This document shows, in pieces, positions 1 to 64,000 of a stretch of 64,000 bases of DNA. The position numbers and the translations under genes were made by a program. Positions within the stretch are counted from its first letter, which is position 1. Each line of letters starts with the position of its first letter. The notes under the pieces were generated by a model that had not been told where the DNA came from, ran no database searches, and was given only the letters and a program-made list of their open reading frames with translations. Origin of the DNA: Flavobacteriales bacterium (GTDB lineage: Bacteria; Bacteroidota; Bacteroidia; Flavobacteriales_G; Salibacteraceae); contig JAGQYO010000011.1 in the NCBI GenBank assembly GCA_020435995.1, forward strand, positions 1 to 64,000, given 5' to 3'.

Positions 1-595
1 AACTGCGGTAGTAGTGAACATTACTGGCTTAAAGCCAAGTGGCAATGGCAGTGTATTTCGTGTAGTTTTAGGACTACTCTTCGCAGTGGAACCGTAATGG
101 AGAATTCAAATTTGCCTGTAAGAACATGGTACTTGACCATGGCATTTATGACATTTAGTAAAAAAAATGGCTGAATCAACACCATTAGAAGATCCCGAAA
201 CAGGATTAAAAAGCAAGCATTTGGGGTTTATAAAAATGAGCGTTCTTGCTGGTCACAAGGCTGAACAAGTGAACAAAGCGATTAAAGAAAATATTGATGA
301 GAAATCAATCGTATTTACGGACAAAAGCAAATCTTACATTGATATAGCCAAATACGTTGATGCTCATTTTACCTACAAGTCAAACCCAAACACAACCAAT
401 AATGAATTGAAATGGGTGCATGTAGTTATAAGTAATGCAAAGCGCACATTACTAGGGATTTATCATAAAATTAAAGGTAAATATCTACAGCTTTATCTAG
501 ACGAGTTTTGCTATAAGCTCAATCGACGATATTTTGGAAACAGACTTTTTGAAAGGCTTACTTTGGCTGTTGCTAAATCCTACTGGCAAGATTAA
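1..595 (+). pseudogene. IS1595/ISXO2-like transposase remnant, internally deleted, 5' end off window
   Basis: From base 1 a reading frame encodes a zinc-ribbon-like piece (Cys-x-x-Cys around residues 18-21) and the transposase helix RTWYLTMAFMTFSKKNG, then stops at 170-172. A second frame, open from 167 to 595, carries the catalytic-domain end of the same family (KSIVFTDKSKSY, later NELKWVHVVISNAKR). The roughly 100 residues that normally lie between these parts, including the first catalytic acids, are missing, so the copy is broken by both a deletion and a frameshift. No terminal inverted repeat could be recognised; the left end lies outside the window. It is most likely a fossil insertion with no active product. 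Confidence 0.72.
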
Positions 596-608
596 GGGGA
601 AGCACATT

Positions 609-1301
609 CTACAATTCCAAAAAAGCCTTTTTTACGTCGTTTTTGAATGATCGGGATATTGGAATATTCATTTGATCAATTTTTATTGAGCTCGCGCAAA
701 TGCTCTCAACCTTTTGAATATTTACCAGATAAGATCTGTGAGTCTGAATAAAGATATTTTCATCTAATTGTTCTTTGATGGAACTGATAGATATCCTTAA
801 GAGATGCTTTCTTTTTTCAGTAACAATATTTACATAATTATTATCCGCTTGGATGTACAATATTTTATCGATTTGAATCCGTAAATCCTCACCGCCATTT
901 CTAATTTTTAAAATATTTCGTTGTTTTTCATCGCCCAAATTCAAGGCAATCTTTACGGCCGTGTATAAGTTTACCTCGGATACAGGCTTTACAAGATATG
1001 CGGTGGGGGAATATGAAAGCGCGAGGTCAAGCTTTTTTTTATCAGTGTATGATGTGATGAAGATAAATGGTATCCCCATATCTTGAGCTTTTTTGGACAA
1101 TTCAATTCCTTCTTCATTTTTTCCAAGGTTAATATCTAATAAAGCCAAGCCAAAATAATGTTCTTCCATTAATATCTCAGCTTTGGTACTATTCGATGCA
1201 ATTGTCAAATTGGTAAACTGCATTTCTTGCAATAATTCTTTTAATGCGTAAGCAATGACCAGCTCATCTTCAACTATAAGAATTGGTGTTAATTTAGACA
1301 T
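609..1301 (-). CDS. LytTR-family response regulator
   Basis: A cytoplasmic two-component transcription factor of 230 residues. Residues about 5-120 form a receiver domain with the acidic pair E11-D12, the phospho-acceptor Asp56 in LLDINLG and the conserved Lys in YLVKP. Residues about 130-228 form a LytTR DNA-binding domain (IDKILYIQADNNYVNI, then THRSYLVN). The start codon lies inside the 3' end of the upstream kinase gene (8-base overlap), so the two are almost certainly translated together and form a cognate pair. Its targets are not evident; the neighbouring transposase remnant is unlikely to be related. Confidence 0.93.
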   Translation of the reverse strand: MSKLTPILIVEDELVIAYALKELLQEMQFTNLTIASNSTKAEILMEEHYFGLALLDINLGKNEEGIELSKKAQDMGIPFIFITSYTDKKKLDLALSYSPTAYLVKPVSEVNLYTAVKIALNLGDEKQRNILKIRNGGEDLRIQIDKILYIQADNNYVNIVTEKRKHLLRISISSIKEQLDENIFIQTHRSYLVNIQKVESICASSIKIDQMNIPISRSFKNDVKKAFLEL

Positions 1302-3174
1302 TCGCGTTGGGAGATTTTGTAAATCTAAGTGTGTTTATTAAATAATTGTCCGTTCTGGTTGTGGAAATCGAACCTTCTATTTGTTCAGCCAAAATGTGAA
1401 TCAGCTTCAACCCGATAGATCCTTCTTTGGTTGATATTTCGCCTGTACCGTTGTCATAAACTGTAAGTATCATTTCCTCGGGATAATATTTAATTCCAAT
1501 AAAGGGGTTTTCTGTTGATTTGAACGCGTGCTTGCAGCTATTTGTAACAAGCTCGTTAATCAACATAGCCAAAGGAACACTTTTTTCCAATGTTGGATTT
1601 AGGTCTTCTACTCTTATTTCGAATTTCAGCTCACGTTCCCCAATTCCAAAGGATTCGCGAATAAATTGACATAACTTGATGAGGTAGTATTGAAATTTTA
1701 TTTCGCCAATATCCTGCTGTTGATAGAGTTTTTCGTGTATAATACCTATGGCTGCAATTCTGTTTCTTGCACCTTTAAGAGCGCTAATGGCATTTTCATT
1801 TTTAAGAGATCTTTGTTGGAGGTAGAGCAAACCATTTAACACAGAAAGGTTGTTTTTTACACGATGATTAACCTCTTGTAGCAAAATTTCTTTTTGCTCT
1901 ATCAAACTTGCTAATTGGTTGTTAGACATTAAAAGTAAGCTACTTGATTCTCTTTGTATAGTATTGGCTTTAGTTAGGCGAACTAGAAAATAAGCTACAA
2001 CACTTAAAGTTAGGACCAAAATAAATATGAGCCAGTATGTCTGATGCCTTTTTATCTTCTCTAATTCGGCCATGGAAAGCGCCTCTTCAATTTGAGCCTG
2101 TTTTTCCTGTATTTGCCGATTCACTTTATCCCATTCAAACCTGGTCTCGGCTTCCGACACCCTGACCAACCCTTTGGATTTTTCGATTTCTTTGTATAAT
2201 TGCCATGCCTTTTGGGTATTCTCATCCGAGCTCTTTATGTCCCCTTGATCCAAAAATATCTGGCCCTTCTCTTCGTAAGTTTGAGCAGTGATGAACGAGT
2301 AGCCATATTGAATAGATACAGCTAGTACATTATCTAAAATTGCCTGAGCTTTTTCAAACTCTTTAATTTTCGTGTAATGCTTTGCTTTATTGATTTTTAC
2401 GGCGACTTTATATCTGTAATTATTTAATTCTTCATAAAGTTGAATAGATCGGTCGTAATAATATAATACGCTATCCCGCCCTAGGTTGTAATAAAGAAAC
2501 CCCACCTCATTACAAGAAGAAGCTTCTAAGTTTTTGTAACCATGCTTTTTTGCTAAATTAATTACGTTTAATGAAATTGAAATTGCGGAGTCTATATAAA
2601 TTCCTATTTGAGTGAAAATGGCGGCCTTTCGGTTTAAGATATGGGCAATGCTTTCGAGGTTTTGATTTTTTTGCGTTAGCGCAAGTTGTAACCCAGAATT
2701 TGCATAATCTAGGGCAACATCCATTTTTTCAATTGATCTATAAAACTCCGTCAGACGCGTGTAATCTTTTATTAAAGAGTTGGTATCTTTTTTATCCAAA
2801 TTATATTGAAGGGACATTAACAATGGTGGTAGAGCTAGATCGTACTCTTCAATTACCCTGTAGTTTTCGGCGTTTATAACCGATAATTCAATGTATCGAG
2901 CCGAATCTAAAGGACTGTCCATGGATTCAAGTAGGTAGCGGTTTATCACTAAAATCGAGCTATCATACTTTCCAACTAGTTGTTGAGATTTAGCTTTTAA
3001 ATAGACGAACTCATACTTGTCTAAATTAAAACTTCGAGTTTTCAAAAGAGTTAAAACTGAATCTGGTTTTTCCTTCGATAGTGACGAAAGTTTCGCATAA
3101 TCTTGAGAAATTCCATTCACCCCAACTAAAAGTAAAATACCTATAAAGAAAAATGATATTATTCTACATTTCAT
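1294..3174 (-). CDS. TPR sensor histidine kinase, HisKA_2 type
   Basis: A membrane sensor kinase of about 626 residues. An N-terminal signal sequence is followed by some 330 residues of helical TPR-like repeats, which should lie in the periplasm. A short coiled coil (EKQAQIEEALSMAEL), one transmembrane helix (TYWLIFILVLTLSVVAYF) and a HisKA_2 dimerisation domain follow, with phospho-acceptor His in VNHRVKNNL. A HATPase domain comes last (N-box LINELVTNSCKHAF, G-box VYDNGTG). The frame is open to a TTG at 3183, but the ATG at 3174 directly precedes the basic and hydrophobic signal sequence and is preferred. The gene overlaps the LytTR regulator. TPR-type sensors with LytTR partners are common in Bacteroidota; the ligand is unknown. 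Confidence 0.9.
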   Translation of the reverse strand: MKCRIISFFFIGILLLVGVNGISQDYAKLSSLSKEKPDSVLTLLKTRSFNLDKYEFVYLKAKSQQLVGKYDSSILVINRYLLESMDSPLDSARYIELSVINAENYRVIEEYDLALPPLLMSLQYNLDKKDTNSLIKDYTRLTEFYRSIEKMDVALDYANSGLQLALTQKNQNLESIAHILNRKAAIFTQIGIYIDSAISISLNVINLAKKHGYKNLEASSCNEVGFLYYNLGRDSVLYYYDRSIQLYEELNNYRYKVAVKINKAKHYTKIKEFEKAQAILDNVLAVSIQYGYSFITAQTYEEKGQIFLDQGDIKSSDENTQKAWQLYKEIEKSKGLVRVSEAETRFEWDKVNRQIQEKQAQIEEALSMAELEKIKRHQTYWLIFILVLTLSVVAYFLVRLTKANTIQRESSSLLLMSNNQLASLIEQKEILLQEVNHRVKNNLSVLNGLLYLQQRSLKNENAISALKGARNRIAAIGIIHEKLYQQQDIGEIKFQYYLIKLCQFIRESFGIGERELKFEIRVEDLNPTLEKSVPLAMLINELVTNSCKHAFKSTENPFIGIKYYPEEMILTVYDNGTGEISTKEGSIGLKLIHILAEQIEGSISTTRTDNYLINTLRFTKSPNANV

Positions 3175-3280
3175 CAGAATCAAAAATAACTATCCGATAA
3201 TCTTAGGGATGCTTTCGAGCATTTTAGTTTCATTTTTGAATATAAAAAATGGTTTTATATAGGAATAAGTAATTACACAT

Positions 3281-3308
3281 TTTGCGTTCTTGTAAAAAGT
3301 TAGCTTTG
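3281..3308 (+). promoter_or_regulatory. Bacteroidota-type promoter for the MarR-RND operon
   Basis: TTTG at 3281-3284 and TAGCTTTG at 3301-3308 match the -33 TTG and -7 TAnnTTTG elements, with 16 bases between them. The expected transcript start is about 20 bases upstream of the marR TTG codon. This is read by eye only. Confidence 0.45.
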
Positions 3309-3333
3309 CAACCGTTAACAAGGCAACTAAATT

Positions 3334-3780
3334 TTGAAGTCAGATTTAAACGACAACGTGGCGTATTTGCTTAACAGCACCACCAACGCATTGAATACAT
3401 ACATGCAGCGGGTTTTGCTCGAAAATGAGATTGACGTTCCACTCGAACAGCTTAAGCTATTGATGTTTCTGAGTTTTCATCCAGGAGTGAACCAACAGGT
3501 TGTATGTGATGAAATGAACAAAACCAAACCTGGGATATCTAGGTTAATGGATAGCCTCGAACAAAAGGGCCTTATCGAAAGAAGGGAAGATCCGCTTGAC
3601 AGAAGAAATAAAATAAATTCTATTACTGATCTTGGACATCAAACCAAAGCCAAATTCTATCCTATTGGAATAGGAAACCTACGAAATATTGAGAATGAAT
3701 TGGGTGCTGAAACCTCGGCTGAGTTTAAAAAACATCTCATCGCTATTAAAGAGATAATACTGAACAAACTGAATAAATAA
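3334..3780 (+). CDS. MarR-family transcriptional regulator
   Basis: A 148-residue winged-helix regulator. The HTH is around residues 55-80 (NQQVVCDEMNKTKPGISRLMDSLEQKGLIERREDPLDRRNK as separate motifs: recognition helix, then the wing with DRR). The start is a TTG at 3334: an in-frame TAA at 3328-3330 lies just upstream and the next ATG would remove the first helix. The gene stops 2 bases before the adaptor gene of an RND pump, so it probably represses its own promoter and the efflux operon and is released by a toxic substrate, as is typical of MarR proteins. The inducer cannot be deduced. Confidence 0.9.
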   Translation: MKSDLNDNVAYLLNSTTNALNTYMQRVLLENEIDVPLEQLKLLMFLSFHPGVNQQVVCDEMNKTKPGISRLMDSLEQKGLIERREDPLDRRNKINSITDLGHQTKAKFYPIGIGNLRNIENELGAETSAEFKKHLIAIKEIILNKLNK

Positions 3781-3782
3781 CA

Positions 3783-4901
3783 ATGAAAAGACAAGTGACA
3801 ATTGTTTTAGGCGGACTCATTATCGTAGGCGGGCTTTTTTTGAAAAAATACATGGCCTCACAGGCTACTCCTCCTACCAGAACGATAAGCAATAATGGGG
3901 CACCAGTGGTGATCGCAAAAAAGGTCATCAATCAACCAGTTCCAAACAAGATTTCTGTTTCGGGAAAATTAGTGGCTGACATTAAAATTGAGATATTTTC
4001 GGAAGTTCAAGGTGTGCTGCTTCCCCAAGCTACCTTATTTAAAGAGGGGCAGTGCTTTTCTAAGGGACAAACCTTGCTAAAGATTGACAGCGCAGAATTT
4101 TACCTCAATTTAATGTCAAGTAAATCAAGCTATTTGAACATGCTAGTTCAATTGGGTCCCGACATTAAATACGACTTTCCCGAAGTTTACGAAAGCTGGA
4201 ACAACTATGTCGCCCATATCGATATCAAAAAGCCTCTTCCAGAAGTTCCGAATCCCACTGATGTGAAATACAAGAATTTCTTGACTTCCAGAGATGTGTA
4301 CAAACAGTATTACAGCATCAAAAGCCAAGAAGAAAAACTGTCGAAGTACAACATCGAAGCACCTTTTTCTGGTTGTGTGAGTGAAGGAAATTTACAACCG
4401 GGCAGCATGGTTCGAATTGGTCAAAAAATTGGAACATATATTCAATCCAATTCCTTCGAATTAGAAGTTTCGGTAAATATAGCTAACACGGCTTTGATGG
4501 ACATCGGTGATTCGGTGCTACTTCAATCCCAAGATTTGGCTGGTAAATGGTTTGGTAAAGTAGAAAGGATATCGCAGCACATCGATCAAACTACCCAAAC
4601 AATCAAAGTGTATGTATCTGTTTCAAGCCCTGAGCTAAGAGAAGGAATGTTCCTTTCTGGTAGCATTTTAACAGAAGGATTTCCCAAGGCAGTTGTTGTT
4701 CCTAGAGAGATTTTAATTGGCTTAGATGAGCTTTTTGTCATAAAAGATTCGTCTTTGGTGCTTACCGAAGTGAATGTGGTTAAAATAGGTGAAAGTGAGG
4801 TTGTTATTGAGGATCTAGCCGATGGAACCGATATCCTCTATCAGGTCTTTAGTTCGGCCTACAACGGGATGAAGGTCTCACCAAAATTCTTAAGTAAATA
4901 G
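3783..4901 (+). CDS. RND efflux periplasmic adaptor (HlyD/AcrA family)
   Basis: A membrane-fusion protein of 372 residues linking the inner-membrane pump to the TolC channel. An N-terminal hydrophobic anchor (residues 5-22) is followed by the first half of a lipoyl/barrel-sandwich domain (ISVSGKLV at about residue 58, KEGQCFSKGQTLLKI), a short helical hairpin, the second lipoyl half (APFSGCVSEGNLQPGSMV) and a beta-barrel and membrane-proximal domain. It lies 2 bases after marR and 1 base before the pump gene, so it is the second gene of the operon. The helical hairpin is short compared with AcrA, as in many Bacteroidota adaptors. Confidence 0.9.
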   Translation: MKRQVTIVLGGLIIVGGLFLKKYMASQATPPTRTISNNGAPVVIAKKVINQPVPNKISVSGKLVADIKIEIFSEVQGVLLPQATLFKEGQCFSKGQTLLKIDSAEFYLNLMSSKSSYLNMLVQLGPDIKYDFPEVYESWNNYVAHIDIKKPLPEVPNPTDVKYKNFLTSRDVYKQYYSIKSQEEKLSKYNIEAPFSGCVSEGNLQPGSMVRIGQKIGTYIQSNSFELEVSVNIANTALMDIGDSVLLQSQDLAGKWFGKVERISQHIDQTTQTIKVYVSVSSPELREGMFLSGSILTEGFPKAVVVPREILIGLDELFVIKDSSLVLTEVNVVKIGESEVVIEDLADGTDILYQVFSSAYNGMKVSPKFLSK

Positions 4902-4902
4902 G

Positions 4903-7900
4903 ATGAGGCACTTAATCGCATATTTTATAAAATACCCAGTTGCGGGAAACACCATTATGTTTCTTATTCTGGTATTTGGCTGGTTTGGATTACAAAGTTG
5001 GAAAAAGAATTTTTTTCCAGTTTCTCCAAGTCGCATCCTGAAAATAGAAACTACCTATCCTGGCTCCTCTCCTGAGGAAATTGAACAGGGTATAGTGCTC
5101 AAAATTGAGGATAATTTAAGGGGAATTACTGGGATTGAACAAATCAACTCTGTAAGTCAAGAAAATTCTGGGGTAATAACCATCGAAGTTGAAAAAAAGT
5201 ACGATACTGACCTTGTTCTTCAGGATGTAAAGAACGCTGTTGACCGAATTCCATCCTTTCCTGATGGGATGGAGCCGCCTGTGATCTACAAACAAGAAGG
5301 CCGAAATTTTGCCATAAGTTTTTCTTTAAGTGGTGACGTTTCGCTTAATGTTCTCAAAAGCTTTGCTCAAAAAGTTGAAAGTGATCTTTTGGCTATAGAT
5401 GGATTAAGCAAAGTAGCGCTCTCAGGTTATCCAGATGAAGAGGTGGAAGTGGCCATTAGAGAAGATGATCTTCAAGCGTACAACCTCACATTTGCCCAAG
5501 TTGCACAAGCGGTTCAAAATGCCAATTTAGAAATCACTGGAGGTAGGGTCAAAGGAAAAAAGGAGGAACTAATCTTAAGGGCCAATACCAAGGGTTATTA
5601 CGCCGAAAAGTTTAGAGATATTGTTGTAAAGTCTTCTAATGGCAGACTGGTTTATTTGCATGAAGTGGCCGACGTAAGAGACGTTTGGGCAGAGGTACCT
5701 AATCGAAATTATTTGAACGGCGAGCCCTCAGTGATCGTTGAGGTAAGCAATACCATAGAAGAGGACATTCTCCTCGTAACTGACAATGTAAAGTCCTACA
5801 TCGAAGCTTTTAACGCAGAAAACGATATTGTGCAAGCCACCATTGTAAGGGATGGTTCAACTACACTTAACGAACGAATCGATTTATTGCTCGAAAATGG
5901 AATTTTAGGATTCTTTTTGGTTTTGCTTTTTTTGGCTTGCTTCCTCCATATTCGTTTGGCGTTTTGGGTTGCTCTGAGTATCCCCATCTCATTTATGGGT
6001 ATGTTTATTCTTGGTGCCAACAGCGATGTATCTATCAATGTAATTTCTCTTTTCGGGATGATCTTGGTGGTTGGAATCTTGGTTGACGACGGAATTGTAA
6101 TTGGCGAGAACATTTACAAAAAGTTTGAGGAAGGAATGACGCCACTTAGGGCGGCAGTCGAAGGCACTATGCAGGTTTTACCAGCGGTGGTTTCTGCTGT
6201 ACTTACTACTGCCATCGCGTTTTCAACTTTTTTCTTTCTGGAAGGGCGACTAGGAGAATTTGCACCCGATATGGCTTTTGTGGTAATTAGCACCCTAGCA
6301 ATTTCCTTAGTCGAAGGGGCATTTATTCTCCCCGCTCATATTGCCCATTCTCGTGCCCTAAGTAAAAATGCTACCAAGAATAAATTGGAGCTATTTTTTG
6401 ACAATACCATGAAATGGCTGAGAGACAAAAGTTATGGGCCTTTTTTGCGATTTTCGCTAAACAACTGGGTACTGGCACTTTCATTTCCTGTTGCTTTGTT
6501 TTTACTTACCATCGGAGGTATTCAAGGGGGATTTATCAAGCTTACTTTTTTTCCATTTATAGAGCAGGATTTTATTTCGATAAACTTAGAAATGCCTTCG
6601 GGAACGCGCGAATCGGTTACTGAGAGCATTTTAAGAGACATACAATCAGCAGCATGGCGAGTCAACGATTCATTAAAAGCTAATAGGGCTGACGGCAAGG
6701 ACATCATTGAAAATGCCATGCTCAAAATTGGGCCAAGTACCAATACGGGAAGCGTGGATATTCGATTGTTGGGAACCGAGGAAAGGCAAATGCAGAGTTT
6801 TATCATCAGCAATGCCATTCGCGATGCAGTAGGTCCTGTTTATGAAGCTGAAAAACTCACTTTTGGAATTTCAACGCCATTTGGAAAGCCGATTTCGGTA
6901 TCGTTGTTAGGAAATAATTTGTCCGAATTAGAATCTGCCAAAAACGAACTCAAGGAAGAATTAAAAAAGTTACCCGCTTTGAAAGACGTAAACGACAACG
7001 ACAAACAGGGGCCAAGGGAATTACAAATCAAGCTAAAAGAAAAAGCTTACTTGCTAGGTTTAACCATGAGAGATGTGATTTCTCAGGTACGGCAAGGATA
7101 TTTTGGCCAAGAAGTGCAAAGGTTGCAACGTGGACTTGATGAGGTCAAAGTTTGGGTGAGATACGACATTGAAGATCGAGGTTCTCTCAATAAATTAGAG
7201 AGCATGCGTATTCGTACTGCTGGTGGCTTGGAAGTGCCCTTTAAGGAAATTGCTGAGTATGAAATAGAACGCGGAATTGTGGCGATAAACCATCTAGATG
7301 GAAGACGTGAGGTGCGAATTGAGGCGGAGCTGGGCGACCCTACAGCATCTACAACTGAAATAATGGCTGAAGTTCGTGATGTGATTATTCCAACTATTTT
7401 GACCAAGCATCCCTCATTGCGCGTATCTTACGAAGGGCAAAGCAAACAACAGCAAAAAACGGCAAAGTCCGGCAAGGCGATTATACCTATTATTTTGCTC
7501 CTCATGTTTGCTGTAATTACGCTTACATTCCGCTCTTTTTGGCAAGCCATTGTTGTTTTTATTCTAATACCATTCGCCGCTATTGGAGTAGGATGGGGTC
7601 ATTATTTTCACGGGCAAGCTATCAGTTTACTCTCCATGTTTGGCATCATTGCGCTCATTGGTGTAATGGTGAATGACAGTTTGGTTTTTGTGAGCCGTGT
7701 TAACGAACTTGTTAAAGAATACGGAGATTTTAATAAGGCAGTTTACGAAGCAGGAATATCCAGATTTAGAGCCATTGTGCTTACCTCCGTAACAACCGTA
7801 GCTGGCTTGGGGCCGCTTATTTTCGAAACAAGTTTCCAAGCGCAGTTTCTTATTCCGATGGCTATATCAGTAGCTTACGGAATGATGGTAGCCACCTATA

Positions 7901-8073
7901 TTACCCTCATTGTATTGCCCGTTTTGTTGGTCATGCTCAACCGTGTGAAAGTTATGGCTACTTGGTTTTGGACAGGCAAAAAGCCAACTTATGAAGAAGT
8001 AGAACCCGCCATTATGGAATTGGAATCCGAAAAAGAAGTTTTAATCGAAGAAAAATGGAACGATACATACTAA
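4903..8073 (+). CDS. RND-family efflux pump, inner-membrane transporter
   Basis: A 1056-residue proton-driven exporter of the AcrB/HAE class. It has the two-fold repeat of 6 transmembrane helices plus a large periplasmic loop: TM1 at about residues 12-30 and the next helices after about 330, then a second set beginning near 525. The proton-relay Asp pair of TM4 is present (D395-D396 in GILVDDGIVIGENI). The N-terminal phrase YPGSSPEEIEQG and the SVTTVAGLGPLIFE segment near the end are typical of HAE pumps rather than of heavy-metal CusA. The gene ends 19 bases inside the tolC-like gene, giving translational coupling. Likely substrates are hydrophobic or amphiphilic toxins. Confidence 0.95.
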   Translation: MRHLIAYFIKYPVAGNTIMFLILVFGWFGLQSWKKNFFPVSPSRILKIETTYPGSSPEEIEQGIVLKIEDNLRGITGIEQINSVSQENSGVITIEVEKKYDTDLVLQDVKNAVDRIPSFPDGMEPPVIYKQEGRNFAISFSLSGDVSLNVLKSFAQKVESDLLAIDGLSKVALSGYPDEEVEVAIREDDLQAYNLTFAQVAQAVQNANLEITGGRVKGKKEELILRANTKGYYAEKFRDIVVKSSNGRLVYLHEVADVRDVWAEVPNRNYLNGEPSVIVEVSNTIEEDILLVTDNVKSYIEAFNAENDIVQATIVRDGSTTLNERIDLLLENGILGFFLVLLFLACFLHIRLAFWVALSIPISFMGMFILGANSDVSINVISLFGMILVVGILVDDGIVIGENIYKKFEEGMTPLRAAVEGTMQVLPAVVSAVLTTAIAFSTFFFLEGRLGEFAPDMAFVVISTLAISLVEGAFILPAHIAHSRALSKNATKNKLELFFDNTMKWLRDKSYGPFLRFSLNNWVLALSFPVALFLLTIGGIQGGFIKLTFFPFIEQDFISINLEMPSGTRESVTESILRDIQSAAWRVNDSLKANRADGKDIIENAMLKIGPSTNTGSVDIRLLGTEERQMQSFIISNAIRDAVGPVYEAEKLTFGISTPFGKPISVSLLGNNLSELESAKNELKEELKKLPALKDVNDNDKQGPRELQIKLKEKAYLLGLTMRDVISQVRQGYFGQEVQRLQRGLDEVKVWVRYDIEDRGSLNKLESMRIRTAGGLEVPFKEIAEYEIERGIVAINHLDGRREVRIEAELGDPTASTTEIMAEVRDVIIPTILTKHPSLRVSYEGQSKQQQKTAKSGKAIIPIILLLMFAVITLTFRSFWQAIVVFILIPFAAIGVGWGHYFHGQAISLLSMFGIIALIGVMVNDSLVFVSRVNELVKEYGDFNKAVYEAGISRFRAIVLTSVTTVAGLGPLIFETSFQAQFLIPMAISVAYGMMVATYITLIVLPVLLVMLNRVKVMATWFWTGKKPTYEEVEPAIMELESEKEVLIEEKWNDTY

Positions 8074-9371
8074 CAATTATTTGTAGCTTAATAGTTGGGT
8101 TCTCATGGGGGCAAGTTTATTCGCTCGACAAGGTTTTAAAACTTGCGTTGGAACACAACCACAGTATTAAAGTATTGCGCAATAATGTACTGGTAGCGGA
8201 AAACAATGCGGACCCCGGAAATGCTGGAATGTATCCGCAATTGAATTTAAATAGTGGTGTAAATTATTCGAGCACGGATATTAAGGCCGAATTTTTAGCT
8301 CAACCAAATCCAGTTACTATTGAAAGAGATGGAGCGGAATCCGTTAATGGAAACATTGGCCTAGGTCTGAATTGGGTCATTTTTGACGGATTGGCCATGT
8401 TTTATTCTTACGATAAACTAAAAGTACTGGCCGATTTAGAAGATGTAAAAACCAGAGCTGCGGTAGAGAATACCCTCATTCAAGTGGTGAATACCTACTA
8501 CACCATGGCAAGTGCGGATAACAATGTAAAAGTTGCCAAGGAGTCTATAAACATTACCAAAGACAGGGTAAATAGAGCCAAGGACAAATATGAAGTTGGA
8601 GCCAGTTCGGGGATTGAATATTTAAGTGCCGAAGTGGATTTAAATGCTGATAGCATTGCCTTGTTAAATGCCATCAACCAATTAGAGCAGGCTCGGAATA
8701 ACCTAAACTTTTTAGTTGGTAACAAGCTGCCTATTGGCTTTACAGTAGATGGCGAAGTTGAAATTATTGAGGAGATGCAATTTGATGAATTGCTTCAGCA
8801 AGCCAATGCCAATAATGCCCAAGTGCTCAACGCTGAATATTCTAAAATTTCGTCCCAAAAGGATTTGAATGTCGCTAGAGCTGGCTATTTGCCAACAGTA
8901 GCTGTTATTGGAAATTATGGGTTCAATTTTCAAGAGAATGAAGTGGGCAATTTATTGAGTTCACGTAATGTGGGATATTCGGCAGGGCTAACACTTTCTT
9001 ATCCGATTTTTCAGGGCAATCAGAGAAAAATTAGGTCTCAAAACGCCAAGGTAATGTATGAGAGTTCAGAAGAATTAAGGCTCAATGCTGTGGATCAATT
9101 GCAAAGAGATTTGAGCAATACTTGGTTGAATTACAAAAATAATTTGGCGGTATTAGAAATGCAGGAACGAAACAAGTCGAATGCCGAAGCTAATTTTAAC
9201 CGAACAAGAGAGATGTACCAATTGGGTAAAGTTACAAATGTGCAGTTTAGAGATGCACAACTTAATTACCTTAGAACAGAGATTGCCATAGTAAATGCCA
9301 AGTATTTGGTGCGTTCCAGCGAATTTGAACTCATTCGATTGAGTGGGCTTCTAATTAAAAAAGAAGGGTAA
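8055..9371 (+). CDS. TolC-family outer-membrane efflux channel
   Basis: A 438-residue outer-membrane factor that completes the tripartite pump. A signal peptide (residues 1-20, ending near SWGQ) precedes two OEP repeats with the characteristic long amphipathic helices (for example KVAKESINITKDRVNRAKDK and the GASSGIEYLSAEVDL turn; in the second repeat the YQLGKVTNVQFRDAQLNYL turn). The start overlaps the pump gene by 19 bases. It is the last gene of the marR-RND operon; no strong terminator hairpin is visible after it. Confidence 0.94.
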   Translation: MERYILTIICSLIVGFSWGQVYSLDKVLKLALEHNHSIKVLRNNVLVAENNADPGNAGMYPQLNLNSGVNYSSTDIKAEFLAQPNPVTIERDGAESVNGNIGLGLNWVIFDGLAMFYSYDKLKVLADLEDVKTRAAVENTLIQVVNTYYTMASADNNVKVAKESINITKDRVNRAKDKYEVGASSGIEYLSAEVDLNADSIALLNAINQLEQARNNLNFLVGNKLPIGFTVDGEVEIIEEMQFDELLQQANANNAQVLNAEYSKISSQKDLNVARAGYLPTVAVIGNYGFNFQENEVGNLLSSRNVGYSAGLTLSYPIFQGNQRKIRSQNAKVMYESSEELRLNAVDQLQRDLSNTWLNYKNNLAVLEMQERNKSNAEANFNRTREMYQLGKVTNVQFRDAQLNYLRTEIAIVNAKYLVRSSEFELIRLSGLLIKKEG

Positions 9372-9533
9372 TTTTAGTTAAAGTGAGTAGCTGCTGACTT
9401 ATGCTACAATGGCACAAGGGGCTATATTTGTCTTTATTATTCTCATGTATCAAACGACAATTTTTTCTTGGGTTAGCCACAGCAAACTACGGATGCAATC
9501 GCATTTGTTTTATGTCTCAAAAAGTTGGTTTTA

Positions 9534-10259
9534 ATGGAGCTTTGGTTTTATATACTCCTTCCTTTAGTTGCTTTTATGTATGCGGCCGTTGGCCACGGTG
9601 GGGCTAGCGGGTATTTGGCTTTGATGGCTTTATTTGGCATTTCAACCATCGTTATGAAACCAACTGCACTTATCCTCAATCTATTTGTTGCGGGTATTTC
9701 CTTCTACCAGTTTTATCGAAAGGGCTTTTTTAAATGGCGCATGTTTTATCCCTTTGTAATTACTTCTATTCCGGCATCTTTTATTGGTGGGTATTTAAGC
9801 GTTTCCAGCGAGATTTATAAGCAAATTTTAGGCGTGCTCCTTTTATTCGCAGTTATGCGAATGCTCGGATTATTTGGAACCCCCAATTCAAAGTCATCTG
9901 AATTAAAGCTGTGGGTGGGGCTGCTTTTCGGCGGACTTATAGGTTTTTTCTCAGGCTTAATTGGAATAGGCGGGGGTATTATCCTAAGTCCTATTTTGCT
10001 TTTGTTTGGCTGGGCTTCGGTAAAAGAAACTGCTGCAATTTCGGCGTTGTTTATTTGGGTAAACTCATTATCCGGATTACTGGGTCTCATGACAAGTGGT
10101 GTGGAGTTGCATTCTCATTATTTAATACTTATTGCGTTGGCACTTGTTGGAGGACTTACTGGAGCTTATTTTGGAAGTTCGGTTTTACAAAACAAAAGCC
10201 TTTCGCGATTTTTAAGTTTAGTACTTTTACTGGCCGCTATTAAACTCATAGCTACTTAA
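9534..10259 (+). CDS. TauE/SafE-family sulfite/anion permease
   Basis: A membrane protein of about 241 residues with 7-8 hydrophobic helices and both TauE/SafE half-repeat signatures: GHGGASGYLALMALFG near the N-terminus and SGLIGIGGGIILSPILLL in the middle. Members are thought to export sulfite, sulfoacetate or related organosulfur anions. The frame is open from a TTG at 9525, but the ATG at 9534 gives the usual short N-terminus before TM1. A moaD-like gene follows after 12 bases and probably shares the transcript, which may point to sulfur metabolism, though no other sulfur gene is near. Confidence 0.9.
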   Translation: MELWFYILLPLVAFMYAAVGHGGASGYLALMALFGISTIVMKPTALILNLFVAGISFYQFYRKGFFKWRMFYPFVITSIPASFIGGYLSVSSEIYKQILGVLLLFAVMRMLGLFGTPNSKSSELKLWVGLLFGGLIGFFSGLIGIGGGIILSPILLLFGWASVKETAAISALFIWVNSLSGLLGLMTSGVELHSHYLILIALALVGGLTGAYFGSSVLQNKSLSRFLSLVLLLAAIKLIAT

Positions 10260-10271
10260 ACGGTTGAAAAG

Positions 10272-10511
10272 ATGAAGATCAAGTTACAATTTTATGGACA
10301 GGCCGAAGAATTTGTGGGCCAGTCAGAAATCGAGTTTCAAGTACCAGATACTTACCGGTTGAAAGATGCAACAAACAAGGTGCTGGCCCAATATCCCCTG
10401 CTTAACTCCATCCAACTTACACTTGCGGTAAATTCCCAAATTGAAAAATTTGATTTGGATCTAAAGCCCGGGGACACAATTGCCTTTATGCCACCATTTG
10501 CGGGAGGGTAG
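10272..10511 (+). CDS. MoaD/ThiS-family ubiquitin-like sulfur carrier
   Basis: A 79-residue beta-grasp protein ending in the diagnostic Gly-Gly (PPFAGG), the residue pair that is adenylated and thiocarboxylated in MoaD and ThiS. The segment LAVNSQIEKFDLDLKPGDTIAFMPP matches MoaD, the small subunit of molybdopterin synthase, better than ThiS. It is an orphan: no MoaE, MoaA/C or MoeB-type partner lies within the window. It is placed behind the TauE-like permease. It may serve molybdenum cofactor synthesis in trans or another sulfur-transfer reaction. It ends 4 bases before a convergent lipoprotein gene. Confidence 0.85.
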   Translation: MKIKLQFYGQAEEFVGQSEIEFQVPDTYRLKDATNKVLAQYPLLNSIQLTLAVNSQIEKFDLDLKPGDTIAFMPPFAGG

Positions 10512-10515
10512 TTTT

Positions 10516-10977
10516 CTATTTCAATAAGCGAATCGCGCTTTTCACTTCAGAATAGAAAGTTTGAATCTTTTCAGGTGCTGGCCGCTCTTCACTCCAAGTT
10601 AATTTTTTTACGTCAGATTTTAATGGAATTTCTATTGAGAAGGAAATATTTCCAGGTTGGTTTAAATCCAAACTTTCGAGGTCTAAAGCGTTAATTTGTA
10701 GGGAGAATGCGTCCATCGCATTTTTGTCAAAGGTTCCGATTTTTTCATAGAATTTGCTCTCGTTGTTTAAGCTAAAAACATCGCCCGAATTTTGAATTTT
10801 ATAGGTTTGATACTCTCCAGTAAACCCGCCTCCTTCGCTAATGATAAAATAGGCGTATTTCATGCTAAAGGCCTGCTCTGTAGTGGCATTTTTTGTTGCT
10901 TCATTAGGTACATTTTTCTGGGACGAACAGGAGAGTAAAACAAGTGAAGTAATCAAGATAAAAATGGTGTTTTTCAT
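10516..10977 (-). CDS. small lipoprotein, unknown function
   Basis: A 153-residue protein with a clear lipoprotein signal (hydrophobic residues 4-15, lipobox LLSC with Cys16), so it should be anchored in the outer or inner membrane facing the periplasm. The mature part looks beta-rich (YAYFIISEGGGFTGEYQTYKIQNSGDVFSL). I do not recognise a characterised family. It is transcribed towards the moaD-like gene and appears to be a single-gene unit. Confidence 0.75.
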   Translation of the reverse strand: MKNTIFILITSLVLLSCSSQKNVPNEATKNATTEQAFSMKYAYFIISEGGGFTGEYQTYKIQNSGDVFSLNNESKFYEKIGTFDKNAMDAFSLQINALDLESLDLNQPGNISFSIEIPLKSDVKKLTWSEERPAPEKIQTFYSEVKSAIRLLK

Positions 10978-11224
10978 GCTTTTATTTTAGAATCGAAAGT
11001 AGAAGAATTATTTTAGTAAAAGCCCAACCTTGCTATTTCAATCTTTGTTAAGTTTATTTACAAATATGAGATGAAATTCAACTATAATATTGTGAATAAA
11101 TAAGGCGATTTTAGGTACTCACATTGACTGAATGATAACAAGACTTCTTGCTTGAAAAATCAGACAAAAGTTCAGAGAAAATAGCATGAGATAGTTTAAT
11201 CCGATATAATATTTGTTTTAAGAA

Positions 11225-11247
11225 AAAGAGAATCGTAAATTCTCTTT
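11225..11247. promoter_or_regulatory. 9-bp perfect inverted repeat before the first serine hydrolase gene
   Basis: AAAGAGAAT at 11225-11233 and ATTCTCTTT at 11239-11247 are exact reverse complements separated by CGTAA. The repeat ends 18 bases before the ATG of the hydrolase gene. A near-consensus -7 element (ATAATATTTG, 11206-11215) lies just upstream, so the repeat would be in the 5' untranslated region. It could act as an operator or as an RNA hairpin. The rest of the 10978-11265 gap shows nothing else recognisable. Confidence 0.45.
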
Positions 11248-11265
11248 GGTTGTTATCTACATGGT

Positions 11266-12384
11266 ATGGCAGCAAAAGCGAAAAAGGAAGCGTTAAATGA
11301 AAAACCAAGCGTGGTTTCTGAAAAAAAAGTAAGAAACAAACAAGGTTTGTTCCTTATAGGAGCAGGCGTTGTTGTTTTGGTTGTTGCAGGTTTACTTGTA
11401 TTCCAATATCCAAATTCGGCCATCGATAAAAACAAGGCTCAAAACAATAATCTTCCGGCCCAAAAAGACAAGGACAAGATTTTTGTTAACCCCGCAGTTA
11501 ATTCCAAGGATTTTAAATCGATTAATGTTGGGGAAGTGATTGGCTTAGAAGAAAAGCTAAACACTACTATAAAGGCCTACCTAGCTCAATCTAAAGCAAA
11601 ATCTATTTCAATTTATTTTCGAGATTTAACCAATGAAAATGTTATCGGGATTCACGAGATGGAAACTTTTTGTCCTGCCAGTTTGATGAAGGTGCCTGTA
11701 ATGATTGCCATTTTAAAACTTGGTGAATCTGATCGTGGGATTTTAAATAAACGGATTAAGTTTACCGGACGAAAGGAACAAGACCAAATGGATGAAGGAG
11801 ACGATGCCTTCAATACCCAAACCACCCTTGTTGAGGGTGAATCATATCTCATTTCAGACTTAATGGATAAAATGATTGGGGAGTCGGACAATGAGGCGAC
11901 CATCATGCTGCTTGAATACATGGATAAAAACGCTCCTGGACACCGAAAACGGGTTCAAGAACACCTGGGATTAAATGAGGCTACTTTGTTTCGAAATACA
12001 GAAAACTTTATTACAGTCAGGAGATATTCTTCGTTTTTTAGAACGCTTTACAACGCTTCTTATTTGAGTCCCGAGATGTCTGAATTAGCTTTAGATTATT
12101 TGTCCAATACTGGTTTTGGAAATGGCATTAGGAAGGCAATACCATCAAATATTATGGTGTGCCACAAATACGGCTTCAAAAAAACCGATCCATCCACATT
12201 TCAATATCACCAATTTGGTATTGTGTATTTTCCTAAAAAACCATTTCTATTGGGCATTATGACAAAGGGAGGAAACCCACAGGACCTTAAAACAATCATA
12301 TTTGAACTAACACAACTAATATTCTCTGAAATCGAATCACAATCGAATGTTTCTAACCACCATTTGGACAGGGATTTAAGCTAA
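11266..12384 (+). CDS. membrane-anchored serine hydrolase, class A beta-lactamase-like fold (copy 1)
   Basis: A 372-residue protein with a basic cytosolic N-terminus, one transmembrane helix (about residues 28-46) and an extracytoplasmic domain of the beta-lactamase2/penicillin-binding fold. Active-site motifs: S139-x-x-K142 in CPASLMK, S207-D208-N209 in ESDNEA, and K301-Y-G303 where true beta-lactamases have K-T/S-G. No class A omega-loop E-x-x-x-N could be identified, so deacylating beta-lactamase activity is doubtful; a peptidase or transpeptidase-like role on peptidoglycan or another substrate is more likely. The C-terminal tail SNHHLDRDL recurs in copy 3. It is the first of three paralogues. 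Confidence 0.85.
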   Translation: MAAKAKKEALNEKPSVVSEKKVRNKQGLFLIGAGVVVLVVAGLLVFQYPNSAIDKNKAQNNNLPAQKDKDKIFVNPAVNSKDFKSINVGEVIGLEEKLNTTIKAYLAQSKAKSISIYFRDLTNENVIGIHEMETFCPASLMKVPVMIAILKLGESDRGILNKRIKFTGRKEQDQMDEGDDAFNTQTTLVEGESYLISDLMDKMIGESDNEATIMLLEYMDKNAPGHRKRVQEHLGLNEATLFRNTENFITVRRYSSFFRTLYNASYLSPEMSELALDYLSNTGFGNGIRKAIPSNIMVCHKYGFKKTDPSTFQYHQFGIVYFPKKPFLLGIMTKGGNPQDLKTIIFELTQLIFSEIESQSNVSNHHLDRDLS

Positions 12385-12569
12385 AGTTAAAGCTTAAAAA
12401 GGGCATGTTTGTTCCCGCATGGGTTGATTTACATTTGTTATGGCTACAACGCGAATATCGTTAACATTACATGTATCGAGTTGTTGGAAAATATTGAAAA
12501 CCATCTCAAAAAGTTTACAATTAGCGAAACTTCTTGTGCATTTGTGTCATACTTGGCTTTAGGCCAAAG

Positions 12570-12840
12570 ATGATAATACGATTTGAGACAATATTACTAG
12601 AAGAAACTTTTAAATTTCCTGAAAACAAAACCTAAAAACTAGAAAGAAATATTTCAAGATATTAGAGGAGCCGAGGGGCATTTTGACCCAAAGTTCTTTA
12701 AAATAATGACTCATGAAATTTGAGAGTTTAGAACACGATATTCTCGACTTAAAAATAGTTCTGGAAAGATGACCTTTGAAACTGTATTGAAAATTTTTAA
12801 TGCTTTGGGGGCAATGCTTAATTCAAGCCCTCAGATGTGA
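12570..12840 (+). pseudogene. degenerate HigB-like toxin / XRE antitoxin remnant
   Basis: An ATG at 12570 opens a 21-codon piece (MIIRFETILLEETF) resembling the N-terminus of HigB/RelE-type toxins. After several stops, the frame 12682-12840 encodes a fragment ending SRLKNSSGKMTFETVLKIF plus NALGAMLNS, which resembles the second half of an XRE-type antitoxin HTH (ISRLE-N-SG-M-TF-TVLK). That frame has an in-frame TGA and lacks the first HTH helices. A short inverted repeat, TTGGC/GCCAA (12553-12567), sits just before the toxin-like ATG and may be the old operator. The family assignment is from motif memory and is tentative; the region is clearly non-coding now. Confidence 0.5.
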
Positions 12841-13068
12841 AAACAACAATTTGCCAACAACTAGTATTCGGCGCAGCTCTGTAAATAAAAACAGGGCTTG
12901 CTCGTACACAGTGAGGGAGGCAGTGACCCTTATTTTTATCCATTTTATCTTTCTTTATTAAAAATTCTAATTTCTAGAACAATTTAGGTCATTTGCCCAA
13001 CCGTACAATTTCATCTATTGTTTTACCCATACTTGGATACGAGAAGCAATTCGTTAGTAGGGTAGCTC
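12841..13068. other. gene-free remainder of the 12385-13068 gap
   Basis: Apart from the decayed toxin-antitoxin stretch, the 684-base gap between hydrolase copies 1 and 2 holds no convincing coding frame. An imperfect inverted repeat (about 12884-12896 with 12927-12939, arms rich in A and T ending in GGG/CCC) could be a weak terminator or an insertion scar. The first part (12385-12569) shows nothing recognisable except the small operator-like repeat noted in the pseudogene entry. Confidence 0.3.
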
Positions 13069-14148
13069 ATGAATAAATCATTTTTCGGTTTTAGTAAGTA
13101 CGGTATCGGAACTCTGCTTCTTGCTTTTTTGTTGGCGGCCATTTTGGGAGTTGGTATTGGGTATATTGCACAGCCATCGCCTAGCCAAAAAGTGATAAAA
13201 AAGGCGGTAGAGTCTTCTCCTCCAAGCCTCCAAGAAAATTTTGAGTTTGTGAGTCCACAAGCCGTTTTGCTCAACACAAAGGCCATTAATAAATTGGAAA
13301 TTGTAGGATTGGATTCTTTGGTGCTAACCAAAATTAGTGTAGCACTGCAAACAAAAAAAGCCCGTGCCGTGTCTGTTTATTTTCAAGATTTAAGCAACGG
13401 AAAATCATGGACGATTAATCCCAACGAGAAATACACTCCGGCAAGTTTAATGAAGGTGTCGGTATTACTTGCTATTCTAAAAACAAGTGAATCTCGCCCT
13501 GAAATGCTACATCAAGAACTATTCTTTGCGCAAAAGCAACAGGCGAATTATACCAGCGAGGGTTCTCAAGGAATGGAATTAGAATCTCAGCTCATTCCTG
13601 AAAGAAAATACCAAGTGCAGCATTTGATAGAAGAAATGATTATTAATTCGGATAATGAGGCGACTTTTTTACTACTCGATTTCTTGGAAAAAACCAACAA
13701 AAACGAACTTTTGGAGGTAGAAAGGCTTTTTGATATTTTACCACCTGATAACAACATAAAGGCAGAGGATTTTATCACTGTATCGGCTTATTCTAGGTTG
13801 TTCAGAACCTTATACAATGCATCGTTTTTGAGTGTGGAAAACTCTGATTATGCCCTTGAATTATTAAGCAAAGCCATATTTAAATCGGGTATTATTCAAT
13901 CCATTCCTCCCGAGGTGACGGTTGCCCATAAATATGGGTTGATGGCTGTTAGAAATCAAGGATTCCAATTGCACCATTACGGCATTGTTTTTCACCCCGT
14001 AAAACCCTACTTGCTAGGGGTGATGAGTAAGGGTGATGGTGGCAAGGATCTCAGAGAATTGCTTGGAAGCATTTCTGGTATTGTATATAACCATGTAGAT
14101 GAGTTCTCGAAGAAAACAGAAGATTTATTGTATTTCGATATTATTTAA
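13069..14148 (+). CDS. membrane-anchored serine hydrolase, class A beta-lactamase-like fold (copy 2, divergent)
   Basis: A 359-residue paralogue of the genes on either side. It has an N-terminal transmembrane helix (about residues 13-32) and the same catalytic layout: S126-x-x-K129 in TPASLMK, S194-D195-N196 in NSDNEA, K288-Y-G. It is shorter and clearly more divergent than copies 1 and 3 and lacks their shared SNHHLDRDL C-terminal tail, ending instead in a short acidic sequence. Copy 3 starts 5 bases downstream, so these two form an operon. The three catalytic motifs are intact, so it is probably active; the substrate is unknown. Confidence 0.84.
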   Translation: MNKSFFGFSKYGIGTLLLAFLLAAILGVGIGYIAQPSPSQKVIKKAVESSPPSLQENFEFVSPQAVLLNTKAINKLEIVGLDSLVLTKISVALQTKKARAVSVYFQDLSNGKSWTINPNEKYTPASLMKVSVLLAILKTSESRPEMLHQELFFAQKQQANYTSEGSQGMELESQLIPERKYQVQHLIEEMIINSDNEATFLLLDFLEKTNKNELLEVERLFDILPPDNNIKAEDFITVSAYSRLFRTLYNASFLSVENSDYALELLSKAIFKSGIIQSIPPEVTVAHKYGLMAVRNQGFQLHHYGIVFHPVKPYLLGVMSKGDGGKDLRELLGSISGIVYNHVDEFSKKTEDLLYFDII

Positions 14149-14153
14149 TTGGG

Positions 14154-15272
14154 ATGGCAACAAAAGCTAAAAAGAAAAAAGCGAAAATGGCTCAAAGCAT
14201 GGGTTTTGACAACCCAAGAAAGCCAGCTTATTGGCCACTTGTGTTAGGAGCAGGTGTTGGTTTATTTGTCGGGTTGAGTATTTTTTTGGTGAGCAACAAA
14301 CGTTATTCGAGCGAAGCTAATCATAATGTAGAAATACAGCATCCAAGTGTACCACCTAAGGCGAAGTCATTGGTAAATCCTGTAGTAAACTCAAAAGGAT
14401 ACGCGATACTCGATATAGGTGAGATAGCGGAGTTGGAGGGAAAAATTAATGTAAAAATTCAGGGTTTTCTGAAGTCTGGAAAAGCTAAATCCATTTCGGT
14501 GTATTTCCGAGATTTATCCAATGAGGATGTAATTGGAATCAATGAAAAGGAAACATTTTCACCTGCAAGTTTGATGAAGGTGCCAGTGATGCTTTCCATA
14601 TTGAAATTGGCGGATTCCGATCCGCAAATTCTCAAATTAAAACTTCCATTTTATGGAAGAAAAGAGTCACTATTTGTCGGAGAAGGAAATATGCCTTTTA
14701 ACACAACAACCTCACTTGTGGCGGGGCAAAATTATCCCATTGAAGACTTGCTTAGAATAATGACCATTGAGTCGGACAATGAAGCAACTTATCTTTTACT
14801 GGACTATATTGATGGAAACTATCCTGGCTTTAGGATCAAATCTCAAGAGAAATTAGGTTTGGTATTGCCGGCCAATGCTGTAAACACAGAAAACTTTGTT
14901 ACCGTTAGGCAGTATTCTTCCTTTTTCAGAACCCTTTACAACGCTTCTTATTTGAGCCCCAAAATGTCGGAATTGGCATTGAGTTATTTGGCCAATTCAG
15001 GGTTTGAAGGCGGAATAAAATCCAATACTCCAAGCAGGATGAAGGTGAGCCACAAATTTGGATTTAAGCAAATTGATGCATCAAATTACCAATTACACGA
15101 TTTTGGAATTGTGTACTACCCGAGAAAACCATTTTTATTGGGTATCATGACCAAAGGAGGTAATGTACAGGATATTAAAACGGTAATTGCTGAATTAACG
15201 AAGTTGATATTTTCAGAAATAGAATCCCATGCAAGGGATTCAAACCACCACTTGGATCGGGATCTGATCTAA
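14154..15272 (+). CDS. membrane-anchored serine hydrolase, class A beta-lactamase-like fold (copy 3)
   Basis: A 372-residue protein of exactly the same length as copy 1 and its closest relative, sharing the lysine-rich start (MATKAKKKK versus MAAKAKKE), the YFRDLSNEDVIGI stretch and the tail SNHHLDRDL. The transmembrane helix is at about residues 27-47. Motifs: S139-x-x-K142, S207-D208-N209 and K301-F-G303, again with an aromatic residue in the usual K-T/S-G. Its last 4 bases overlap the stop of the convergent EF-hand gene. Copies 1 and 3 look like a recent duplication that brackets the older copy 2. Confidence 0.85.
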   Translation: MATKAKKKKAKMAQSMGFDNPRKPAYWPLVLGAGVGLFVGLSIFLVSNKRYSSEANHNVEIQHPSVPPKAKSLVNPVVNSKGYAILDIGEIAELEGKINVKIQGFLKSGKAKSISVYFRDLSNEDVIGINEKETFSPASLMKVPVMLSILKLADSDPQILKLKLPFYGRKESLFVGEGNMPFNTTTSLVAGQNYPIEDLLRIMTIESDNEATYLLLDYIDGNYPGFRIKSQEKLGLVLPANAVNTENFVTVRQYSSFFRTLYNASYLSPKMSELALSYLANSGFEGGIKSNTPSRMKVSHKFGFKQIDASNYQLHDFGIVYYPRKPFLLGIMTKGGNVQDIKTVIAELTKLIFSEIESHARDSNHHLDRDLI

Positions 15273-15829
15273 GCACATCGTCCAAAAAAATGTCGGCTGG
15301 CGTGCTTTGGGTTGCTATTCATGTGAAACTGATAAAACATGGTGTAAAATTCTAAATGCGAGATATAACCATCCTTGTTGGCATCCATTTCATGAAAAGC
15401 CAATTCGGCATCTTCGTCTGAGTTATTGCAAGCTCTGTAAAACGAGCAGTAATTGTCTTTACTTAAAATACCGTTGTTATTTTCATCGATGGCAGGAAAC
15501 AGTTCATCCATGAAAGGTTTTAGATAGGCGTAGAAGGCTATATCGTTCGATGTTACTTTTTCGTAATAAACCAAAAATTCTTCTTTCGAAACCTTCCGGT
15601 CATGATTGATGTCGGCTTCGCGAAACAATTTGGTCCAAATTTTTAGAAATGCTCCCCTAAATTTCCGGTCGTTTTCTCCACCTTCTCTCCATCCAAATTC
15701 TTCTCTAAAATTGTCCATTATCAAAACAGCATCATTCATATCCAAATGACCATTTTGATTGGCGTCAAAGATTTCAAAAAGTCGTGTGAATTTCTTTTCT
15801 CTTAGTTCATCCATTTTGCACATTTTCAT
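15269..15829 (-). CDS. four-EF-hand calcium-binding protein
   Basis: A 186-residue cytoplasmic protein without signal peptide, containing four EF-hand loops: DANQNGHLDMND (about residue 19), DINHDRKVSKEE (about 96), DENNNGILSKDN and DANKDGYISHLE near the C-terminus. The positions and spacing resemble sarcoplasmic-calcium-binding/CasE-like bacterial proteins. All four loops keep Asp at position 1 and acidic or polar ligands at 3 and 5, but loop 1 ends in Asp and loop 3 in Asn or Tyr rather than Glu at position 12, so the affinities probably differ. It is downstream of ppx, separated by 63 bases, and might be read from the polyphosphate operon. Confidence 0.88.
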   Translation of the reverse strand: MKMCKMDELREKKFTRLFEIFDANQNGHLDMNDAVLIMDNFREEFGWREGGENDRKFRGAFLKIWTKLFREADINHDRKVSKEEFLVYYEKVTSNDIAFYAYLKPFMDELFPAIDENNNGILSKDNYCSFYRACNNSDEDAELAFHEMDANKDGYISHLEFYTMFYQFHMNSNPKHASRHFFGRCA

Positions 15830-15892
15830 TCGACTTTTTTCGGTACGGTTTACTCCGAGAAAAGTTGCCTAAATGTGCTCGTTACTTGAACG

Positions 15893-16783
15893 TTATCGAA
15901 ACGAAAGGTTGGGGTGCATCGATTTAATAATACCATCTGCCAACCCCATTTTTGGCACGTAAATGTTGTCGCTTTTGGCCCATTTCAATACTTCACTAAA
16001 TATTGATCCAGCAAATATGATAACATCCGCACGGTCGGGGTGGAGTTTGTATTTGAACATGCGCTCTTCATAAGTCATTTCTGACATTTGGTTTAGTACC
16101 AAGGAAAGTTCAGCATACTTGATGGGCTCCCAGTCTCGCTTTCCAAGCACTTTATATATTTTGGTAATATTTCCACCAGATCCGATGATATCTAAGCCTT
16201 TGAAACCCTTAATTGTAGTTTCGAGCCAATCTTTCATTTCGTGCCAAGCCTCTTCTGTAACCATATTTTGTAATAGCCTAATGGTTCCGATATTGAATGA
16301 CCTAGATGCGGCCAAATCACCATCCTCATAAAAACTGATTTCCGTACTTCCTCCACCCACGTCAACGTAGAGAAAATCATTGTTTTTATCCAACCTATCT
16401 TGAATATGGGTAGAGCGAATCATTTCTGCTTCTTCATCGCCACTTATGATTTCGATTTCGATGCCGGTTCGTTTTTTTACCTTGGCCACAAGCGCGCTTC
16501 CATTTTCTGAATCTCGCATGGCACTTGTAGCGCAAGCACGGTATTGATCCACTTTGTGCACTTTCATTAAGTGTTCGAAGGCAATCATGGTGCTTTCAAA
16601 ATCCTTGGCTTTTCCCTTCGAAATGGCTTTGTCTTTAAAAACGTCTTCACCCAATCGTATGGGAACTCGGACTAACGAAACTTTTTTGTAGGCCGTTTCA
16701 TTGTTCATTTCATACACGTTTGCCAAAAGCAGCCTAACTGCATTCGACCCTATATCAATTGCCCCGTATTTTTTTCTATTCAA
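15893..16783 (-). CDS. ppx: exopolyphosphatase, Ppx/GppA family
   Basis: A 296-residue enzyme of the actin-like ATPase fold that removes terminal phosphate from polyphosphate or converts pppGpp to ppGpp. Signatures: GAIDIGSNAVRLLLANV at the N-terminus (phosphate-1 loop) and DVGGGSTEISFYEDG (phosphate-2 loop) near residue 142. It is the short form without the C-terminal HD-like domain of E. coli Ppx. The start is TTG and overlaps the ppk stop as TTGA, so translation is coupled. Its position behind ppk argues for a polyphosphate role rather than for a dedicated GppA. Confidence 0.92.
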   Translation of the reverse strand: MNRKKYGAIDIGSNAVRLLLANVYEMNNETAYKKVSLVRVPIRLGEDVFKDKAISKGKAKDFESTMIAFEHLMKVHKVDQYRACATSAMRDSENGSALVAKVKKRTGIEIEIISGDEEAEMIRSTHIQDRLDKNNDFLYVDVGGGSTEISFYEDGDLAASRSFNIGTIRLLQNMVTEEAWHEMKDWLETTIKGFKGLDIIGSGGNITKIYKVLGKRDWEPIKYAELSLVLNQMSEMTYEERMFKYKLHPDRADVIIFAGSIFSEVLKWAKSDNIYVPKMGLADGIIKSMHPNLSFR

Positions 16784-18843
16784 AGCTTTCGTGATTTTTC
16801 CAAATAATAGTTGTACAACTCATTTCTGGAGTGAACTTTTCTTTTTGACTTAGTGGTTCTGTATTCATTTTTAATAAGCGGATCCATTACTCTGGATTTT
16901 ACATTGTCGGCCCATTGTAGGTCAAACATAAATCGGATTTGCTCTTGAATGTTTTTGTCGAATATCGGACAAGTGATTTCGATTCGCCTATCCAAGTTTC
17001 TTTCCATCCAATCCGCTGACCCAATATAAAATTTAGGATCTTCATTGTTGCCAAAAATAAAGATTCGTGCATGTTCTAAATATTTGCCAAGGATGCTAAT
17101 CACTTCAATGTTTTCACTCATTTTGCGAATGCCAGCTTTGATGCCACAGATACCCCTAACGATGAGTTTGATTTCAACGCCAGCTTTGCTTGCGTTATAG
17201 AGTTTATTCATTAAATCGGGGTCGATTAAGCTGTTGAGCTTAATGTGAATGTAGGCAGGCTTTCCGTTTTTTGCATTTCGTATTTCTTGGTTAATCATTC
17301 GCACCATACGCGTACGCATATTGAGCGGCGATACCAACAAGTTTTTATAGTAAAATGGCGTGAAATTGCCGCCGAGTAATTCAAATACCCTTCGGATTTC
17401 TCCTGTGATTTCAGGGTTGCTTGTAAGCAGTGAAAGATCAGTGTAAATGAGTGCGGTTTTTTCATGAAAATTACCAGTGCCGATATGGGCAAACTCAATG
17501 ATTTTACTGCCCTCTTTTTTGACGATATAACAAATTTTGGAGTGGACTTTTAGACCAGCATAACCGAAAATGACTTTGATCCCTTCGTCCGATAAATGGT
17601 TGGCCCATTCTATGTTATTTTCCTCGTCGAATCGCGCTTGTAACTCAACTAGCACAGTAACATCTTTTCCGTTTCGAGCCGCATTTACCAAGGCATTGAT
17701 CACCTTCGAATTACGTGCCACCCTATAAAGCGTAATTTTTATTATTCTCACTTTTGGGTCGATGGCCGACTCCCTCAATAGGTCGATAAGATGGTTGTAG
17801 GTTTGGTAGGGGTAGTGTAGTAAAATGTCTTTTTTTTCTATCACTTTGAGCACACTCTTGTATGGCTTGAGTTCATGATGCCTCACAGGTGGTTGCTTTT
17901 TAAACTCCAAATTTTTGGCTCCAATGTTTGGAAATGCGATAAAGTCTTTAAAATTATGGTATCGCCTACCCGAAATTAAACTATCAGAATGGCTTAGTCG
18001 AAGCTTCTTTTTTAAATATGTGAATAAGGGTTCGCATATATTCTCGTCATAAACGAACCGCACAGGCTGTCCTTTTTTTCTCCCCATTACACCTTCCTGC
18101 ATTGTTTCTAAAAAACTTTTCGAAACATCGGAATCGAGATCGAGTTCGGCATCACGGGTAAGTTTGATGGTGTAAGCTTCAACTTGGTTGAACCCATACA
18201 TATTAAATAAATTTTCCAGGTTGTGTCGAATAATATCATCCAAAATGATGATGTAGCGGCGCTTTTCATCGCTCGGCAACTGTACGAACCTGGGCAAAGA
18301 ATTGGGCAATTCGATAAGTGCGTATTTGTCTTTGTCCGATTCCACCCTCTTCATCCTCATGGCGAAATAGATACTCTTATCTCGAAGACTAGGAAACTTT
18401 CTCGAATTGGACAGCATAATGGGAACCAAAGCTGGATATACCTGATCGTTGAAGTAGTTTTTTACAAATGCTTCCTGCTCTTCGTTCAGTTCCATCTCAT
18501 TGATTAAAAAAACATTTTCGTTTTTTAATTCTGCAATGATTGCATCAAATATTTTGTAAAATTCTTTAATCTGTTTTACAGTTATATCTTGGATGATTTT
18601 GAGCAATTTAATAGGGTCTCCCTCGGTTGGGTCGTGTTCTTTGAGGGCAAGCTGTGCTCGCCTTTTTACACTGGCTACCCTTACTCTAAAAAACTCATCC
18701 CTGTTATTCGAGAAAATCCCAAGAAACCGAAGCCTTTCTATCAAGGGGTTGCGCTCGTCAGCGGCTTCTTGCAACACACGTTCGTTGAACCCGAGCCAGC
18801 TTACTTCCCTATTAATAAATGGATTTTTTGGGCTATTTATCAT
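16780..18843 (-). CDS. ppk: polyphosphate kinase 1
   Basis: A 687-residue enzyme that reversibly polymerises the gamma phosphate of ATP into polyphosphate. The four PPK1 domains are visible: N-domain (NREVSWLGFNERVLQEA), head domain, and C1/C2 domains with the two PLD-like catalytic histidines in KVHSK (about residue 433) and EHARIFIF (about 585). The strong motif HIGTGNFHEKTALIYTD lies between them. It overlaps sixA upstream by 11 bases and ppx downstream by 4, forming a sixA-ppk-ppx operon that carries both synthesis and breakdown of the polymer. Confidence 0.96.
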   Translation of the reverse strand: MINSPKNPFINREVSWLGFNERVLQEAADERNPLIERLRFLGIFSNNRDEFFRVRVASVKRRAQLALKEHDPTEGDPIKLLKIIQDITVKQIKEFYKIFDAIIAELKNENVFLINEMELNEEQEAFVKNYFNDQVYPALVPIMLSNSRKFPSLRDKSIYFAMRMKRVESDKDKYALIELPNSLPRFVQLPSDEKRRYIIILDDIIRHNLENLFNMYGFNQVEAYTIKLTRDAELDLDSDVSKSFLETMQEGVMGRKKGQPVRFVYDENICEPLFTYLKKKLRLSHSDSLISGRRYHNFKDFIAFPNIGAKNLEFKKQPPVRHHELKPYKSVLKVIEKKDILLHYPYQTYNHLIDLLRESAIDPKVRIIKITLYRVARNSKVINALVNAARNGKDVTVLVELQARFDEENNIEWANHLSDEGIKVIFGYAGLKVHSKICYIVKKEGSKIIEFAHIGTGNFHEKTALIYTDLSLLTSNPEITGEIRRVFELLGGNFTPFYYKNLLVSPLNMRTRMVRMINQEIRNAKNGKPAYIHIKLNSLIDPDLMNKLYNASKAGVEIKLIVRGICGIKAGIRKMSENIEVISILGKYLEHARIFIFGNNEDPKFYIGSADWMERNLDRRIEITCPIFDKNIQEQIRFMFDLQWADNVKSRVMDPLIKNEYRTTKSKRKVHSRNELYNYYLEKSRKL

Positions 18844-19345
18844 AGTTTAAATCTACTATTTCATTTCGCTTAAAATAGGTGGCTTTGATGATGTTTTGAG
18901 CGGAAACATCCAGCCATTTATTGGTCTGAAATTCAATTTTTACAACGCCAGATGTCTGTAAGTTTTCTATTCCATAAGGAGCAAATCGTTGGGCTATTAA
19001 AGTGAGGGTGGGGTTATGGCCTACAACCATAATGGATGAAATGGATGAAGGTGCACCATGCAACAACTTCAAAACCCCAAATTCTCCATCGTGATAAATA
19101 GATGGATGGATTTCGATTCCTTGCTCAGGAAACCCGAGTACCCTGCAGTGTATGAGTGCAGTGTGAATTGCTCGATTTGCCGGACTGGATAAAACAGCGT
19201 CGGGTAAGATGGATTGTTTTTTTAAGGATTGCGAAACTTCGTACGCCGCGTGAATTCCACCTTGGGTAAGTGGCCTATCGATATCCTCAACGTTGGGATA
19301 ATCCCAACCTGATTTGGCATGACGAGCAATGAACAAGGTTTTCAT
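18833..19345 (-). CDS. sixA: SixA-type histidine phosphatase
   Basis: A 170-residue member of the phosphohistidine phosphatase branch of the histidine-phosphatase superfamily. The catalytic RHG-like motif is LFIARHAKSGW at residues 4-14, a second basic motif is SSPANRAIHTA, and the second catalytic His is in VVGHNPTL. SixA removes phosphate from phosphohistidine proteins. Being first in an overlapping operon with ppk, which works through a phosphohistidine intermediate, is suggestive but not proof of a functional link. The start is a clear ATG. Confidence 0.88.
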   Translation of the reverse strand: MKTLFIARHAKSGWDYPNVEDIDRPLTQGGIHAAYEVSQSLKKQSILPDAVLSSPANRAIHTALIHCRVLGFPEQGIEIHPSIYHDGEFGVLKLLHGAPSSISSIMVVGHNPTLTLIAQRFAPYGIENLQTSGVVKIEFQTNKWLDVSAQNIIKATYFKRNEIVDLNYDK

Positions 19346-19436
19346 AAGGAACTTTTGAAATTATATCCAATAAAAATAGAAATAAAGAACCATACAAGGC
19401 AGTATTACAAGGCTTACGAGAAGAACTAAGGAATTT

Positions 19437-20519
19437 TTACATCCTTCTGTAAAGTCCTTCGATGTAGGCCATATCTACGGTTTTTTTCCAATCAGGCCCA
19501 AAAGCATGGTTCCACATGTGCTCCAGTCGAATAGCAATGGTTGCCATGGCAGTTATTTCTTGATCAGTCCAATCCGCTGACAAATTCTGTGGAAGCGTTA
19601 CGTTGAACCGCTTGAGCATTCCTTTAAAATCAATAACCGCGTCGCCATAAACTTCTTCGAGGTGATTGAATGCAATGCAGTTCGCATACCCGTGTCGGGT
19701 TCCGAAAACAAAGCTTAACCCGTATGACAGAGCGTGACACACACCAACTTCGGAATAGGTTAGACTCAGTCCACCAAACAAGGACGCGAGCATTAATTTT
19801 TCATCGTTTTCGGTGCTTTGACCAGCATTTTCTCCAAGAAAAACTTCCTTACAAAGCGCAATCGATTGATCGCCATAAGCTTTTGAAAAAGTGTTGTACT
19901 TGATTCCCGTTGCCGATTCAATGCAATGGATAAAAGTGTCCATTCCAGTGTAAAACCATTGATCTGTGGGAACAGTGGCGGTCAACAAGGGATCGAGCAC
20001 CACTTGGTTAAAGACCGTCCATTCGCATTTTAATCCTAATTTTTTTTCGGGCCCACTTAATACTGCCGTCATCGAACATTCTGCGCCTGTACCAGAAATG
20101 GTGGGGACACCACAGTGGTAAATTCCAGGTTTTTTAACCAAATTCAATCCCTGATACAAAGTGGAGGAACCTTCATTGGTGAGCATTAAACTCAAGGCTT
20201 TGGCAATATCCATGATACTTCCACCACCAATTCCAACTATACCTGCTGGCAACCCTTGCTTGGCCAAGATTCCATCCCTCAGTTCATCTATTTGTGAAGT
20301 TTTGGGCTCTTCATGACTTGCATCTATAAAATAAACTAGGTCTTTGCCTTCCTTTGGAATTTGATTTGCCAAGTCCTTGTCTTCAAAATAGTCATCCACC
20401 AAAAAAACCATATACCCTTGATTTTCAGACCTTCGTGGTCTTATAATTTCTCCAAGTTGATAAAAACTTCCAGGGCCGTAACAAATCTTTCCTATGTTAT
20501 TGAAATTAATGTGCTGCAT
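19437..20519 (-). CDS. kdnB: 3-deoxy-alpha-D-manno-octulosonate 8-oxidase (KdnB)
   Basis: A 360-residue iron-containing alcohol dehydrogenase-type enzyme that oxidises the C8 hydroxyl of Kdo to an aldehyde, first step of 8-amino-Kdo synthesis. It closely follows the Shewanella KdnB pattern: CYGPGSFYQLGEI, VFLVDDYF, the NAD-binding VGIGGGSIMDIAKALSLMLT, GTGAE, QWFYTGMD with HCIES, and metal-ligand histidines in HALSYGLSFVFGTRHG. It is 50 bases downstream of kdnA on the same strand. Recognition is from sequence memory of the family; the neighbouring kdnA, kdsB and kdsA strongly support it. Confidence 0.93.
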   Translation of the reverse strand: MQHINFNNIGKICYGPGSFYQLGEIIRPRRSENQGYMVFLVDDYFEDKDLANQIPKEGKDLVYFIDASHEEPKTSQIDELRDGILAKQGLPAGIVGIGGGSIMDIAKALSLMLTNEGSSTLYQGLNLVKKPGIYHCGVPTISGTGAECSMTAVLSGPEKKLGLKCEWTVFNQVVLDPLLTATVPTDQWFYTGMDTFIHCIESATGIKYNTFSKAYGDQSIALCKEVFLGENAGQSTENDEKLMLASLFGGLSLTYSEVGVCHALSYGLSFVFGTRHGYANCIAFNHLEEVYGDAVIDFKGMLKRFNVTLPQNLSADWTDQEITAMATIAIRLEHMWNHAFGPDWKKTVDMAYIEGLYRRM

Positions 20520-20569
20520 TGAATCTTGTTTTGAAATTGAATTTAGTTCGCTTTAACTTAGTCTAAATG

Positions 20570-21760
20570 TTAAACGTGCTTTTTTATAATACTTACCAAT
20601 TTGGCGCTCATCTCCTCAACTTCTTGAGCCGATTTTTTAGCGCTTACGCCCACAGAAATTAACCGCCCTACAACATCTTGAGATTTGGGCAATTCTAAGT
20701 TCGAATAATCTTGAGGAAGCGGAAGTACGTTAACAGGAATTTTCGAAATGGTGCTTAAGTTGTGTACGTGATCCCATTGGTTGATAAAGTGATACATGTT
20801 GGTATACCAATATGCCACGCCAATACCGTTAGCTCCTAAATCGGCTGCTGCTACTTGGGCCTTTTTTTGAGTGGGCATAAAAAAATTAACGAAGGTGCAA
20901 GAATCACCTTCTTCATCAATTAGATGCCTAAAAGTGAGTTCAGGAATATTTTTTAGGGCGTCTTTTATAATTTTTTTGTTGCGCTTTTGTGTTTTGAGAA
21001 TGACATCTAGCTTCCGCATTTGGGCCAGACCAACTGCAGCATTCATTTCGCCAATTCGATAGTTTAGTCCTAAATACGGATGGTTTTCCATTCCTCTATT
21101 GCTTCCAATATGATCGTGTCCGTGGTCTGAATAGGTATCCGCTTTTTTATAAGTTTCTTCGTTGTCGGTTATCATCACTCCACCTTCTCCACAAGTTGCT
21201 ATTTTGAAAAAATCAAAGGAAAAAGCGCCAGCTACTCCAAATAGCCCAACATGTTTTCCCTTATAAAATGCACCGAGTGCCTGACCTGCATCTTCAACTA
21301 AAATCAAATTATGTTTTTTACACACCGCCTGAATGGCGTCCAAATCGGCCGCGGCACCACACATGTGAACCAAACAAACTGCTTTTGTATTAGGAGTAAG
21401 CGCCTTTTCAATTCCTTCCGCACTCAAGCAAAGGGTTTCATCAATTTCTGCAAAAATGGGTATGGCGCCCAAAAACATAACAGCCTCATTGGTTGCCATA
21501 AAAGTATAAGGAGTACATATCACTTCATCGCCATATCCGATTCCAGCTGCCGCCAGTGCACAAGTAATTGCAGCGGTGCCACTCGAAACAGCATGTGCGT
21601 ATTTTGCGCCAGTAAATTTGGCTACTTCACTTTCAAAGTCTCTTGTTTTCCAGTGACCATTTCTCTGAGCATCATGGCCATATCGAAACAAAACACCTGT
21701 TTCTAATACGTCATTTACTTCTTTTCTCTCTTCTTCTCCAAACAGTTCTGTTCCTGGCAT
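20570..21760 (-). CDS. kdnA: 8-amino-3,8-dideoxy-alpha-D-manno-octulosonate transaminase (KdnA)
   Basis: A 396-residue PLP-dependent aminotransferase of the DegT/DnrJ class, which transfers an amino group to the C8 aldehyde made by KdnB to give Kdo8N. Family marks: start MPGTELFGEEERKEV, KTRDFE, SSGTAAI, ALVEDAGQALG-type Asp, and the PLP lysine in SFDFFKIATCGEGG (about residue 215), followed by SDHGHDHIG and MNAAVGLAQMRKLD as in Shewanella KdnA. The promoter-like CAAAGTTA at 21793-21800 (TAACTTTG on this strand) lies 33 bases upstream. It is transcribed away from kdsB across a very short divergent region. Confidence 0.93.
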   Translation of the reverse strand: MPGTELFGEEERKEVNDVLETGVLFRYGHDAQRNGHWKTRDFESEVAKFTGAKYAHAVSSGTAAITCALAAAGIGYGDEVICTPYTFMATNEAVMFLGAIPIFAEIDETLCLSAEGIEKALTPNTKAVCLVHMCGAAADLDAIQAVCKKHNLILVEDAGQALGAFYKGKHVGLFGVAGAFSFDFFKIATCGEGGVMITDNEETYKKADTYSDHGHDHIGSNRGMENHPYLGLNYRIGEMNAAVGLAQMRKLDVILKTQKRNKKIIKDALKNIPELTFRHLIDEEGDSCTFVNFFMPTQKKAQVAAADLGANGIGVAYWYTNMYHFINQWDHVHNLSTISKIPVNVLPLPQDYSNLELPKSQDVVGRLISVGVSAKKSAQEVEEMSAKLVSIIKKHV

Positions 21761-21792
21761 AATCTACGATTTTATTGCAGTTTTAAGGGCGG

Positions 21793-21800
21793 CAAAGTTA
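21793..21800 (-). promoter_or_regulatory. -7 promoter element for kdnA-kdnB
   Basis: On the minus strand this reads TAACTTTG, an exact match to TAnnTTTG. A start of transcription about 7 bases further would leave a 25-base leader before the kdnA ATG. No clear TTG -33 element is visible. Its partner element for kdsB lies 16 bases away on the other strand. Confidence 0.42.
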
Positions 21801-21815
21801 GGATAAACTTTGGTC

Positions 21816-21823
21816 TATCTTTG
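21816..21823 (+). promoter_or_regulatory. -7 promoter element for kdsB
   Basis: TATCTTTG matches TAnnTTTG exactly and ends 19 bases before the ATG at 21843. It lies inside the extended open frame that begins at 21810, which supports the downstream ATG as the true start of kdsB. No consensus -33 is visible. Confidence 0.42.
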
Positions 21824-21842
21824 TGGTCTAATACAGCAAACT

Positions 21843-22613
21843 ATGAAGGCTTTAGCAATTATTCCCGCTCGATTTGGAAGTTCTCGCTTGGAGGGAAAAC
21901 CATTGGTTGATATTCTTGGAAAACCTATGATTCAAAGGGTTTACGAGCAGGCGGCTAAGGCTATTTCTACCGTTTTTGTGGCAACAGATGACGTTAGAAT
22001 TAAGCAAACCGTAATTGAGTTTGGGGGGAATGTGGTAATGACTTCTGCTGACCATCAAAATGGAACCACGCGTTGCTTGGAGGCGTACGAAAAAATATCT
22101 GCTGCCATGAGTGAAACCTACGATGTGGTCATCAATGTGCAGGGGGACGAACCTATGTTAGATCCTAGTCAATTAACGGATTTGCTCGTTCCTTTCAAAA
22201 ATGAAAAAACGCGAATGTCAACCTTGGTGACGCCCGTAATAAACCCAGAAGATTTGATGAATGAAAGCGAGGCATTTGTGATATTGGATAAGGATTTTAG
22301 AGCCATGTATTTTAGCCGGTCAGTTATTCCCCATGTGCGCGGCCTCAACAAGGCCCACTGGATGGAGTATCACACCTTTTATAAGCACGTTGGTTTATAT
22401 GCCTACACGTATGAAGCCTTGAAAAATTTTGCTGAGCTCCCGGTTTCTAGTCTCGAAAGAATGGAATCTTTAGAACAAAACCGATGGATTGAAAATGGAA
22501 ATGAAATCTATGTGGCTATTACGCTTTGTGATTCTATTCCAGTTGATACCCTAGAGGATTTAGAACGAGTTAGGGCCATCCTTAGAGATAAACCAGAAGA
22601 AGAAGGTGATTAG
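21843..22613 (+). CDS. kdsB: CMP-Kdo / CMP-8-amino-Kdo synthetase (KdsB)
   Basis: A 256-residue cytidylyltransferase that activates Kdo, or here probably Kdo8N, with CTP for transfer to lipid A. Motifs: IIPARFGSSRLEGKPL at the start (CTP loop), VFVATDD, QGDEPML near residue 100, and YFSRSVIPH. The open frame extends upstream to 21810, but the ATG at 21843 gives the standard N-terminus MKALAIIPAR and a promoter-like TATCTTTG lies between the two. It is divergent from kdnA-kdnB. In Shewanella the KdsB encoded next to kdnA/kdnB prefers Kdo8N; the same is likely but unproven here. Confidence 0.93.
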   Translation: MKALAIIPARFGSSRLEGKPLVDILGKPMIQRVYEQAAKAISTVFVATDDVRIKQTVIEFGGNVVMTSADHQNGTTRCLEAYEKISAAMSETYDVVINVQGDEPMLDPSQLTDLLVPFKNEKTRMSTLVTPVINPEDLMNESEAFVILDKDFRAMYFSRSVIPHVRGLNKAHWMEYHTFYKHVGLYAYTYEALKNFAELPVSSLERMESLEQNRWIENGNEIYVAITLCDSIPVDTLEDLERVRAILRDKPEEEGD

Positions 22614-22674
22614 TTGGTCTGGTTCTCAAAGCCAATGCAAAAACCTATTTTTGCCGCAATTTTAATTAGACTTC

Positions 22675-23508
22675 ATGTCAAAAAAGATTGTAAAAGTTGG
22701 AGATATCAATTGTGGTTCGGATGAACTCTTTTTAATCTCAGGGCCTTGTGTAATTGAGGACGAATCCACAATGATGAAAACCGCGGAGAAACTCAAAGAA
22801 GTTTCGGAGCGAATGAACATCAAGATTATTTATAAATCGTCTTTTACAAAAGACAACAGATCATCCTTAAAATTTTACCGAGGGCCAGGATTACAAGAGG
22901 GTTTGAAACTGCTTCAAAAAGTAAAAGATCAATTTGGCTTTACTTTATTGAGCGACATACATAACCCTTCTCAAGCCGCACCAGCTGGAGAGGTATTGGA
23001 TGTGATTCAAATTCCGGCGTACTTGTGTATGCAGTCTGAATTGCTGGTAGAAAGTGCCAAAACGGGTAAAGTGGTGAACATCAAACACGGCCAATTTTTG
23101 GCTCCCGAAAACATGATTAAACCCGTTGAAAAATGCGTGGAATCTGGAAATGATCAGATTATTTTAACCGAAAGAGGTTACACTTTTGGATATAACGATT
23201 TGGTGGTTGACCCCAGAAGTTTTTACCATCTGCGTCAACCGGGTTATCCAGTAGTATTTGACATTACACATTCCATTAGAAAATACGGAATACCAAGTGC
23301 CGATCCCAAAGGAGGTAACAGAGAGTTTTTACCTACCATAGCAAGAGCAGGTGTTGCAGCAGGTGTTGATGGTGTTTTTATAGAAACACATCCCGATCCT
23401 AGCAAGGCATTGTGTGATGCAGCAAGTCAATTATGCGTTTATGATTTAGAAGAATTTTTAAAACCACTTATCGAAATTCATAATTTAGAGGTTCAATACC
23501 GAGATTAA
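22675..23508 (+). CDS. kdsA: 3-deoxy-8-phosphooctulonate synthase (KdsA)
   Basis: A 277-residue TIM-barrel aldolase-type enzyme condensing arabinose 5-phosphate with phosphoenolpyruvate to Kdo-8-phosphate. Motifs: LISGPCVIEDES at residues 21-32, the PEP/A5P-binding IIYKSSFTKDNRSS, LLSDIH, QIPAYLC, NIKHGQFLAPE and the FIETHPDPSKALCD segment near the end. A TATTTTTG element (22646-22653) upstream may provide a second promoter. The next gene, the transaldolase-CBS fusion, begins 33 bases later, so the two are probably co-transcribed. Confidence 0.95.
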   Translation: MSKKIVKVGDINCGSDELFLISGPCVIEDESTMMKTAEKLKEVSERMNIKIIYKSSFTKDNRSSLKFYRGPGLQEGLKLLQKVKDQFGFTLLSDIHNPSQAAPAGEVLDVIQIPAYLCMQSELLVESAKTGKVVNIKHGQFLAPENMIKPVEKCVESGNDQIILTERGYTFGYNDLVVDPRSFYHLRQPGYPVVFDITHSIRKYGIPSADPKGGNREFLPTIARAGVAAGVDGVFIETHPDPSKALCDAASQLCVYDLEEFLKPLIEIHNLEVQYRD

Positions 23509-23541
23509 ATTAGATTTACAAAAAAGACAAATACATAAAAC

Positions 23542-24552
23542 ATGGAATTATATCTTGATTCGGCAGACATTAAAGAAATTGAAGAAGCATTTAAACTTGG
23601 GTTTCTAACGGGTCTTACAACGACCCCTACATTTATGGCCCGAGAAGGTGTTACAGATATTGATGGGTTGATTTTAAAATTAGCCGATATGGTACCTATA
23701 CTTCAAGTTGAAGCACTGGGGCAAACTGCCGACGAAATTGTGGCTGAGGCCTATCGCCAATTGGAAATGGGGCTAAAAAAAGAGCGATCTGTATTTAAAA
23801 TTCCAGTTTCATTAGAAGGAGTTAAAGCTTGTAAGCGATTGGCCGATGACAACATCATGGTGAATGTTCACTTGGTTTATACCCTGCAACAAGCCTATAT
23901 GGCTATGGAAGCTGGAGCTACTTATGTATGCCCATTAGTTGGTCGTTTACAAGATCAAGGACACGATGCGCTTGGCTTGATTGAAGAATGTGTTGATGCG
24001 GTTAATTTCTATGGCTATGATACCAAGATTATGTTTTCATCAGTGCGTTATCCTGAGCACGTGCGGAATGCAATTAATGCTGGTGTTCACGTTTGTACAG
24101 TGCCTTGGAAAGTAATGAAGAATCTTACTGAAAACAACTTCACACGGGTAGGTACAGATCAGTTTTTTGAAGATACAAGAATGATGACTAAAACGGTAAA
24201 AAGCGCCATGCGAAAGGTAAATCCTACTGTTTTGGCTAGTTTGTCAATTCCAGAAGCTATAATTAAAATGACAGATTATGGATTTGGATGTGTTACCGTT
24301 CTCAACGCTGATGGATCTCTAAAAGGGGTATTTACCGATGGAGATTTGAGAAGATTAATTGGATCTAAGGGCGATGCCATTATGAATACAAAATTGAGTG
24401 ATTTGGATTTTAGTACACCAAAGAGTATTGAAACTTCTGCCTTGCTCAACACAGCAAAAGATTTATTCAAACAAACTCATGTAGATACCCTAATGGTAAC
24501 CGAAAACGGGGTTCCAGTGGGTATGCTCGACATCCAAGATTTGGCGGGATAA
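23542..24552 (+). CDS. transaldolase/FSA-fold aldolase fused to a KdsD-like CBS pair
   Basis: A 336-residue two-part protein. Residues 1-220 align with small transaldolases and fructose-6-phosphate aldolase: D6, the Schiff-base lysine K86 in FKIPV, R135 and an SSVR segment are kept. The signature TTNPS is TTTPT here (Asn28 to Thr), and the TNCTLIFS-type strand is VNVHLVYT (Thr to His at 110). Residues about 235-336 are two CBS motifs (KMTDYGFGCVTVLNADGSLK, GVFTDGDLRRLIG, DTLMVTENGVPVGMLDIQDL) closely resembling those at the C-terminus of KdsD. It lies between kdsA and kdsC, the place where kdsD is expected, and ends 1 base before the phosphatase gene. Possible roles: making arabinose 5-phosphate by aldol chemistry, or sensing CMP-sugar levels. 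Confidence 0.88.
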   Translation: MELYLDSADIKEIEEAFKLGFLTGLTTTPTFMAREGVTDIDGLILKLADMVPILQVEALGQTADEIVAEAYRQLEMGLKKERSVFKIPVSLEGVKACKRLADDNIMVNVHLVYTLQQAYMAMEAGATYVCPLVGRLQDQGHDALGLIEECVDAVNFYGYDTKIMFSSVRYPEHVRNAINAGVHVCTVPWKVMKNLTENNFTRVGTDQFFEDTRMMTKTVKSAMRKVNPTVLASLSIPEAIIKMTDYGFGCVTVLNADGSLKGVFTDGDLRRLIGSKGDAIMNTKLSDLDFSTPKSIETSALLNTAKDLFKQTHVDTLMVTENGVPVGMLDIQDLAG

Positions 24553-24553
24553 A

Positions 24554-25273
24554 ATGACCTCCCTCGTAGATATTAGGATGTTGTTTGAAAATCAAGGTGG
24601 CGTATTTCTCTCGTCACCTTCGGTAATAGCTCAAAAAATAGCTAATATCAAGGCATTCGTTTTTGACTGGGATGGGGTTTTTAATGATGGGAGAAAAGGA
24701 GGGATAAACGCGAGTGATTTCTCAGAAATAGATTCCATGGGAGTGAATATGCTCCGATTTTCATCTTGGTTGACCCAGAACAAAACGCTGCCTATTTGTG
24801 CCATTTTAACTGGGGCCGACAACAAAATCGCGAACGAGTTTGGCGTAAGAGAAAAATTTCAAAAGGTTTACTTCAAAGTTTTGGATAAAAACAAGGCCTT
24901 AGATCATTTGTTAGCCGATCATGGGTTTAAGGCGCACGAAGTTGCTTTTTTCTTTGATGATATACTGGATATGGGTGTTGCACAAAGATGTGGACTCAAT
25001 GTATTTATATCATCTCCTGGAAAAGTAATGCTTACCGAATTTGTGAAAAACGGCAGGGCAGATTACATAACTCGCATGTCCGGAGGCGAGCATGGTGTAA
25101 GAGAGGCCTGTGAGCTACTAATCGCGTTGGGTAACAATTACGAAGAAGTAATTGAAAGGAGATTTAAATTTGACCAATCTTATCAATCCTATTTAAAAGA
25201 AAGACAAGGCGGAAGCACTGGTTTTTACACCCTGAGCAGCCAAGGCCTGATAACAGAACACCACGTAGAATAA
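24554..25273 (+). CDS. kdsC: KdsC-like HAD phosphatase (Kdo-8-phosphate phosphatase)
   Basis: A 239-residue HAD enzyme of the small KdsC/YrbI class, expected to dephosphorylate Kdo-8-P. Nucleophile motif FDWDGVFNDG with D38 and D40, motif II ILTGADNKI (Thr), motif III Lys in VLDKNKA and motif IV FFDDILDMGVAQRCG are all present and in KdsC order. It is longer than the usual 170-190 residues, with about 30 extra residues at the N-terminus and a 40-residue C-terminal tail. It starts 1 base after the fusion gene, so it is translationally linked to it. The substrate assignment rests on the locus; divergence from classical KdsC leaves some doubt. Confidence 0.82.
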   Translation: MTSLVDIRMLFENQGGVFLSSPSVIAQKIANIKAFVFDWDGVFNDGRKGGINASDFSEIDSMGVNMLRFSSWLTQNKTLPICAILTGADNKIANEFGVREKFQKVYFKVLDKNKALDHLLADHGFKAHEVAFFFDDILDMGVAQRCGLNVFISSPGKVMLTEFVKNGRADYITRMSGGEHGVREACELLIALGNNYEEVIERRFKFDQSYQSYLKERQGGSTGFYTLSSQGLITEHHVE

Positions 25274-25284
25274 AACAAACACCT

Positions 25285-26166
25285 GTGATAGAATACGATC
25301 CCCATAGTTGGTATAAACTGATTTTCAATAAGGACAGCAAGAATATCTTCAAACAATTATGGCCCCCGATGCTTATGTTGTTGATTTATACGAGTGGCGT
25401 TGTTGTTCTCTTTAACGAATTATACACATTTCACTACCCAGGCTCTACTGCGGTTCACTCATTATTAGGAATTATTTTAGGTCTTTTCTTGGTATTTAGA
25501 ACCAATACGGCCTACGACAGATGGTGGGAAGGACGAAAAATGTGGGGACAACTCGTGAATATCTGCCGGAATTTCGCATTCAAATTGAACACCATGCTGG
25601 GCGAGGAGAACGAAAAAGACAAAGTTTTTTTTGCACAGATGATTTCAAATTTTGTTTTTGCGATGAAGGAGCATCTCAGAGAAGGAGTGATTGAATCTGA
25701 AATTCAGGAAATAGAATCGGGAAATCTTAAGGCAGAATTGGCCACTAAAGCACACCAACCACTTTATATAATGGATGCCATGTATGCCAAACTAATGGAA
25801 TTGAATAAAAAAGGGATAATTACAGGTGAACAGCTCATTGTACTTGACCAAGAGGGTAGGGAATTTATGAATGTGATAGGAGGATGTGAGCGTATTAAAA
25901 ACACGCCAATTCCATACTCTTATAATATGTTCATTAAGAAATTTATTTTCTTGTATTCAGTTACACTTCCATTTGGAATTATGAATATCACACAGTATTG
26001 GACTATTCCTATTGTAATAGCTATGTTTTACCTTTTGGTGAGCACCGAGCTAATTGCAGAGGAAATAGAGGACCCATTCGGAACTGATGAAAATGACCTT
26101 CCCACAGATGCACTCAGCATTAAAATCAGGAACAATGTTGAGGAGACCTTGTTGCGAAAAGTTTAA
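25285..26166 (+). CDS. bestrophin-family chloride channel (UPF0187)
   Basis: A 293-residue membrane protein with four hydrophobic segments (about residues 25-45, 50-68, 210-230, 238-258) and the bestrophin signature FRTNTAYDRWWEGRKMWG. Late motifs EEIEDPFG and LPTDALS are also typical. Bacterial members form pentameric ion channels; in bacteria the ion and role are poorly defined. The start is GTG, 11 bases after the KdsC-like gene, so it ends the kdsB-kdsA operon. A strong hairpin terminator follows. Any functional tie to Kdo synthesis is unclear; it may simply share the transcript. Confidence 0.9.
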   Translation: MIEYDPHSWYKLIFNKDSKNIFKQLWPPMLMLLIYTSGVVVLFNELYTFHYPGSTAVHSLLGIILGLFLVFRTNTAYDRWWEGRKMWGQLVNICRNFAFKLNTMLGEENEKDKVFFAQMISNFVFAMKEHLREGVIESEIQEIESGNLKAELATKAHQPLYIMDAMYAKLMELNKKGIITGEQLIVLDQEGREFMNVIGGCERIKNTPIPYSYNMFIKKFIFLYSVTLPFGIMNITQYWTIPIVIAMFYLLVSTELIAEEIEDPFGTDENDLPTDALSIKIRNNVEETLLRKV

Positions 26167-26190
26167 ATAGCATATCAATATATAACGCAT

Positions 26191-26226
26191 AAAAAAGGGG
26201 GAGCTACAATTGTAGCTCCCCTTTTT
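26191..26226. terminator. bidirectional intrinsic terminator
   Basis: GGGGAGCTAC (26198-26207) pairs with GTAGCTCCCC (26212-26221) around AATT. A-rich sequence precedes it and T5 follows, so it can end transcription from either side. It separates the Kdo/bestrophin operon (plus strand) from the convergent lipoprotein gene. Confidence 0.88.
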
Positions 26227-26246
26227 ATAAAGAAAGTGTGTTGGGC

Positions 26247-27359
26247 TTATATTCTCGCGCCGGCTCCGTATGATTGAAACTCGCCATTGTCATTAAATAT
26301 GAAGTGCATGATGGCATCTCCTGTTACGATTAAATAATAGGTTTCTTGTTCAGCAGCATCATAATACACGTAAACATTGGACAACTGGTTCAACTGTTTT
26401 AGTGGTCCAAAAGAAGAACTTGACTCAGTTCCTTTTTTATCTACGTGGTAATAGGAGACTGTACCACCTGCGGCAATTTTATATACACCAGCCCCAATTG
26501 TGCCGTCATTCCAAGTATCCACGAATTTGTATTCGCCAGCTATACTCGATAAAGTGCTGCTTGTTATTTTGTATGCCAACGCAAACCCTTTTCCTGTACC
26601 TAGGTCGATGAGGAAAACAGACTCAGCACCTGCTACGTAGGCATATCCACTAACAGTCGCACCGTCGAGGGTGACATTTACATGTCCTTTTTTGCTACTG
26701 TGAAATGACCATGCTCCGCTATAATCGGCAGTAGAAGCCACTTTAGGGAATAAATTAGGTATTTGATCTACGGTTTCAGGGTCAATTACATCGTAATCTC
26801 CCGAGCCTCCGCTTGCGGCATCGTTTAGGTGGATTTTACCATCTGTGGTTGCCGTGAAAATGCCCCATTCTTTATAGGCCATACTTCCGTTAATGGGCAC
26901 GTTTCCCATTCTAACATATATATAGTCGCCAGCTATAAGTGCTTCTTTTCCAGTGTTGTCAATTTCGGAGCTAACGCCAAATGATATTTGATTTGCGCTA
27001 TTTCCAGAAGGAAAATTTGATGCGATAATCTTGTCATCTAGCTCAACCGCGTAAAAGGATTCACCTCCAGCTTTGGCAGCGTAGAGTCCTTTTGCCTTCG
27101 ATTCGTTTACTACGTAAGAGCCCGATTCTGATTTACCTGTGGTCTCATTATGCAATTTGTAGGTCTTTTTTGATTGATTAATTTCAAACGTCATTAAATC
27201 CCCATAGGAAGCTGAACCTGAATAGTTGTTGGTAATCTCAGGTGTTGGTGCTAGTACTGGAGGGGTTGAGGCAGGTGTGGTTTCTTCATCTTTTTTACAT
27301 CCGTAAAATACGATTGCTGAGAACAGCAATGCAGGTAATAATCTCTTTAATACATCCAT
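26247..27359 (-). CDS. lipoprotein with two-fold internal repeat, unknown function
   Basis: A 370-residue lipoprotein: signal (residues 1-19) and lipobox FYGC with Cys20, then a Thr/Pro-rich linker (EETTPASTPPVLAPTPE) and a beta-rich domain. Two halves of about 160-170 residues appear duplicated: one begins NNYSGSASYGD (about residue 45), the other DYSGAWSF (about 210), and each later contains an AG-[DE]-Y-x-[YF]-V strand (IAGDYIYV, IAGEYKFV) followed by a Gly-rich turn. The matches are weak and judged by eye. I do not recognise a named family. It is a single-gene unit facing the terminator at 26191-26226. Confidence 0.7.
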   Translation of the reverse strand: MDVLKRLLPALLFSAIVFYGCKKDEETTPASTPPVLAPTPEITNNYSGSASYGDLMTFEINQSKKTYKLHNETTGKSESGSYVVNESKAKGLYAAKAGGESFYAVELDDKIIASNFPSGNSANQISFGVSSEIDNTGKEALIAGDYIYVRMGNVPINGSMAYKEWGIFTATTDGKIHLNDAASGGSGDYDVIDPETVDQIPNLFPKVASTADYSGAWSFHSSKKGHVNVTLDGATVSGYAYVAGAESVFLIDLGTGKGFALAYKITSSTLSSIAGEYKFVDTWNDGTIGAGVYKIAAGGTVSYYHVDKKGTESSSSFGPLKQLNQLSNVYVYYDAAEQETYYLIVTGDAIMHFIFNDNGEFQSYGAGARI

Positions 27360-27416
27360 AGTTTTTAGTTTTTAAATTTTGACGAGTATAACTATCAATA
27401 AAAAAACTAAAAATGA

Positions 27417-27445
27417 TTGACATCATTTATAAATATGATGGTCAA
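27417..27445 (-). terminator. hairpin after the LRR gene
   Basis: TTGACATCAT (27417-27426) pairs with ATGAT-G-GTCAA (27435-27445), with one bulged base and an 8-base AT loop. It starts immediately after the LRR gene stop. On the minus strand a T-rich run follows, so it may be a weak terminator. The AT-rich stem makes this uncertain. Confidence 0.45.
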
Positions 27446-28051
27446 TTAATAGCACTTACAATCGTATGAGAAATGCATTTTGGCCTTGGGCACGTAGTCT
27501 TGAATTATTTCTTGGTCCTCTTGTTTTATTGCGTTAACTCTAAAGTCGGCTTCTTTCAAATTGGTTAAGTCTTCAAATTCCCTTGGCATTTCTGCCAAGT
27601 CATTGCTCCAAACATCAAGGTATTCGAGTTGAGTTAGTTTGCCTATTTCTGGGTTTAATTCTATCAATAGGTTTTCTCCCACTTGAAGTCGTTTTAAATT
27701 AGAAAGTTGTCCAATTTCATCGGGGAGTACCATAAGTTGATTTTTACTCAACACCAGCACTTGTAAGTGACCAAAAGAGCCAATTCGGGCGTCGAGGGAA
27801 TCGATTTTATTTTTGGCTAGGTTGAGCGATTGAAGGTTGACCAATTTTTCTATATCTGCTGGAAGCCTCTTTAATTTTTGTTTTTTAAGCTCAAGTTTAA
27901 TAACGGCCTCTGGATTTGCCAATGCTACTTCCATGGAGGTACAAGGTTCTAAAACCTCCAATTCCTCTACCGACAAAAGCTGGCCTTGTCCTACCAGAGG
28001 CAACAACACAGCTAAAAAGCTAAAGTAAATTAAGGCACTTGTTTTTGTCAA
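27446..28051 (-). CDS. leucine-rich-repeat protein, secreted
   Basis: A 201-residue protein with a signal peptide (residues about 6-22, ending GQGQ) and four to five LRR units of 23 residues, for example LVNLQSLNLAKNKIDSLD, FGHLQVLVLSKNQLMVLP, LSNLKRLQVGENLLIEL and LTQLEYLDVWSNDLAEMP. It should act in the periplasm or on the surface as a protein-binding scaffold. The start is TTG at 28051: the signal peptide begins there and there is no ATG until well inside. The first 32 bases lie inside the ribF gene, so it is translationally coupled to ribF. No obvious functional link to flavin synthesis. Confidence 0.83.
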   Translation of the reverse strand: MTKTSALIYFSFLAVLLPLVGQGQLLSVEELEVLEPCTSMEVALANPEAVIKLELKKQKLKRLPADIEKLVNLQSLNLAKNKIDSLDARIGSFGHLQVLVLSKNQLMVLPDEIGQLSNLKRLQVGENLLIELNPEIGKLTQLEYLDVWSNDLAEMPREFEDLTNLKEADFRVNAIKQEDQEIIQDYVPKAKMHFSYDCKCY

Positions 28052-28946
28052 TTTCTAATTGTTTTTGAAGTAAGTGAACGTCATCAAATTTTTTCTCATC
28101 GCGAATTTTTTCAACAAACTCTACAACGATGTTTTCTCCATAAATCGTATTATCAAAGTCAAAGATATTGACTTCTATGGTTTTTTTAGACACATTATGA
28201 ATTGTGGGCCTTTTTCCAATATTGAGCATCCCTTTGAATTTATCGTTGTTGCGAAACACATATACTGCATACGCTCCCACTGGAGGAATCAGTTTGTGGT
28301 GGTTTTTTACAAAGATGTTAGCTGTGGGGAACCCGAGTGTGCGACCCAATTGATCACCTTCAACCACCTCTCCCATAAGTTGATAGTGATACCCTAGGAA
28401 GGTATTAGCCTTTCCTATGTCGCCTTCTTGAATAGCAGTTCTCACTTTGGTTGAGCTTACATTAATGCTTTCTATTTCTAATGCAGGTTGCTTTTCAAGC
28501 TCAAAGGAGTAGAGTGTAGCCAGTTCGTTCAATTCTTGAAATGAGCCTTCTCTATTTCTTCCAAAATGATGATCGTGACCGGTAATCAAAACTTTTGTGT
28601 TCAACTTGTTCACCAAAATATCTCTAACAAATTCGGTAGAAGAAAGCCTAGAAAATTCTCTTGTAAATGGATGAATAATTAAGTGATCGATGCCAGTCTT
28701 GTCCAATAGTTCAATTTTCTCTTCCTGGGTGTTGAGCATTTTTAGGTCATTATTTTCAGGATAAAGCACCAATCTTGGATGTGGGTGAAAGGTGAGTAAC
28801 ACACTTTCTCCGTTAATTTTTTTGGCCTGTTTTATCAGATTTTGTAACACGATTTTGTGCCCTAGATGAACGCCGTCGAATGTTCCAATGGTAAGGGCTA
28901 TATTTTGGCGAGTTTCGAACTCATCAATTCCAAAGTGTACTTTCAC
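28020..28946 (-). CDS. ribF: bifunctional riboflavin kinase / FAD synthetase
   Basis: A 308-residue enzyme making FMN and FAD. The N-terminal FMN adenylyltransferase carries GTFDGVHLGHKIVL (nucleotide-binding HxGH motif at about 23-31) and SSTKVR. The C-terminal riboflavin kinase carries GRTLGFPTANI and MLNIGKRPTI with a final VEFVEKIRDEKKFD. The start is GTG at 28946. It is the first gene of a minus-strand unit that continues into the LRR gene, which overlaps its 3' end by 32 bases. Confidence 0.95.
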   Translation of the reverse strand: MKVHFGIDEFETRQNIALTIGTFDGVHLGHKIVLQNLIKQAKKINGESVLLTFHPHPRLVLYPENNDLKMLNTQEEKIELLDKTGIDHLIIHPFTREFSRLSSTEFVRDILVNKLNTKVLITGHDHHFGRNREGSFQELNELATLYSFELEKQPALEIESINVSSTKVRTAIQEGDIGKANTFLGYHYQLMGEVVEGDQLGRTLGFPTANIFVKNHHKLIPPVGAYAVYVFRNNDKFKGMLNIGKRPTIHNVSKKTIEVNIFDFDNTIYGENIVVEFVEKIRDEKKFDDVHLLQKQLEIDKNKCLNLL

Positions 28947-29094
28947 AGAATTAAGTAATATTTATAAACTAAAATAATATCGCAATAGCTTGATTTGTAA
29001 AGTATTAAAAGGAGTGTTAACAAGCCTGTGAATAAGGTCAAAAGTAGCTTTTTTAATTTACGATGGCTATGCCAAAACTCTATACAAAAAAACA

Positions 29095-29102
29095 TACATT
29101 TG
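29095..29102 (+). promoter_or_regulatory. -7 promoter element for atpD
   Basis: TACATTTG matches TAnnTTTG and lies 45 bases before the atpD ATG. No good -33 TTG is seen at the expected distance. The remainder of the 200-base divergent region between ribF and atpD shows nothing else that I can name. Confidence 0.4.
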
Positions 29103-29126
29103 CAGCCAAATTTTGAGTACCCTTAA

Positions 29127-30653
<1,527 letters not shown>

Positions 30654-30665
30654 AAAATAGAGGTG

Positions 30666-30899
30666 ATGAACGTCGAAATTTTAACTGCAGACAAAAGCCT
30701 TTACACAGGCGAGGTAGATATGGCTACATTTCCAGGAGCTGATGGCTCGTTTGGTGTGCTCAACAACCATGCTCCTATGATTGCTTCTTTGAAAGCGGGT
30801 ACCATCATATTAAAGAGTGGGCAGCAAGAAGAAAAAATTGAAGTGAAGGGCGGAGTAGTGGAAGTGCTTCACAGCAAGGTAATTGTTCTTGCGGAGTAA
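30666..30899 (+). CDS. atpC: ATP synthase F1 subunit epsilon, short form
   Basis: A 77-residue protein covering only the N-terminal beta-sandwich of subunit epsilon (VEILTADKSLYTGEVDMATFPGADGSFGVLNNHAPM read in parts). The two C-terminal helices that inhibit ATP hydrolysis in other bacteria (total about 130 residues) are absent; the short form is usual in Bacteroidota. The frame is open to a GTG at 30663 but the ATG at 30666 is preferred. It is directly followed by a strong terminator. Confidence 0.94.
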   Translation: MNVEILTADKSLYTGEVDMATFPGADGSFGVLNNHAPMIASLKAGTIILKSGQQEEKIEVKGGVVEVLHSKVIVLAE

Positions 30900-30938
30900 T
30901 TGTTTTTAGATAATAATTGATTCGAATTCCGTAGGAAT

Positions 30939-30966
30939 AAAAAAAGGCGCCATTGGCGCCTTTTTT
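30939..30966. terminator. intrinsic terminator after atpDC
   Basis: GGCGCC (30946-30951) pairs with GGCGCC (30955-30960) around ATT, flanked by A-run and T6, so it works in both directions. It ends the atpDC transcript and faces the convergent membrane-protein gene. Confidence 0.88.
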
Positions 30967-31047
30967 ATTTTGTGATAGTTCAGATTGTAATGCGAACTAG
31001 TGATTTTTATATTGGTGTTAGCTAAAGAATTCTTACATAGGAAGTTT

Positions 31048-31464
31048 TTAACCTCCCCTCTTCCCAGCCAACTTCCAAGCTATTAATGCCATTGGAATGT
31101 AAGCCAAAGTGACGTCTACCACCGAAAACCAAGTAGGGCCAGGCAACATGTAGTTAATCATAATTCCACCCAATAAAAAGAAACCTCCAATGCCGAGGGC
31201 AAATTTCATTTGGTGAGAAGCGGCCAACAAAACAGTAACCAATGCGCCAGTAAAAGTGCCTAGTGCATGTGCCGCAAATGGCATGATAAAATTTTTGGTA
31301 GGGAAGGTAGGCATAGCCGCCTTGAGGCTTTCCATATCGTTAGGGTCAACCCCTTCTGGTAATGGAATTACACTTCCACTTATACTTATTAGAAAACCAT
31401 TTACTACGTTTCCTACTACCAAACCAGCTACTACAGCCAGCACATTTCTTAAAATCGGATTCAT
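31048..31464 (-). CDS. small four-helix membrane protein, unknown function
   Basis: A 138-residue protein with four hydrophobic segments (about residues 5-28, 60-80, 86-106, 113-132), one conserved-looking loop PLPEGVDPNDMESLKAAMPTFP between helices 1 and 2, and a basic C-terminus. I recognise it as a type of small membrane protein seen in Bacteroidota, but no function is known to me. It is a single gene on the minus strand; a G-rich tract and a 7-base inverted repeat lie just upstream. Confidence 0.7.
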   Translation of the reverse strand: MNPILRNVLAVVAGLVVGNVVNGFLISISGSVIPLPEGVDPNDMESLKAAMPTFPTKNFIMPFAAHALGTFTGALVTVLLAASHQMKFALGIGGFFLLGGIMINYMLPGPTWFSVVDVTLAYIPMALIAWKLAGKRGG

Positions 31465-31503
31465 GCCTCAAAATTTTGCAACCAAATTAAGAAAGATTTG
31501 TTA

Positions 31504-31535
31504 GGGTTGGGTTAGATGTTGGGTTGGTTGTAGGG
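31504..31535 (+). other. G-rich tract with potential G-quadruplex
   Basis: Four GGG runs (31504-06, 31509-11, 31521-23, 31533-35) are separated by loops of 2, 9 and 9 bases, meeting the loose G-quadruplex pattern. The surrounding 31500-31550 is made almost only of G and T with repeated GGTT units. It lies between the MazG-like gene stop and the start of the small membrane-protein gene. Confidence 0.45.
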
Positions 31536-31549
31536 TTATTTGTTGGTTG

Positions 31550-31570
31550 TTGAACAGTTCGCTTGTTCAA
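31550..31570. repeat. 7-bp inverted repeat
   Basis: TTGAACA (31550-31556) and TGTTCAA (31564-31570) are perfect reverse complements around a 7-base spacer, in the gap just downstream of the MazG-like gene. No T-run follows on the minus strand, so it is more like a protein-binding palindrome than a terminator. Confidence 0.4.
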
Positions 31571-31587
31571 ACATAGCTCCCGCGACC

Positions 31588-31914
31588 TTATCTCAATTTC
31601 TCGTTATCCTTATGCCTATCCTTATCGCGTTTGGTTTTGTTGTCCATTCGTTTTTTAAAGGCTTCGGTGAGGTCCACGCCCGTTTGGTTGGCGAGGCAGA
31701 TCAGCACAAAAAGTACATCCGCAAATTCTTCACCGAGGTCTTTGTCTTTGTCCGATTCTTTTTCGCTTTGTTCGCCATAGCGTCGCGCAATTATTCTAGC
31801 AACTTCGCCCACTTCTTCGGTAAGTTGCGCCATATTGGTGAGCTCATTAAAATAGCGAACACCTACAGTTTTAATCCAATCGTCAACTTCCTTTTGTGCT
31901 TCCTCAAGTGTCAT
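31588..31914 (-). CDS. MazG-like nucleotide pyrophosphohydrolase
   Basis: A 108-residue all-alpha NTP pyrophosphatase of the short MazG type. Metal-binding acids are in EEVGEVARIIARRYG (E-x-x-E) and in EEFADVLFVLICLANQTGVDL (E-x-x-D). The middle part is very lysine- and acid-rich (GEQSEKESDKDKDLGEE). It would hydrolyse non-canonical NTPs in the cytoplasm. It begins 8 bases after the dtd stop, so it is co-transcribed with dtd. Confidence 0.9.
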   Translation of the reverse strand: MTLEEAQKEVDDWIKTVGVRYFNELTNMAQLTEEVGEVARIIARRYGEQSEKESDKDKDLGEEFADVLFVLICLANQTGVDLTEAFKKRMDNKTKRDKDRHKDNEKLR

Positions 31915-31922
31915 AGCGAACT

Positions 31923-32375
31923 TTATTCTTTGTTTTTAGAGTCGATAAAGATAGTCACCGGACCCGAGTTGACGAGCGAGATATCCATCATGGCTCCAAA
32001 CTCGCCAGTTTGTATGGTTTTTCCCAAATCTTTTTCAAGTTGTACTATCATATTTTCGTAAAGCGGAATAGCTTGTTCTGGTCGCGCAGCTTTAATAAAC
32101 GATGGCCGATTGCCTTTTTTGGTTTTTGCATGCAGGGTAAATTGTGATACCAGTAGAATGTCGCCTTCTACCTCTTTGATATCGCGGTTCATGTTGCCGT
32201 TTTCATCTGCAAAAATCCGAAGTTGAACTATCTTTTTACTCAGCCATTCTAGGTCTTCTTGGGTGTCTGCTTCTTCAATTCCTAGCAGCACCAGCATCCC
32301 ATGGCCGATCTTTCCAACAAGTTGATTGCTAGTGGTTACCGAAGCGGAAGAAGTACGTTGTATGATGACTCGCAA
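31923..32375 (-). CDS. dtd: D-aminoacyl-tRNA deacylase
   Basis: A 150-residue enzyme that frees tRNA from wrongly attached D-amino acids. Characteristic motifs: MRVIIQRTSSASV start, LVLLGIEEADTQED, LLVSQFTLHAKTKKGNRPSF and the Gly-Pro-containing NSGPVTIFIDSK at the C-terminus. The start must be TTG at 32375, since this gives the standard N-terminus and no ATG is available. It is followed by the MazG-like gene, a second house-cleaning enzyme. Confidence 0.95.
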   Translation of the reverse strand: MRVIIQRTSSASVTTSNQLVGKIGHGMLVLLGIEEADTQEDLEWLSKKIVQLRIFADENGNMNRDIKEVEGDILLVSQFTLHAKTKKGNRPSFIKAARPEQAIPLYENMIVQLEKDLGKTIQTGEFGAMMDISLVNSGPVTIFIDSKNKE

Positions 32376-32413
32376 AGCTCGAATTTTGAATGTTTAATTC
32401 TTAATTTTAAATT

Positions 32414-32461
32414 ATTCAACATTCAACATTCAACATTCAACATTCAACATTCAACATTCAC
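32414..32461. repeat. tandem heptamer repeat ATTCAAC
   Basis: Six perfect head-to-tail copies of ATTCAAC (32414-32455) are followed by an imperfect seventh ending at 32461. The array overlaps the stop codon of the transaldolase gene (32458-32460) and fills the gap before dtd. The 7-base unit is a likely site of replication slippage, so copy number should vary between strains. Confidence 0.9.
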
Positions 32462-33114
32462 TTATTTCCCTTCGCGTAATCCGCCAAAAATTTCTCTAAA
32501 CCAAGATCTGTAAGTGGGTGATTTAAAAGTCCCGTTATGGAAGAAAGTGGACCTGTCATAACATCTGCACCAATTTCTGCACATTTGATCACATGCATGG
32601 TATGGCGAACCGATGCGGCTAAAATTTGTGTTTCAAAAAAGTAATTGTCGTAAATCAATCGGATTTGTGCAATGAGATCCAGTCCATCGGTAGAAACATC
32701 ATCCAACCGGCCAATAAATGGAGACATGTAGGTCGCACCTGCTTTGGCAGCGAGCAAGGCTTGTCCAGCCGAGAATATGAGGGTACAGTTTGTTTTGATT
32801 CCCTTATTTGAGAAATAACGCAAGGCTTTAACTCCGTCTTTGATCATCGGAATTTTAACCACGATATTCTCATGTAAATCAGCTAACGCCTCACCTTCTT
32901 TAATCATTCCGGCATAGTCAGTAGCAATTACTTCGGCACTCACATCACCATCTACTATGTTACAAATGTCAACGTAATGTTTGAGGATGTTATTGGTTCC
33001 AGTAATGCCTTCCTTGGCCATTAGAGATGGGTTGGTGGTAACACCGTCCAATACTCCTAGTTCTTGTGCTTCTTTAATTTGAGCCAAATTGGCCGTATCG
33101 ATAAAAAATTTCAT
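32458..33114 (-). CDS. transaldolase / fructose-6-phosphate aldolase-like protein
   Basis: A 218-residue small transaldolase with the standard signatures: D6, [11 protein letters not shown] (Asn28), Schiff-base Lys87 in [18 protein letters not shown], and IGRLDD. It transfers or splits dihydroxyacetone units in sugar phosphates (sedoheptulose-7-P and glyceraldehyde-3-P or fructose-6-P). It is an intact canonical copy and a useful comparison for the changed active site of the CBS fusion at 23542. Its stop codon lies in the ATTCAAC repeat. A promoter-like pair (minus strand TTTTG/TACCTTTG) precedes it. Confidence 0.93.
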
Positions 33115-33141
33115 GGGAATTTCGCTTTTTCAGTAAGCGAG

Positions 33142-33178
33142 CAAAGGTAGGTTTAAGCGCCTTTTTTGCGATACAAAA
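33142..33178 (-). promoter_or_regulatory. promoter for the transaldolase gene
   Basis: On the minus strand TTTTG (33174-33178) and TACCTTTG (33142-33149) match -33 and -7 elements with a 24-base spacing, slightly long. The -7 element lies 27 bases before the ATG. Confidence 0.4.
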
Positions 33179-33189
33179 GCTTTAACAAG

Positions 33190-33837
33190 TTATGCACGAA
33201 TCGAAGCGCCTGCCATTATTTTGGCCTGGGCTTTTAGGTGGTTTTTTATCACCATCAATCCTTTGTTGAAGTTGATGTTGTTGTTGATAATGAGGTGGGC
33301 TTGGCTTCGATAAGGCAACAAATATTGTTGGAATGAAGGCAATACATGATGTTCCCATTGGTAGCGAACCTCTTCTTCGGGATAGCCCCTCTCGGTGGCG
33401 TCTCTATTAATACGCCGAGCAAGTTTAATTTCTTCATCTACCTCAATATACAATTTAAGGTCGAGCAAGTCCGCTATTTCGGTGTAATGCATAACAAACA
33501 AACCTTCCATAATGATTATGGGTGTAGGTTCAATTTTGATGACTTGTGGGGCAGAAGTGGCGTTGTTGAAGTTGTATTCATGAATTTCAATCGATTGGCC
33601 ATTCATTAGTTTTTGAAGGTCGTTGTAAAAAGCCTGTCGATCGATAGAGCTAGGTAGGTCAAAATTTACCCAGCCATTCTCATCCTTCTTTTGCTGGTCA
33701 ATAGGGAGGTAGTAATTGTCTTGAGAAACGACTGTAATGTGCTCGTTCGGAAGACTTGCTTTTAGCGCATTGATAAACGAAGATTTACCCGAACCTGAGC
33801 CTCCTACTATTCCTACCAAATATGGTTTTTCGTTCAT
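33190..33837 (-). CDS. udk: uridine kinase
   Basis: A 215-residue P-loop kinase that phosphorylates uridine and cytidine in pyrimidine salvage. Walker A is GIVGGSGSGKSSFINAL at residues 9-25; SQDNYYLP, DLPSSIDRQAF and the lid RRINRDATERGY are typical of Udk. A TATTTTTG element on the minus strand (33863-33870) lies 25 bases upstream. It is followed by the transaldolase gene after 75 bases, which has its own promoter-like element. Confidence 0.95.
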   Translation of the reverse strand: MNEKPYLVGIVGGSGSGKSSFINALKASLPNEHITVVSQDNYYLPIDQQKKDENGWVNFDLPSSIDRQAFYNDLQKLMNGQSIEIHEYNFNNATSAPQVIKIEPTPIIIMEGLFVMHYTEIADLLDLKLYIEVDEEIKLARRINRDATERGYPEEEVRYQWEHHVLPSFQQYLLPYRSQAHLIINNNINFNKGLMVIKNHLKAQAKIMAGASIRA

Positions 33838-33911
33838 GGTATTCCTTCAATTTATTCGTGGGCAAAAATAGGACGTAAATACGTTACGGTTTCACATACT
33901 AACCTTGTTTT

Positions 33912-34265
33912 ATGATTTCACTCTTACCCTCTCCGCTACGCACCATTTGGTCGGCCAAGCCTACCGAATTGGAGCCATTCGATTTTTATCTACGCCTCAA
34001 AGAAGAGTTGCGCCCCGATGTGGCCTATTTCTACCACCACCTCAGAGAAGGTATGAAGCTCCATGCATGGATTTCCGACAACCAATTGGAACTTACAGCA
34101 AAGGGATTTCTGATTTGCAAATTGCGTTTGGATCGGTTTCCGTTTAGGGCAAATCAAATTTCTGGCATGAAATTCATTATTCACCGCATAGAAAAACAAA
34201 AATATTTACCCTGTAAGTCATTGGAAATTAAAGTAATTGAGATTGAAAATTCACAACGTAAATAG
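33912..34265 (+). CDS. conserved-looking hypothetical protein
   Basis: A 117-residue soluble protein with no signal peptide or transmembrane segment. It contains aromatic and charged residues (FDFYLRLKEELRPDVAYFYHH) and ends in a basic stretch. I do not recognise the family. It is divergent from udk with a short intergenic space and 53 bases before the TPR gene. The ATG at 33912 is the only reasonable start. Overlapping alternative frames at this place are shorter and look less protein-like. Confidence 0.6.
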   Translation: MISLLPSPLRTIWSAKPTELEPFDFYLRLKEELRPDVAYFYHHLREGMKLHAWISDNQLELTAKGFLICKLRLDRFPFRANQISGMKFIIHRIEKQKYLPCKSLEIKVIEIENSQRK

Positions 34266-34318
34266 GTTGCGTTCTCACAAAATACTTTGGTCAAAGAATT
34301 ACAATAAAACAATAAATT

Positions 34319-35245
34319 ATGAAAGCAGAAAACAATAAGATTCGAGCCGCACGACCAGCAGAAATGAATATTCATGTTTGGAACGTGCTCAAAAAAATAG
34401 CAACTGAAATTCGCAAAACCGAAGGCGAAGGAAGTCCTTGGAAAAATAGGGTAATGGTAAGTTGTAAGGAGTTTTACCACATGCTTTTGGACAGCCATGG
34501 CAACCTTATTCTTCAAAACAAAGAATTGATTCACTTTGCTCAAAACGGTCATATTAAAAAATGGGCCAACGAAGTGTTATTAGATGGTATCAATCTGTTG
34601 AGCAACAGTGCGTATGACATAGCCATTCAAAAATTTGAATTGTACAAGAGTATGCTACCTGCCGAAAGCATAGGCGATTATTATTTAGCAAAAGCCTATC
34701 AAACCAAAATGGAATTGAGAAAAGCGTTAGTTCATATTAACTGTGCTCTTCAATTAGATTCAAAAAGTGCAAAATATTACACCCTAAGAGCTTCTATTTA
34801 TTCGGCGTTAGACCAAGATGAAAAGGCCAAAAGTGATTTAGATTTTGCCTTATTGATTGAGCCACTTTTGGCCAATGCTTATTATTTACGAGCCATTAAC
34901 CACTCAACCAGGGGTGATATTAAAATGGCTATTCAGGATTTGAAAAAGGCTATTGCTGTTAAGCCCGAGGAAGTGGATTACCATTTGGCGTTGGCCAATT
35001 CTTACTTGAGTATGGGCAAGTTTTCTGAGGCTTACGGTGCTTTTAGAAAGATTCTATCATTAAATCCGTTTCATGCGGAGGCCTTATTTCAGTGTGCTTC
35101 TATTAAAATTGAATTGGATATAGAAGTAAAAACCGCCGAAGAAGACCTTTGGATGGCACGCTCGTTAGGACATCCACTTGCCGAGAATTTATTGCTTGCA
35201 AGGTTTTATCCTGGTTGGGATTTACCATTATCGAATGTAGCATAA
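34319..35245 (+). CDS. TPR-repeat protein, cytoplasmic
   Basis: A 308-residue protein without a signal peptide. The N-terminal 90 residues (NIHVWNVLKKIATEIRKTEGEG and onward) have no match that I can name. Residues about 95-290 form five or so tetratricopeptide units (YYLAKAYQTKMELRKALVHI, YYTLRASIYSALDQDEKAKSD, YYLRAINHSTRGDIKMAIQDL, YHLALANSYLSMGKFSEAYGA). It is a probable protein-interaction scaffold. A TATTTTTG element just after it (35252-35259) suggests the ABC transporter downstream has its own promoter. Confidence 0.8.
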   Translation: MKAENNKIRAARPAEMNIHVWNVLKKIATEIRKTEGEGSPWKNRVMVSCKEFYHMLLDSHGNLILQNKELIHFAQNGHIKKWANEVLLDGINLLSNSAYDIAIQKFELYKSMLPAESIGDYYLAKAYQTKMELRKALVHINCALQLDSKSAKYYTLRASIYSALDQDEKAKSDLDFALLIEPLLANAYYLRAINHSTRGDIKMAIQDLKKAIAVKPEEVDYHLALANSYLSMGKFSEAYGAFRKILSLNPFHAEALFQCASIKIELDIEVKTAEEDLWMARSLGHPLAENLLLARFYPGWDLPLSNVA

Positions 35246-35340
35246 GCCGTTTATTTTTGCTTATGACCAATCAGCATCATTTGGTGAACTCGGTAATATT
35301 TTAACAATCATGTGGTTGGTCGATAGCATATTATTGTACT

Positions 35341-36030
35341 ATGATCAAACTGGTTGGCCTCAACAAGTATTATTATCTGGGAAAAACGCCGCTTCACGTT
35401 TTAAAAGACGTGGATTTGGAAATTGGCTCTGGCGAACTGGTTTCTATTATGGGCTCTTCCGGGTCGGGAAAATCTACTTTACTCAACATCCTTGGAATTC
35501 TCGACTCTTACCAAAGTGGAGAGTACTACCTCGATAATCACTTGGTAAAAGACTTATCACAACGCAAAGCAGCCAAATATCGAAATCAATTTCTCGGTTT
35601 TATTTTCCAATCCTTCAATCTTTTGAATTACAAAACAGCCGTTGAAAACGTAGCCCTTCCCCTTTATTATCAAGGTGTTCCGCGCAAAAAAAGGAATGCA
35701 CTGGCCATGGAATATTTGGAAAAAGTAAACCTATTGGATAGGGCCGAGCACCTCCCTTCAGAACTGAGTGGCGGACAGCAGCAACGGGTAGCCATAGCAA
35801 GAGCTTTAATAGCTAATCCGAAAGTGATCTTAGCCGATGAGCCTACAGGAGCTTTGGACTCAGAAACTTCAAACGAAGTGATGAATTTGTTTCGAATGGT
35901 CAACAAGGAGGGCATTACGGTGGTAATTGTTACACACGAAAACGAAATTGCAGCTCAAACCGATCGACTGATTCGCCTTAGAGATGGCGTGATAGATCAT
36001 CATGTGGTTCAAAATCAAACGAGTGGCTGA
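35341..36030 (+). CDS. ABC exporter ATP-binding protein, MacB/LolD type
   Basis: A 229-residue ATPase with Walker [13 protein letters not shown] (about residue 38), Q-loop FQSFNLL, signature [15 protein letters not shown], Walker [13 protein letters not shown] and the H-loop in VTHENE. The subclass matches the MacB/LolD/FtsE group that drives mechanotransmission exporters rather than import. Its stop shares one base with the start of the first permease (TGATG), so the two are coupled. It forms a four-gene operon with two permeases and an adaptor. Confidence 0.93.
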
Positions 36031-37265
36031 TGTTTGAATTGGACAATTGGCAAGAGATATTTGCTACCATCTCAAAGAACAAGCTTCGAACTTTCTTAAC
36101 GGGTTTTGCAGTGGCATGGGGCATTTTTATGCTCATTATTTTGTTGGGATCTGGCAATGGAATTGAGAATGGAGTTCGGGAGGATTTTAAAGATGATGCC
36201 GTCAACAGCCTTTGGTTCTACGGTGGAACCACCTCATTGCCCTACAATGGAATAAAAGAAGGGCGGGATATTCGATTTCACAACGATGATTTTGAATACA
36301 TCAAAGAACAAATTGAGGGCACCGAATATATTACCAACCGACGAAACATTTGGAATGCGGCCACTTCCTTCAAAAACGAAACAGGAAGGTATATGATGCG
36401 ATGTACCACGCCCGAGCATGTTGAGCTAGAAGGAAGCATAATGGACGAAGGGCGGTTTGTGAATGAAGACGATGTAACCCATTCCAGAAAAGTGATTGTA
36501 ATTGGAAAACAAGTGCGAAACGATTTGTTTAAAGACGGAAATGCCTTGGGTGAATTTATTAATGTAATGGGCATCATGTTTAAAGTCGTTGGGGTATTTA
36601 GTGATGAAGGCTCGGAGCGTGAGGAGCGCATCATGTATATTCCAATTTCAACGGGGCAAACGGTTTTTGGCTGGTCGGGGCGTACACGGTTAGATAATAT
36701 TCTTTTGACTGTGGGCGATGCCAGCTTGGTTGAAACGAGTTACATCGCTTGGCAAATCAACAATTACTTTGCAAGAAAATACAATTTTGACCCCGAGGAT
36801 AGACGCGCCATTTATATCAGAAACAATGTCGAGAATTTTCAAAAAGTAAGCAGTATGTTTCAAAATATCAGGTATTTCATTTGGTGCATTGGCATTGGGA
36901 CTATTCTCGCTGGCATTGTGGGTATAAGCAACATCATGATGATAGTGGTGAAGGAACGCACCAGAGAAATTGGAATTAGAAAAGCCCTAGGAGCCACTCC
37001 GTTTTCTATTGTGAGTTTGATACTTACCGAAGCTATTTTTATTACAAGTATAGCTGGCTACATTGGTCTTTTATTAGGCGTTTCACTTCTCGAGTTTTTG
37101 AGCAACAACCTTGAGGGAGTAGATATGTTTAAAAACCCCCAAGTGGATTTTAAAATTGCAATCGGATCTACACTGATGCTCATCTTTTTCGGAATCCTTG
37201 GCGGATTTGTTCCAGCCCAACGTGCTGCATCTATCGAACCTGTAATTGCACTTAGAGAAGAATGA
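36030..37265 (+). CDS. MacB-type ABC permease 1
   Basis: A 411-residue permease: N-terminal helix (about residues 18-38), large periplasmic MacB-PCD domain, then three C-terminal helices of the FtsX domain (about 280-305, 330-350, 370-392). Typical sequences are TISKNKLRTFLTGFAVAWGIFM at the start and GIGTILAGIVGISNIMMIVVKERTREIGIRKALGA (as adjoining motifs) before the last helices. It is paralogous to the next gene, which overlaps its stop by 4 bases. Together the two may form a heterodimeric export core. Confidence 0.92.
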   Translation: MFELDNWQEIFATISKNKLRTFLTGFAVAWGIFMLIILLGSGNGIENGVREDFKDDAVNSLWFYGGTTSLPYNGIKEGRDIRFHNDDFEYIKEQIEGTEYITNRRNIWNAATSFKNETGRYMMRCTTPEHVELEGSIMDEGRFVNEDDVTHSRKVIVIGKQVRNDLFKDGNALGEFINVMGIMFKVVGVFSDEGSEREERIMYIPISTGQTVFGWSGRTRLDNILLTVGDASLVETSYIAWQINNYFARKYNFDPEDRRAIYIRNNVENFQKVSSMFQNIRYFIWCIGIGTILAGIVGISNIMMIVVKERTREIGIRKALGATPFSIVSLILTEAIFITSIAGYIGLLLGVSLLEFLSNNLEGVDMFKNPQVDFKIAIGSTLMLIFFGILGGFVPAQRAASIEPVIALREE

Positions 37266-38530
37266 TACTTGACAGAGACAATTGGCATGAGGTGTATGTG
37301 GTTTTATCACGAAATCCGCTGCGCACTTTTTTGACCGCGTTTGGCGTGTTTTGGGGTATTTTCATGCTCATAGTGATGCTGGGAAGTGGCAAGGGCCTCC
37401 AAAATGGCGTTCAGGCAGATTTTGGATCTTATGCGACCAATAGCATGTTTATTTGGGCTCAGGGCACTTCAATGCCATACAAAGGCTTGCCAGCAAATCG
37501 TTACTTCGAGCTCAACAACCGAGATGTAGAAGTGCTCTTCGACAGAATTCCAGAAATTCAAACGATAGCACCAAGAACACAATTGGGAGGTTATGGTGAA
37601 AACACGGACATCAGCAGGAATAACATAAAAGGAAGCTTTTCGGTAATGGGCGATGTGCCTGAATTAATGGAGATTAATCCCAAGAAAATTAAAGAAGGAC
37701 GTTTCTTAAATCACTTTGACGTACTAGAAAAACGAAAGGTAGCAGTCATAGGAAGACGGGTAAAAGATGTGTTGTTTGATTTGGATGAAGATGCTTTGGG
37801 GCAGTCAATTTCAATAAATGGCGTTTACTTCACTGTAATTGGCGTTTTTGATGTTTTTAATGAAGCCACATCCGATGAGGACGAAATCGAAACCATTTTT
37901 ATTCCTATTTCCACTTTTCAGCAAGCATTTAACCGTGGCGAAAACATTGGTTGGATGAGCATAATGACTAAGGCAGATGCGCATATAGCAGATATTGAGG
38001 ACAAAGTAAAATCGGTACTGGCCGATCAGCACAGTGTCCATCCTGACGACAAAAGAGCTTTTGGTAGTTGGAATATGGAAAAGCAGTTTCTCAAAATGCA
38101 GAACCTATTTACCGGAATTAACTTCCTGATATGGATTGTGGGTATCGGGACGCTTTTGGCCGGAGTAATTGGAATAAGCAACATCATGCTCATTGTGGTA
38201 AAGGAACGAACCAAAGAAATTGGGGTACGCAAAGCATTGGGAGCTTATCCGTGGTCTATTATTTCTCAAATTGTGCTTGAAGCTATTACCTTAACTTCCA
38301 TCGCTGGTTATTTAGGGTTGATTGCGGGTGTAGCCACCTTGGAGGGAGTAAACCGCCTGCTTGTGAAATTTGAAGTGAAAAGCGAAATGTTTCAGAACCC
38401 AGAGGTGGATTTTAAAGTGGCCATTACAGCCACTGGAATTATCATAATTGCAGGCGCCATTGCGGGACTCATTCCAGCTCAAAAAGCTGCTCGAATAAAT
38501 CCCGTAATTGCATTAAAAACAGAAGGATAA
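37262..38530 (+). CDS. MacB-type ABC permease 2
   Basis: A 422-residue paralogue of the upstream permease with identical topology and matching landmarks: VLSRNPLRTFLTAFGVFWGIFM at the N-terminus, ERTKEIGVRKALGAYPWSII in the FtsX domain and IPAQKAARINPVIALKTEG at the C-terminus. Its periplasmic domain has diverged clearly from the first copy. The ATGA overlap with the upstream gene indicates translational coupling, and the adaptor gene follows 1 base after its stop. Confidence 0.92.
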   Translation: MILDRDNWHEVYVVLSRNPLRTFLTAFGVFWGIFMLIVMLGSGKGLQNGVQADFGSYATNSMFIWAQGTSMPYKGLPANRYFELNNRDVEVLFDRIPEIQTIAPRTQLGGYGENTDISRNNIKGSFSVMGDVPELMEINPKKIKEGRFLNHFDVLEKRKVAVIGRRVKDVLFDLDEDALGQSISINGVYFTVIGVFDVFNEATSDEDEIETIFIPISTFQQAFNRGENIGWMSIMTKADAHIADIEDKVKSVLADQHSVHPDDKRAFGSWNMEKQFLKMQNLFTGINFLIWIVGIGTLLAGVIGISNIMLIVVKERTKEIGVRKALGAYPWSIISQIVLEAITLTSIAGYLGLIAGVATLEGVNRLLVKFEVKSEMFQNPEVDFKVAITATGIIIIAGAIAGLIPAQKAARINPVIALKTEG

Positions 38531-38531
38531 A

Positions 38532-39665
38532 ATGATTAAAAAAACAATTCAGTTTTCAATTGGTTTAGCGCTCTTAGGAGGATTTGTTTATACGCTATGG
38601 TACCTATATAAAAAGTCGGAAGAGAAGCCGATGATGGCAATTACCGAAGAGCCATTTATATCTAATGTGATTAAAAAAACTGTGGCTACGGGTTCCGTTG
38701 TACCCAAAAAGGAAGTGATTATCAAACCCAATATTTCGGGGATTATTACTGAAATATATGTTGAAGCAGGCGACTTTATTAAGGCGGGAGATATCATTGC
38801 TAAGGTGAAGATAATTCCCGACTTGGAAAAACTAAATGCCGCTGAAAACCGAGTAGACAGAGCTAAACTGGCTTTAGAGAATGCCGAAATAGATTATAAA
38901 AGGTCGAAGAAGTTGCTTGATGACAAAGTGATTGCTCCTGCTGATTTTCAGCCAGTTGAATTGGCAAAGAAATCGGCCATAGAAGAGCTAGAAACCGCAC
39001 AAGACAATTTGGATATCATTCGAGAAGGTGCTTCTAAGAAAAGTTCGGTTGGAACAAACACCTTAATTAAAGCCACTGCAAATGGGATGATTTTGGACGT
39101 AACCGTAAAAGAAGGAAACTCTGTAATCGAAACAAATGCATTTAACGAAGGAACTCCCATTGCCAGTATCGCGGATATGACCGATATGATTTTTGAAGGT
39201 AAAGTGGACGAATCTGAAGTAGGTAAATTAAAACTCGGAATGCCTTTGATCTTGAGTATTGGGGCCATCGAAAACAAAAAATTTAGCGCAAACTTGACTT
39301 ATATCTCACCCAAAGGAAAAGAAGAGAATGGTGCTGTTCAGTTTGAGATTAAGGCCAGTTTGGTGCTCAACGATTCGGACTTTGTAAGAGCAGGCTATTC
39401 TGCCAATGCTGATATTGTTTTGGAAAGAGTAGATAGCGTACTGTGTTTAAACGAAAGTTTGTTACAGTTCGAAGACGGAGAAACATACATTGAATTAGAA
39501 ATTGCGTCTCAAGAATTTGAAAAAAGGACTATTAAAACAGGACTTTCAGATGGAATCATTACGCAGGTTTTGGAAGGTGTGGAGCTAGGCCATAAAATAA
39601 AAGCCGGAATGATGCCTGCAGATGAATTTGCTAAACGAGAAGAGCGAAACAAGGGCTCTAAATAA
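38532..39665 (+). CDS. MacA-type periplasmic adaptor
   Basis: A 377-residue membrane-fusion protein with an N-terminal anchor (residues about 6-25), first lipoyl half (VVPKKEVIIKPNISGIITEIYVEAGDFIKAGDIIAKV in parts), a coiled-coil hairpin (LEKLNAAENRVDRAKLALENAEIDYKRSKKLLDD in parts), second lipoyl half (TANGMILDVTVKEGNSV) and a beta-barrel. It would link the two MacB-like permeases to an outer-membrane channel; no TolC gene lies in this operon, so the one at 8055 or another must serve. It ends 6 bases from a convergent gene. Confidence 0.9.
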   Translation: MIKKTIQFSIGLALLGGFVYTLWYLYKKSEEKPMMAITEEPFISNVIKKTVATGSVVPKKEVIIKPNISGIITEIYVEAGDFIKAGDIIAKVKIIPDLEKLNAAENRVDRAKLALENAEIDYKRSKKLLDDKVIAPADFQPVELAKKSAIEELETAQDNLDIIREGASKKSSVGTNTLIKATANGMILDVTVKEGNSVIETNAFNEGTPIASIADMTDMIFEGKVDESEVGKLKLGMPLILSIGAIENKKFSANLTYISPKGKEENGAVQFEIKASLVLNDSDFVRAGYSANADIVLERVDSVLCLNESLLQFEDGETYIELEIASQEFEKRTIKTGLSDGIITQVLEGVELGHKIKAGMMPADEFAKREERNKGSK

Positions 39666-39671
39666 CGGAAC

Positions 39672-41609
39672 CTAATTTTTAAAATCTTCCAGAAGCCAGA
39701 ATGTAATTGGGTTTTCCTTGCGAACCGTAAACCCAAAGTTTGAAACCGCAAAACTGGAATTTGCGGCATTCCATAAATAAATGTTTACCCTTCCTTTTTG
39801 GGCTTTTTCGTGCAGGGTTTTTCCAGGCTCAAAGCGCATCACCACCCATTCTGATTGGCGGATTCGCGAGTCAAATGTTCTTGCTTGATAGACCAATTTC
39901 TCCCCGTTTCCATCTTGTATTTCTAATACCAAATGAACGTTGTTACTCACTTCAGAAGTCTTCAGTTGGAGATCTAACAATTGGTTGGGATGTGTAAAAA
40001 CCGAAGTATAGTCATCTGAAAATCCACATGGAAATTCATCTCCGTTTATTTTTAATTGAAGTTGGCCAGTTAAGTCGTTTTCCAACTTAGAATTTGAATT
40101 TATATTCCATATTTTACTCAAGGAATTTCCAGAAATACTTTCATTTAAAACAGTGTCATTGACAATAGGATAAACCAACTGATCGTTTTTCCTTTTGGAC
40201 AGCAACACGTACTTTTTGAGGTGGCCATATTCTACATCCAACAGATAGGGATATCGAATGCGAAAATCTGCTACCCAATCATTTTGTATAGCCCAAGGGA
40301 TGGCCAAGGCAATACGAGTAGGTTTCGCTTGACTCTCAATTAATGAGTCTACTTTGGATAAACTTTGCTCCGTTATTTCCTCAACAAAAAGCACATTGCT
40401 CAGCCTACCAAATTTCTTTTCGAGGTAGAATTTTACCATATCCGAACTGCGGTAAACAAAGGGAAACTCATCTTGTAATGCCAATCTGGCCTCCTCCGAT
40501 TTTTGATAAGGAATGTCGTATCCACCTTGGTAATAGAGCGAATAATACTGCCGACCATAGATAAGGGTGTATGAACCAACCACTAGAATGGCCATGACCA
40601 AGGCCCAGTTGTATTTCCATTTTCCGTGAAAGGAAAAAAGGCCAATGAGCAATGCCGGAAACCCAAAAAGCACTACTGAAAATTGCAACATGGGGCTTCT
40701 GAGAATGGAATAAACGTAGCCCAGAACTAAGGGAAATAAAAACCAACTGACAAGAATAATCCTACGTTTCGATAAGGCAACTTCGGTATTGTTGGCTTCA
40801 ATTTTTGAACTAAAAAAACCTAATAATACCGCTCCAATTCCAATCAGACAAAAAGCCCAATTGAAGTGAAAAATGAAGTAGAAATAATCAAATAACCACA
40901 ATTTATCTGGAGCCGCAAGCCACTCTCCAGGAGTTCCAAAAAGCAGATGTTTTACAAAAACAGGAAGTTGAGGAAGGTAAAAAGCCACCGTGATTCCAAT
41001 TAAAAGGAGCCATGGTTTCCTTTTTTCATTTGGAATAAAAAGCAATCCTGACAACAGAATTACGCCACCGAGAATATTTGCAAAGTAGTGGCTGCTATAA
41101 GCCAAAACCGCTGTCAAAACGAGCAAGATTTGATTGAATTTTGACCATTTCTTGAACAGAACAATTTCTCCCCAAAACCAGATTAAACACAGGATAAAAA
41201 AGGTGCCAATACCATAAGGTCGAATACTTTGGCTGTACATGATGTGGTATTGAATAACGGCTAACAAGGCCGCGCTCAAAAGTCCAGTTTGTGGGCTAAA
41301 CCACTTTCGGCCAATGAGATAAGTGAGTAGAACACTGCAAATTCCCGCTATAATAAAGGGTAGTTTGATAACCCAAAAAGAATATCCGAAAATTTTGGTG
41401 AGGCCATAAACCATGAGCTGAACTCCAACTGGGTGCACGTCGGTGTGATAGGCTTGGGTAATCACTTGCCAAACCGTGTCATAATCAGTTCGGACTAAGG
41501 TGCTAAGTTCATCTTGTATAAACGGAATTTCGGTAAACTTCCACAACCGAAGAAGGGAAGCTACACTCAGGATAACCAACAGAATGAAGTATTCTCGATA
41601 TTTAGACAT
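39672..41609 (-). CDS. GT39/PMT-like membrane glycosyltransferase
   Basis: A protein of about 645 residues with roughly 10-11 transmembrane helices in the first 350 residues and a 250-residue soluble C-terminal domain. The first periplasmic loop carries the Asp-Glu pair (FIQDELSTLVRTDYD) characteristic of lipid-linked-sugar-using GT-C enzymes (ArnT/PMT type). The C-terminal part looks beta-rich. The frame is open to a GTG, but the ATG at 41609 is preferred. Sugar and acceptor are unknown. It is a single gene, convergent with the exporter operon and divergent from recQ. Confidence 0.8.
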   Translation of the reverse strand: MSKYREYFILLVILSVASLLRLWKFTEIPFIQDELSTLVRTDYDTVWQVITQAYHTDVHPVGVQLMVYGLTKIFGYSFWVIKLPFIIAGICSVLLTYLIGRKWFSPQTGLLSAALLAVIQYHIMYSQSIRPYGIGTFFILCLIWFWGEIVLFKKWSKFNQILLVLTAVLAYSSHYFANILGGVILLSGLLFIPNEKRKPWLLLIGITVAFYLPQLPVFVKHLLFGTPGEWLAAPDKLWLFDYFYFIFHFNWAFCLIGIGAVLLGFFSSKIEANNTEVALSKRRIILVSWFLFPLVLGYVYSILRSPMLQFSVVLFGFPALLIGLFSFHGKWKYNWALVMAILVVGSYTLIYGRQYYSLYYQGGYDIPYQKSEEARLALQDEFPFVYRSSDMVKFYLEKKFGRLSNVLFVEEITEQSLSKVDSLIESQAKPTRIALAIPWAIQNDWVADFRIRYPYLLDVEYGHLKKYVLLSKRKNDQLVYPIVNDTVLNESISGNSLSKIWNINSNSKLENDLTGQLQLKINGDEFPCGFSDDYTSVFTHPNQLLDLQLKTSEVSNNVHLVLEIQDGNGEKLVYQARTFDSRIRQSEWVVMRFEPGKTLHEKAQKGRVNIYLWNAANSSFAVSNFGFTVRKENPITFWLLEDFKN

Positions 41610-41658
41610 CACAGCCACGAATCAAATGTAATTAAATGGCTTATCGAAGCTTTCTTTC

Positions 41659-43590
41659 ATGTGTAATACAACTACTTTTGAGGCAATGGCCGAGCCGCAT
41701 ATTATTCACAAGGTACTTAAACAATATTGGGGTTACGATGAGTTTCGCCCACTGCAAGAGGATATTATTCTCTCTGTATTGAATGGATCAGATACGCTTG
41801 CCTTGTTACCCACTGGGGGTGGAAAATCCATCTGTTTTCAGGTGCCGGCAATGGCCTTGGATGGAATTTGTATTGTGGTTTCTCCACTTATTTCACTGAT
41901 GCAAGATCAGGTGGAAAACCTGCTCAAAAGGGGAATCAAGGCAGCAAGTATTAGCGCCGCAAATTCTCGACGAGAAATTGACGTGCTGCTGGATAATTGT
42001 ATTTACGGAGGCGTAAAGTTTTTGTACCTATCTCCCGAAAGGTTGAAATCAGAGTTGTTTTTGGAGCGATTTAAACAAATGAAGGTTTGTTTGCTTGCCA
42101 TTGATGAGGCTCACTGTATTTCTCAATGGGGCTACGATTTTCGGCCAGAATATTTATTGGTTGCTGATGTTCGCGAATTCCTTCCTGATATTCCTGTTTT
42201 GGCCTTAACTGCTACTGCCACGCCGGAGGTGGTTGAGGACATTCAAAAACAGCTTCAATTCAAGAGGAAGAATGTTTTTCAAAAGAGCTTCGAGCGTTCA
42301 AATCTGGCCTATGTAGTACAATACGAAGAATCCAAAATGGCTAGGCTTCTCAATGTGATCAATAAGATAGGAGGAAGCGGAATTGTGTATTTGAGAAGCA
42401 GAAACAAAACAACGCTTATAGCTAAAGAATTAAGAGCAAGAGGAATTAGTTGTGAGAGTTACCACGCTGGCCTAAAACAAGAAACCAGAAAAAAAAGGCA
42501 ACAAGATTGGATTGATGGGTCGATTCAAGCGGTAGCTGCTACCAATGCTTTTGGGATGGGCATCGATAAGCCCGATGTGCGTTGGGTTGTTCATTTGGAT
42601 TTACCTGACAGCTTAGAAGCCTATTTTCAAGAAGCGGGTAGGGCTGGGCGAGATGGAAAAAAGTCTTATGCGGTTACACTCTACGATGAAGCAGATACCT
42701 TGGATTTGTTGTCGCGGGTGGAGGCGGCCTTTCCCGATATAAAGGAAATAAAACGCATTTATCGCGCACTGGGTAATTTTCTTCAAATTCCTGTGGGAGG
42801 GGGCAAAGAAGAATCTTTTCCATTTGAGATTTCAGACTTTGCCAAGCGCTACAACCTTCCGCTGCGAAACGCTTATGTCGGTTTGGGAATTCTAGAAAAA
42901 GAAGGATATATCACGCTTTCTGATGCATTCCATCATCCGGCTAAGGTTCAAATCTACCTTGACAAAAAAGGCATTTACGACCTGAGCGTTCAGAATAGCG
43001 AACCCGCTAAAGTGCTAGATATTCTCCTACGTTCTTATTCAGGTTTTTTTGACACACTGGTGGTAATCAATGAGGGCACTTTGGCCACACGGCTTGGTTG
43101 GAAAAAAGAAGATGTAATTCTCGCGCTTCAAAAATTAAAAAAGATGGAGGCCATTGAATACATTGCCACTTCTGATTCTCCGATGGTTTATTTTTCCCAA
43201 GAGCGATTACATGAAGATAATTTTTCGATAGATAAAAAACTTTATGCTTTCAGGAAGAAGCGCGCTATCGAAAATGCCAAGTCGGTTATTACTTATGTGT
43301 CGAGTACCACATGCCGAAGTGCACTACTGGTGGCCCATTTTGGCCAAAAAGGAGCCAAAGATTGCGGCGTATGTGATGTCTGCCTTGAGAAAAAGAAGAT
43401 GATCAATGAACCAGGTTTTCTTGAAATTGTTGAGCTCATACGAAACCAATTAAAAGCAGGCGTATTTAGTGTTACACAGCTAAAATCCAAACTTAAAAAA
43501 GTAAGTACTGACCAACTCTTCGCATGCTTGGACTGGATGGAAGATTCATCGGAAATCTCTATTGAAAACGATCGAATTTTATTGCCTTAA
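41659..43590 (+). CDS. recQ: RecQ-family ATP-dependent DNA helicase
   Basis: A 643-residue 3'-5' helicase. Motif 0/I: YWGYDEFRPLQEDII and LPTGGGKSICFQVP; motif II: DEAHCISQWGYDFRPEYL; motifs V/VI: ATNAFGMGIDKPDVR and QEAGRAGRDG. A zinc-binding RQC part with CRSALLVAHFG and CGVCDVC follows. No HRDC domain is visible; the C-terminus is a short winged-helix-like region. An ATG at 41686 (MAEPH) is an alternative start. Its last 12 bases overlap the convergent TPR glycosyltransferase gene. Confidence 0.94.
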   Translation: MCNTTTFEAMAEPHIIHKVLKQYWGYDEFRPLQEDIILSVLNGSDTLALLPTGGGKSICFQVPAMALDGICIVVSPLISLMQDQVENLLKRGIKAASISAANSRREIDVLLDNCIYGGVKFLYLSPERLKSELFLERFKQMKVCLLAIDEAHCISQWGYDFRPEYLLVADVREFLPDIPVLALTATATPEVVEDIQKQLQFKRKNVFQKSFERSNLAYVVQYEESKMARLLNVINKIGGSGIVYLRSRNKTTLIAKELRARGISCESYHAGLKQETRKKRQQDWIDGSIQAVAATNAFGMGIDKPDVRWVVHLDLPDSLEAYFQEAGRAGRDGKKSYAVTLYDEADTLDLLSRVEAAFPDIKEIKRIYRALGNFLQIPVGGGKEESFPFEISDFAKRYNLPLRNAYVGLGILEKEGYITLSDAFHHPAKVQIYLDKKGIYDLSVQNSEPAKVLDILLRSYSGFFDTLVVINEGTLATRLGWKKEDVILALQKLKKMEAIEYIATSDSPMVYFSQERLHEDNFSIDKKLYAFRKKRAIENAKSVITYVSSTTCRSALLVAHFGQKGAKDCGVCDVCLEKKKMINEPGFLEIVELIRNQLKAGVFSVTQLKSKLKKVSTDQLFACLDWMEDSSEISIENDRILLP

Positions 43591-45612
43591 TTTTTTAATT
43601 CTTGCGTAGTAGTCCGATGCTTTTTCTATGTTTCCAATTTCTGTTTCTGCTTTTGCTAAAGCAGCTAAGGCGCCAATTTCATCTGGGCTGTAAGCCAAAG
43701 ATTTTTCTAAATATGGAATTGCTTCGGTATACTTTTCCAGCATCAAATAGGACGTGCCAATGGTAAATACACACCAGGGATAATTGGCATTTGCTTCCGT
43801 TACAAGTATCAGCTTATCAATGGCATCTTGGTACTTCTCAAGCTCATAAAGACTCACACCAATAAAATAAAGACCGTCTTGCGCAGCAGGGTTTATTTGA
43901 ACGGCTTTTTCAAAATAAGGAATGGCTTCTGTAAATTTCCGATCGTTATAATAGGCTGCTGCAAGGTTATAATTGGCAAAGTACGCTTTGGTGGAGTCTA
44001 CCACATCTATTAATTCTGCAAAAGTTGTTTGTGCATTTTTCAACTGTTTTGATTGAAGATAAATATCGCCTAAATGAAGTTTAAGATCAATATTTCCAGA
44101 GTCTTTTTTAAGGCCTGCTAGGGCCACTTTTTCTCCGCGCGGATAATCTCCTTTGCTCTTGTACAAATCGGCCAATTGCTCATAATTTCCCATAAAGTCT
44201 GGATATATTTTAATGCTTTCGAGCAAGTGATAAATCGATTTATTGTAGGCTTTTTGTTGATCTGCCAAGTTAGCGGCTTTTCTACCCACTTCTTTGTATT
44301 CTGCGGCTGCAAAATGGTGTGCTCTATATGAGTTAGAACTCGTTTCTACGTCTTTGATGAAGAGCGTTTGGTTTGACTCCCAATCCGAATTTCGAGAATA
44401 AGTTTGGAAGCTATAAAACAACAAAACAATTGGAAGAGCCATCCAAGATAATTGGTGAACTTTGGTACCCAAAGGAGATTGAATAAGTTGGTTAAAAAGC
44501 AAGCCCACTATGATGACAAAACCCAACGAAGGGCTAAACAGAAACCGCTCGGCTGCAGTTGCAGCTATAGGCAAAATTAGATTACTACTCAATACTAAGG
44601 AGCTGATCACAAGCGCGATGCCCATCGCCAATAAATTTCTTTTGAGGAAGTAGAAAACACCCGCCGCGATCATGAGCAGGATGACTGTTATGGAGATTAA
44701 AGCTGAGGGGTTGGTCCATTCTACGAGTTCTATTTGGTTGAACGAATAGTCATAGCTAAACGACAATGGAAGAAGTAGTTTTTGGAAATACATACCAATA
44801 ATTGAGAGGGCAGTGCCAAAATATTCTGAGCTGTTTTCAGAGAACAACAGGGCGTTATTGGCACCACTTAGTTTTTCGCTTTCGGCTTCAAAAGCTATGG
44901 CAGTTAAGATATTTAGACGCAGGAAAAAATATAAGGCAACTGGCAGGATAAATACGCTTGTTTTTAGCCAAGCGGAAGTGTTTTTCTGAGTGACATACCA
45001 GGTTAACAATGGGAAAACCGCCAAATACGAAAGTGCTGTTTCTTTACTGAGTACGGCTAATAAATAACAAACAAGGGCTAATAGCAAATCTTGCATTGCG
45101 CCTTTTTCAAGGTGTTTTGTAAAAAGCCAAAAGGATAACACCCCGAAAAGTAAGCCTAATAATTCATCTGCGCTTTTGAGGTTGGCCACTACCTCCGTAT
45201 GGATGGGATGGGCCACAAATAACAGGGTTATCCCAAAGGTAAGTGATAAGGAATACGCGCTGAACAAAAGGCACAACCACTTAAACACAACCACACATAG
45301 AATTGAATAGAGAAGTACATGAATGAGGTGAAATGGAGAGCTGGAATCACCGAAAAAGCTTGTTTCTACGGCAAACAGAATAAGGGACACTGGGCGGTAT
45401 GACTCCTCATTGGTTCCACTGTAGCCATACATGTACGAATTCGATAAAATTTCAGGAATACCTTTGATTCCTTTTTGCACTGAGCTGTTCGAAGTAATTG
45501 CCGTGCGATCGTCAAGTACAAAACCATGTTTTATTGTATTGGCGTACAACAAAAAGGCAAAGGCGAACACAAGAATGTGCCCATGCTTTTCTATGGTTTT
45601 ATTCATTTTCAT
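43579..45612 (-). CDS. TMTC-like membrane glycosyltransferase with C-terminal TPRs
   Basis: A 677-residue protein: about 10-11 helices in residues 10-400 with the GT-C Asp pair in FVLDDRTAITSNSSVQKG (about residue 33) and SYRPVSLILFAVE after it, then six or more TPR units in residues about 440-677 (YEQLADLYKSKGDYPRGEKVA, YFIGVSLYELEKYQDAIDKL, IPYLEKSLAYSPDEIGALAAL). This layout matches eukaryotic TMTC O-mannosyltransferases and their bacterial relatives. A role in O-glycosylating surface or periplasmic proteins is an inference. It is probably in one operon with the TerB-like and GT genes upstream. Confidence 0.82.
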   Translation of the reverse strand: MKMNKTIEKHGHILVFAFAFLLYANTIKHGFVLDDRTAITSNSSVQKGIKGIPEILSNSYMYGYSGTNEESYRPVSLILFAVETSFFGDSSSPFHLIHVLLYSILCVVVFKWLCLLFSAYSLSLTFGITLLFVAHPIHTEVVANLKSADELLGLLFGVLSFWLFTKHLEKGAMQDLLLALVCYLLAVLSKETALSYLAVFPLLTWYVTQKNTSAWLKTSVFILPVALYFFLRLNILTAIAFEAESEKLSGANNALLFSENSSEYFGTALSIIGMYFQKLLLPLSFSYDYSFNQIELVEWTNPSALISITVILLMIAAGVFYFLKRNLLAMGIALVISSLVLSSNLILPIAATAAERFLFSPSLGFVIIVGLLFNQLIQSPLGTKVHQLSWMALPIVLLFYSFQTYSRNSDWESNQTLFIKDVETSSNSYRAHHFAAAEYKEVGRKAANLADQQKAYNKSIYHLLESIKIYPDFMGNYEQLADLYKSKGDYPRGEKVALAGLKKDSGNIDLKLHLGDIYLQSKQLKNAQTTFAELIDVVDSTKAYFANYNLAAAYYNDRKFTEAIPYFEKAVQINPAAQDGLYFIGVSLYELEKYQDAIDKLILVTEANANYPWCVFTIGTSYLMLEKYTEAIPYLEKSLAYSPDEIGALAALAKAETEIGNIEKASDYYARIKKLRQ

Positions 45613-45660
45613 AACCTCTATCTAGGCCTGAAAAGTACTAATTTAAGAGGGAGTCTTTCG

Positions 45661-46083
45661 TTAGTTTAAAAATTTCTGAATGGACTTTAAGATATCCTCA
45701 ACCGAAAGCTGTTCTCCTTCGAGGGCTTTTACTGTGGAAATCAATTCTTCGACCAGAGCGTTGCTGATCCTCAAGCTACGGCCAATATGGCGCACAAACT
45801 GAATTTCTTCTACTGCCACATCACCATCAATGTGCATGAGGATCAAAAGCTGATGCAGTATGGTCATTCTGTGTTTTTCGCTTTGGGGTACATTTAGCGG
45901 GTATTGATCATCATTTATCCAAATATTGGCCAATACTTCTTTCTCCACACCAAGTTTTGTCCGAACTTGTTCAATAAATTCAATCTCATTTTCATCGATG
46001 CGGTTATCGGCTTTTGCAAGTTGAACAAAAAGTGCCAGCAGCGATTTTTTATTGTATTCCATTTTAGCGAAGGGATCATTCAT
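45661..46083 (-). CDS. TerB-like (tellurite-resistance/DUF533-type) protein
   Basis: A 140-residue all-alpha protein of the TerB fold: KKSLLALFVQLAKADNRIDENEIEFIEQV in parts, HQLLILMHIDGDVAVEEIQFVRHIGRSL in parts. The repeated D-G/N-R-I-D/E-x-E pattern with acidic metal-binding residues is typical of TerB. It has no signal peptide and is likely cytoplasmic and peripheral. It lies 10 bases after the stop of the upstream glycosyltransferase and 48 bases before the TMTC-like gene, so it is in the same transcript. Its function here is unknown. Confidence 0.78.
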   Translation of the reverse strand: MNDPFAKMEYNKKSLLALFVQLAKADNRIDENEIEFIEQVRTKLGVEKEVLANIWINDDQYPLNVPQSEKHRMTILHQLLILMHIDGDVAVEEIQFVRHIGRSLRISNALVEELISTVKALEGEQLSVEDILKSIQKFLN

Positions 46084-46093
46084 AGTGACAGAT

Positions 46094-47626
46094 TTAGTCT
46101 ATTGGGGTGCCATTGAGTAAATCAAATATAGCCCGCGTTTCTGTTTTTTCAAGGTTCATGATATAAATTCTCGGTGACTCGGATATTTTATTGGTCGAAG
46201 CGTAATTTACATGCTTTAGTTTATCTGGGTTCCAACCCACAATCATGATCTTGCTGTGGGAGTAATCATATAAGTCTCCGTGTCCCCATCGGCGACGCTC
46301 GTAGTCTCCCATAATGGCCCTAGGGAATTCTTCAACTAGCGACGAACAACCGTATGCAACCATTTCCAGTTCGGGGATGGGATAGTCCCAATTTGGGTTC
46401 AACGCCACCAGAGTTACCTTGTGTTGTTCGGCCAATTGTTTTATTTCAAGACATTTGTCTCTCAATTTTTCAATCGGAATGATAGCTACAGGCCCATAAT
46501 TCCTTTTGGCCGTTTCATAATCCAGCACCGCACGAAAATTGACCTGCTTGTAGATAAAAAAGCTGGCAAGAGCAATGAGCAAGAGGTATTCTTGGCGTTT
46601 TACAATGGTTCTATTTTGGCTCAACCAACCTGCCACGAGTGCCATACAAAGTGGCAGTGCCAGCCACATTCTGGTGGTGTTTAAAAAAATAGAACCAACA
46701 TCATCGTGCACTTTTGGAATGCCAAGCGCAATAATGAGAATAACAAAAGCTACTAGAGTGGACCATGCTTCTTTAGGCTTTTGTTGTTTGAATAAAATAA
46801 TAGCCGAAGCCAACAGAATGAGCAATACCAGCCCATCGAAATTCCAAATAACTGGCATTGAGTATTGAAAAATCCGACTCATTTCTAAAAATCCATCCTT
46901 CAGTGCTACAATGGAAAATTCGTTGCCCCATAGTGTGTGAAGCAAATATTCTGGATGGTCTTCATAGAATTTGTCCGCAAGAAATTTTCCAGCTAAGGGT
47001 GGCAATGCGCCAAGAAAGAGGAAGGGATAAAATTTTAATGATGTCCAGTTGTGAAGTAAGTAATAAAAACCAAGAGGTGCCACAAAAACTACTGAGTTTG
47101 GATTGAGGGCAAGTGCCAAAACACTAAAAAAACCGAATAACACAAAATCTCGGTTTTTCGATTGGTTTATGAAGAAGGCTAAAAAGCCTGCGGCAAACAT
47201 TCCGGTAGCAAATCCACGTGACAAACCCGAGATGATATTAAATTCAATTTGCATTAGCAGCGGCATCCCAATGCATATCAAAGCTCCGAAGGTGTTTTTG
47301 TTTTTCAGGAAATAATATCCTAAAAGAAAAAATGGCAACAAGAAAAGAAAAGAAGTAATGAGGGGAAAGAGTATCCAGATAGGAATTCCTAGTTTAAGAA
47401 GGGGCGCTACAATCCACGACTCTAGAGGGAAATTATAATTCTGTCCATAAAAATAGGGCTCATAGAAACTTCCTTCTGAAAGGTCACGCGCTATTTGCCA
47501 GAGCACAGTTTGATCGCCTCCTGTAAATTTAAATCCATGTGACCATATAACTCTCCCTTGCTGAAGAATGGTCAAAATGCCAATCGTAATTAACGGGAAA
47601 TTCTCTTTGGAGAAATACTGCTTCAA
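46094..47626 (-). CDS. GT-C-like polytopic membrane protein
   Basis: A 510-residue protein with about 10 transmembrane helices over residues 12-360 and a C-terminal soluble part of about 150 residues. The N-terminal loop SHGFKFTGGDQTVLWQIARDL, with its Asp, resembles the first periplasmic loop of GT39/GT83-type glycosyltransferases, and the following YGQNYNFPLESW is also seen in such enzymes. Start is TTG at 47626; no ATG lies in frame before the first helix. It is first in a unit with the TerB-like and TMTC-like genes. Activity is an inference. Confidence 0.68.
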   Translation of the reverse strand: MKQYFSKENFPLITIGILTILQQGRVIWSHGFKFTGGDQTVLWQIARDLSEGSFYEPYFYGQNYNFPLESWIVAPLLKLGIPIWILFPLITSFLFLLPFFLLGYYFLKNKNTFGALICIGMPLLMQIEFNIISGLSRGFATGMFAAGFLAFFINQSKNRDFVLFGFFSVLALALNPNSVVFVAPLGFYYLLHNWTSLKFYPFLFLGALPPLAGKFLADKFYEDHPEYLLHTLWGNEFSIVALKDGFLEMSRIFQYSMPVIWNFDGLVLLILLASAIILFKQQKPKEAWSTLVAFVILIIALGIPKVHDDVGSIFLNTTRMWLALPLCMALVAGWLSQNRTIVKRQEYLLLIALASFFIYKQVNFRAVLDYETAKRNYGPVAIIPIEKLRDKCLEIKQLAEQHKVTLVALNPNWDYPIPELEMVAYGCSSLVEEFPRAIMGDYERRRWGHGDLYDYSHSKIMIVGWNPDKLKHVNYASTNKISESPRIYIMNLEKTETRAIFDLLNGTPID

Positions 47627-47768
47627 CTGATGAGTTTATTAGGATGTCAAAAATAGATGTATTGTTATTGAACCCGTTTTTTACGGCAAATGACTTAAAC
47701 GTGTATGTATTATTCTATTGCACTAAAATCTTTAACAGGGCTCATTTAGTTTATCAAGCAGTCTAATC

Positions 47769-47776
47769 TATATTTG
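47769..47776 (+). promoter_or_regulatory. -7 promoter element for the HisC-like gene
   Basis: TATATTTG matches TAnnTTTG exactly and lies 17 bases before the ATG. No convincing -33 element is present. A TATTTTTG on the other strand (47648-47655) could serve the divergent GT-C-like gene. Confidence 0.4.
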
Positions 47777-47793
47777 TTCTAAACCCAAAACAG

Positions 47794-48900
47794 ATGGTCA
47801 GAATACCTGAAAATATTGAGAATTTAAAAAGTTATAAGCCTGGCAAACCTATAGATCAAATCATTGAGGAGTTTGGACTAAAGGAAACGGCCATACTCTG
47901 GAACAACGAAAATAACTTTGGTCCATCACCACTTGCCATGGAATATTTACAAAAATCGATGGCAAATTCGCATTTATATCCAGATCCAGCATGTTTGGAA
48001 TTGAGAGGTCTTATAGCTAAAAAGAACCAAGTATTAATTGGGAATGTTGCGGTTGGAAACGGATCTGAGTCCTTGTTCAACAATTTGTTCAATTCGTTTT
48101 TTGAGGTTGGAGATGAGCTTCTCACTTGTGCAGGAACATTTGTTGCCGTTTATATTTGGGCGCAAGCCAACAAGGTGAAGGTAAATACGGTTCCACTCAC
48201 CAGTACCTACAATTTTGACTTGGATGCTTTGGCCAAGAGAGTAGATAAAAAAACAAAGGCGATTTATTTGTCCAACCCCAATAACCCTACAGGAGCCATG
48301 ATTTCGGGTGAAGAAATGGTCAATTTTATAAAGAAAATACCACCCGAAGTAATTATCGTGGTAGATGAAGCCTACTATGAATACGCAGTTGATTTGTCAC
48401 CAGATTACCCGGACACCACAGCCTATCGATACGATAATGTGATTACCCTTCGAACGTTTTCTAAGGCTTATGGTATTGCGGCCATCAGAATTGGATATGC
48501 CATTGCATCAGAAAGAATGATTGATGCTTTGATGAAGGTGAAATTGACATTTGAACCATCGAATGTGGCGCAAGCGGCTGGTATTGGAGCGATTCAAGAT
48601 GAAAAGTATTTGAGGAATACGGTAGAGAACAACACCCATGAGTTACATTATTACTACCGCGAATTACACAAGCTGGGATATAATTTTATTCCGAGCTACG
48701 CCAATTTTGTAATGCTCGACCTTGGAAATCCTGAATCTGTTCAAATTCTTTTTGAAGAGCTAATGAAAAGAGGTGTATTTGTGCGGGTATTACGAGCCTT
48801 TGGCTTACCCCATTGCTTGAGGATCACAGTAGGGCTTCCAGAAGAAAACAGACTTTGCCTTAAAGCACTTGCAGAATGCAAGAGCCTGATACCGGCTTAG
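47794..48900 (+). CDS. histidinol-phosphate aminotransferase-like PLP enzyme
   Basis: A 368-residue class I/II aminotransferase with HisC hallmarks: LWNNENNFGPSP at the start, VAVGNGSESLFNNLF, SNPNNPTGAMIS, VDEAYYEYA, and the PLP lysine in RTFSKAYGIAAIRIGYAIA. The family acts on histidinol phosphate or aromatic and related amino acids. No his-operon gene is nearby, so a histidine role is not assured; aromatic or broad-specificity transamination is possible. It ends 4 bases into the convergent unknown gene. Confidence 0.85.
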   Translation: MVRIPENIENLKSYKPGKPIDQIIEEFGLKETAILWNNENNFGPSPLAMEYLQKSMANSHLYPDPACLELRGLIAKKNQVLIGNVAVGNGSESLFNNLFNSFFEVGDELLTCAGTFVAVYIWAQANKVKVNTVPLTSTYNFDLDALAKRVDKKTKAIYLSNPNNPTGAMISGEEMVNFIKKIPPEVIIVVDEAYYEYAVDLSPDYPDTTAYRYDNVITLRTFSKAYGIAAIRIGYAIASERMIDALMKVKLTFEPSNVAQAAGIGAIQDEKYLRNTVENNTHELHYYYRELHKLGYNFIPSYANFVMLDLGNPESVQILFEELMKRGVFVRVLRAFGLPHCLRITVGLPEENRLCLKALAECKSLIPA

Positions 48901-50306
48901 TTTACTACATGAGGGTTGTAATCAAATAACTCTAAGCGCTTTATGGTTGCGGCTACCTTATCAGGCACAAACTCCTCCCATCCATCTTCGCCTTTGCGTA
49001 TCATGTTTAATACTTTGTCCGAAAAAATAGTAAGCAATTCGGTGCGCACATTTTTAATATCTGCTAATTTGTTGTTGTCCCATAGGTAGGTAAGCATGCC
49101 CTCCATATTGGGAGCAATAGTCATAGTTTTTGAGTCAACTAATTTATTTCTAATCATGGCGGGGTAGACAAACAGTTTTACATTGGTTCCAAATCCTTTA
49201 CCGAAGGCTTCGAAAATACCGCCGGGCAAGGTGTCGTAATAATTTTCGTCAAATACATTGAGCAAATTACTCACACCTAATATAACCCCGATTTTTCGCC
49301 CTTTTGTAAACTGACTCAAGTATTCAACCACTTTGTAGTATTTCACATAATTGGAAATCATTACCGTATGGCCGAGGCTACAAAGAATATCTACTCGATC
49401 CAAAAAGTCCTTATCCCTAATGGTTCCATCAAAACTTAGATCTTTTAAAGTAAGCTCAAAAAGCACTTTTACTTTGGATTTTTCTACCCCTTCTTCCTTT
49501 ATAAACAGCTCTAACCCAGAATTGAGCATGTCAATGTTCACGTGGGTTACGGGCCTAAAACGGCCTCGAAGCAAGAGTGGATGTTTTCTATACAGCGCCT
49601 CGGAAGGCTGAAGTACATCACCCTTCGAACCGAACAAGGCAGCATCGGTCATACCGTATTTCACTAATCGAAGCGCCATTAGGCGGTTGTCAATGTGCTG
49701 AAAATCGGGTCCACTAAGTCTGAACATATCGACTTCAATTCTATTCCGACTCAAGTTGTCCATCAAAGACTTCAGTAGGAGCTTAGGGTCATGATTGTGA
49801 AAGTAACAACCGTAAAGCAGGTTTACTCCCATAATACCCAAGGCATTGGATTGTAGTTTTTGATCGTTGTCGTGCAATTTTACATGAATCACACATTCAT
49901 TTGGCTTTGCCCTTGGGCTTAATTGAAAGCGGACTCCCATCCATCCATGTCCTTGGTTAGTTTTGTTGTAGTTCAACACTTCAACCGTATTGGAAAAAGT
50001 GAAGAAACGAGTTTTGTCGGCGCGATGATCTAATTTTCTTGTGGTGAGTTTAAACTCGAAATTCATCATTTGAATGAGCCGTGGTTCGCACACATACCTT
50101 TCCGATTCACCGTAAATAAAATCGGATAATTTCATGTCGTAGGCTGATAAGCTAAACGCTATAGTTCCACTGGCACCCCCCACCCTATAAAAGTGGTTGG
50201 CTACTTCTTGCCCTGCACCGATTTCACCAAACGAACCATAGACATTTTTCTCTAAATTAAAGTTTAGGGCCTTTTCTCTAGTGCTTGGGACTCTATCTGA
50301 GCTCAT
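48897..50306 (-). CDS. conserved protein of unknown function, 469 residues
   Basis: A soluble protein without signal peptide or helices for membranes. It starts REKALNFNLEKNVYGSFGEIGAGQEVANHFYRVGGASGTIA (as neighbouring motifs) and contains YVCEPRLIQMMNFEF, FHNHDPKLLLKSLMDNLSRNRIEVDM, SGPDFQHIDNRLMALRLVKYGMT and a later LDRVDILCSLGHTVMISNY. These stretches look strongly conserved and I recall similar proteins in several phyla annotated only as hypothetical, so it seems a widespread family with no assigned role. The gene is 98 bases downstream of a plsC-like gene and convergent with the HisC-like gene. Confidence 0.75.
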   Translation of the reverse strand: MSSDRVPSTREKALNFNLEKNVYGSFGEIGAGQEVANHFYRVGGASGTIAFSLSAYDMKLSDFIYGESERYVCEPRLIQMMNFEFKLTTRKLDHRADKTRFFTFSNTVEVLNYNKTNQGHGWMGVRFQLSPRAKPNECVIHVKLHDNDQKLQSNALGIMGVNLLYGCYFHNHDPKLLLKSLMDNLSRNRIEVDMFRLSGPDFQHIDNRLMALRLVKYGMTDAALFGSKGDVLQPSEALYRKHPLLLRGRFRPVTHVNIDMLNSGLELFIKEEGVEKSKVKVLFELTLKDLSFDGTIRDKDFLDRVDILCSLGHTVMISNYVKYYKVVEYLSQFTKGRKIGVILGVSNLLNVFDENYYDTLPGGIFEAFGKGFGTNVKLFVYPAMIRNKLVDSKTMTIAPNMEGMLTYLWDNNKLADIKNVRTELLTIFSDKVLNMIRKGEDGWEEFVPDKVAATIKRLELFDYNPHVVN

Positions 50307-50404
50307 TTAAAACAAAAAATTATTAAAGTTGAAACATTGACCGTGCAAAGGTCTTGATTATTAAGCAAACAATGAGCTTTTTTGTTTTGTTTCTTATACT
50401 TTAA

Positions 50405-51172
50405 CTATTGATTTTCCTCAACTTTTTCTTTCAATACATCTGGAAGATCATCTTCTGATTGCCCAATGGCGGTCATCATTTGATTTAGAATGTAGTCTGC
50501 AGAATCATTAAAGTTGATATCCAAAGGTCGTTTAAACGTAATAGAGAGTTGGGTGTGTCGCTTTTTTATTCGTACACCACTTTTATTAAAGGCTTTTCTA
50601 AATCCGTTGACTTGTATGGGAATCACTATCGGTTTGGTTTGTTTTATAATTACAGCGCTACCTTTTCGGCCTTTGGCGTATGCCGTGGTAGTACCTTGAG
50701 GAAAGGAAACCAACCAGCCATCAGCTAATGCCTTTTTGATGTTGTCCAAATCTGTGTTGTCCACTTTTCTTTTTACATCTTGTCCATTTTCTCTCCACGT
50801 TCTTTTAATCAAAACGCCACCCGTATGGGCCAGAAGTTTGGGAAGCACCCCTTTTTTCATGGTCTCTACAGCCGCTACATAATAGAAGTTTAAAAAAGGG
50901 TTGATAAGATACCACAACATACGTGGGTTTTTAACACCGTTTCTAACCGATGCCATAGAAAGGTACATGAGAAATACATCCATAAAATAGGTCTGATGGT
51001 TAGAAATAAACAGAACATTTCTTTTGGGAAGCCCTTTCAAATGCTTGAGCCCATTAAAGGTCGTACGGTTCACTACAAAAAATCGGTAGTATCCGATGAA
51101 ACCAAAAAGTAAGATGAGAATGCGCTTTAGGATGTGATAATTACCGAGAACATCTCTTTTGAAAATCTTCAT
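50405..51172 (-). CDS. lysophospholipid acyltransferase (PlsC-like)
   Basis: A 255-residue membrane-associated acyltransferase. The catalytic His-Asp block is ISNHQTYFMDVF (about residue 57), with one residue more between His and Asp than the classic H-x4-D; this spacing is usual in the Bacteroidota subfamily. A second motif is FPQGTTTAYAKGRKG in place of FPEGTRS. An N-terminal hydrophobic helix (about 13-33) probably anchors it. It transfers an acyl group to lysophosphatidic acid or a related lipid. It is co-directional with the unknown gene at 48897, 98 bases upstream of it. Confidence 0.88.
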   Translation of the reverse strand: MKIFKRDVLGNYHILKRILILLFGFIGYYRFFVVNRTTFNGLKHLKGLPKRNVLFISNHQTYFMDVFLMYLSMASVRNGVKNPRMLWYLINPFLNFYYVAAVETMKKGVLPKLLAHTGGVLIKRTWRENGQDVKRKVDNTDLDNIKKALADGWLVSFPQGTTTAYAKGRKGSAVIIKQTKPIVIPIQVNGFRKAFNKSGVRIKKRHTQLSITFKRPLDINFNDSADYILNQMMTAIGQSEDDLPDVLKEKVEENQ

Positions 51173-51212
51173 AAAAACACTTTATTCATTGAATTTTAAG
51201 ATTTTATACTCA

Positions 51213-51248
51213 TTTTGCTTGATTTTGACGGCAATGTTAATAAATTTG
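51213..51248 (+). promoter_or_regulatory. Bacteroidota-type promoter for the 51289 gene
   Basis: TTTTG (51213-51217) and TAAATTTG (51241-51248) match the -33 and -7 elements with 23 bases between them. The expected transcript start is about 35 bases before the ATG at 51289. It is among the better matches seen in the window. Confidence 0.48.
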
Positions 51249-51288
51249 TCGTCCTATTTTTTAACAAGCGAATAAACTTAATTACATT

Positions 51289-51759
51289 ATGCTTCAAATT
51301 CTTGAAAGATTCAAATCTAAGTATAAACACCTTGAGAAGAAGGGTTTGATCATTGAAGGAATGGTAGTAGTGGATCATGCTCGTCGTCAGAACGCGCTTT
51401 CTGTGAGCAAACCTTTCGTGTTTGACAGCAGATTAATTCCAAAAAAGTTTGATGGTTTAACGGTTAAGAAAAGAATTGTAGGCGAAATGCCTATTGAATT
51501 TCAACTAGATAGGAGTCAGCCGGATTGGCATAAACGAGAATACATCTGGGCTCCTGAGCGCTTCGAAAGTTTTGTGGACCGATGCTTTGTACAAATTAAA
51601 GCGGAGCTTGGAGAAGACAAAATGACCAGAGAAGAGATGCTTGATGCACTCTGTTTTGGCGATTTTGAGGAGCATAAAATTAAAACCCAACAGATGATTC
51701 GGAGCGGAAAAGTTCCAGCTTATAAATCATCTGGTAAAAAATTGACTGTAACTCAGTAA
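51289..51759 (+). CDS. hypothetical protein, 156 residues
   Basis: A basic soluble protein with no signal peptide or transmembrane segment. It starts with MLQILERFKSKYKHLEKKGL and contains WHKREYIWAPERFESFVDRCF, then ends in a lysine-rich tail. I do not recognise a family. It has a good promoter-like sequence and a clear ATG, and its codon use is like that of the neighbours, so it is very probably expressed. Its last 7 bases overlap the convergent WYL regulator stop. Confidence 0.7.
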   Translation: MLQILERFKSKYKHLEKKGLIIEGMVVVDHARRQNALSVSKPFVFDSRLIPKKFDGLTVKKRIVGEMPIEFQLDRSQPDWHKREYIWAPERFESFVDRCFVQIKAELGEDKMTREEMLDALCFGDFEEHKIKTQQMIRSGKVPAYKSSGKKLTVTQ

Positions 51760-52769
51760 TTTTTCAAAGCATTTTCTAGTTCGCTTTTGATTTGGTCCAC
51801 CAATTTTGTTGGTGCCAGCACCTTTGCTTTGTTTCCAAACGAAAGGATTTCCATAATTAGTTCGTAGGATATTTGAAGATCAAGTGAAATTTGAAGTCGA
51901 TCGCCAGTTTCTTTTAAAATTTTCTGTGAATGATGTAAGGGTTGAGACTTGACGTATTTGCCTTGCCCACCAGAAAACTCTAGAATTATACGTTCGGGTT
52001 TTTCATCCACTGCCGTGATGCCATAAGCGTAGTTGAAGAAGTCTTGTGGATTAAATTCGGAATCCATGGTAAATTTTTCTTCCAATGGTTGCAGTCCGCG
52101 AATACGATCTAGGCCAAAAGTTTTTATTTTGTTGTCTTTTTGATCTTTTCCCAGTAGGTACCATCTGTTTCGATACTCCTTGAGTAAATAAGGATGAAGA
52201 ATCCTTACCGATTGAACTCCAGCCATAAAGCTTTGATAGTGAAGCTCTATTTTTTGGTTTTCCTGTATACATTCTAGTAAAGGGTTCAAATAATCTGTGC
52301 CCTTAGCACTTGGAGATGATTCGAACGAAACATATTGTTCAATACTGGTATCTCTGAGGTCGTTTGAAATGGAGATTCGGCCCATGAGTTTTTCAATGGC
52401 GTTTTCAAAATCGGAGAAAACAGAAATTGACTTGAACTGCGATAGGGTATGGGTTGCAAATTTGATGGCCTCAATGTCGTCGTCGTTGAGCGGAATATCA
52501 TTAATAGAGTAATTTGGGTCGGTGTAATAATATCCGTTTAATTCGCGGGAATATTTGATGGGAGCCAGATAACCGAGCCCTTCTTCGTTGCGCATGGCAT
52601 AAAGGTCTTTTTCAATAGTGGATTCAGAAATTCTTTCATCCAAACTGTTGTAAAGTGAATCTTCACAGGCCTGCCTCAGGTGTTCTTTTGAAGGGTATGG
52701 TCGGTATTTGTTTCGAATGCACTTGTCAATGATTCTATACCTTAATAAAGCGTATTTATTTGCTGGCAT
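51753..52769 (-). CDS. WYL-domain transcriptional regulator
   Basis: A 338-residue regulator: N-terminal winged-helix part (residues about 5-75; RYRIIDKCIRNKYRPYPSKEHLRQACED in parts), a linker, and a WYL domain at about 150-230 with the ligand-binding IELHYQSFMAGVQSVRILHPYLLKEYRNRWYLLGKDQK (parts), followed by the WCX region. WYL proteins sense nucleic acids or nucleotides and often control DNA repair or defence genes. It lies 5 bases downstream of the DUF3108 gene and closes a four-gene unit. Its targets are not evident. Confidence 0.9.
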   Translation of the reverse strand: MPANKYALLRYRIIDKCIRNKYRPYPSKEHLRQACEDSLYNSLDERISESTIEKDLYAMRNEEGLGYLAPIKYSRELNGYYYTDPNYSINDIPLNDDDIEAIKFATHTLSQFKSISVFSDFENAIEKLMGRISISNDLRDTSIEQYVSFESSPSAKGTDYLNPLLECIQENQKIELHYQSFMAGVQSVRILHPYLLKEYRNRWYLLGKDQKDNKIKTFGLDRIRGLQPLEEKFTMDSEFNPQDFFNYAYGITAVDEKPERIILEFSGGQGKYVKSQPLHHSQKILKETGDRLQISLDLQISYELIMEILSFGNKAKVLAPTKLVDQIKSELENALKNY

Positions 52770-52774
52770 TTGCG

Positions 52775-53596
52775 CTACTTTTTTTGTCTAAATACAAGTG
52801 GGTGTTTAAGCCCCTTATGATCCAGAATAATTCCTTTAATACTTCCAACCAAAATAGAGGTTTCTACTAAAATAGGCACCCTATTCAAATCTTTACTCAC
52901 CCAAACTGTCATGTTTTCACCTTCATTAAAGATGGTTCCCTTCATTAAATAGGGTTTAAATACAAAACAATCGATGATTCCTTTTCCATCGATTTCTACC
53001 TTTTCTTCTCCCACAAATCGAACGTAAATGGAGTGAATTTCATTATCGAGCAATACCTTTATTGGTATGGAGTCGCCCGAGTTTAAATTGGAATAATCGA
53101 AGCAACGAGCCAGATATATAAGTGAAAGTACATCGTTGACCTGGGTTTTGTGTGTAAGTGTATCTAGGTCAAAATGGCCTTCCTTATTAAGCCGCTTGCT
53201 GTAGATTTTCTTCTGCTTTGAATTGAATTCATAAGTGTTCAATATTCTTGTACTTCCCTCCCTAACATCACGTGAAAAGCTGATAGGACTCAAGGTATTG
53301 TCCTTAAAACTCTTGGACTCATAAATATCTCTTACTTGGTAGATCCAATCCCATTTGGGCAAAGAGCGCCCTACGCCTTTAAACTGATAAAAGGGTTGCT
53401 GGTTTTCAAGCCCTTCATTTATTTCAAATTTAACGACGCCTGCATCTACCCAAATAAATCCCCAATTGTAGCTGACCTTGTATCGAACCACTTCGCCAGA
53501 TTGGAAAATAGTAGCAGGGTCAAGTATTTTTATACTCTGTCCAGAAGCAGAAACAAAAGAAAACGGCAGGATAAAGACTAGAAATAGGGCTTTCAT
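52775..53596 (-). CDS. DUF3108 periplasmic protein
   Basis: A 273-residue exported protein (signal peptide residues about 1-19, ending SASGQ) with the DUF3108 beta-rich fold: FQSGEVVRYKVSYNWGFIWVDAG near residue 32, VGRSLPKWDWIYQVRDIYESK, and the C-terminal MTVWVSKDLNRVPILVE. Its exact function is unknown; members are secreted, and some have been linked to envelope assembly. It is 20 bases after the DUF1573 gene, in the S41-DUF1573-DUF3108-WYL unit. Confidence 0.87.
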   Translation of the reverse strand: MKALFLVFILPFSFVSASGQSIKILDPATIFQSGEVVRYKVSYNWGFIWVDAGVVKFEINEGLENQQPFYQFKGVGRSLPKWDWIYQVRDIYESKSFKDNTLSPISFSRDVREGSTRILNTYEFNSKQKKIYSKRLNKEGHFDLDTLTHKTQVNDVLSLIYLARCFDYSNLNSGDSIPIKVLLDNEIHSIYVRFVGEEKVEIDGKGIIDCFVFKPYLMKGTIFNEGENMTVWVSKDLNRVPILVETSILVGSIKGIILDHKGLKHPLVFRQKK

Positions 53597-53616
53597 CTTT
53601 ATCCAAATAAGAACAA

Positions 53617-54177
53617 TTACTCGCTTAGGGCTGGCTCAGGTGCCTCTTGTACATCCGCAGCAATAGTGAGATTGAATACCCTCGGCTCGGTGTTAGCCGT
53701 AATGGCCACATTTTTTTGCTGTGCTCCAATTTGAGTTCCCGGTGAGTATTTTACAGTAATTTCACCGGATTCTCCCGGAGCTATAGGTGATCTTGGATAT
53801 TCAGGTACGGTACATCCACAAGATCCTTGTGCGTCTTGAATAATCAAAGGGTTTGTGCCCGTGTTCTTAAATTTGAACACATGTACGTTTTCCGAATGTT
53901 GTTTTATTTTCCCAAAATCATGAGATTCCTTTACCCAAGCCAACTGGGTACTAGGCATGTTGCTGGAGCTTCCTGATTCTTTGCTTGGGTCTACCGACAC
54001 TCTGAGGTCTTGGTTGCTGCCATCATCTGGTGGTGGAATAGTTGCTGAATTCATTCCCATTCCTGGGGTTGGCCGAAGGATTCTTGTTTTTTCTTTTTTA
54101 ATAAAAGTGCCGTAAATAACAGTTGCAGCTATAACCACTAGCAAACCCATTTGTGTCATTTCTTTCCAGTCTTTCAT
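53617..54177 (-). CDS. DUF1573 protein with N-terminal membrane anchor
   Basis: A 186-residue protein: hydrophobic helix at about residues 8-26, Ser/Pro-rich linker, then a DUF1573 Ig-like domain from about residue 85 (KESHDFGKIKQHSENVHVFKFKNTG in parts; DAQGSCGCTVPEYPRSPIAPGESG; VKYSPGTQIGAQQKNVAI). The CGCT segment is the family hallmark. DUF1573 proteins are usual in Bacteroidota envelopes and their role is unclear. It follows the S41 protease gene by 36 bases and precedes DUF3108. Confidence 0.88.
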   Translation of the reverse strand: MKDWKEMTQMGLLVVIAATVIYGTFIKKEKTRILRPTPGMGMNSATIPPPDDGSNQDLRVSVDPSKESGSSSNMPSTQLAWVKESHDFGKIKQHSENVHVFKFKNTGTNPLIIQDAQGSCGCTVPEYPRSPIAPGESGEITVKYSPGTQIGAQQKNVAITANTEPRVFNLTIAADVQEAPEPALSE

Positions 54178-54213
54178 ATCTTCATTATTTGTGTGTAAAA
54201 TTAAAACTACTCT

Positions 54214-55812
54214 TTAATACCTAAGTTTTAGTCGATCAAAAGTATCATCGTTTATGGTTGAAATTGCCATTTTAAAGGTTTTATCCACCTCGTTGATTTC
54301 CATCATGTAGGAGCCGCTGTTAAACAAACCTCGAGAGATGTATGCCTTTAAAAGGTTTTCTATTTCGGCTTTTGATTTTTCTAAATCTGCTTCATTTTTG
54401 GGTACCTTATCTTTTTCTCCAAATGCAATAAAATCGTTCAATTGCTCCTCGGTAACTACGAATTTCTTATGGAAAACATATTTATCAGGATAGGTTTTTA
54501 AAAGGGATTTTCGTTTTTTATCGAGATAGGAAAGCGAGTATTTGTTAAAGGTTCCTTTTCTTAATAGTTTAAAGTAATAATCCGACCTGGCACTTGTATC
54601 CACTCCTACAAAAACATCTGGCATAATGCCACCGCCGCCATAAACAGTCCTTTTGTTAATTCGCGTTTGAAATTTGAGTGAATCCGGAAAGGATATACTG
54701 TCCTCATTCATCAATTCTCCATGTTCATATCGTGCCCTAAGGTCTTCGTAATATTTATCAGTGCCATCTCCATATGGGCGTTGAATACATCTTCCCGAAG
54801 GTGTGTAATACCTTGAAATCGTTAGCCGAACTTCCGACCCATCGGGGAGTGGATATGGTTTTTGAACAAGGCCTTTTCCAAACGATCTCCGTCCGATGAT
54901 GATACCGCGATCCCAGTCTTGAATAGCCCCAGAAACTATTTCGCTGGCGCTGGCCGAACTCTCATCTATAAGTACCACCAGTTTTCCCTTTTTAAAGTTT
55001 CCGTTGAGTGTTGACTTTGTTTCATCCTTCGGAAAATTACGCCCTTGGGTATATACAATGAGTTTATCTCTATCTAAAAATTCATCTGCCAATTCGATGG
55101 CTGTATTCAGATAGCCCCCACCGTTGCCACGGAGGTCCAATACCAAGTTTTCTAATCCTTCTTTTTTGAGGGTAACCAATTCTGCTCTGAATTCCTCCAC
55201 GGTATTTCTCGCAAATCGATTAACTCGAATATATCCGGTTTTATCATCAACCATGTATCCTTCATCTACGCTATAAATGGGAATTTTATCTCTTTTAATT
55301 TCGAAATCGAGCAATTCTGGCTCGCCGTTTCTTTTCATGCTTACATGTACAATAGTGCCTTTGGGCCCTCGGAGTGACTTTACCACTTTGTCATTTGTAA
55401 ATCCTACGCCCGCAACGGTATCGTCATCGATGATGATGATTTTATCGCCAGACATAATGCCGAGTTTTTCGGAAGGCCCGCCTACAATAGGTGATACAAC
55501 AAGGATGGTATCCTTAATAATATTGAACTGAATACCCACACCTTCGAAATTGCCAATTAATGGCTCATTCATTTTTTCCTTGTCTTGCGGAGAAATGTAT
55601 ACCGAATGAGGGTCTAAGTCTTGGAGTAAATTGACTATGGCATGGTCTACCAACTTAGTTTCATTTACGGTATCCACGTATGTTTGAGATATAATTGTGA
55701 GGAGGGTTCCAAATTTATTCATCGAAGCTTGGATATCCCCATTTTGAGCATTTATTTGAGAACTCGAAAAACACAGGAAAGCGATGACCGAGAATATTTT
55801 TTGAATTTTCAT
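54214..55812 (-). CDS. S41 C-terminal-processing peptidase
   Basis: A 532-residue secreted protease of the Ctp/tail-specific class. Signal peptide residues 1-22; PDZ domain around 85-170 (FEGVGIQFNIIKDTILVVSPI with DKIIIIDD); then the S41 core with catalytic Ser in LIDESSASASEIVSGAIQD (about residue 290) and Lys in SFGKGLVQKPYPLPDGSEV. A 120-residue C-terminal extension follows. It degrades or matures periplasmic proteins from their C-terminus. It is the first gene of a four-gene unit; TATATTTG on the minus strand (55835-55842) is a likely promoter element. Confidence 0.95.
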   Translation of the reverse strand: MKIQKIFSVIAFLCFSSSQINAQNGDIQASMNKFGTLLTIISQTYVDTVNETKLVDHAIVNLLQDLDPHSVYISPQDKEKMNEPLIGNFEGVGIQFNIIKDTILVVSPIVGGPSEKLGIMSGDKIIIIDDDTVAGVGFTNDKVVKSLRGPKGTIVHVSMKRNGEPELLDFEIKRDKIPIYSVDEGYMVDDKTGYIRVNRFARNTVEEFRAELVTLKKEGLENLVLDLRGNGGGYLNTAIELADEFLDRDKLIVYTQGRNFPKDETKSTLNGNFKKGKLVVLIDESSASASEIVSGAIQDWDRGIIIGRRSFGKGLVQKPYPLPDGSEVRLTISRYYTPSGRCIQRPYGDGTDKYYEDLRARYEHGELMNEDSISFPDSLKFQTRINKRTVYGGGGIMPDVFVGVDTSARSDYYFKLLRKGTFNKYSLSYLDKKRKSLLKTYPDKYVFHKKFVVTEEQLNDFIAFGEKDKVPKNEADLEKSKAEIENLLKAYISRGLFNSGSYMMEINEVDKTFKMAISTINDDTFDRLKLRY

Positions 55813-55834
55813 GAAATGTGCATTTGGAAAAAAA

Positions 55835-55842
55835 CAAATATA
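55835..55842 (-). promoter_or_regulatory. -7 promoter element for the S41 protease unit
   Basis: The minus strand reads TATATTTG, matching TAnnTTTG, 23 bases before the ATG. No consensus -33 is seen. On the other strand TACTTTTG (55990-55997) may serve the TonB-dependent receptor gene. Confidence 0.4.
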
Positions 55843-56016
55843 GGTTGGGTTATTCCTAGAATTCCGATGGTCTATTCACTTTTCGTAAAATGTGTTAAGC
55901 AGCCCGTTGTTGTTTGGGTTTCGGCATTTTTGTTTCCTTAAAAGGTCTTAAAAAGTGATTGACGGTCTTCTTAAAAAGTTCTCTAAACTTACTTTTGACC
56001 TTTCTAAAATTAAACT

Positions 56017-58353
56017 ATGCAATATTTTAAGTGGCTTGTAATCACGTTATTAGCCATTGTTCCCTTCCTTGGTATTAGCCAGTCAAAAAAAACACTCAGT
56101 GGATATATTAGAAGTGCCGATACAGGTGAAGAGCTCATTGGAGCAACGGTTTATTTCAAAGAACTGGGCACAGGTAGTTCTGCTAATATTTATGGTTTTT
56201 ATTCGGTCAGCGTTCCCGAGGGTGTATATCATGTAGAATTTTCCTTCCTGGGTTTCCAAACTGTTTCGAAGGAGTTTGATTTGAGTCAGAACCAAACTTT
56301 CAACATTGAATTGCCTCCAAGTTCGGCTAGCTTAAAGGAGGTCGAGGTAGTGGGTGAGGCCGAAAACAAAAATGTGGAGCAAATCCAGATGAGCACCATC
56401 AACATGAATATGGAAACCATAAAGAAAATTCCTGCCCTAATGGGGGAGGTAGATGTATTGCGGTCTATTCAATTGCTGCCTGGGGTTCAAAGTGGAGGTG
56501 AAGGTTCTACAGGTTTTTTTGTAAGAGGTGGTGGTCTAGATCAAAACCTGATTTTGCTCGACGGGGCACCGGTTTATAATGCGGCCCATTTATTTGGCTT
56601 TTTCTCTGTATTTAACCAAGATGCGATAAAGGAAGCGGAGTTGTTCAAAGGTGGAATCCCAGCTCAATTTGGGGGTCGCCTTTCGTCGGTGTTGGATGTG
56701 AGAATGAAGGAGGGAAATAGCAAGCGCCTTTCGGTTAGCGGTGGATTGGGCCTTGTGTCCAGTAGGTTAACCATTGAAGGACCCCTATGGAAGGACAAGG
56801 TGAGCTTTGTTGTTTCTGGACGTAGAACCTACGGCGACTTGTTCCTCAAAGTACTATTCCCAGAGAGTGACCCCCGCTCGCAAAGCAAACTTTTCTTTTA
56901 TGACCTCAATGGCAAAATCAATTGGAGAATAAATGACAAAAATCGCGTGTTTATTAGTGCCTATATGGGCAGGGATAAATTGGGAGCTGCAGATTTATTC
57001 GAAATGGGATGGGGAAATAAAACGGTTACCACGCGCTGGAATCATCTCTTTAGCGACAAAATATTTTCAAACCTTACCCTAATCTATTCAAACTTCGACT
57101 ATGGCCTTGGCGTGCCTTCGGGTGTTCAGGAATTTGATTGGGTGAGTAAGATTATTGATTATGGAATTAAGAACGATTATACATATTACATCAATCCTCG
57201 AAACACATTAAAATTTGGCGTACAGTCGACCATTCATACTTTTAGCCCTGCTGAAATTACACCTGGTGAAGAAAACGATGCCTTTAACGAAATCAAGTTT
57301 TTTGAACGTAAAGGTTGGGAAAATGGAATCTATATTGGAGATGAGCAACGAATTGGATCCCGATTGGCGATTGAGGTTGGTGTTCGGCTAACTTCATTCT
57401 CGAATATGGGAATTGATACGGTATACGAATTCAATTCTAACTATGATAGGGTGGGCTATGATGCTTACGAAAAGGGCGACTTGTACAACACTTATTTTGG
57501 CATCGAACCCCGTCTTGCCGCAAAATATACTTTGAACGATGTGAGTTCGATAAAAGCTTCCTATAACCGAATGAACCAGTATATGCACTTGGCCACAAAT
57601 ACTTCCGGTGGAGCGCCATTGGATGTGTGGATGCCTGTGAGCCCAAATTTAAAACCCGGAGTTGCCGATCAAGTGGCCCTTGGTTATTTCCGAAACCTTA
57701 AAAATAACATGTTTGAGGCATCTGCCGAGGTATATTATAAAACCATGAGCGGACAAGTTGATTTTAAAGATAACGCCAATATCTTGCTCAATAAATACAT
57801 TGAAGGCGATGTTAGGCAAGGCATAGGTGAAAGTTATGGTCTTGAGTTTTTGTTTAGAAAACAGAAGGGAGACCTTACCGGATGGGTGTCCTATACGCTG
57901 TCAAAAGCTACCAGAACAGTAGATGGTATCAATGGCGGAAATCAATATTTAGCTAGTTTTCATAGAGCAAATAATTTGGCGATAGTAGCCAGCTATGCGA
58001 TCAACTCAAAAATTGACCTCTCAGCAAATTGGATTTACACTACTGGCGCGCCAATTACTGCACCTACTGGAAGAATGGATATTGGGGGCGAATTGGTACC
58101 GGTGTACTCTGATAGGAATGACGCTAAAATGCCCGATTATCATCGCTTGGATGTAGGATTGAATTGGAAAATTACAAAAGAAGAAGAGAAGAGATGGCAA
58201 AATTCATTGAACTTCTCTATTTATAACCTCTATGCCAGAAAAAATGCTTACACCATTTCATTTGTTCAAGACCCAGACACACACAAACCGGTAGCTAAAA
58301 TGACCTATTTGTTTTCGATTATCCCATCTATCACTTGGAACTTTAAATTTTAA
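56017..58353 (+). CDS. TonB-dependent receptor with carboxypeptidase-regulatory-like domain
   Basis: A 778-residue outer-membrane transporter. Signal peptide residues 1-21; CarboxypepD_reg-like domain about 26-105 (LSGYIRSADTGEELIGATVY, GFYSVSVPEGVYHVEFSFLGF); plug domain with IQLLPGVQSGGEGSTGFFVRGGGLDQNLILLDGAPVYN (parts); then the 22-strand barrel ending YLFSIIPSITWNFKF. It imports an unknown ligand with TonB energy. The stop codon shares one base with the start of the DUF4249 gene, a known partner arrangement in Bacteroidota. Confidence 0.93.
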   Translation: MQYFKWLVITLLAIVPFLGISQSKKTLSGYIRSADTGEELIGATVYFKELGTGSSANIYGFYSVSVPEGVYHVEFSFLGFQTVSKEFDLSQNQTFNIELPPSSASLKEVEVVGEAENKNVEQIQMSTINMNMETIKKIPALMGEVDVLRSIQLLPGVQSGGEGSTGFFVRGGGLDQNLILLDGAPVYNAAHLFGFFSVFNQDAIKEAELFKGGIPAQFGGRLSSVLDVRMKEGNSKRLSVSGGLGLVSSRLTIEGPLWKDKVSFVVSGRRTYGDLFLKVLFPESDPRSQSKLFFYDLNGKINWRINDKNRVFISAYMGRDKLGAADLFEMGWGNKTVTTRWNHLFSDKIFSNLTLIYSNFDYGLGVPSGVQEFDWVSKIIDYGIKNDYTYYINPRNTLKFGVQSTIHTFSPAEITPGEENDAFNEIKFFERKGWENGIYIGDEQRIGSRLAIEVGVRLTSFSNMGIDTVYEFNSNYDRVGYDAYEKGDLYNTYFGIEPRLAAKYTLNDVSSIKASYNRMNQYMHLATNTSGGAPLDVWMPVSPNLKPGVADQVALGYFRNLKNNMFEASAEVYYKTMSGQVDFKDNANILLNKYIEGDVRQGIGESYGLEFLFRKQKGDLTGWVSYTLSKATRTVDGINGGNQYLASFHRANNLAIVASYAINSKIDLSANWIYTTGAPITAPTGRMDIGGELVPVYSDRNDAKMPDYHRLDVGLNWKITKEEEKRWQNSLNFSIYNLYARKNAYTISFVQDPDTHKPVAKMTYLFSIIPSITWNFKF

Positions 58354-59207
58354 TGGCCATGCTTAGAGTAATAATATATATGGTTTTGGTTGTGAGCATG
58401 GTTTCATGCCAAGAGAATATCGACTTTGATTTGAATACCGAAAAGGCGCGATTGGTTGTAGATGGTGGCATTACAACTGAAAAAAAAGCGCATGTAATCA
58501 AGCTGACTGAAACGGCCAGTTTTTATGAGCTTGAGCCAGCACCTATGGCCGAAGGGGCCAATGTAGTTTTGTCTGATGGGAGTACTACATGGACTTTGAT
58601 TGAGCGCGAAAAAGGAATGTACTATACCGATTCCGTTCAGGGGGTAGTAGGCAAAACATATCGGTTAAGCATTTCTTATAAAGGTGAGACGTATGTGGCT
58701 TCGGAGCATCTTTTCCCGGTTACTCCAATTGACACCATTTTTGTTTTGAAGGAAGAAGGCTTTGATTTTAGAGAGAATGTGCCGAAGGACTTTATTAATA
58801 TTTATTTGAAGGCTACGGAAACCAAAGGTTTAGGAGATTATTACTTGTGGAAGTTTCGGGTACTTAAACCAGATACCGCCTATTGGAAAAACATGACTGA
58901 AAAATACCGAGATTGGGTTTACTCCAACGATGAATTTGTAGATGGAAACAGTCCTGAACAAGGTTGGGGAATTTTTGGGGGATACGATGAAAAAGAGATT
59001 CCAAGCGGATCAATTGTGGAGTTGGAAATGTATAGCACAACTAAAGAATATTATAATTTTTTAGATGCACTTGGAAAACAGGCGTTTAGAGGTGGTTTGT
59101 TCGACGGACCCCCGGCAAATGTTCCTTCAAATGTGAGTAACGGTGCTTTGGGGTATTTTTGGGCTTCAGACATTTCAAAATCACAATCTGTTTTCAAAGA
59201 TGAATAG
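58353..59207 (+). CDS. DUF4249 lipoprotein (TonB-receptor partner)
   Basis: A 284-residue lipoprotein with signal (residues about 4-18) and lipobox MVSC, then DUF4249: FDLNTEKARLVVDGGITTEKKAHVIKLTETASF (parts) near the start, YVASEHLFPVTPIDTIF, and the C-terminal PPANVPSNVSNGALGYFWASDIS. It is probably on the outer-membrane surface helping the receptor encoded just upstream, as SusD-like proteins do. A second ATG at codon 3 (MLRVIIY) is possible. Its last 8 bases overlap the MORN-repeat gene. Confidence 0.88.
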   Translation: MAMLRVIIYMVLVVSMVSCQENIDFDLNTEKARLVVDGGITTEKKAHVIKLTETASFYELEPAPMAEGANVVLSDGSTTWTLIEREKGMYYTDSVQGVVGKTYRLSISYKGETYVASEHLFPVTPIDTIFVLKEEGFDFRENVPKDFINIYLKATETKGLGDYYLWKFRVLKPDTAYWKNMTEKYRDWVYSNDEFVDGNSPEQGWGIFGGYDEKEIPSGSIVELEMYSTTKEYYNFLDALGKQAFRGGLFDGPPANVPSNVSNGALGYFWASDISKSQSVFKDE

Positions 59208-59907
59208 ACTTTTTACAGCATTTGGATTTCTTCTAGTAGCTCAAGTAGTTTTCGGGCAGTTTATGCCCCAGGATGTAATTGATGAGCAATATGGTATTAC
59301 GGGTTACGAAAGTATGCTCCTGTCATTAGATGGCGATTCTACGCGCCTTTGCGATGGCAAACCTTGTAATGGCCATATATCAGATAATTATTTGAGTGGC
59401 GCCCCATTGCACAAGGGAACTTACGTTAACGGAAAGCTTATTAATTTTAAAAATTTCTATCCCGATGGACAGTTAGAAAGAAAGTATTCCTTAGTGGACG
59501 AAAACCGAACCAAACTCTTTATCTATTATCCCGATGGAAAAAGGAAAACCGAGGTGAAGTACATTTATGGATCGGTAAAAGAATGGACCGATTATTACCA
59601 AAATGGAAACATGGAATACCACGAAAAATTTGATGCGGGAAAGGACCACATAGTGTTGATGGATTCCTACTATGAAAATGGGAAACCCCAATCCATTATG
59701 GAATTTGAGAAGCGAGGAAAGAAGCTGTACAAAAAAGTGGAGTATTATCCAAATGGCAAAATAAAGGAGCAGGGCAAGATCCACTATTTTGACGAAATAC
59801 AAGATTATAGGAAGATCGATGAGTGGAAAATCTACGATGAAAAAGGTAAATTAATCAAAGTGGAGAGCTATGTAAATGGCAAGCTCAACAGCGTCAAAAA
59901 GCTATAA
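59200..59907 (+). CDS. MORN_2-repeat exported protein
   Basis: A protein of about 235 residues with a signal peptide (residues 1-20, ending VVFGQ) and several MORN_2-like units: FYPDGQLERKYSL, YYPDGKRKTEVKY, YYQNGNMEYHEKF, YYENGKPQSIMEF, YYPNGKIKEQGKI, then IYDEKGKLIKVESYVNGKL. The repeat pattern [YF]Y-[PQE]-[DN]-G-[KQ] is typical of this widespread exported family. The frame extends upstream, but the ATG at 59200, which overlaps the DUF4249 stop by 8 bases, gives the signal peptide. It probably works with the receptor pair at the cell surface. Confidence 0.85.
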   Translation: MNRLFTAFGFLLVAQVVFGQFMPQDVIDEQYGITGYESMLLSLDGDSTRLCDGKPCNGHISDNYLSGAPLHKGTYVNGKLINFKNFYPDGQLERKYSLVDENRTKLFIYYPDGKRKTEVKYIYGSVKEWTDYYQNGNMEYHEKFDAGKDHIVLMDSYYENGKPQSIMEFEKRGKKLYKKVEYYPNGKIKEQGKIHYFDEIQDYRKIDEWKIYDEKGKLIKVESYVNGKLNSVKKL

Positions 59908-59923
59908 ATTTAACCTCAGGCCG

Positions 59924-60265
59924 CTACTTCCCAAGATCTTCAAATTTGATATCGGAATAATGGCTGCTTACGGCTTCATCTATATTTTCATTTGATTCGG
60001 TATTCAAATCAATTACTTTTTTAACCACCGTACTAAAAGCTTCTGAAAACTTTTCGAAGTCTTCTTTATAAAGGAATAATTTGTGTTTTTGATAGTTGAC
60101 AGATCCGTTCTCGCTAAATTTCTTTTTGCTTTCAGTAATGGTTAAATAATAATCGCCCCCCTTGGTAGACCTTACATCAAAGAAATAGGTGCGCTTGCCA
60201 GCCCTAACCACTTTTTCAAATATTTCTTCTCTCTCGCCCTCAGTCGTTCCCATATTTCCTCCCAT
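59924..60265 (-). CDS. DUF3276 / PUR-alpha-like nucleic-acid-binding protein
   Basis: A 113-residue protein with the bacterial PUR fold: EIFEKVVRAGKRTYFFDVRSTKGGDYYLTITESKK (in parts) in the first half and KHKLFLYKEDFEKFSEAF in the second. Relatives such as Borrelia BpuR bind single-stranded DNA or RNA and regulate gene expression. It is cytoplasmic, and DUF3276 proteins are near-universal in Bacteroidota. The gene is convergent with the MORN-repeat gene and lies just downstream of the giant secreted protein, separated by 91 bases. Confidence 0.9.
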   Translation of the reverse strand: MGGNMGTTEGEREEIFEKVVRAGKRTYFFDVRSTKGGDYYLTITESKKKFSENGSVNYQKHKLFLYKEDFEKFSEAFSTVVKKVIDLNTESNENIDEAVSSHYSDIKFEDLGK

Positions 60266-60356
60266 CGCACAAAATCATCAGATACGCTCTGTCAAATCTA
60301 ACAATTTATTCTAATGAAATATTAAAAAATGAAAGGTGGCTCTGATTGCAGCTTAA

Positions 60357-63300
60357 TTATCGAACCAAAGTTAGGTGGCCTTTATAGGTAGTTCCGTTTA
60401 TATTGAGTACATAAAAATATGTTCCTCCATCACATTCTTCACCAGTAAAAGTTCGTCCATCCCAAGTGTGATCAGCACCTCTAGATTCAAACATAAGTTG
60501 GCCCCAACGGTTGTAAATCCTGATCTCGGCGCATTGCTCCAAGCGCTGTCCGAGTTGAATGTCAAACTCATCATTGATGTCATCATTATTAGGTGTAAAC
60601 ACATTGGGTATAACTCCATCAAAATAGTCTTCAAATGCTTTCACCTCTTGCAAAGCAAAGCTTGAGTCTGAACATCCTTCCGCATTTTTGGCCAAAAGTG
60701 AAATCGTTTTGGTAGAGCCGAATGCCAATGGAATTCTAGCATTATACTCTTCACTAAATTTAGAACCATCCACATACCACACGTATGAAACTCCATTGCT
60801 CGAAGTATTGTTTGTGGTGGCAAGTGCATCATCGCAAGCAGCTTGTACCTTTACATCAAATATGGCTTTCACGGGGTTTATTATTGGAACTTCTACCCGC
60901 ACCGAATCTCTACAACCCATCGAATCTATCACTTCTACTGAATAAACAAAGGTGCTATCGGGCCGAGCTTTTGGACTCTTTGCACTTGGGTTGCTTAAAT
61001 TATAGTTGGGAAACCATCGGTAGGTAAATGGTTTAACACCGTCAACGCTCGTTACATCAAGAACTACTGAATCTTTTGAGCAATCCAGGTCGCTTGCCTT
61101 TGCATTGATAGAATAGCGCAACACGGTAGCTGAATCAATTGATTCGCAACCGTTGCTATCAACCACCAATAAGTAATAAACCCTATTGAGGGTATAGAAT
61201 GAAGTGGGATTTGCCACAAAAGAGCTGTCAAGCACTTCAGGCGATGACCAAGCGTATTGGCTTTTTGGTGGCGCAGTTGGGTTGCCACCTAATCTAACAG
61301 TATCGGCATCGCATGAGATGATCGTATCGCCTGCATCAATTTTAGAAGCGGGCTTAATTCTAATAAATATTGAATCTTTGCTGCTGCAATTTCCTGAGCC
61401 TAACCCAGTAACTACGTACTTCATAGATGAATCTAAAGTTGCAATTGGATTGAGAATGGAATCATTGTTTAACCCCGTGCTTGGCGTCCACTTAACCTTA
61501 GAAGAACCTCTGGCCAATAGCTGAAATGAAGCGCCGCTACATCCCACAGTGTCACCAGAAATGGAAATATTGGATTGTCCATCCATGCTCACAGATACCG
61601 ATTTGGTATTGGTACATCCATTGGGGTGAGTGATGGTGATGGTGTACTTAGTGAATGTAGCTGGGAAGGCTTTAGGATTTTTAATGGTTGAATCTGATAA
61701 AGTTGATGTTGGTGTCCATGCATACTTTGTAATAACACCTTCGCTTGCCACCACAAAGAGGGCAGTATCACCCGAACAAATTTTGTAGGTATCTTGAGTA
61801 AAAGTAATAGTGGGTTTCACTTTGAGCGTAACTTTCACCGAATCTTCGCCTTTACATTTTCCAATTTGTGTGATGACTTTAAACGTAGTATCGGCATTGG
61901 TGAATGCCCTCGTTGACGAATCGTTAGGATGGGTAACCAACAAAGCTGGTGTCCAACTATATGTGGCGTTAGATGCCATTGTAGTTGGGTTGCCTCCTAG
62001 TGTAAATGTATCGCCTGCACATACTTGCAATGTAGCCGGACCAGCATCTGTTGGGATTATTGTATCCACCAAAACCATGATGGTATCCCTTGCAGAACAA
62101 ACGCCCAAGCTATCAGCACGTAAAAAGTAGCGCGTAGAAACAGTTGGAAAAACCTTGATAGAGTCTACGCTATCATTGGGCAGAAGAAAAGTATTAGGGC
62201 TCCATTTGTATTTCTTGGCACCCTTTGTTGCCGTTAAAATAAGGGAATCGCCTTTGCATAAAAACACGGAATCACCTAACATCTCTATTTTGGGTGAAGA
62301 ATTTACAATTACTGTTGCCGAGTCTTTGGAGCTGCAACCTGCTTGATTTGTGCCTGTTACTACATACGTTGTTGTTGTATCTGGTTTTATAACACCTGCA
62401 TTCGTTTTGTATTTGTTGGTTCCAAAACCCAATACGGAATCCATTGGAATATTCCATAAGTAGTCAAAAGCTCCAATTACAGCTATACTATCCCGTTGGC
62501 CAGCACAAATCTGTCCCCGACGAAGAATTGTAGTTAATACGGGGTATGCAACCCTTCCTACAACTACGGTATCTTTCAAACTACAAGTTCCTCCATTCGA
62601 AACCGTCAACACGTAGGTGATGGTGTCAGGTAGCGCACCCAAAAATTGTGGTTGAGCTATGGTAGAATCGCTTAAGTTGGTTCCTGGCTTCCATAAGAAA
62701 GTAGATCCGGAAGGACCCATTCCATTCAAGAAGAAAGTATCTGCACCACAAATATTGGTGTCTCGTCCAGCACTTATCGAAGATTTTGAAAATACATTGA
62801 CCCTCATGGTATCAATTTGGGTACAAAAGCCTTTATCACCTTTAATGGTCACTACGAAATTTTGGCTTGCACTCAGGATTTTTGTAGGTGAGATGGAGTC
62901 GTTGGGTAATAACACCAAATTGCTTGGCGACCAAGAATAAAATTTGCCTCCAAAGGATTTGAGTACGGCTTGTTGGTTGCCACATATAGTGGTGTCTTTT
63001 CCTGCTCCTACACCGGGTATTTTTTTAATGGTAATGTTAATGGTGTCTCTTTCAGTTGAGTTGTCATTGGGATTGGTTACCAAAAGGATATATCGCATTT
63101 TGGATGTAACAACCACTTTCGGATTGGGCATGTTGGTATCTCCAGGATTTACAAAAAAAGTAGAAGGCGACCACTTGATTCTGAAACCAGTTGGGGCAGT
63201 AGGTAATCCAGCTGATCCTCCTAAAATTATGGTGTCGCCCGCGCAAATAGTGGTGTCTTTTCCTGCGTTAACAGGGAACAATCCGGCTCGAGCTGATAAA

Positions 63301-64000
63301 CTTAACTGATCAGAAAGACAGCCTTTTGGGGAAATAGCCTGAACTTGAATACTTCCGCCACCCGGGTTCCAGTTTACAACTATACTTTTGGATGAGCTAC
63401 CCGATACAATGGTTCCATTGCTTACCTTCCAAGTAAAACCATATCCTGGAATGGTGTCAACGGCGTAAACAAAGCCATTTAATTGCTTGCCCAATTGAGT
63501 AGGGCCACTGATAGATTTAGGTTTTTTTGGTGGTGTAACTTCTACTAATACAGCTTGGTTATTTGCTTTTGGTAAGCAACCCACATCGGTGCTTTGTAGA
63601 TGTAATTGATAGGGATTTTCTGAAGCCTGCGCACAATCGGGTGTCCATGTGAAGGTTTGTTTTACATCAGTCGAACCATATTGAGGGGCAGATAATGTTG
63701 CACTTGGCTTTTGGTATTTTGAATCTAATATGGCCCCGCTTACGCGATGGGATCCATTCTTTAAGCTTCCATCTGGGTCTTTAAATTCCACATCAAAAGT
63801 TAATGTTTCGCGTGGGTCAACCTTAAAAAATGCCTGTGTTGGTTTCACTTTAATTGGGGCTTTGTTGGTGTCTACCGAGCAACTCGTAACTGAAATTTGA
63901 ATTTCCCGTTTCACAACCCCTATCACCTTGTTTTGCTTATCAAATTCTTTTACTTGGTAGCCTAAAACATAATTTCCTGAAGAATTGGATTTAATATTGG
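60357..64000 (-). CDS. giant Ig/PKD-repeat protein with T9SS type B sorting domain, 5' end off window
   Basis: The frame is open from the right edge of the window to a stop at 60357 (at least 1,214 codons; a GTG at 63926 is internal). About ten repeats of 80-95 residues each begin like AGxDTxICxGDTxxLGG and contain a YxWxPxxxL strand and a CxxxDT strand, as in VNAGKDTTICAGDTIILGG, SAGRDTNICGADTFFLNG and IDAGDTIISCDADTVRLGG. The C-terminal 90 residues form a gliding-motility-associated type B domain (FTPNNDDINDEFDI, IRIYNRWGQLMFES, TWDGRTFTGEECDGGTYFYVL, GHLTLVR). It is a T9SS-secreted surface adhesin or filament-like protein. Confidence 0.92.
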   Translation of the reverse strand, partial: NIKSNSSGNYVLGYQVKEFDKQNKVIGVVKREIQISVTSCSVDTNKAPIKVKPTQAFFKVDPRETLTFDVEFKDPDGSLKNGSHRVSGAILDSKYQKPSATLSAPQYGSTDVKQTFTWTPDCAQASENPYQLHLQSTDVGCLPKANNQAVLVEVTPPKKPKSISGPTQLGKQLNGFVYAVDTIPGYGFTWKVSNGTIVSGSSSKSIVVNWNPGGGSIQVQAISPKGCLSDQLSLSARAGLFPVNAGKDTTICAGDTIILGGSAGLPTAPTGFRIKWSPSTFFVNPGDTNMPNPKVVVTSKMRYILLVTNPNDNSTERDTINITIKKIPGVGAGKDTTICGNQQAVLKSFGGKFYSWSPSNLVLLPNDSISPTKILSASQNFVVTIKGDKGFCTQIDTMRVNVFSKSSISAGRDTNICGADTFFLNGMGPSGSTFLWKPGTNLSDSTIAQPQFLGALPDTITYVLTVSNGGTCSLKDTVVVGRVAYPVLTTILRRGQICAGQRDSIAVIGAFDYLWNIPMDSVLGFGTNKYKTNAGVIKPDTTTTYVVTGTNQAGCSSKDSATVIVNSSPKIEMLGDSVFLCKGDSLILTATKGAKKYKWSPNTFLLPNDSVDSIKVFPTVSTRYFLRADSLGVCSARDTIMVLVDTIIPTDAGPATLQVCAGDTFTLGGNPTTMASNATYSWTPALLVTHPNDSSTRAFTNADTTFKVITQIGKCKGEDSVKVTLKVKPTITFTQDTYKICSGDTALFVVASEGVITKYAWTPTSTLSDSTIKNPKAFPATFTKYTITITHPNGCTNTKSVSVSMDGQSNISISGDTVGCSGASFQLLARGSSKVKWTPSTGLNNDSILNPIATLDSSMKYVVTGLGSGNCSSKDSIFIRIKPASKIDAGDTIISCDADTVRLGGNPTAPPKSQYAWSSPEVLDSSFVANPTSFYTLNRVYYLLVVDSNGCESIDSATVLRYSINAKASDLDCSKDSVVLDVTSVDGVKPFTYRWFPNYNLSNPSAKSPKARPDSTFVYSVEVIDSMGCRDSVRVEVPIINPVKAIFDVKVQAACDDALATTNNTSSNGVSYVWYVDGSKFSEEYNARIPLAFGSTKTISLLAKNAEGCSDSSFALQEVKAFEDYFDGVIPNVFTPNNDDINDEFDIQLGQRLEQCAEIRIYNRWGQLMFESRGADHTWDGRTFTGEECDGGTYFYVLNINGTTYKGHLTLVR

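Follow-up and report, generated by a model that had tools for sequence, protein, structure and literature searches.

How does a cell make Kdo when the enzyme that should supply arabinose 5-phosphate (A5P) is missing from its Kdo locus? The standard view places KdsD, as the supplier of A5P, at the first step of Kdo synthesis, and this A5P supply is also regarded as an antibacterial target. In the window analysed here, a stretch of 64 000 nucleotides from a Flavobacteriales bacterium, the place where kdsD would be expected is taken by a gene for a transaldolase-like barrel joined to a pair of CBS domains. The original prediction, made from the sequence alone, held that this fusion protein either makes A5P by an aldol route or controls the Kdo pathway through its CBS domains. 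The relevant features, in coordinates of the window, are the following.

19437–20519, reverse strand: kdnB, Kdo 8-oxidase, an iron alcohol dehydrogenase (best PDB match 5k8c, Shewanella KdnB, 1e-113)
20570–21760, reverse strand: kdnA, Kdo8N transaminase, a DegT-type aminotransferase (best PDB match 5k8b, Shewanella KdnA, 1.1e-138)
21843–22613, forward strand: kdsB, CMP-Kdo synthetase or CMP-Kdo8N synthetase (TIGR00466, 6.3e-63, over the cut-off)
22675–23508, forward strand: kdsA, Kdo-8-phosphate synthase of a divergent KDNRSS type (TIGR01362, 1.2e-100, over the cut-off; a tree clade of its own, 100/100)
23542–24552, forward strand: transaldolase/FSA–CBS fusion of 336 amino acids, the proposed A5P-forming enzyme replacing KdsD
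23542–24195, forward strand: transaldolase-fold barrel of the fusion, residues 1–218, with D6, T28, E57, K86, N108, H110, C130, L132, R135, S167 and R169
24196–24549, forward strand: KdsD-type CBS pair of the fusion, residues 219–336, with the motif GVFTDGDLRR
24554–25273, forward strand: divergent KdsC-like HAD phosphatase with extra N- and C-terminal parts (NF007019 KdsC, 4.6e-18, below the cut-off; PDB matches to YrbI/KdsC)
32458–33114, reverse strand: single-domain transaldolase of the ordinary kind from this genome, outside the locus and used for comparison only (TIGR00875, 281 bits, over the cut-off)

The fusion gene lies between kdsA and the KdsC-like gene with gaps of 33 bases and one base, respectively, exactly as had been predicted. 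Since kdnA and kdnB are found beside kdsB, kdsA and the KdsC-like phosphatase gene, we identify the cluster as a Kdo8N (8-amino-Kdo) locus. The presence of kdnB and kdnA on the other strand (19437–21760), the divergence of KdsA and the KdsC match below its cut-off go beyond the original prediction. The order kdnA–kdnB–kdsA–fusion–HAD–kdsB recurs across 84 related loci, in which the HAD gene was found in 59, KdsA in 45, KdsB in 38, KdnB in 33 and KdnA in 32; many of these loci lie on short contigs, and in others the genes are dispersed. The KdsC-like HAD protein has no Pfam match, yet it is situated beside the fusion in most loci. In some loci small genes are inserted between kdsA and the fusion (L094, 7309–7976, with similar inserts in L097, L117, L126 and L100; L053, 8058–8521; L086, 7535–7900). 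Judged by eye only, some of these inserts resemble toxin–antitoxin pairs (ribbon–helix–helix with PIN-like, or HicA/HicB-like) and others a four-helix rRNA-intervening-sequence protein.

Residues 3–218 of the fusion match Pfam TAL_FSA (PF00923) with an E-value of 4.8e-33, and a CBS match (2.2e-12) starts at residue 219. The AlphaFold2 model has high confidence along its whole length (mean pLDDT of 94) and its barrel resembles the transaldolase of Thermoplasma acidophilum (PDB entry 3s0c) with a Z-score of 30.7 and an r.m.s.d. of 1.3 over 215 residues. The protein has the barrel fold and the Schiff-base lysine of the transaldolase/FSA superfamily (PF00923). Its score against TIGR00875, the FSA/TalC transaldolase profile, is 164 bits (3e-48), which is below the curated cut-off of 246. 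Residues 213–323 match the KpsF/KdsD profile TIGR00393 (1.5e-16, 61 bits against a cut-off of 203.7); this match is confined to the CBS part (profile positions 152–260), and a profile search of the fusion protein found no SIS domain. The top PDB sequence matches of the CBS pair are themselves CBS pairs of KdsD, with 4o9k (5e-12) followed by 3fna and 3k2v. As the fold list of the full model filled up with barrels, the CBS part was modelled and searched separately, and its best fold match is again 4o9k. The proposed joining of a barrel to a KdsD-like CBS pair is thus borne out by the Pfam, TIGR00393 and PDB matches.

In our genome collection 491 relatives of the fusion were found, and hundreds of environmental Bacteroidota species carry it in place of KdsD. 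The search for these relatives used MELYLDSA and QQAYMAM as peptide patterns, so that conservation at residues 1–8 and 116–122 is partly built in; D6 is the only highlighted active-site residue that falls within these stretches. Among 101 aligned full-length fusions, with pairwise identities of 61–100%, residues D6, E57, K86, N108, R135, S167 and R169 are invariant, which includes the three (D6, K86 and R135) for which retention had been predicted. Compared with ordinary Bacteroidota transaldolases, all 101 also share the donor-side changes N28 to T, T110 to H, S130 to C and F132 to L, and all 101 have TTTPT in place of the TTNPS signature. In the window, TNCTLIFS likewise reads VNVHLVYT in the fusion, while the ordinary transaldolase (32458–33114) retains both motifs, in agreement with the original prediction. 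Near-invariant positions amount to 111 of 215 in the barrel and 20 of 121 in the CBS part; conservation of the barrel far above that of the CBS part points to stronger constraint on catalysis.

Two simple explanations were rejected. A chance, one-off fusion or a frameshift artefact is ruled out by the 101 intact copies, and a plain transaldolase with a stray CBS pair is ruled out by the invariance of the active-site changes and by the existence of the ordinary transaldolase as a separate gene.

The changes on the donor side suggest what has happened to the pocket. At the places of Gln59 and Tyr131 of fructose-6-phosphate aldolase (FSA), which belong to its water-holding site, all 101 fusions have E57 and L132, and the water site of FSA is not retained. 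In the structures of TalB and of the T. acidophilum transaldolase, S130 and F132 presumably line the hydroxymethyl group beside the imine carbon of the ketose donor. The replacement of S130 by Cys and of F132 by Leu would then amount to the loss of the ketose hydroxymethyl pocket, and together with the invariant H110 this would fit an aldehyde donor.

Is KdsD truly missing? The source genome is 98.9% complete and contains KdsA. A whole-genome search returned no KdsD-family protein over the cut-off, and the best match was the CBS part of the fusion itself. The SIS proteins of this genome are GlmS, GmhA, a GmhA-like protein, MurQ, a phosphoglucose/phosphomannose isomerase and a PfkB–SIS hybrid. 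With each of them named, a hidden KdsD is ruled out, and the absence that had been noted for the locus extends to the whole genome. Of the five fusion genomes in the first comparison, the source genome alone has this hybrid, a PfkB-type sugar kinase joined to an SIS domain (691 residues; L006, 862–2937, on G000:C172). That KdsD is present in fusion genomes but has been missed, either in assembly gaps or as a divergent single-domain SIS isomerase, is in our judgement extremely unlikely. Many fusion genomes are indeed fragmented MAGs, and there are single-domain SIS isomerases with lower scores (for example 2e-44 in G230), but a complete chromosome (CP075895, of the Chitinophagaceae strain LGM1; L087/G315/G506) carries the fusion and KdsA without KdsD, KdsD is also absent from a three-contig fusion genome (G292), and the other fusion genomes show a set of GlmS, MurQ and GmhA-sized SIS proteins similar to that of the source genome.

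The original prediction raised the question of whether the fusion and kdsD exclude each other across Bacteroidota. In an even sample of 296 genomes of the phylum, with true KdsA defined by an E-value of at most 1e-90, KdsA is present in 218, KdsD in 212 and both in 210. The fusion occurs in none of these 210, and no genome of the sample holds KdsD together with the fusion. Five of the eight KdsA genomes (of 218) that are without KdsD carry it (Fisher 1.4e-8, relatedness ignored). The other three (G023, G200 and G272) may have a further source of A5P or assembly gaps; reading of their loci gave no obvious substitute A5P enzyme around kdsA. Family f3 (197 genomes) has the fusion in 18 and KdsD in 169; when restricted to good genomes (completeness of at least 90%, contamination of at most 5%), the fusion is found in 15 of 18 genomes without KdsD versus two of 151 with KdsD (Fisher 1e-16, relatedness ignored). 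Kinship enters these tests only through the count by genus, in which nine of 11 fusion genera are without KdsD against a background of 6.7% (1.3e-9). Genera g18, g151, g162 and g226 each have a fusion-only and a KdsD-only member, while g169 and g217 each have one member with both enzymes. KdsA was detected in 56 of 57 fusion genomes tested (a few handles being the same genome reached twice), and 46 of the 50 fusion genomes in the named collection are without KdsD. In KdsD-bearing relatives kdsD adjoins recQ (L171 and L198–L201), possibly the position that it held ancestrally.

The complementarity is therefore strong and not absolute: both enzymes occur together in four of the 50 named fusion genomes and in two of the 18 of family f3. 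Of these double carriers, G327 and G330 have a second, canonical KdsA and G308, G311 and G465 a single KdsA; many of the surveyed genomes are MAGs, and MAG-derived double carriers could include contamination. Overall, the replacement of KdsD by the fusion appears well supported by this comparative evidence, in which complementary distribution, gene order and natural swaps strongly favour the proposal that the fusion does the job of KdsD. As the fusion goes together with a divergent clade of KdsA, the anti-correlation may in part stem from the exchange of an entire module and not of KdsD by itself.

The same data bear on a purely regulatory role, in which the fusion would serve as a regulator or accessory of the Kdo8N operon that senses a ligand through its CBS domains and A5P would come from the ordinary transaldolase or from another enzyme. 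We consider this very unlikely. The KdsD type of the CBS pair, the presence of an ordinary transaldolase and the coexistence of KdsD and the fusion in some genomes are in line with it. Such a role leaves the loss of KdsD in 46 of the 50 fusion genomes unexplained and is at odds with a barrel that is conserved well above the CBS part and that has an invariant catalytic lysine, Asp6 and phosphate site. For A5P supply by the fusion, in turn, the single-KdsA double carriers G308, G311 and G465 and the ordinary transaldolase as a possible source of A5P are the points that count against it.

Bacteroidota have two types of KdsA: one has the substrate-loop motif KANR(T/S)S, and the other, with KDNRSS, is a divergent clade linked to kdn clusters; both are present together in a few genomes (G327, G330 and G345). 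The KdsA proteins of the fusion genomes form a single clade (100/100) with KDNRSS. Two sisters inside this clade are informative. G190 has the fusion and is without KdsD, while G249, a genome assembled in one contig, keeps KdsD and has a kdnA–kdnB–kdsA–HAD–kdsB cluster without the fusion. As the only KdsA of G249 is of the KDNRSS type and is accompanied by KdsD, this type most likely uses A5P. The swap between G249 and G190 is the strongest individual piece of evidence that the fusion, too, delivers A5P. It also weakens the idea that KDNRSS-type KdsA uses another aldose phosphate made by the fusion, with A5P and hence KdsD not being needed. This idea, which we find decidedly unlikely, agrees with the separate clade and altered loop of KdsA, with the divergence of the KdsC-like phosphatase and with the occurrence of both KdsA types, KdsD and the fusion in G327 and G330. 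It is opposed as well by G308, G311 and G465, where the single KDNRSS-type KdsA is paired with KdsD, and by KdsB, KdnA and KdnB, which match Kdo-specific families.

The stereochemistry of A5P is that made by the transaldolase family. Escherichia coli FsaA cleaves A5P into glyceraldehyde 3-phosphate and glycolaldehyde with a KM of 0.65 mM and a kcat of 3.6 per s (PMC6900487); it forms A5P in synthetic pathways, and TalB F178Y does so in vitro (PMC9947464). PDB entry 3upb is, according to its title, a Francisella transaldolase covalently bound to A5P. Because of this stereochemistry and these precedents we favour aldol addition at Lys86. Lys86 would form a Schiff base with an aldehyde and not a ketone, Asp6 and neighbouring acid/base groups would make the C2–C3 bond, and Arg135, Ser167 and Arg169 would hold the phosphate of glyceraldehyde 3-phosphate, such that a glycolaldehyde unit and glyceraldehyde 3-phosphate would yield A5P. 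The affinity of FsaA for glycolaldehyde is reported to be too low for flux in E. coli (PMC9947464), which counts against the aldol route. As two-carbon unit the enzyme may use free glycolaldehyde, or the unit may arise through retro-aldol cleavage of ribose 5-phosphate followed by re-addition in the site (a net 2-epimerization), which would avoid the need for a free two-carbon source. Among metabolites free glycolaldehyde is not abundant, and the two-carbon source is the weak point of the aldol route. The aldol proposal is thus chemically plausible in light of FsaA and 3upb, and the A5P-forming reaction itself is one that we infer.

On chemistry, the leading rival is a true isomerase or epimerase that replaces KdsD and acts on ribulose 5-phosphate or ribose 5-phosphate, with proton transfer via a Lys86 enaminol, His110 as acid/base and no C–C bond made or broken. 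It accounts equally well for the replacement, pentose phosphates are always available while glycolaldehyde is not, the change of T110 to an invariant His offers a new acid/base, and 3upb indicates that A5P can be bound as an aldimine by the lysine of a transaldolase. Asp6, however, is needed in the transaldolase family for the C–C bond steps and is kept in 101 of 101 fusions, and we know of no isomerase in this family; on balance the proton-transfer mechanism seems rather unlikely.

We therefore regard it as likely that the fusion is a non-homologous replacement of KdsD that supplies A5P to KdsA by lysine Schiff-base aldol chemistry, probably with feedback of the CMP-Kdo type. The presence of a KdsD-like CBS pair in an unrelated enzyme of the same pathway step suggests that a ligand of the same kind exerts feedback: activity is probably tuned by the CBS pair in response to the end product, CMP-Kdo or CMP-Kdo8N. 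The structure of the KdsD CBS pair in 4o9k is that of a complex, presumably with CMP-Kdo, which we use as a lead only. Control by the CBS domains, offered in the original prediction as an alternative to catalysis, is proposed here in addition to it, given the far greater conservation of the barrel. It is also reasonably probable that there is a second, non-homologous A5P route for Kdo, in which a class I aldolase (or retro-aldol epimerase) from the transaldolase family took over the feedback-sensing CBS pair of KdsD and repeatedly displaced KdsD across Bacteroidota. No earlier description of the fusion, or of the combination of A5P, transaldolase and CBS, was found in the open-licence literature.

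Compared with KdsD/KpsF/GutQ, which consist of an SIS domain and a CBS pair, the fusion has the same kind of C-terminal CBS pair, the same niche beside kdsA and kdsB and presumably the same product. It is without the SIS domain and its catalytic part is a transaldolase barrel, so that homology between the two does not extend to the enzyme part. If true, an enzyme would here have handed its regulatory domain on to an unrelated successor, a clear example of such a transfer, and a replacement this widespread would close a real gap in the pathway of hundreds of Bacteroidota genomes. The single-domain FSA/TalC transaldolases of T. acidophilum (3s0c), Bacillus subtilis (3r8r) and Thermotoga maritima (1vpx) have the same fold (Z of about 30, 34–37% identity) and share D6, E57, K86, N108, R135, S167 and R169 with the fusion, which differs from them in T28, H110, C130 and L132, in the extra CBS pair and in its TIGR00875 score below the cut-off. 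In its physiological role FSA does not take part in Kdo synthesis. E. coli FSA is a class I aldolase of the same fold that makes and cleaves A5P with glycolaldehyde and glyceraldehyde 3-phosphate (PMC6900487, PMC9947464), and the fusion, if the proposal holds, would be a natural A5P-forming aldolase, of which synthetic glycolaldehyde pathways currently have no good example (PMC9947464). E. coli FSA shares only about 25% identity with the fusion, has Q59 and Y131 in place of E57 and L132 and has no CBS pair. The Kdo8N pathway of Shewanella oneidensis likewise has KdnA and KdnB; in the window and in many related loci kdnA and kdnB are neighbours of kdsB and kdsA. Shewanella presumably uses an ordinary KdsD; the fusion is an extra element in Bacteroidota.
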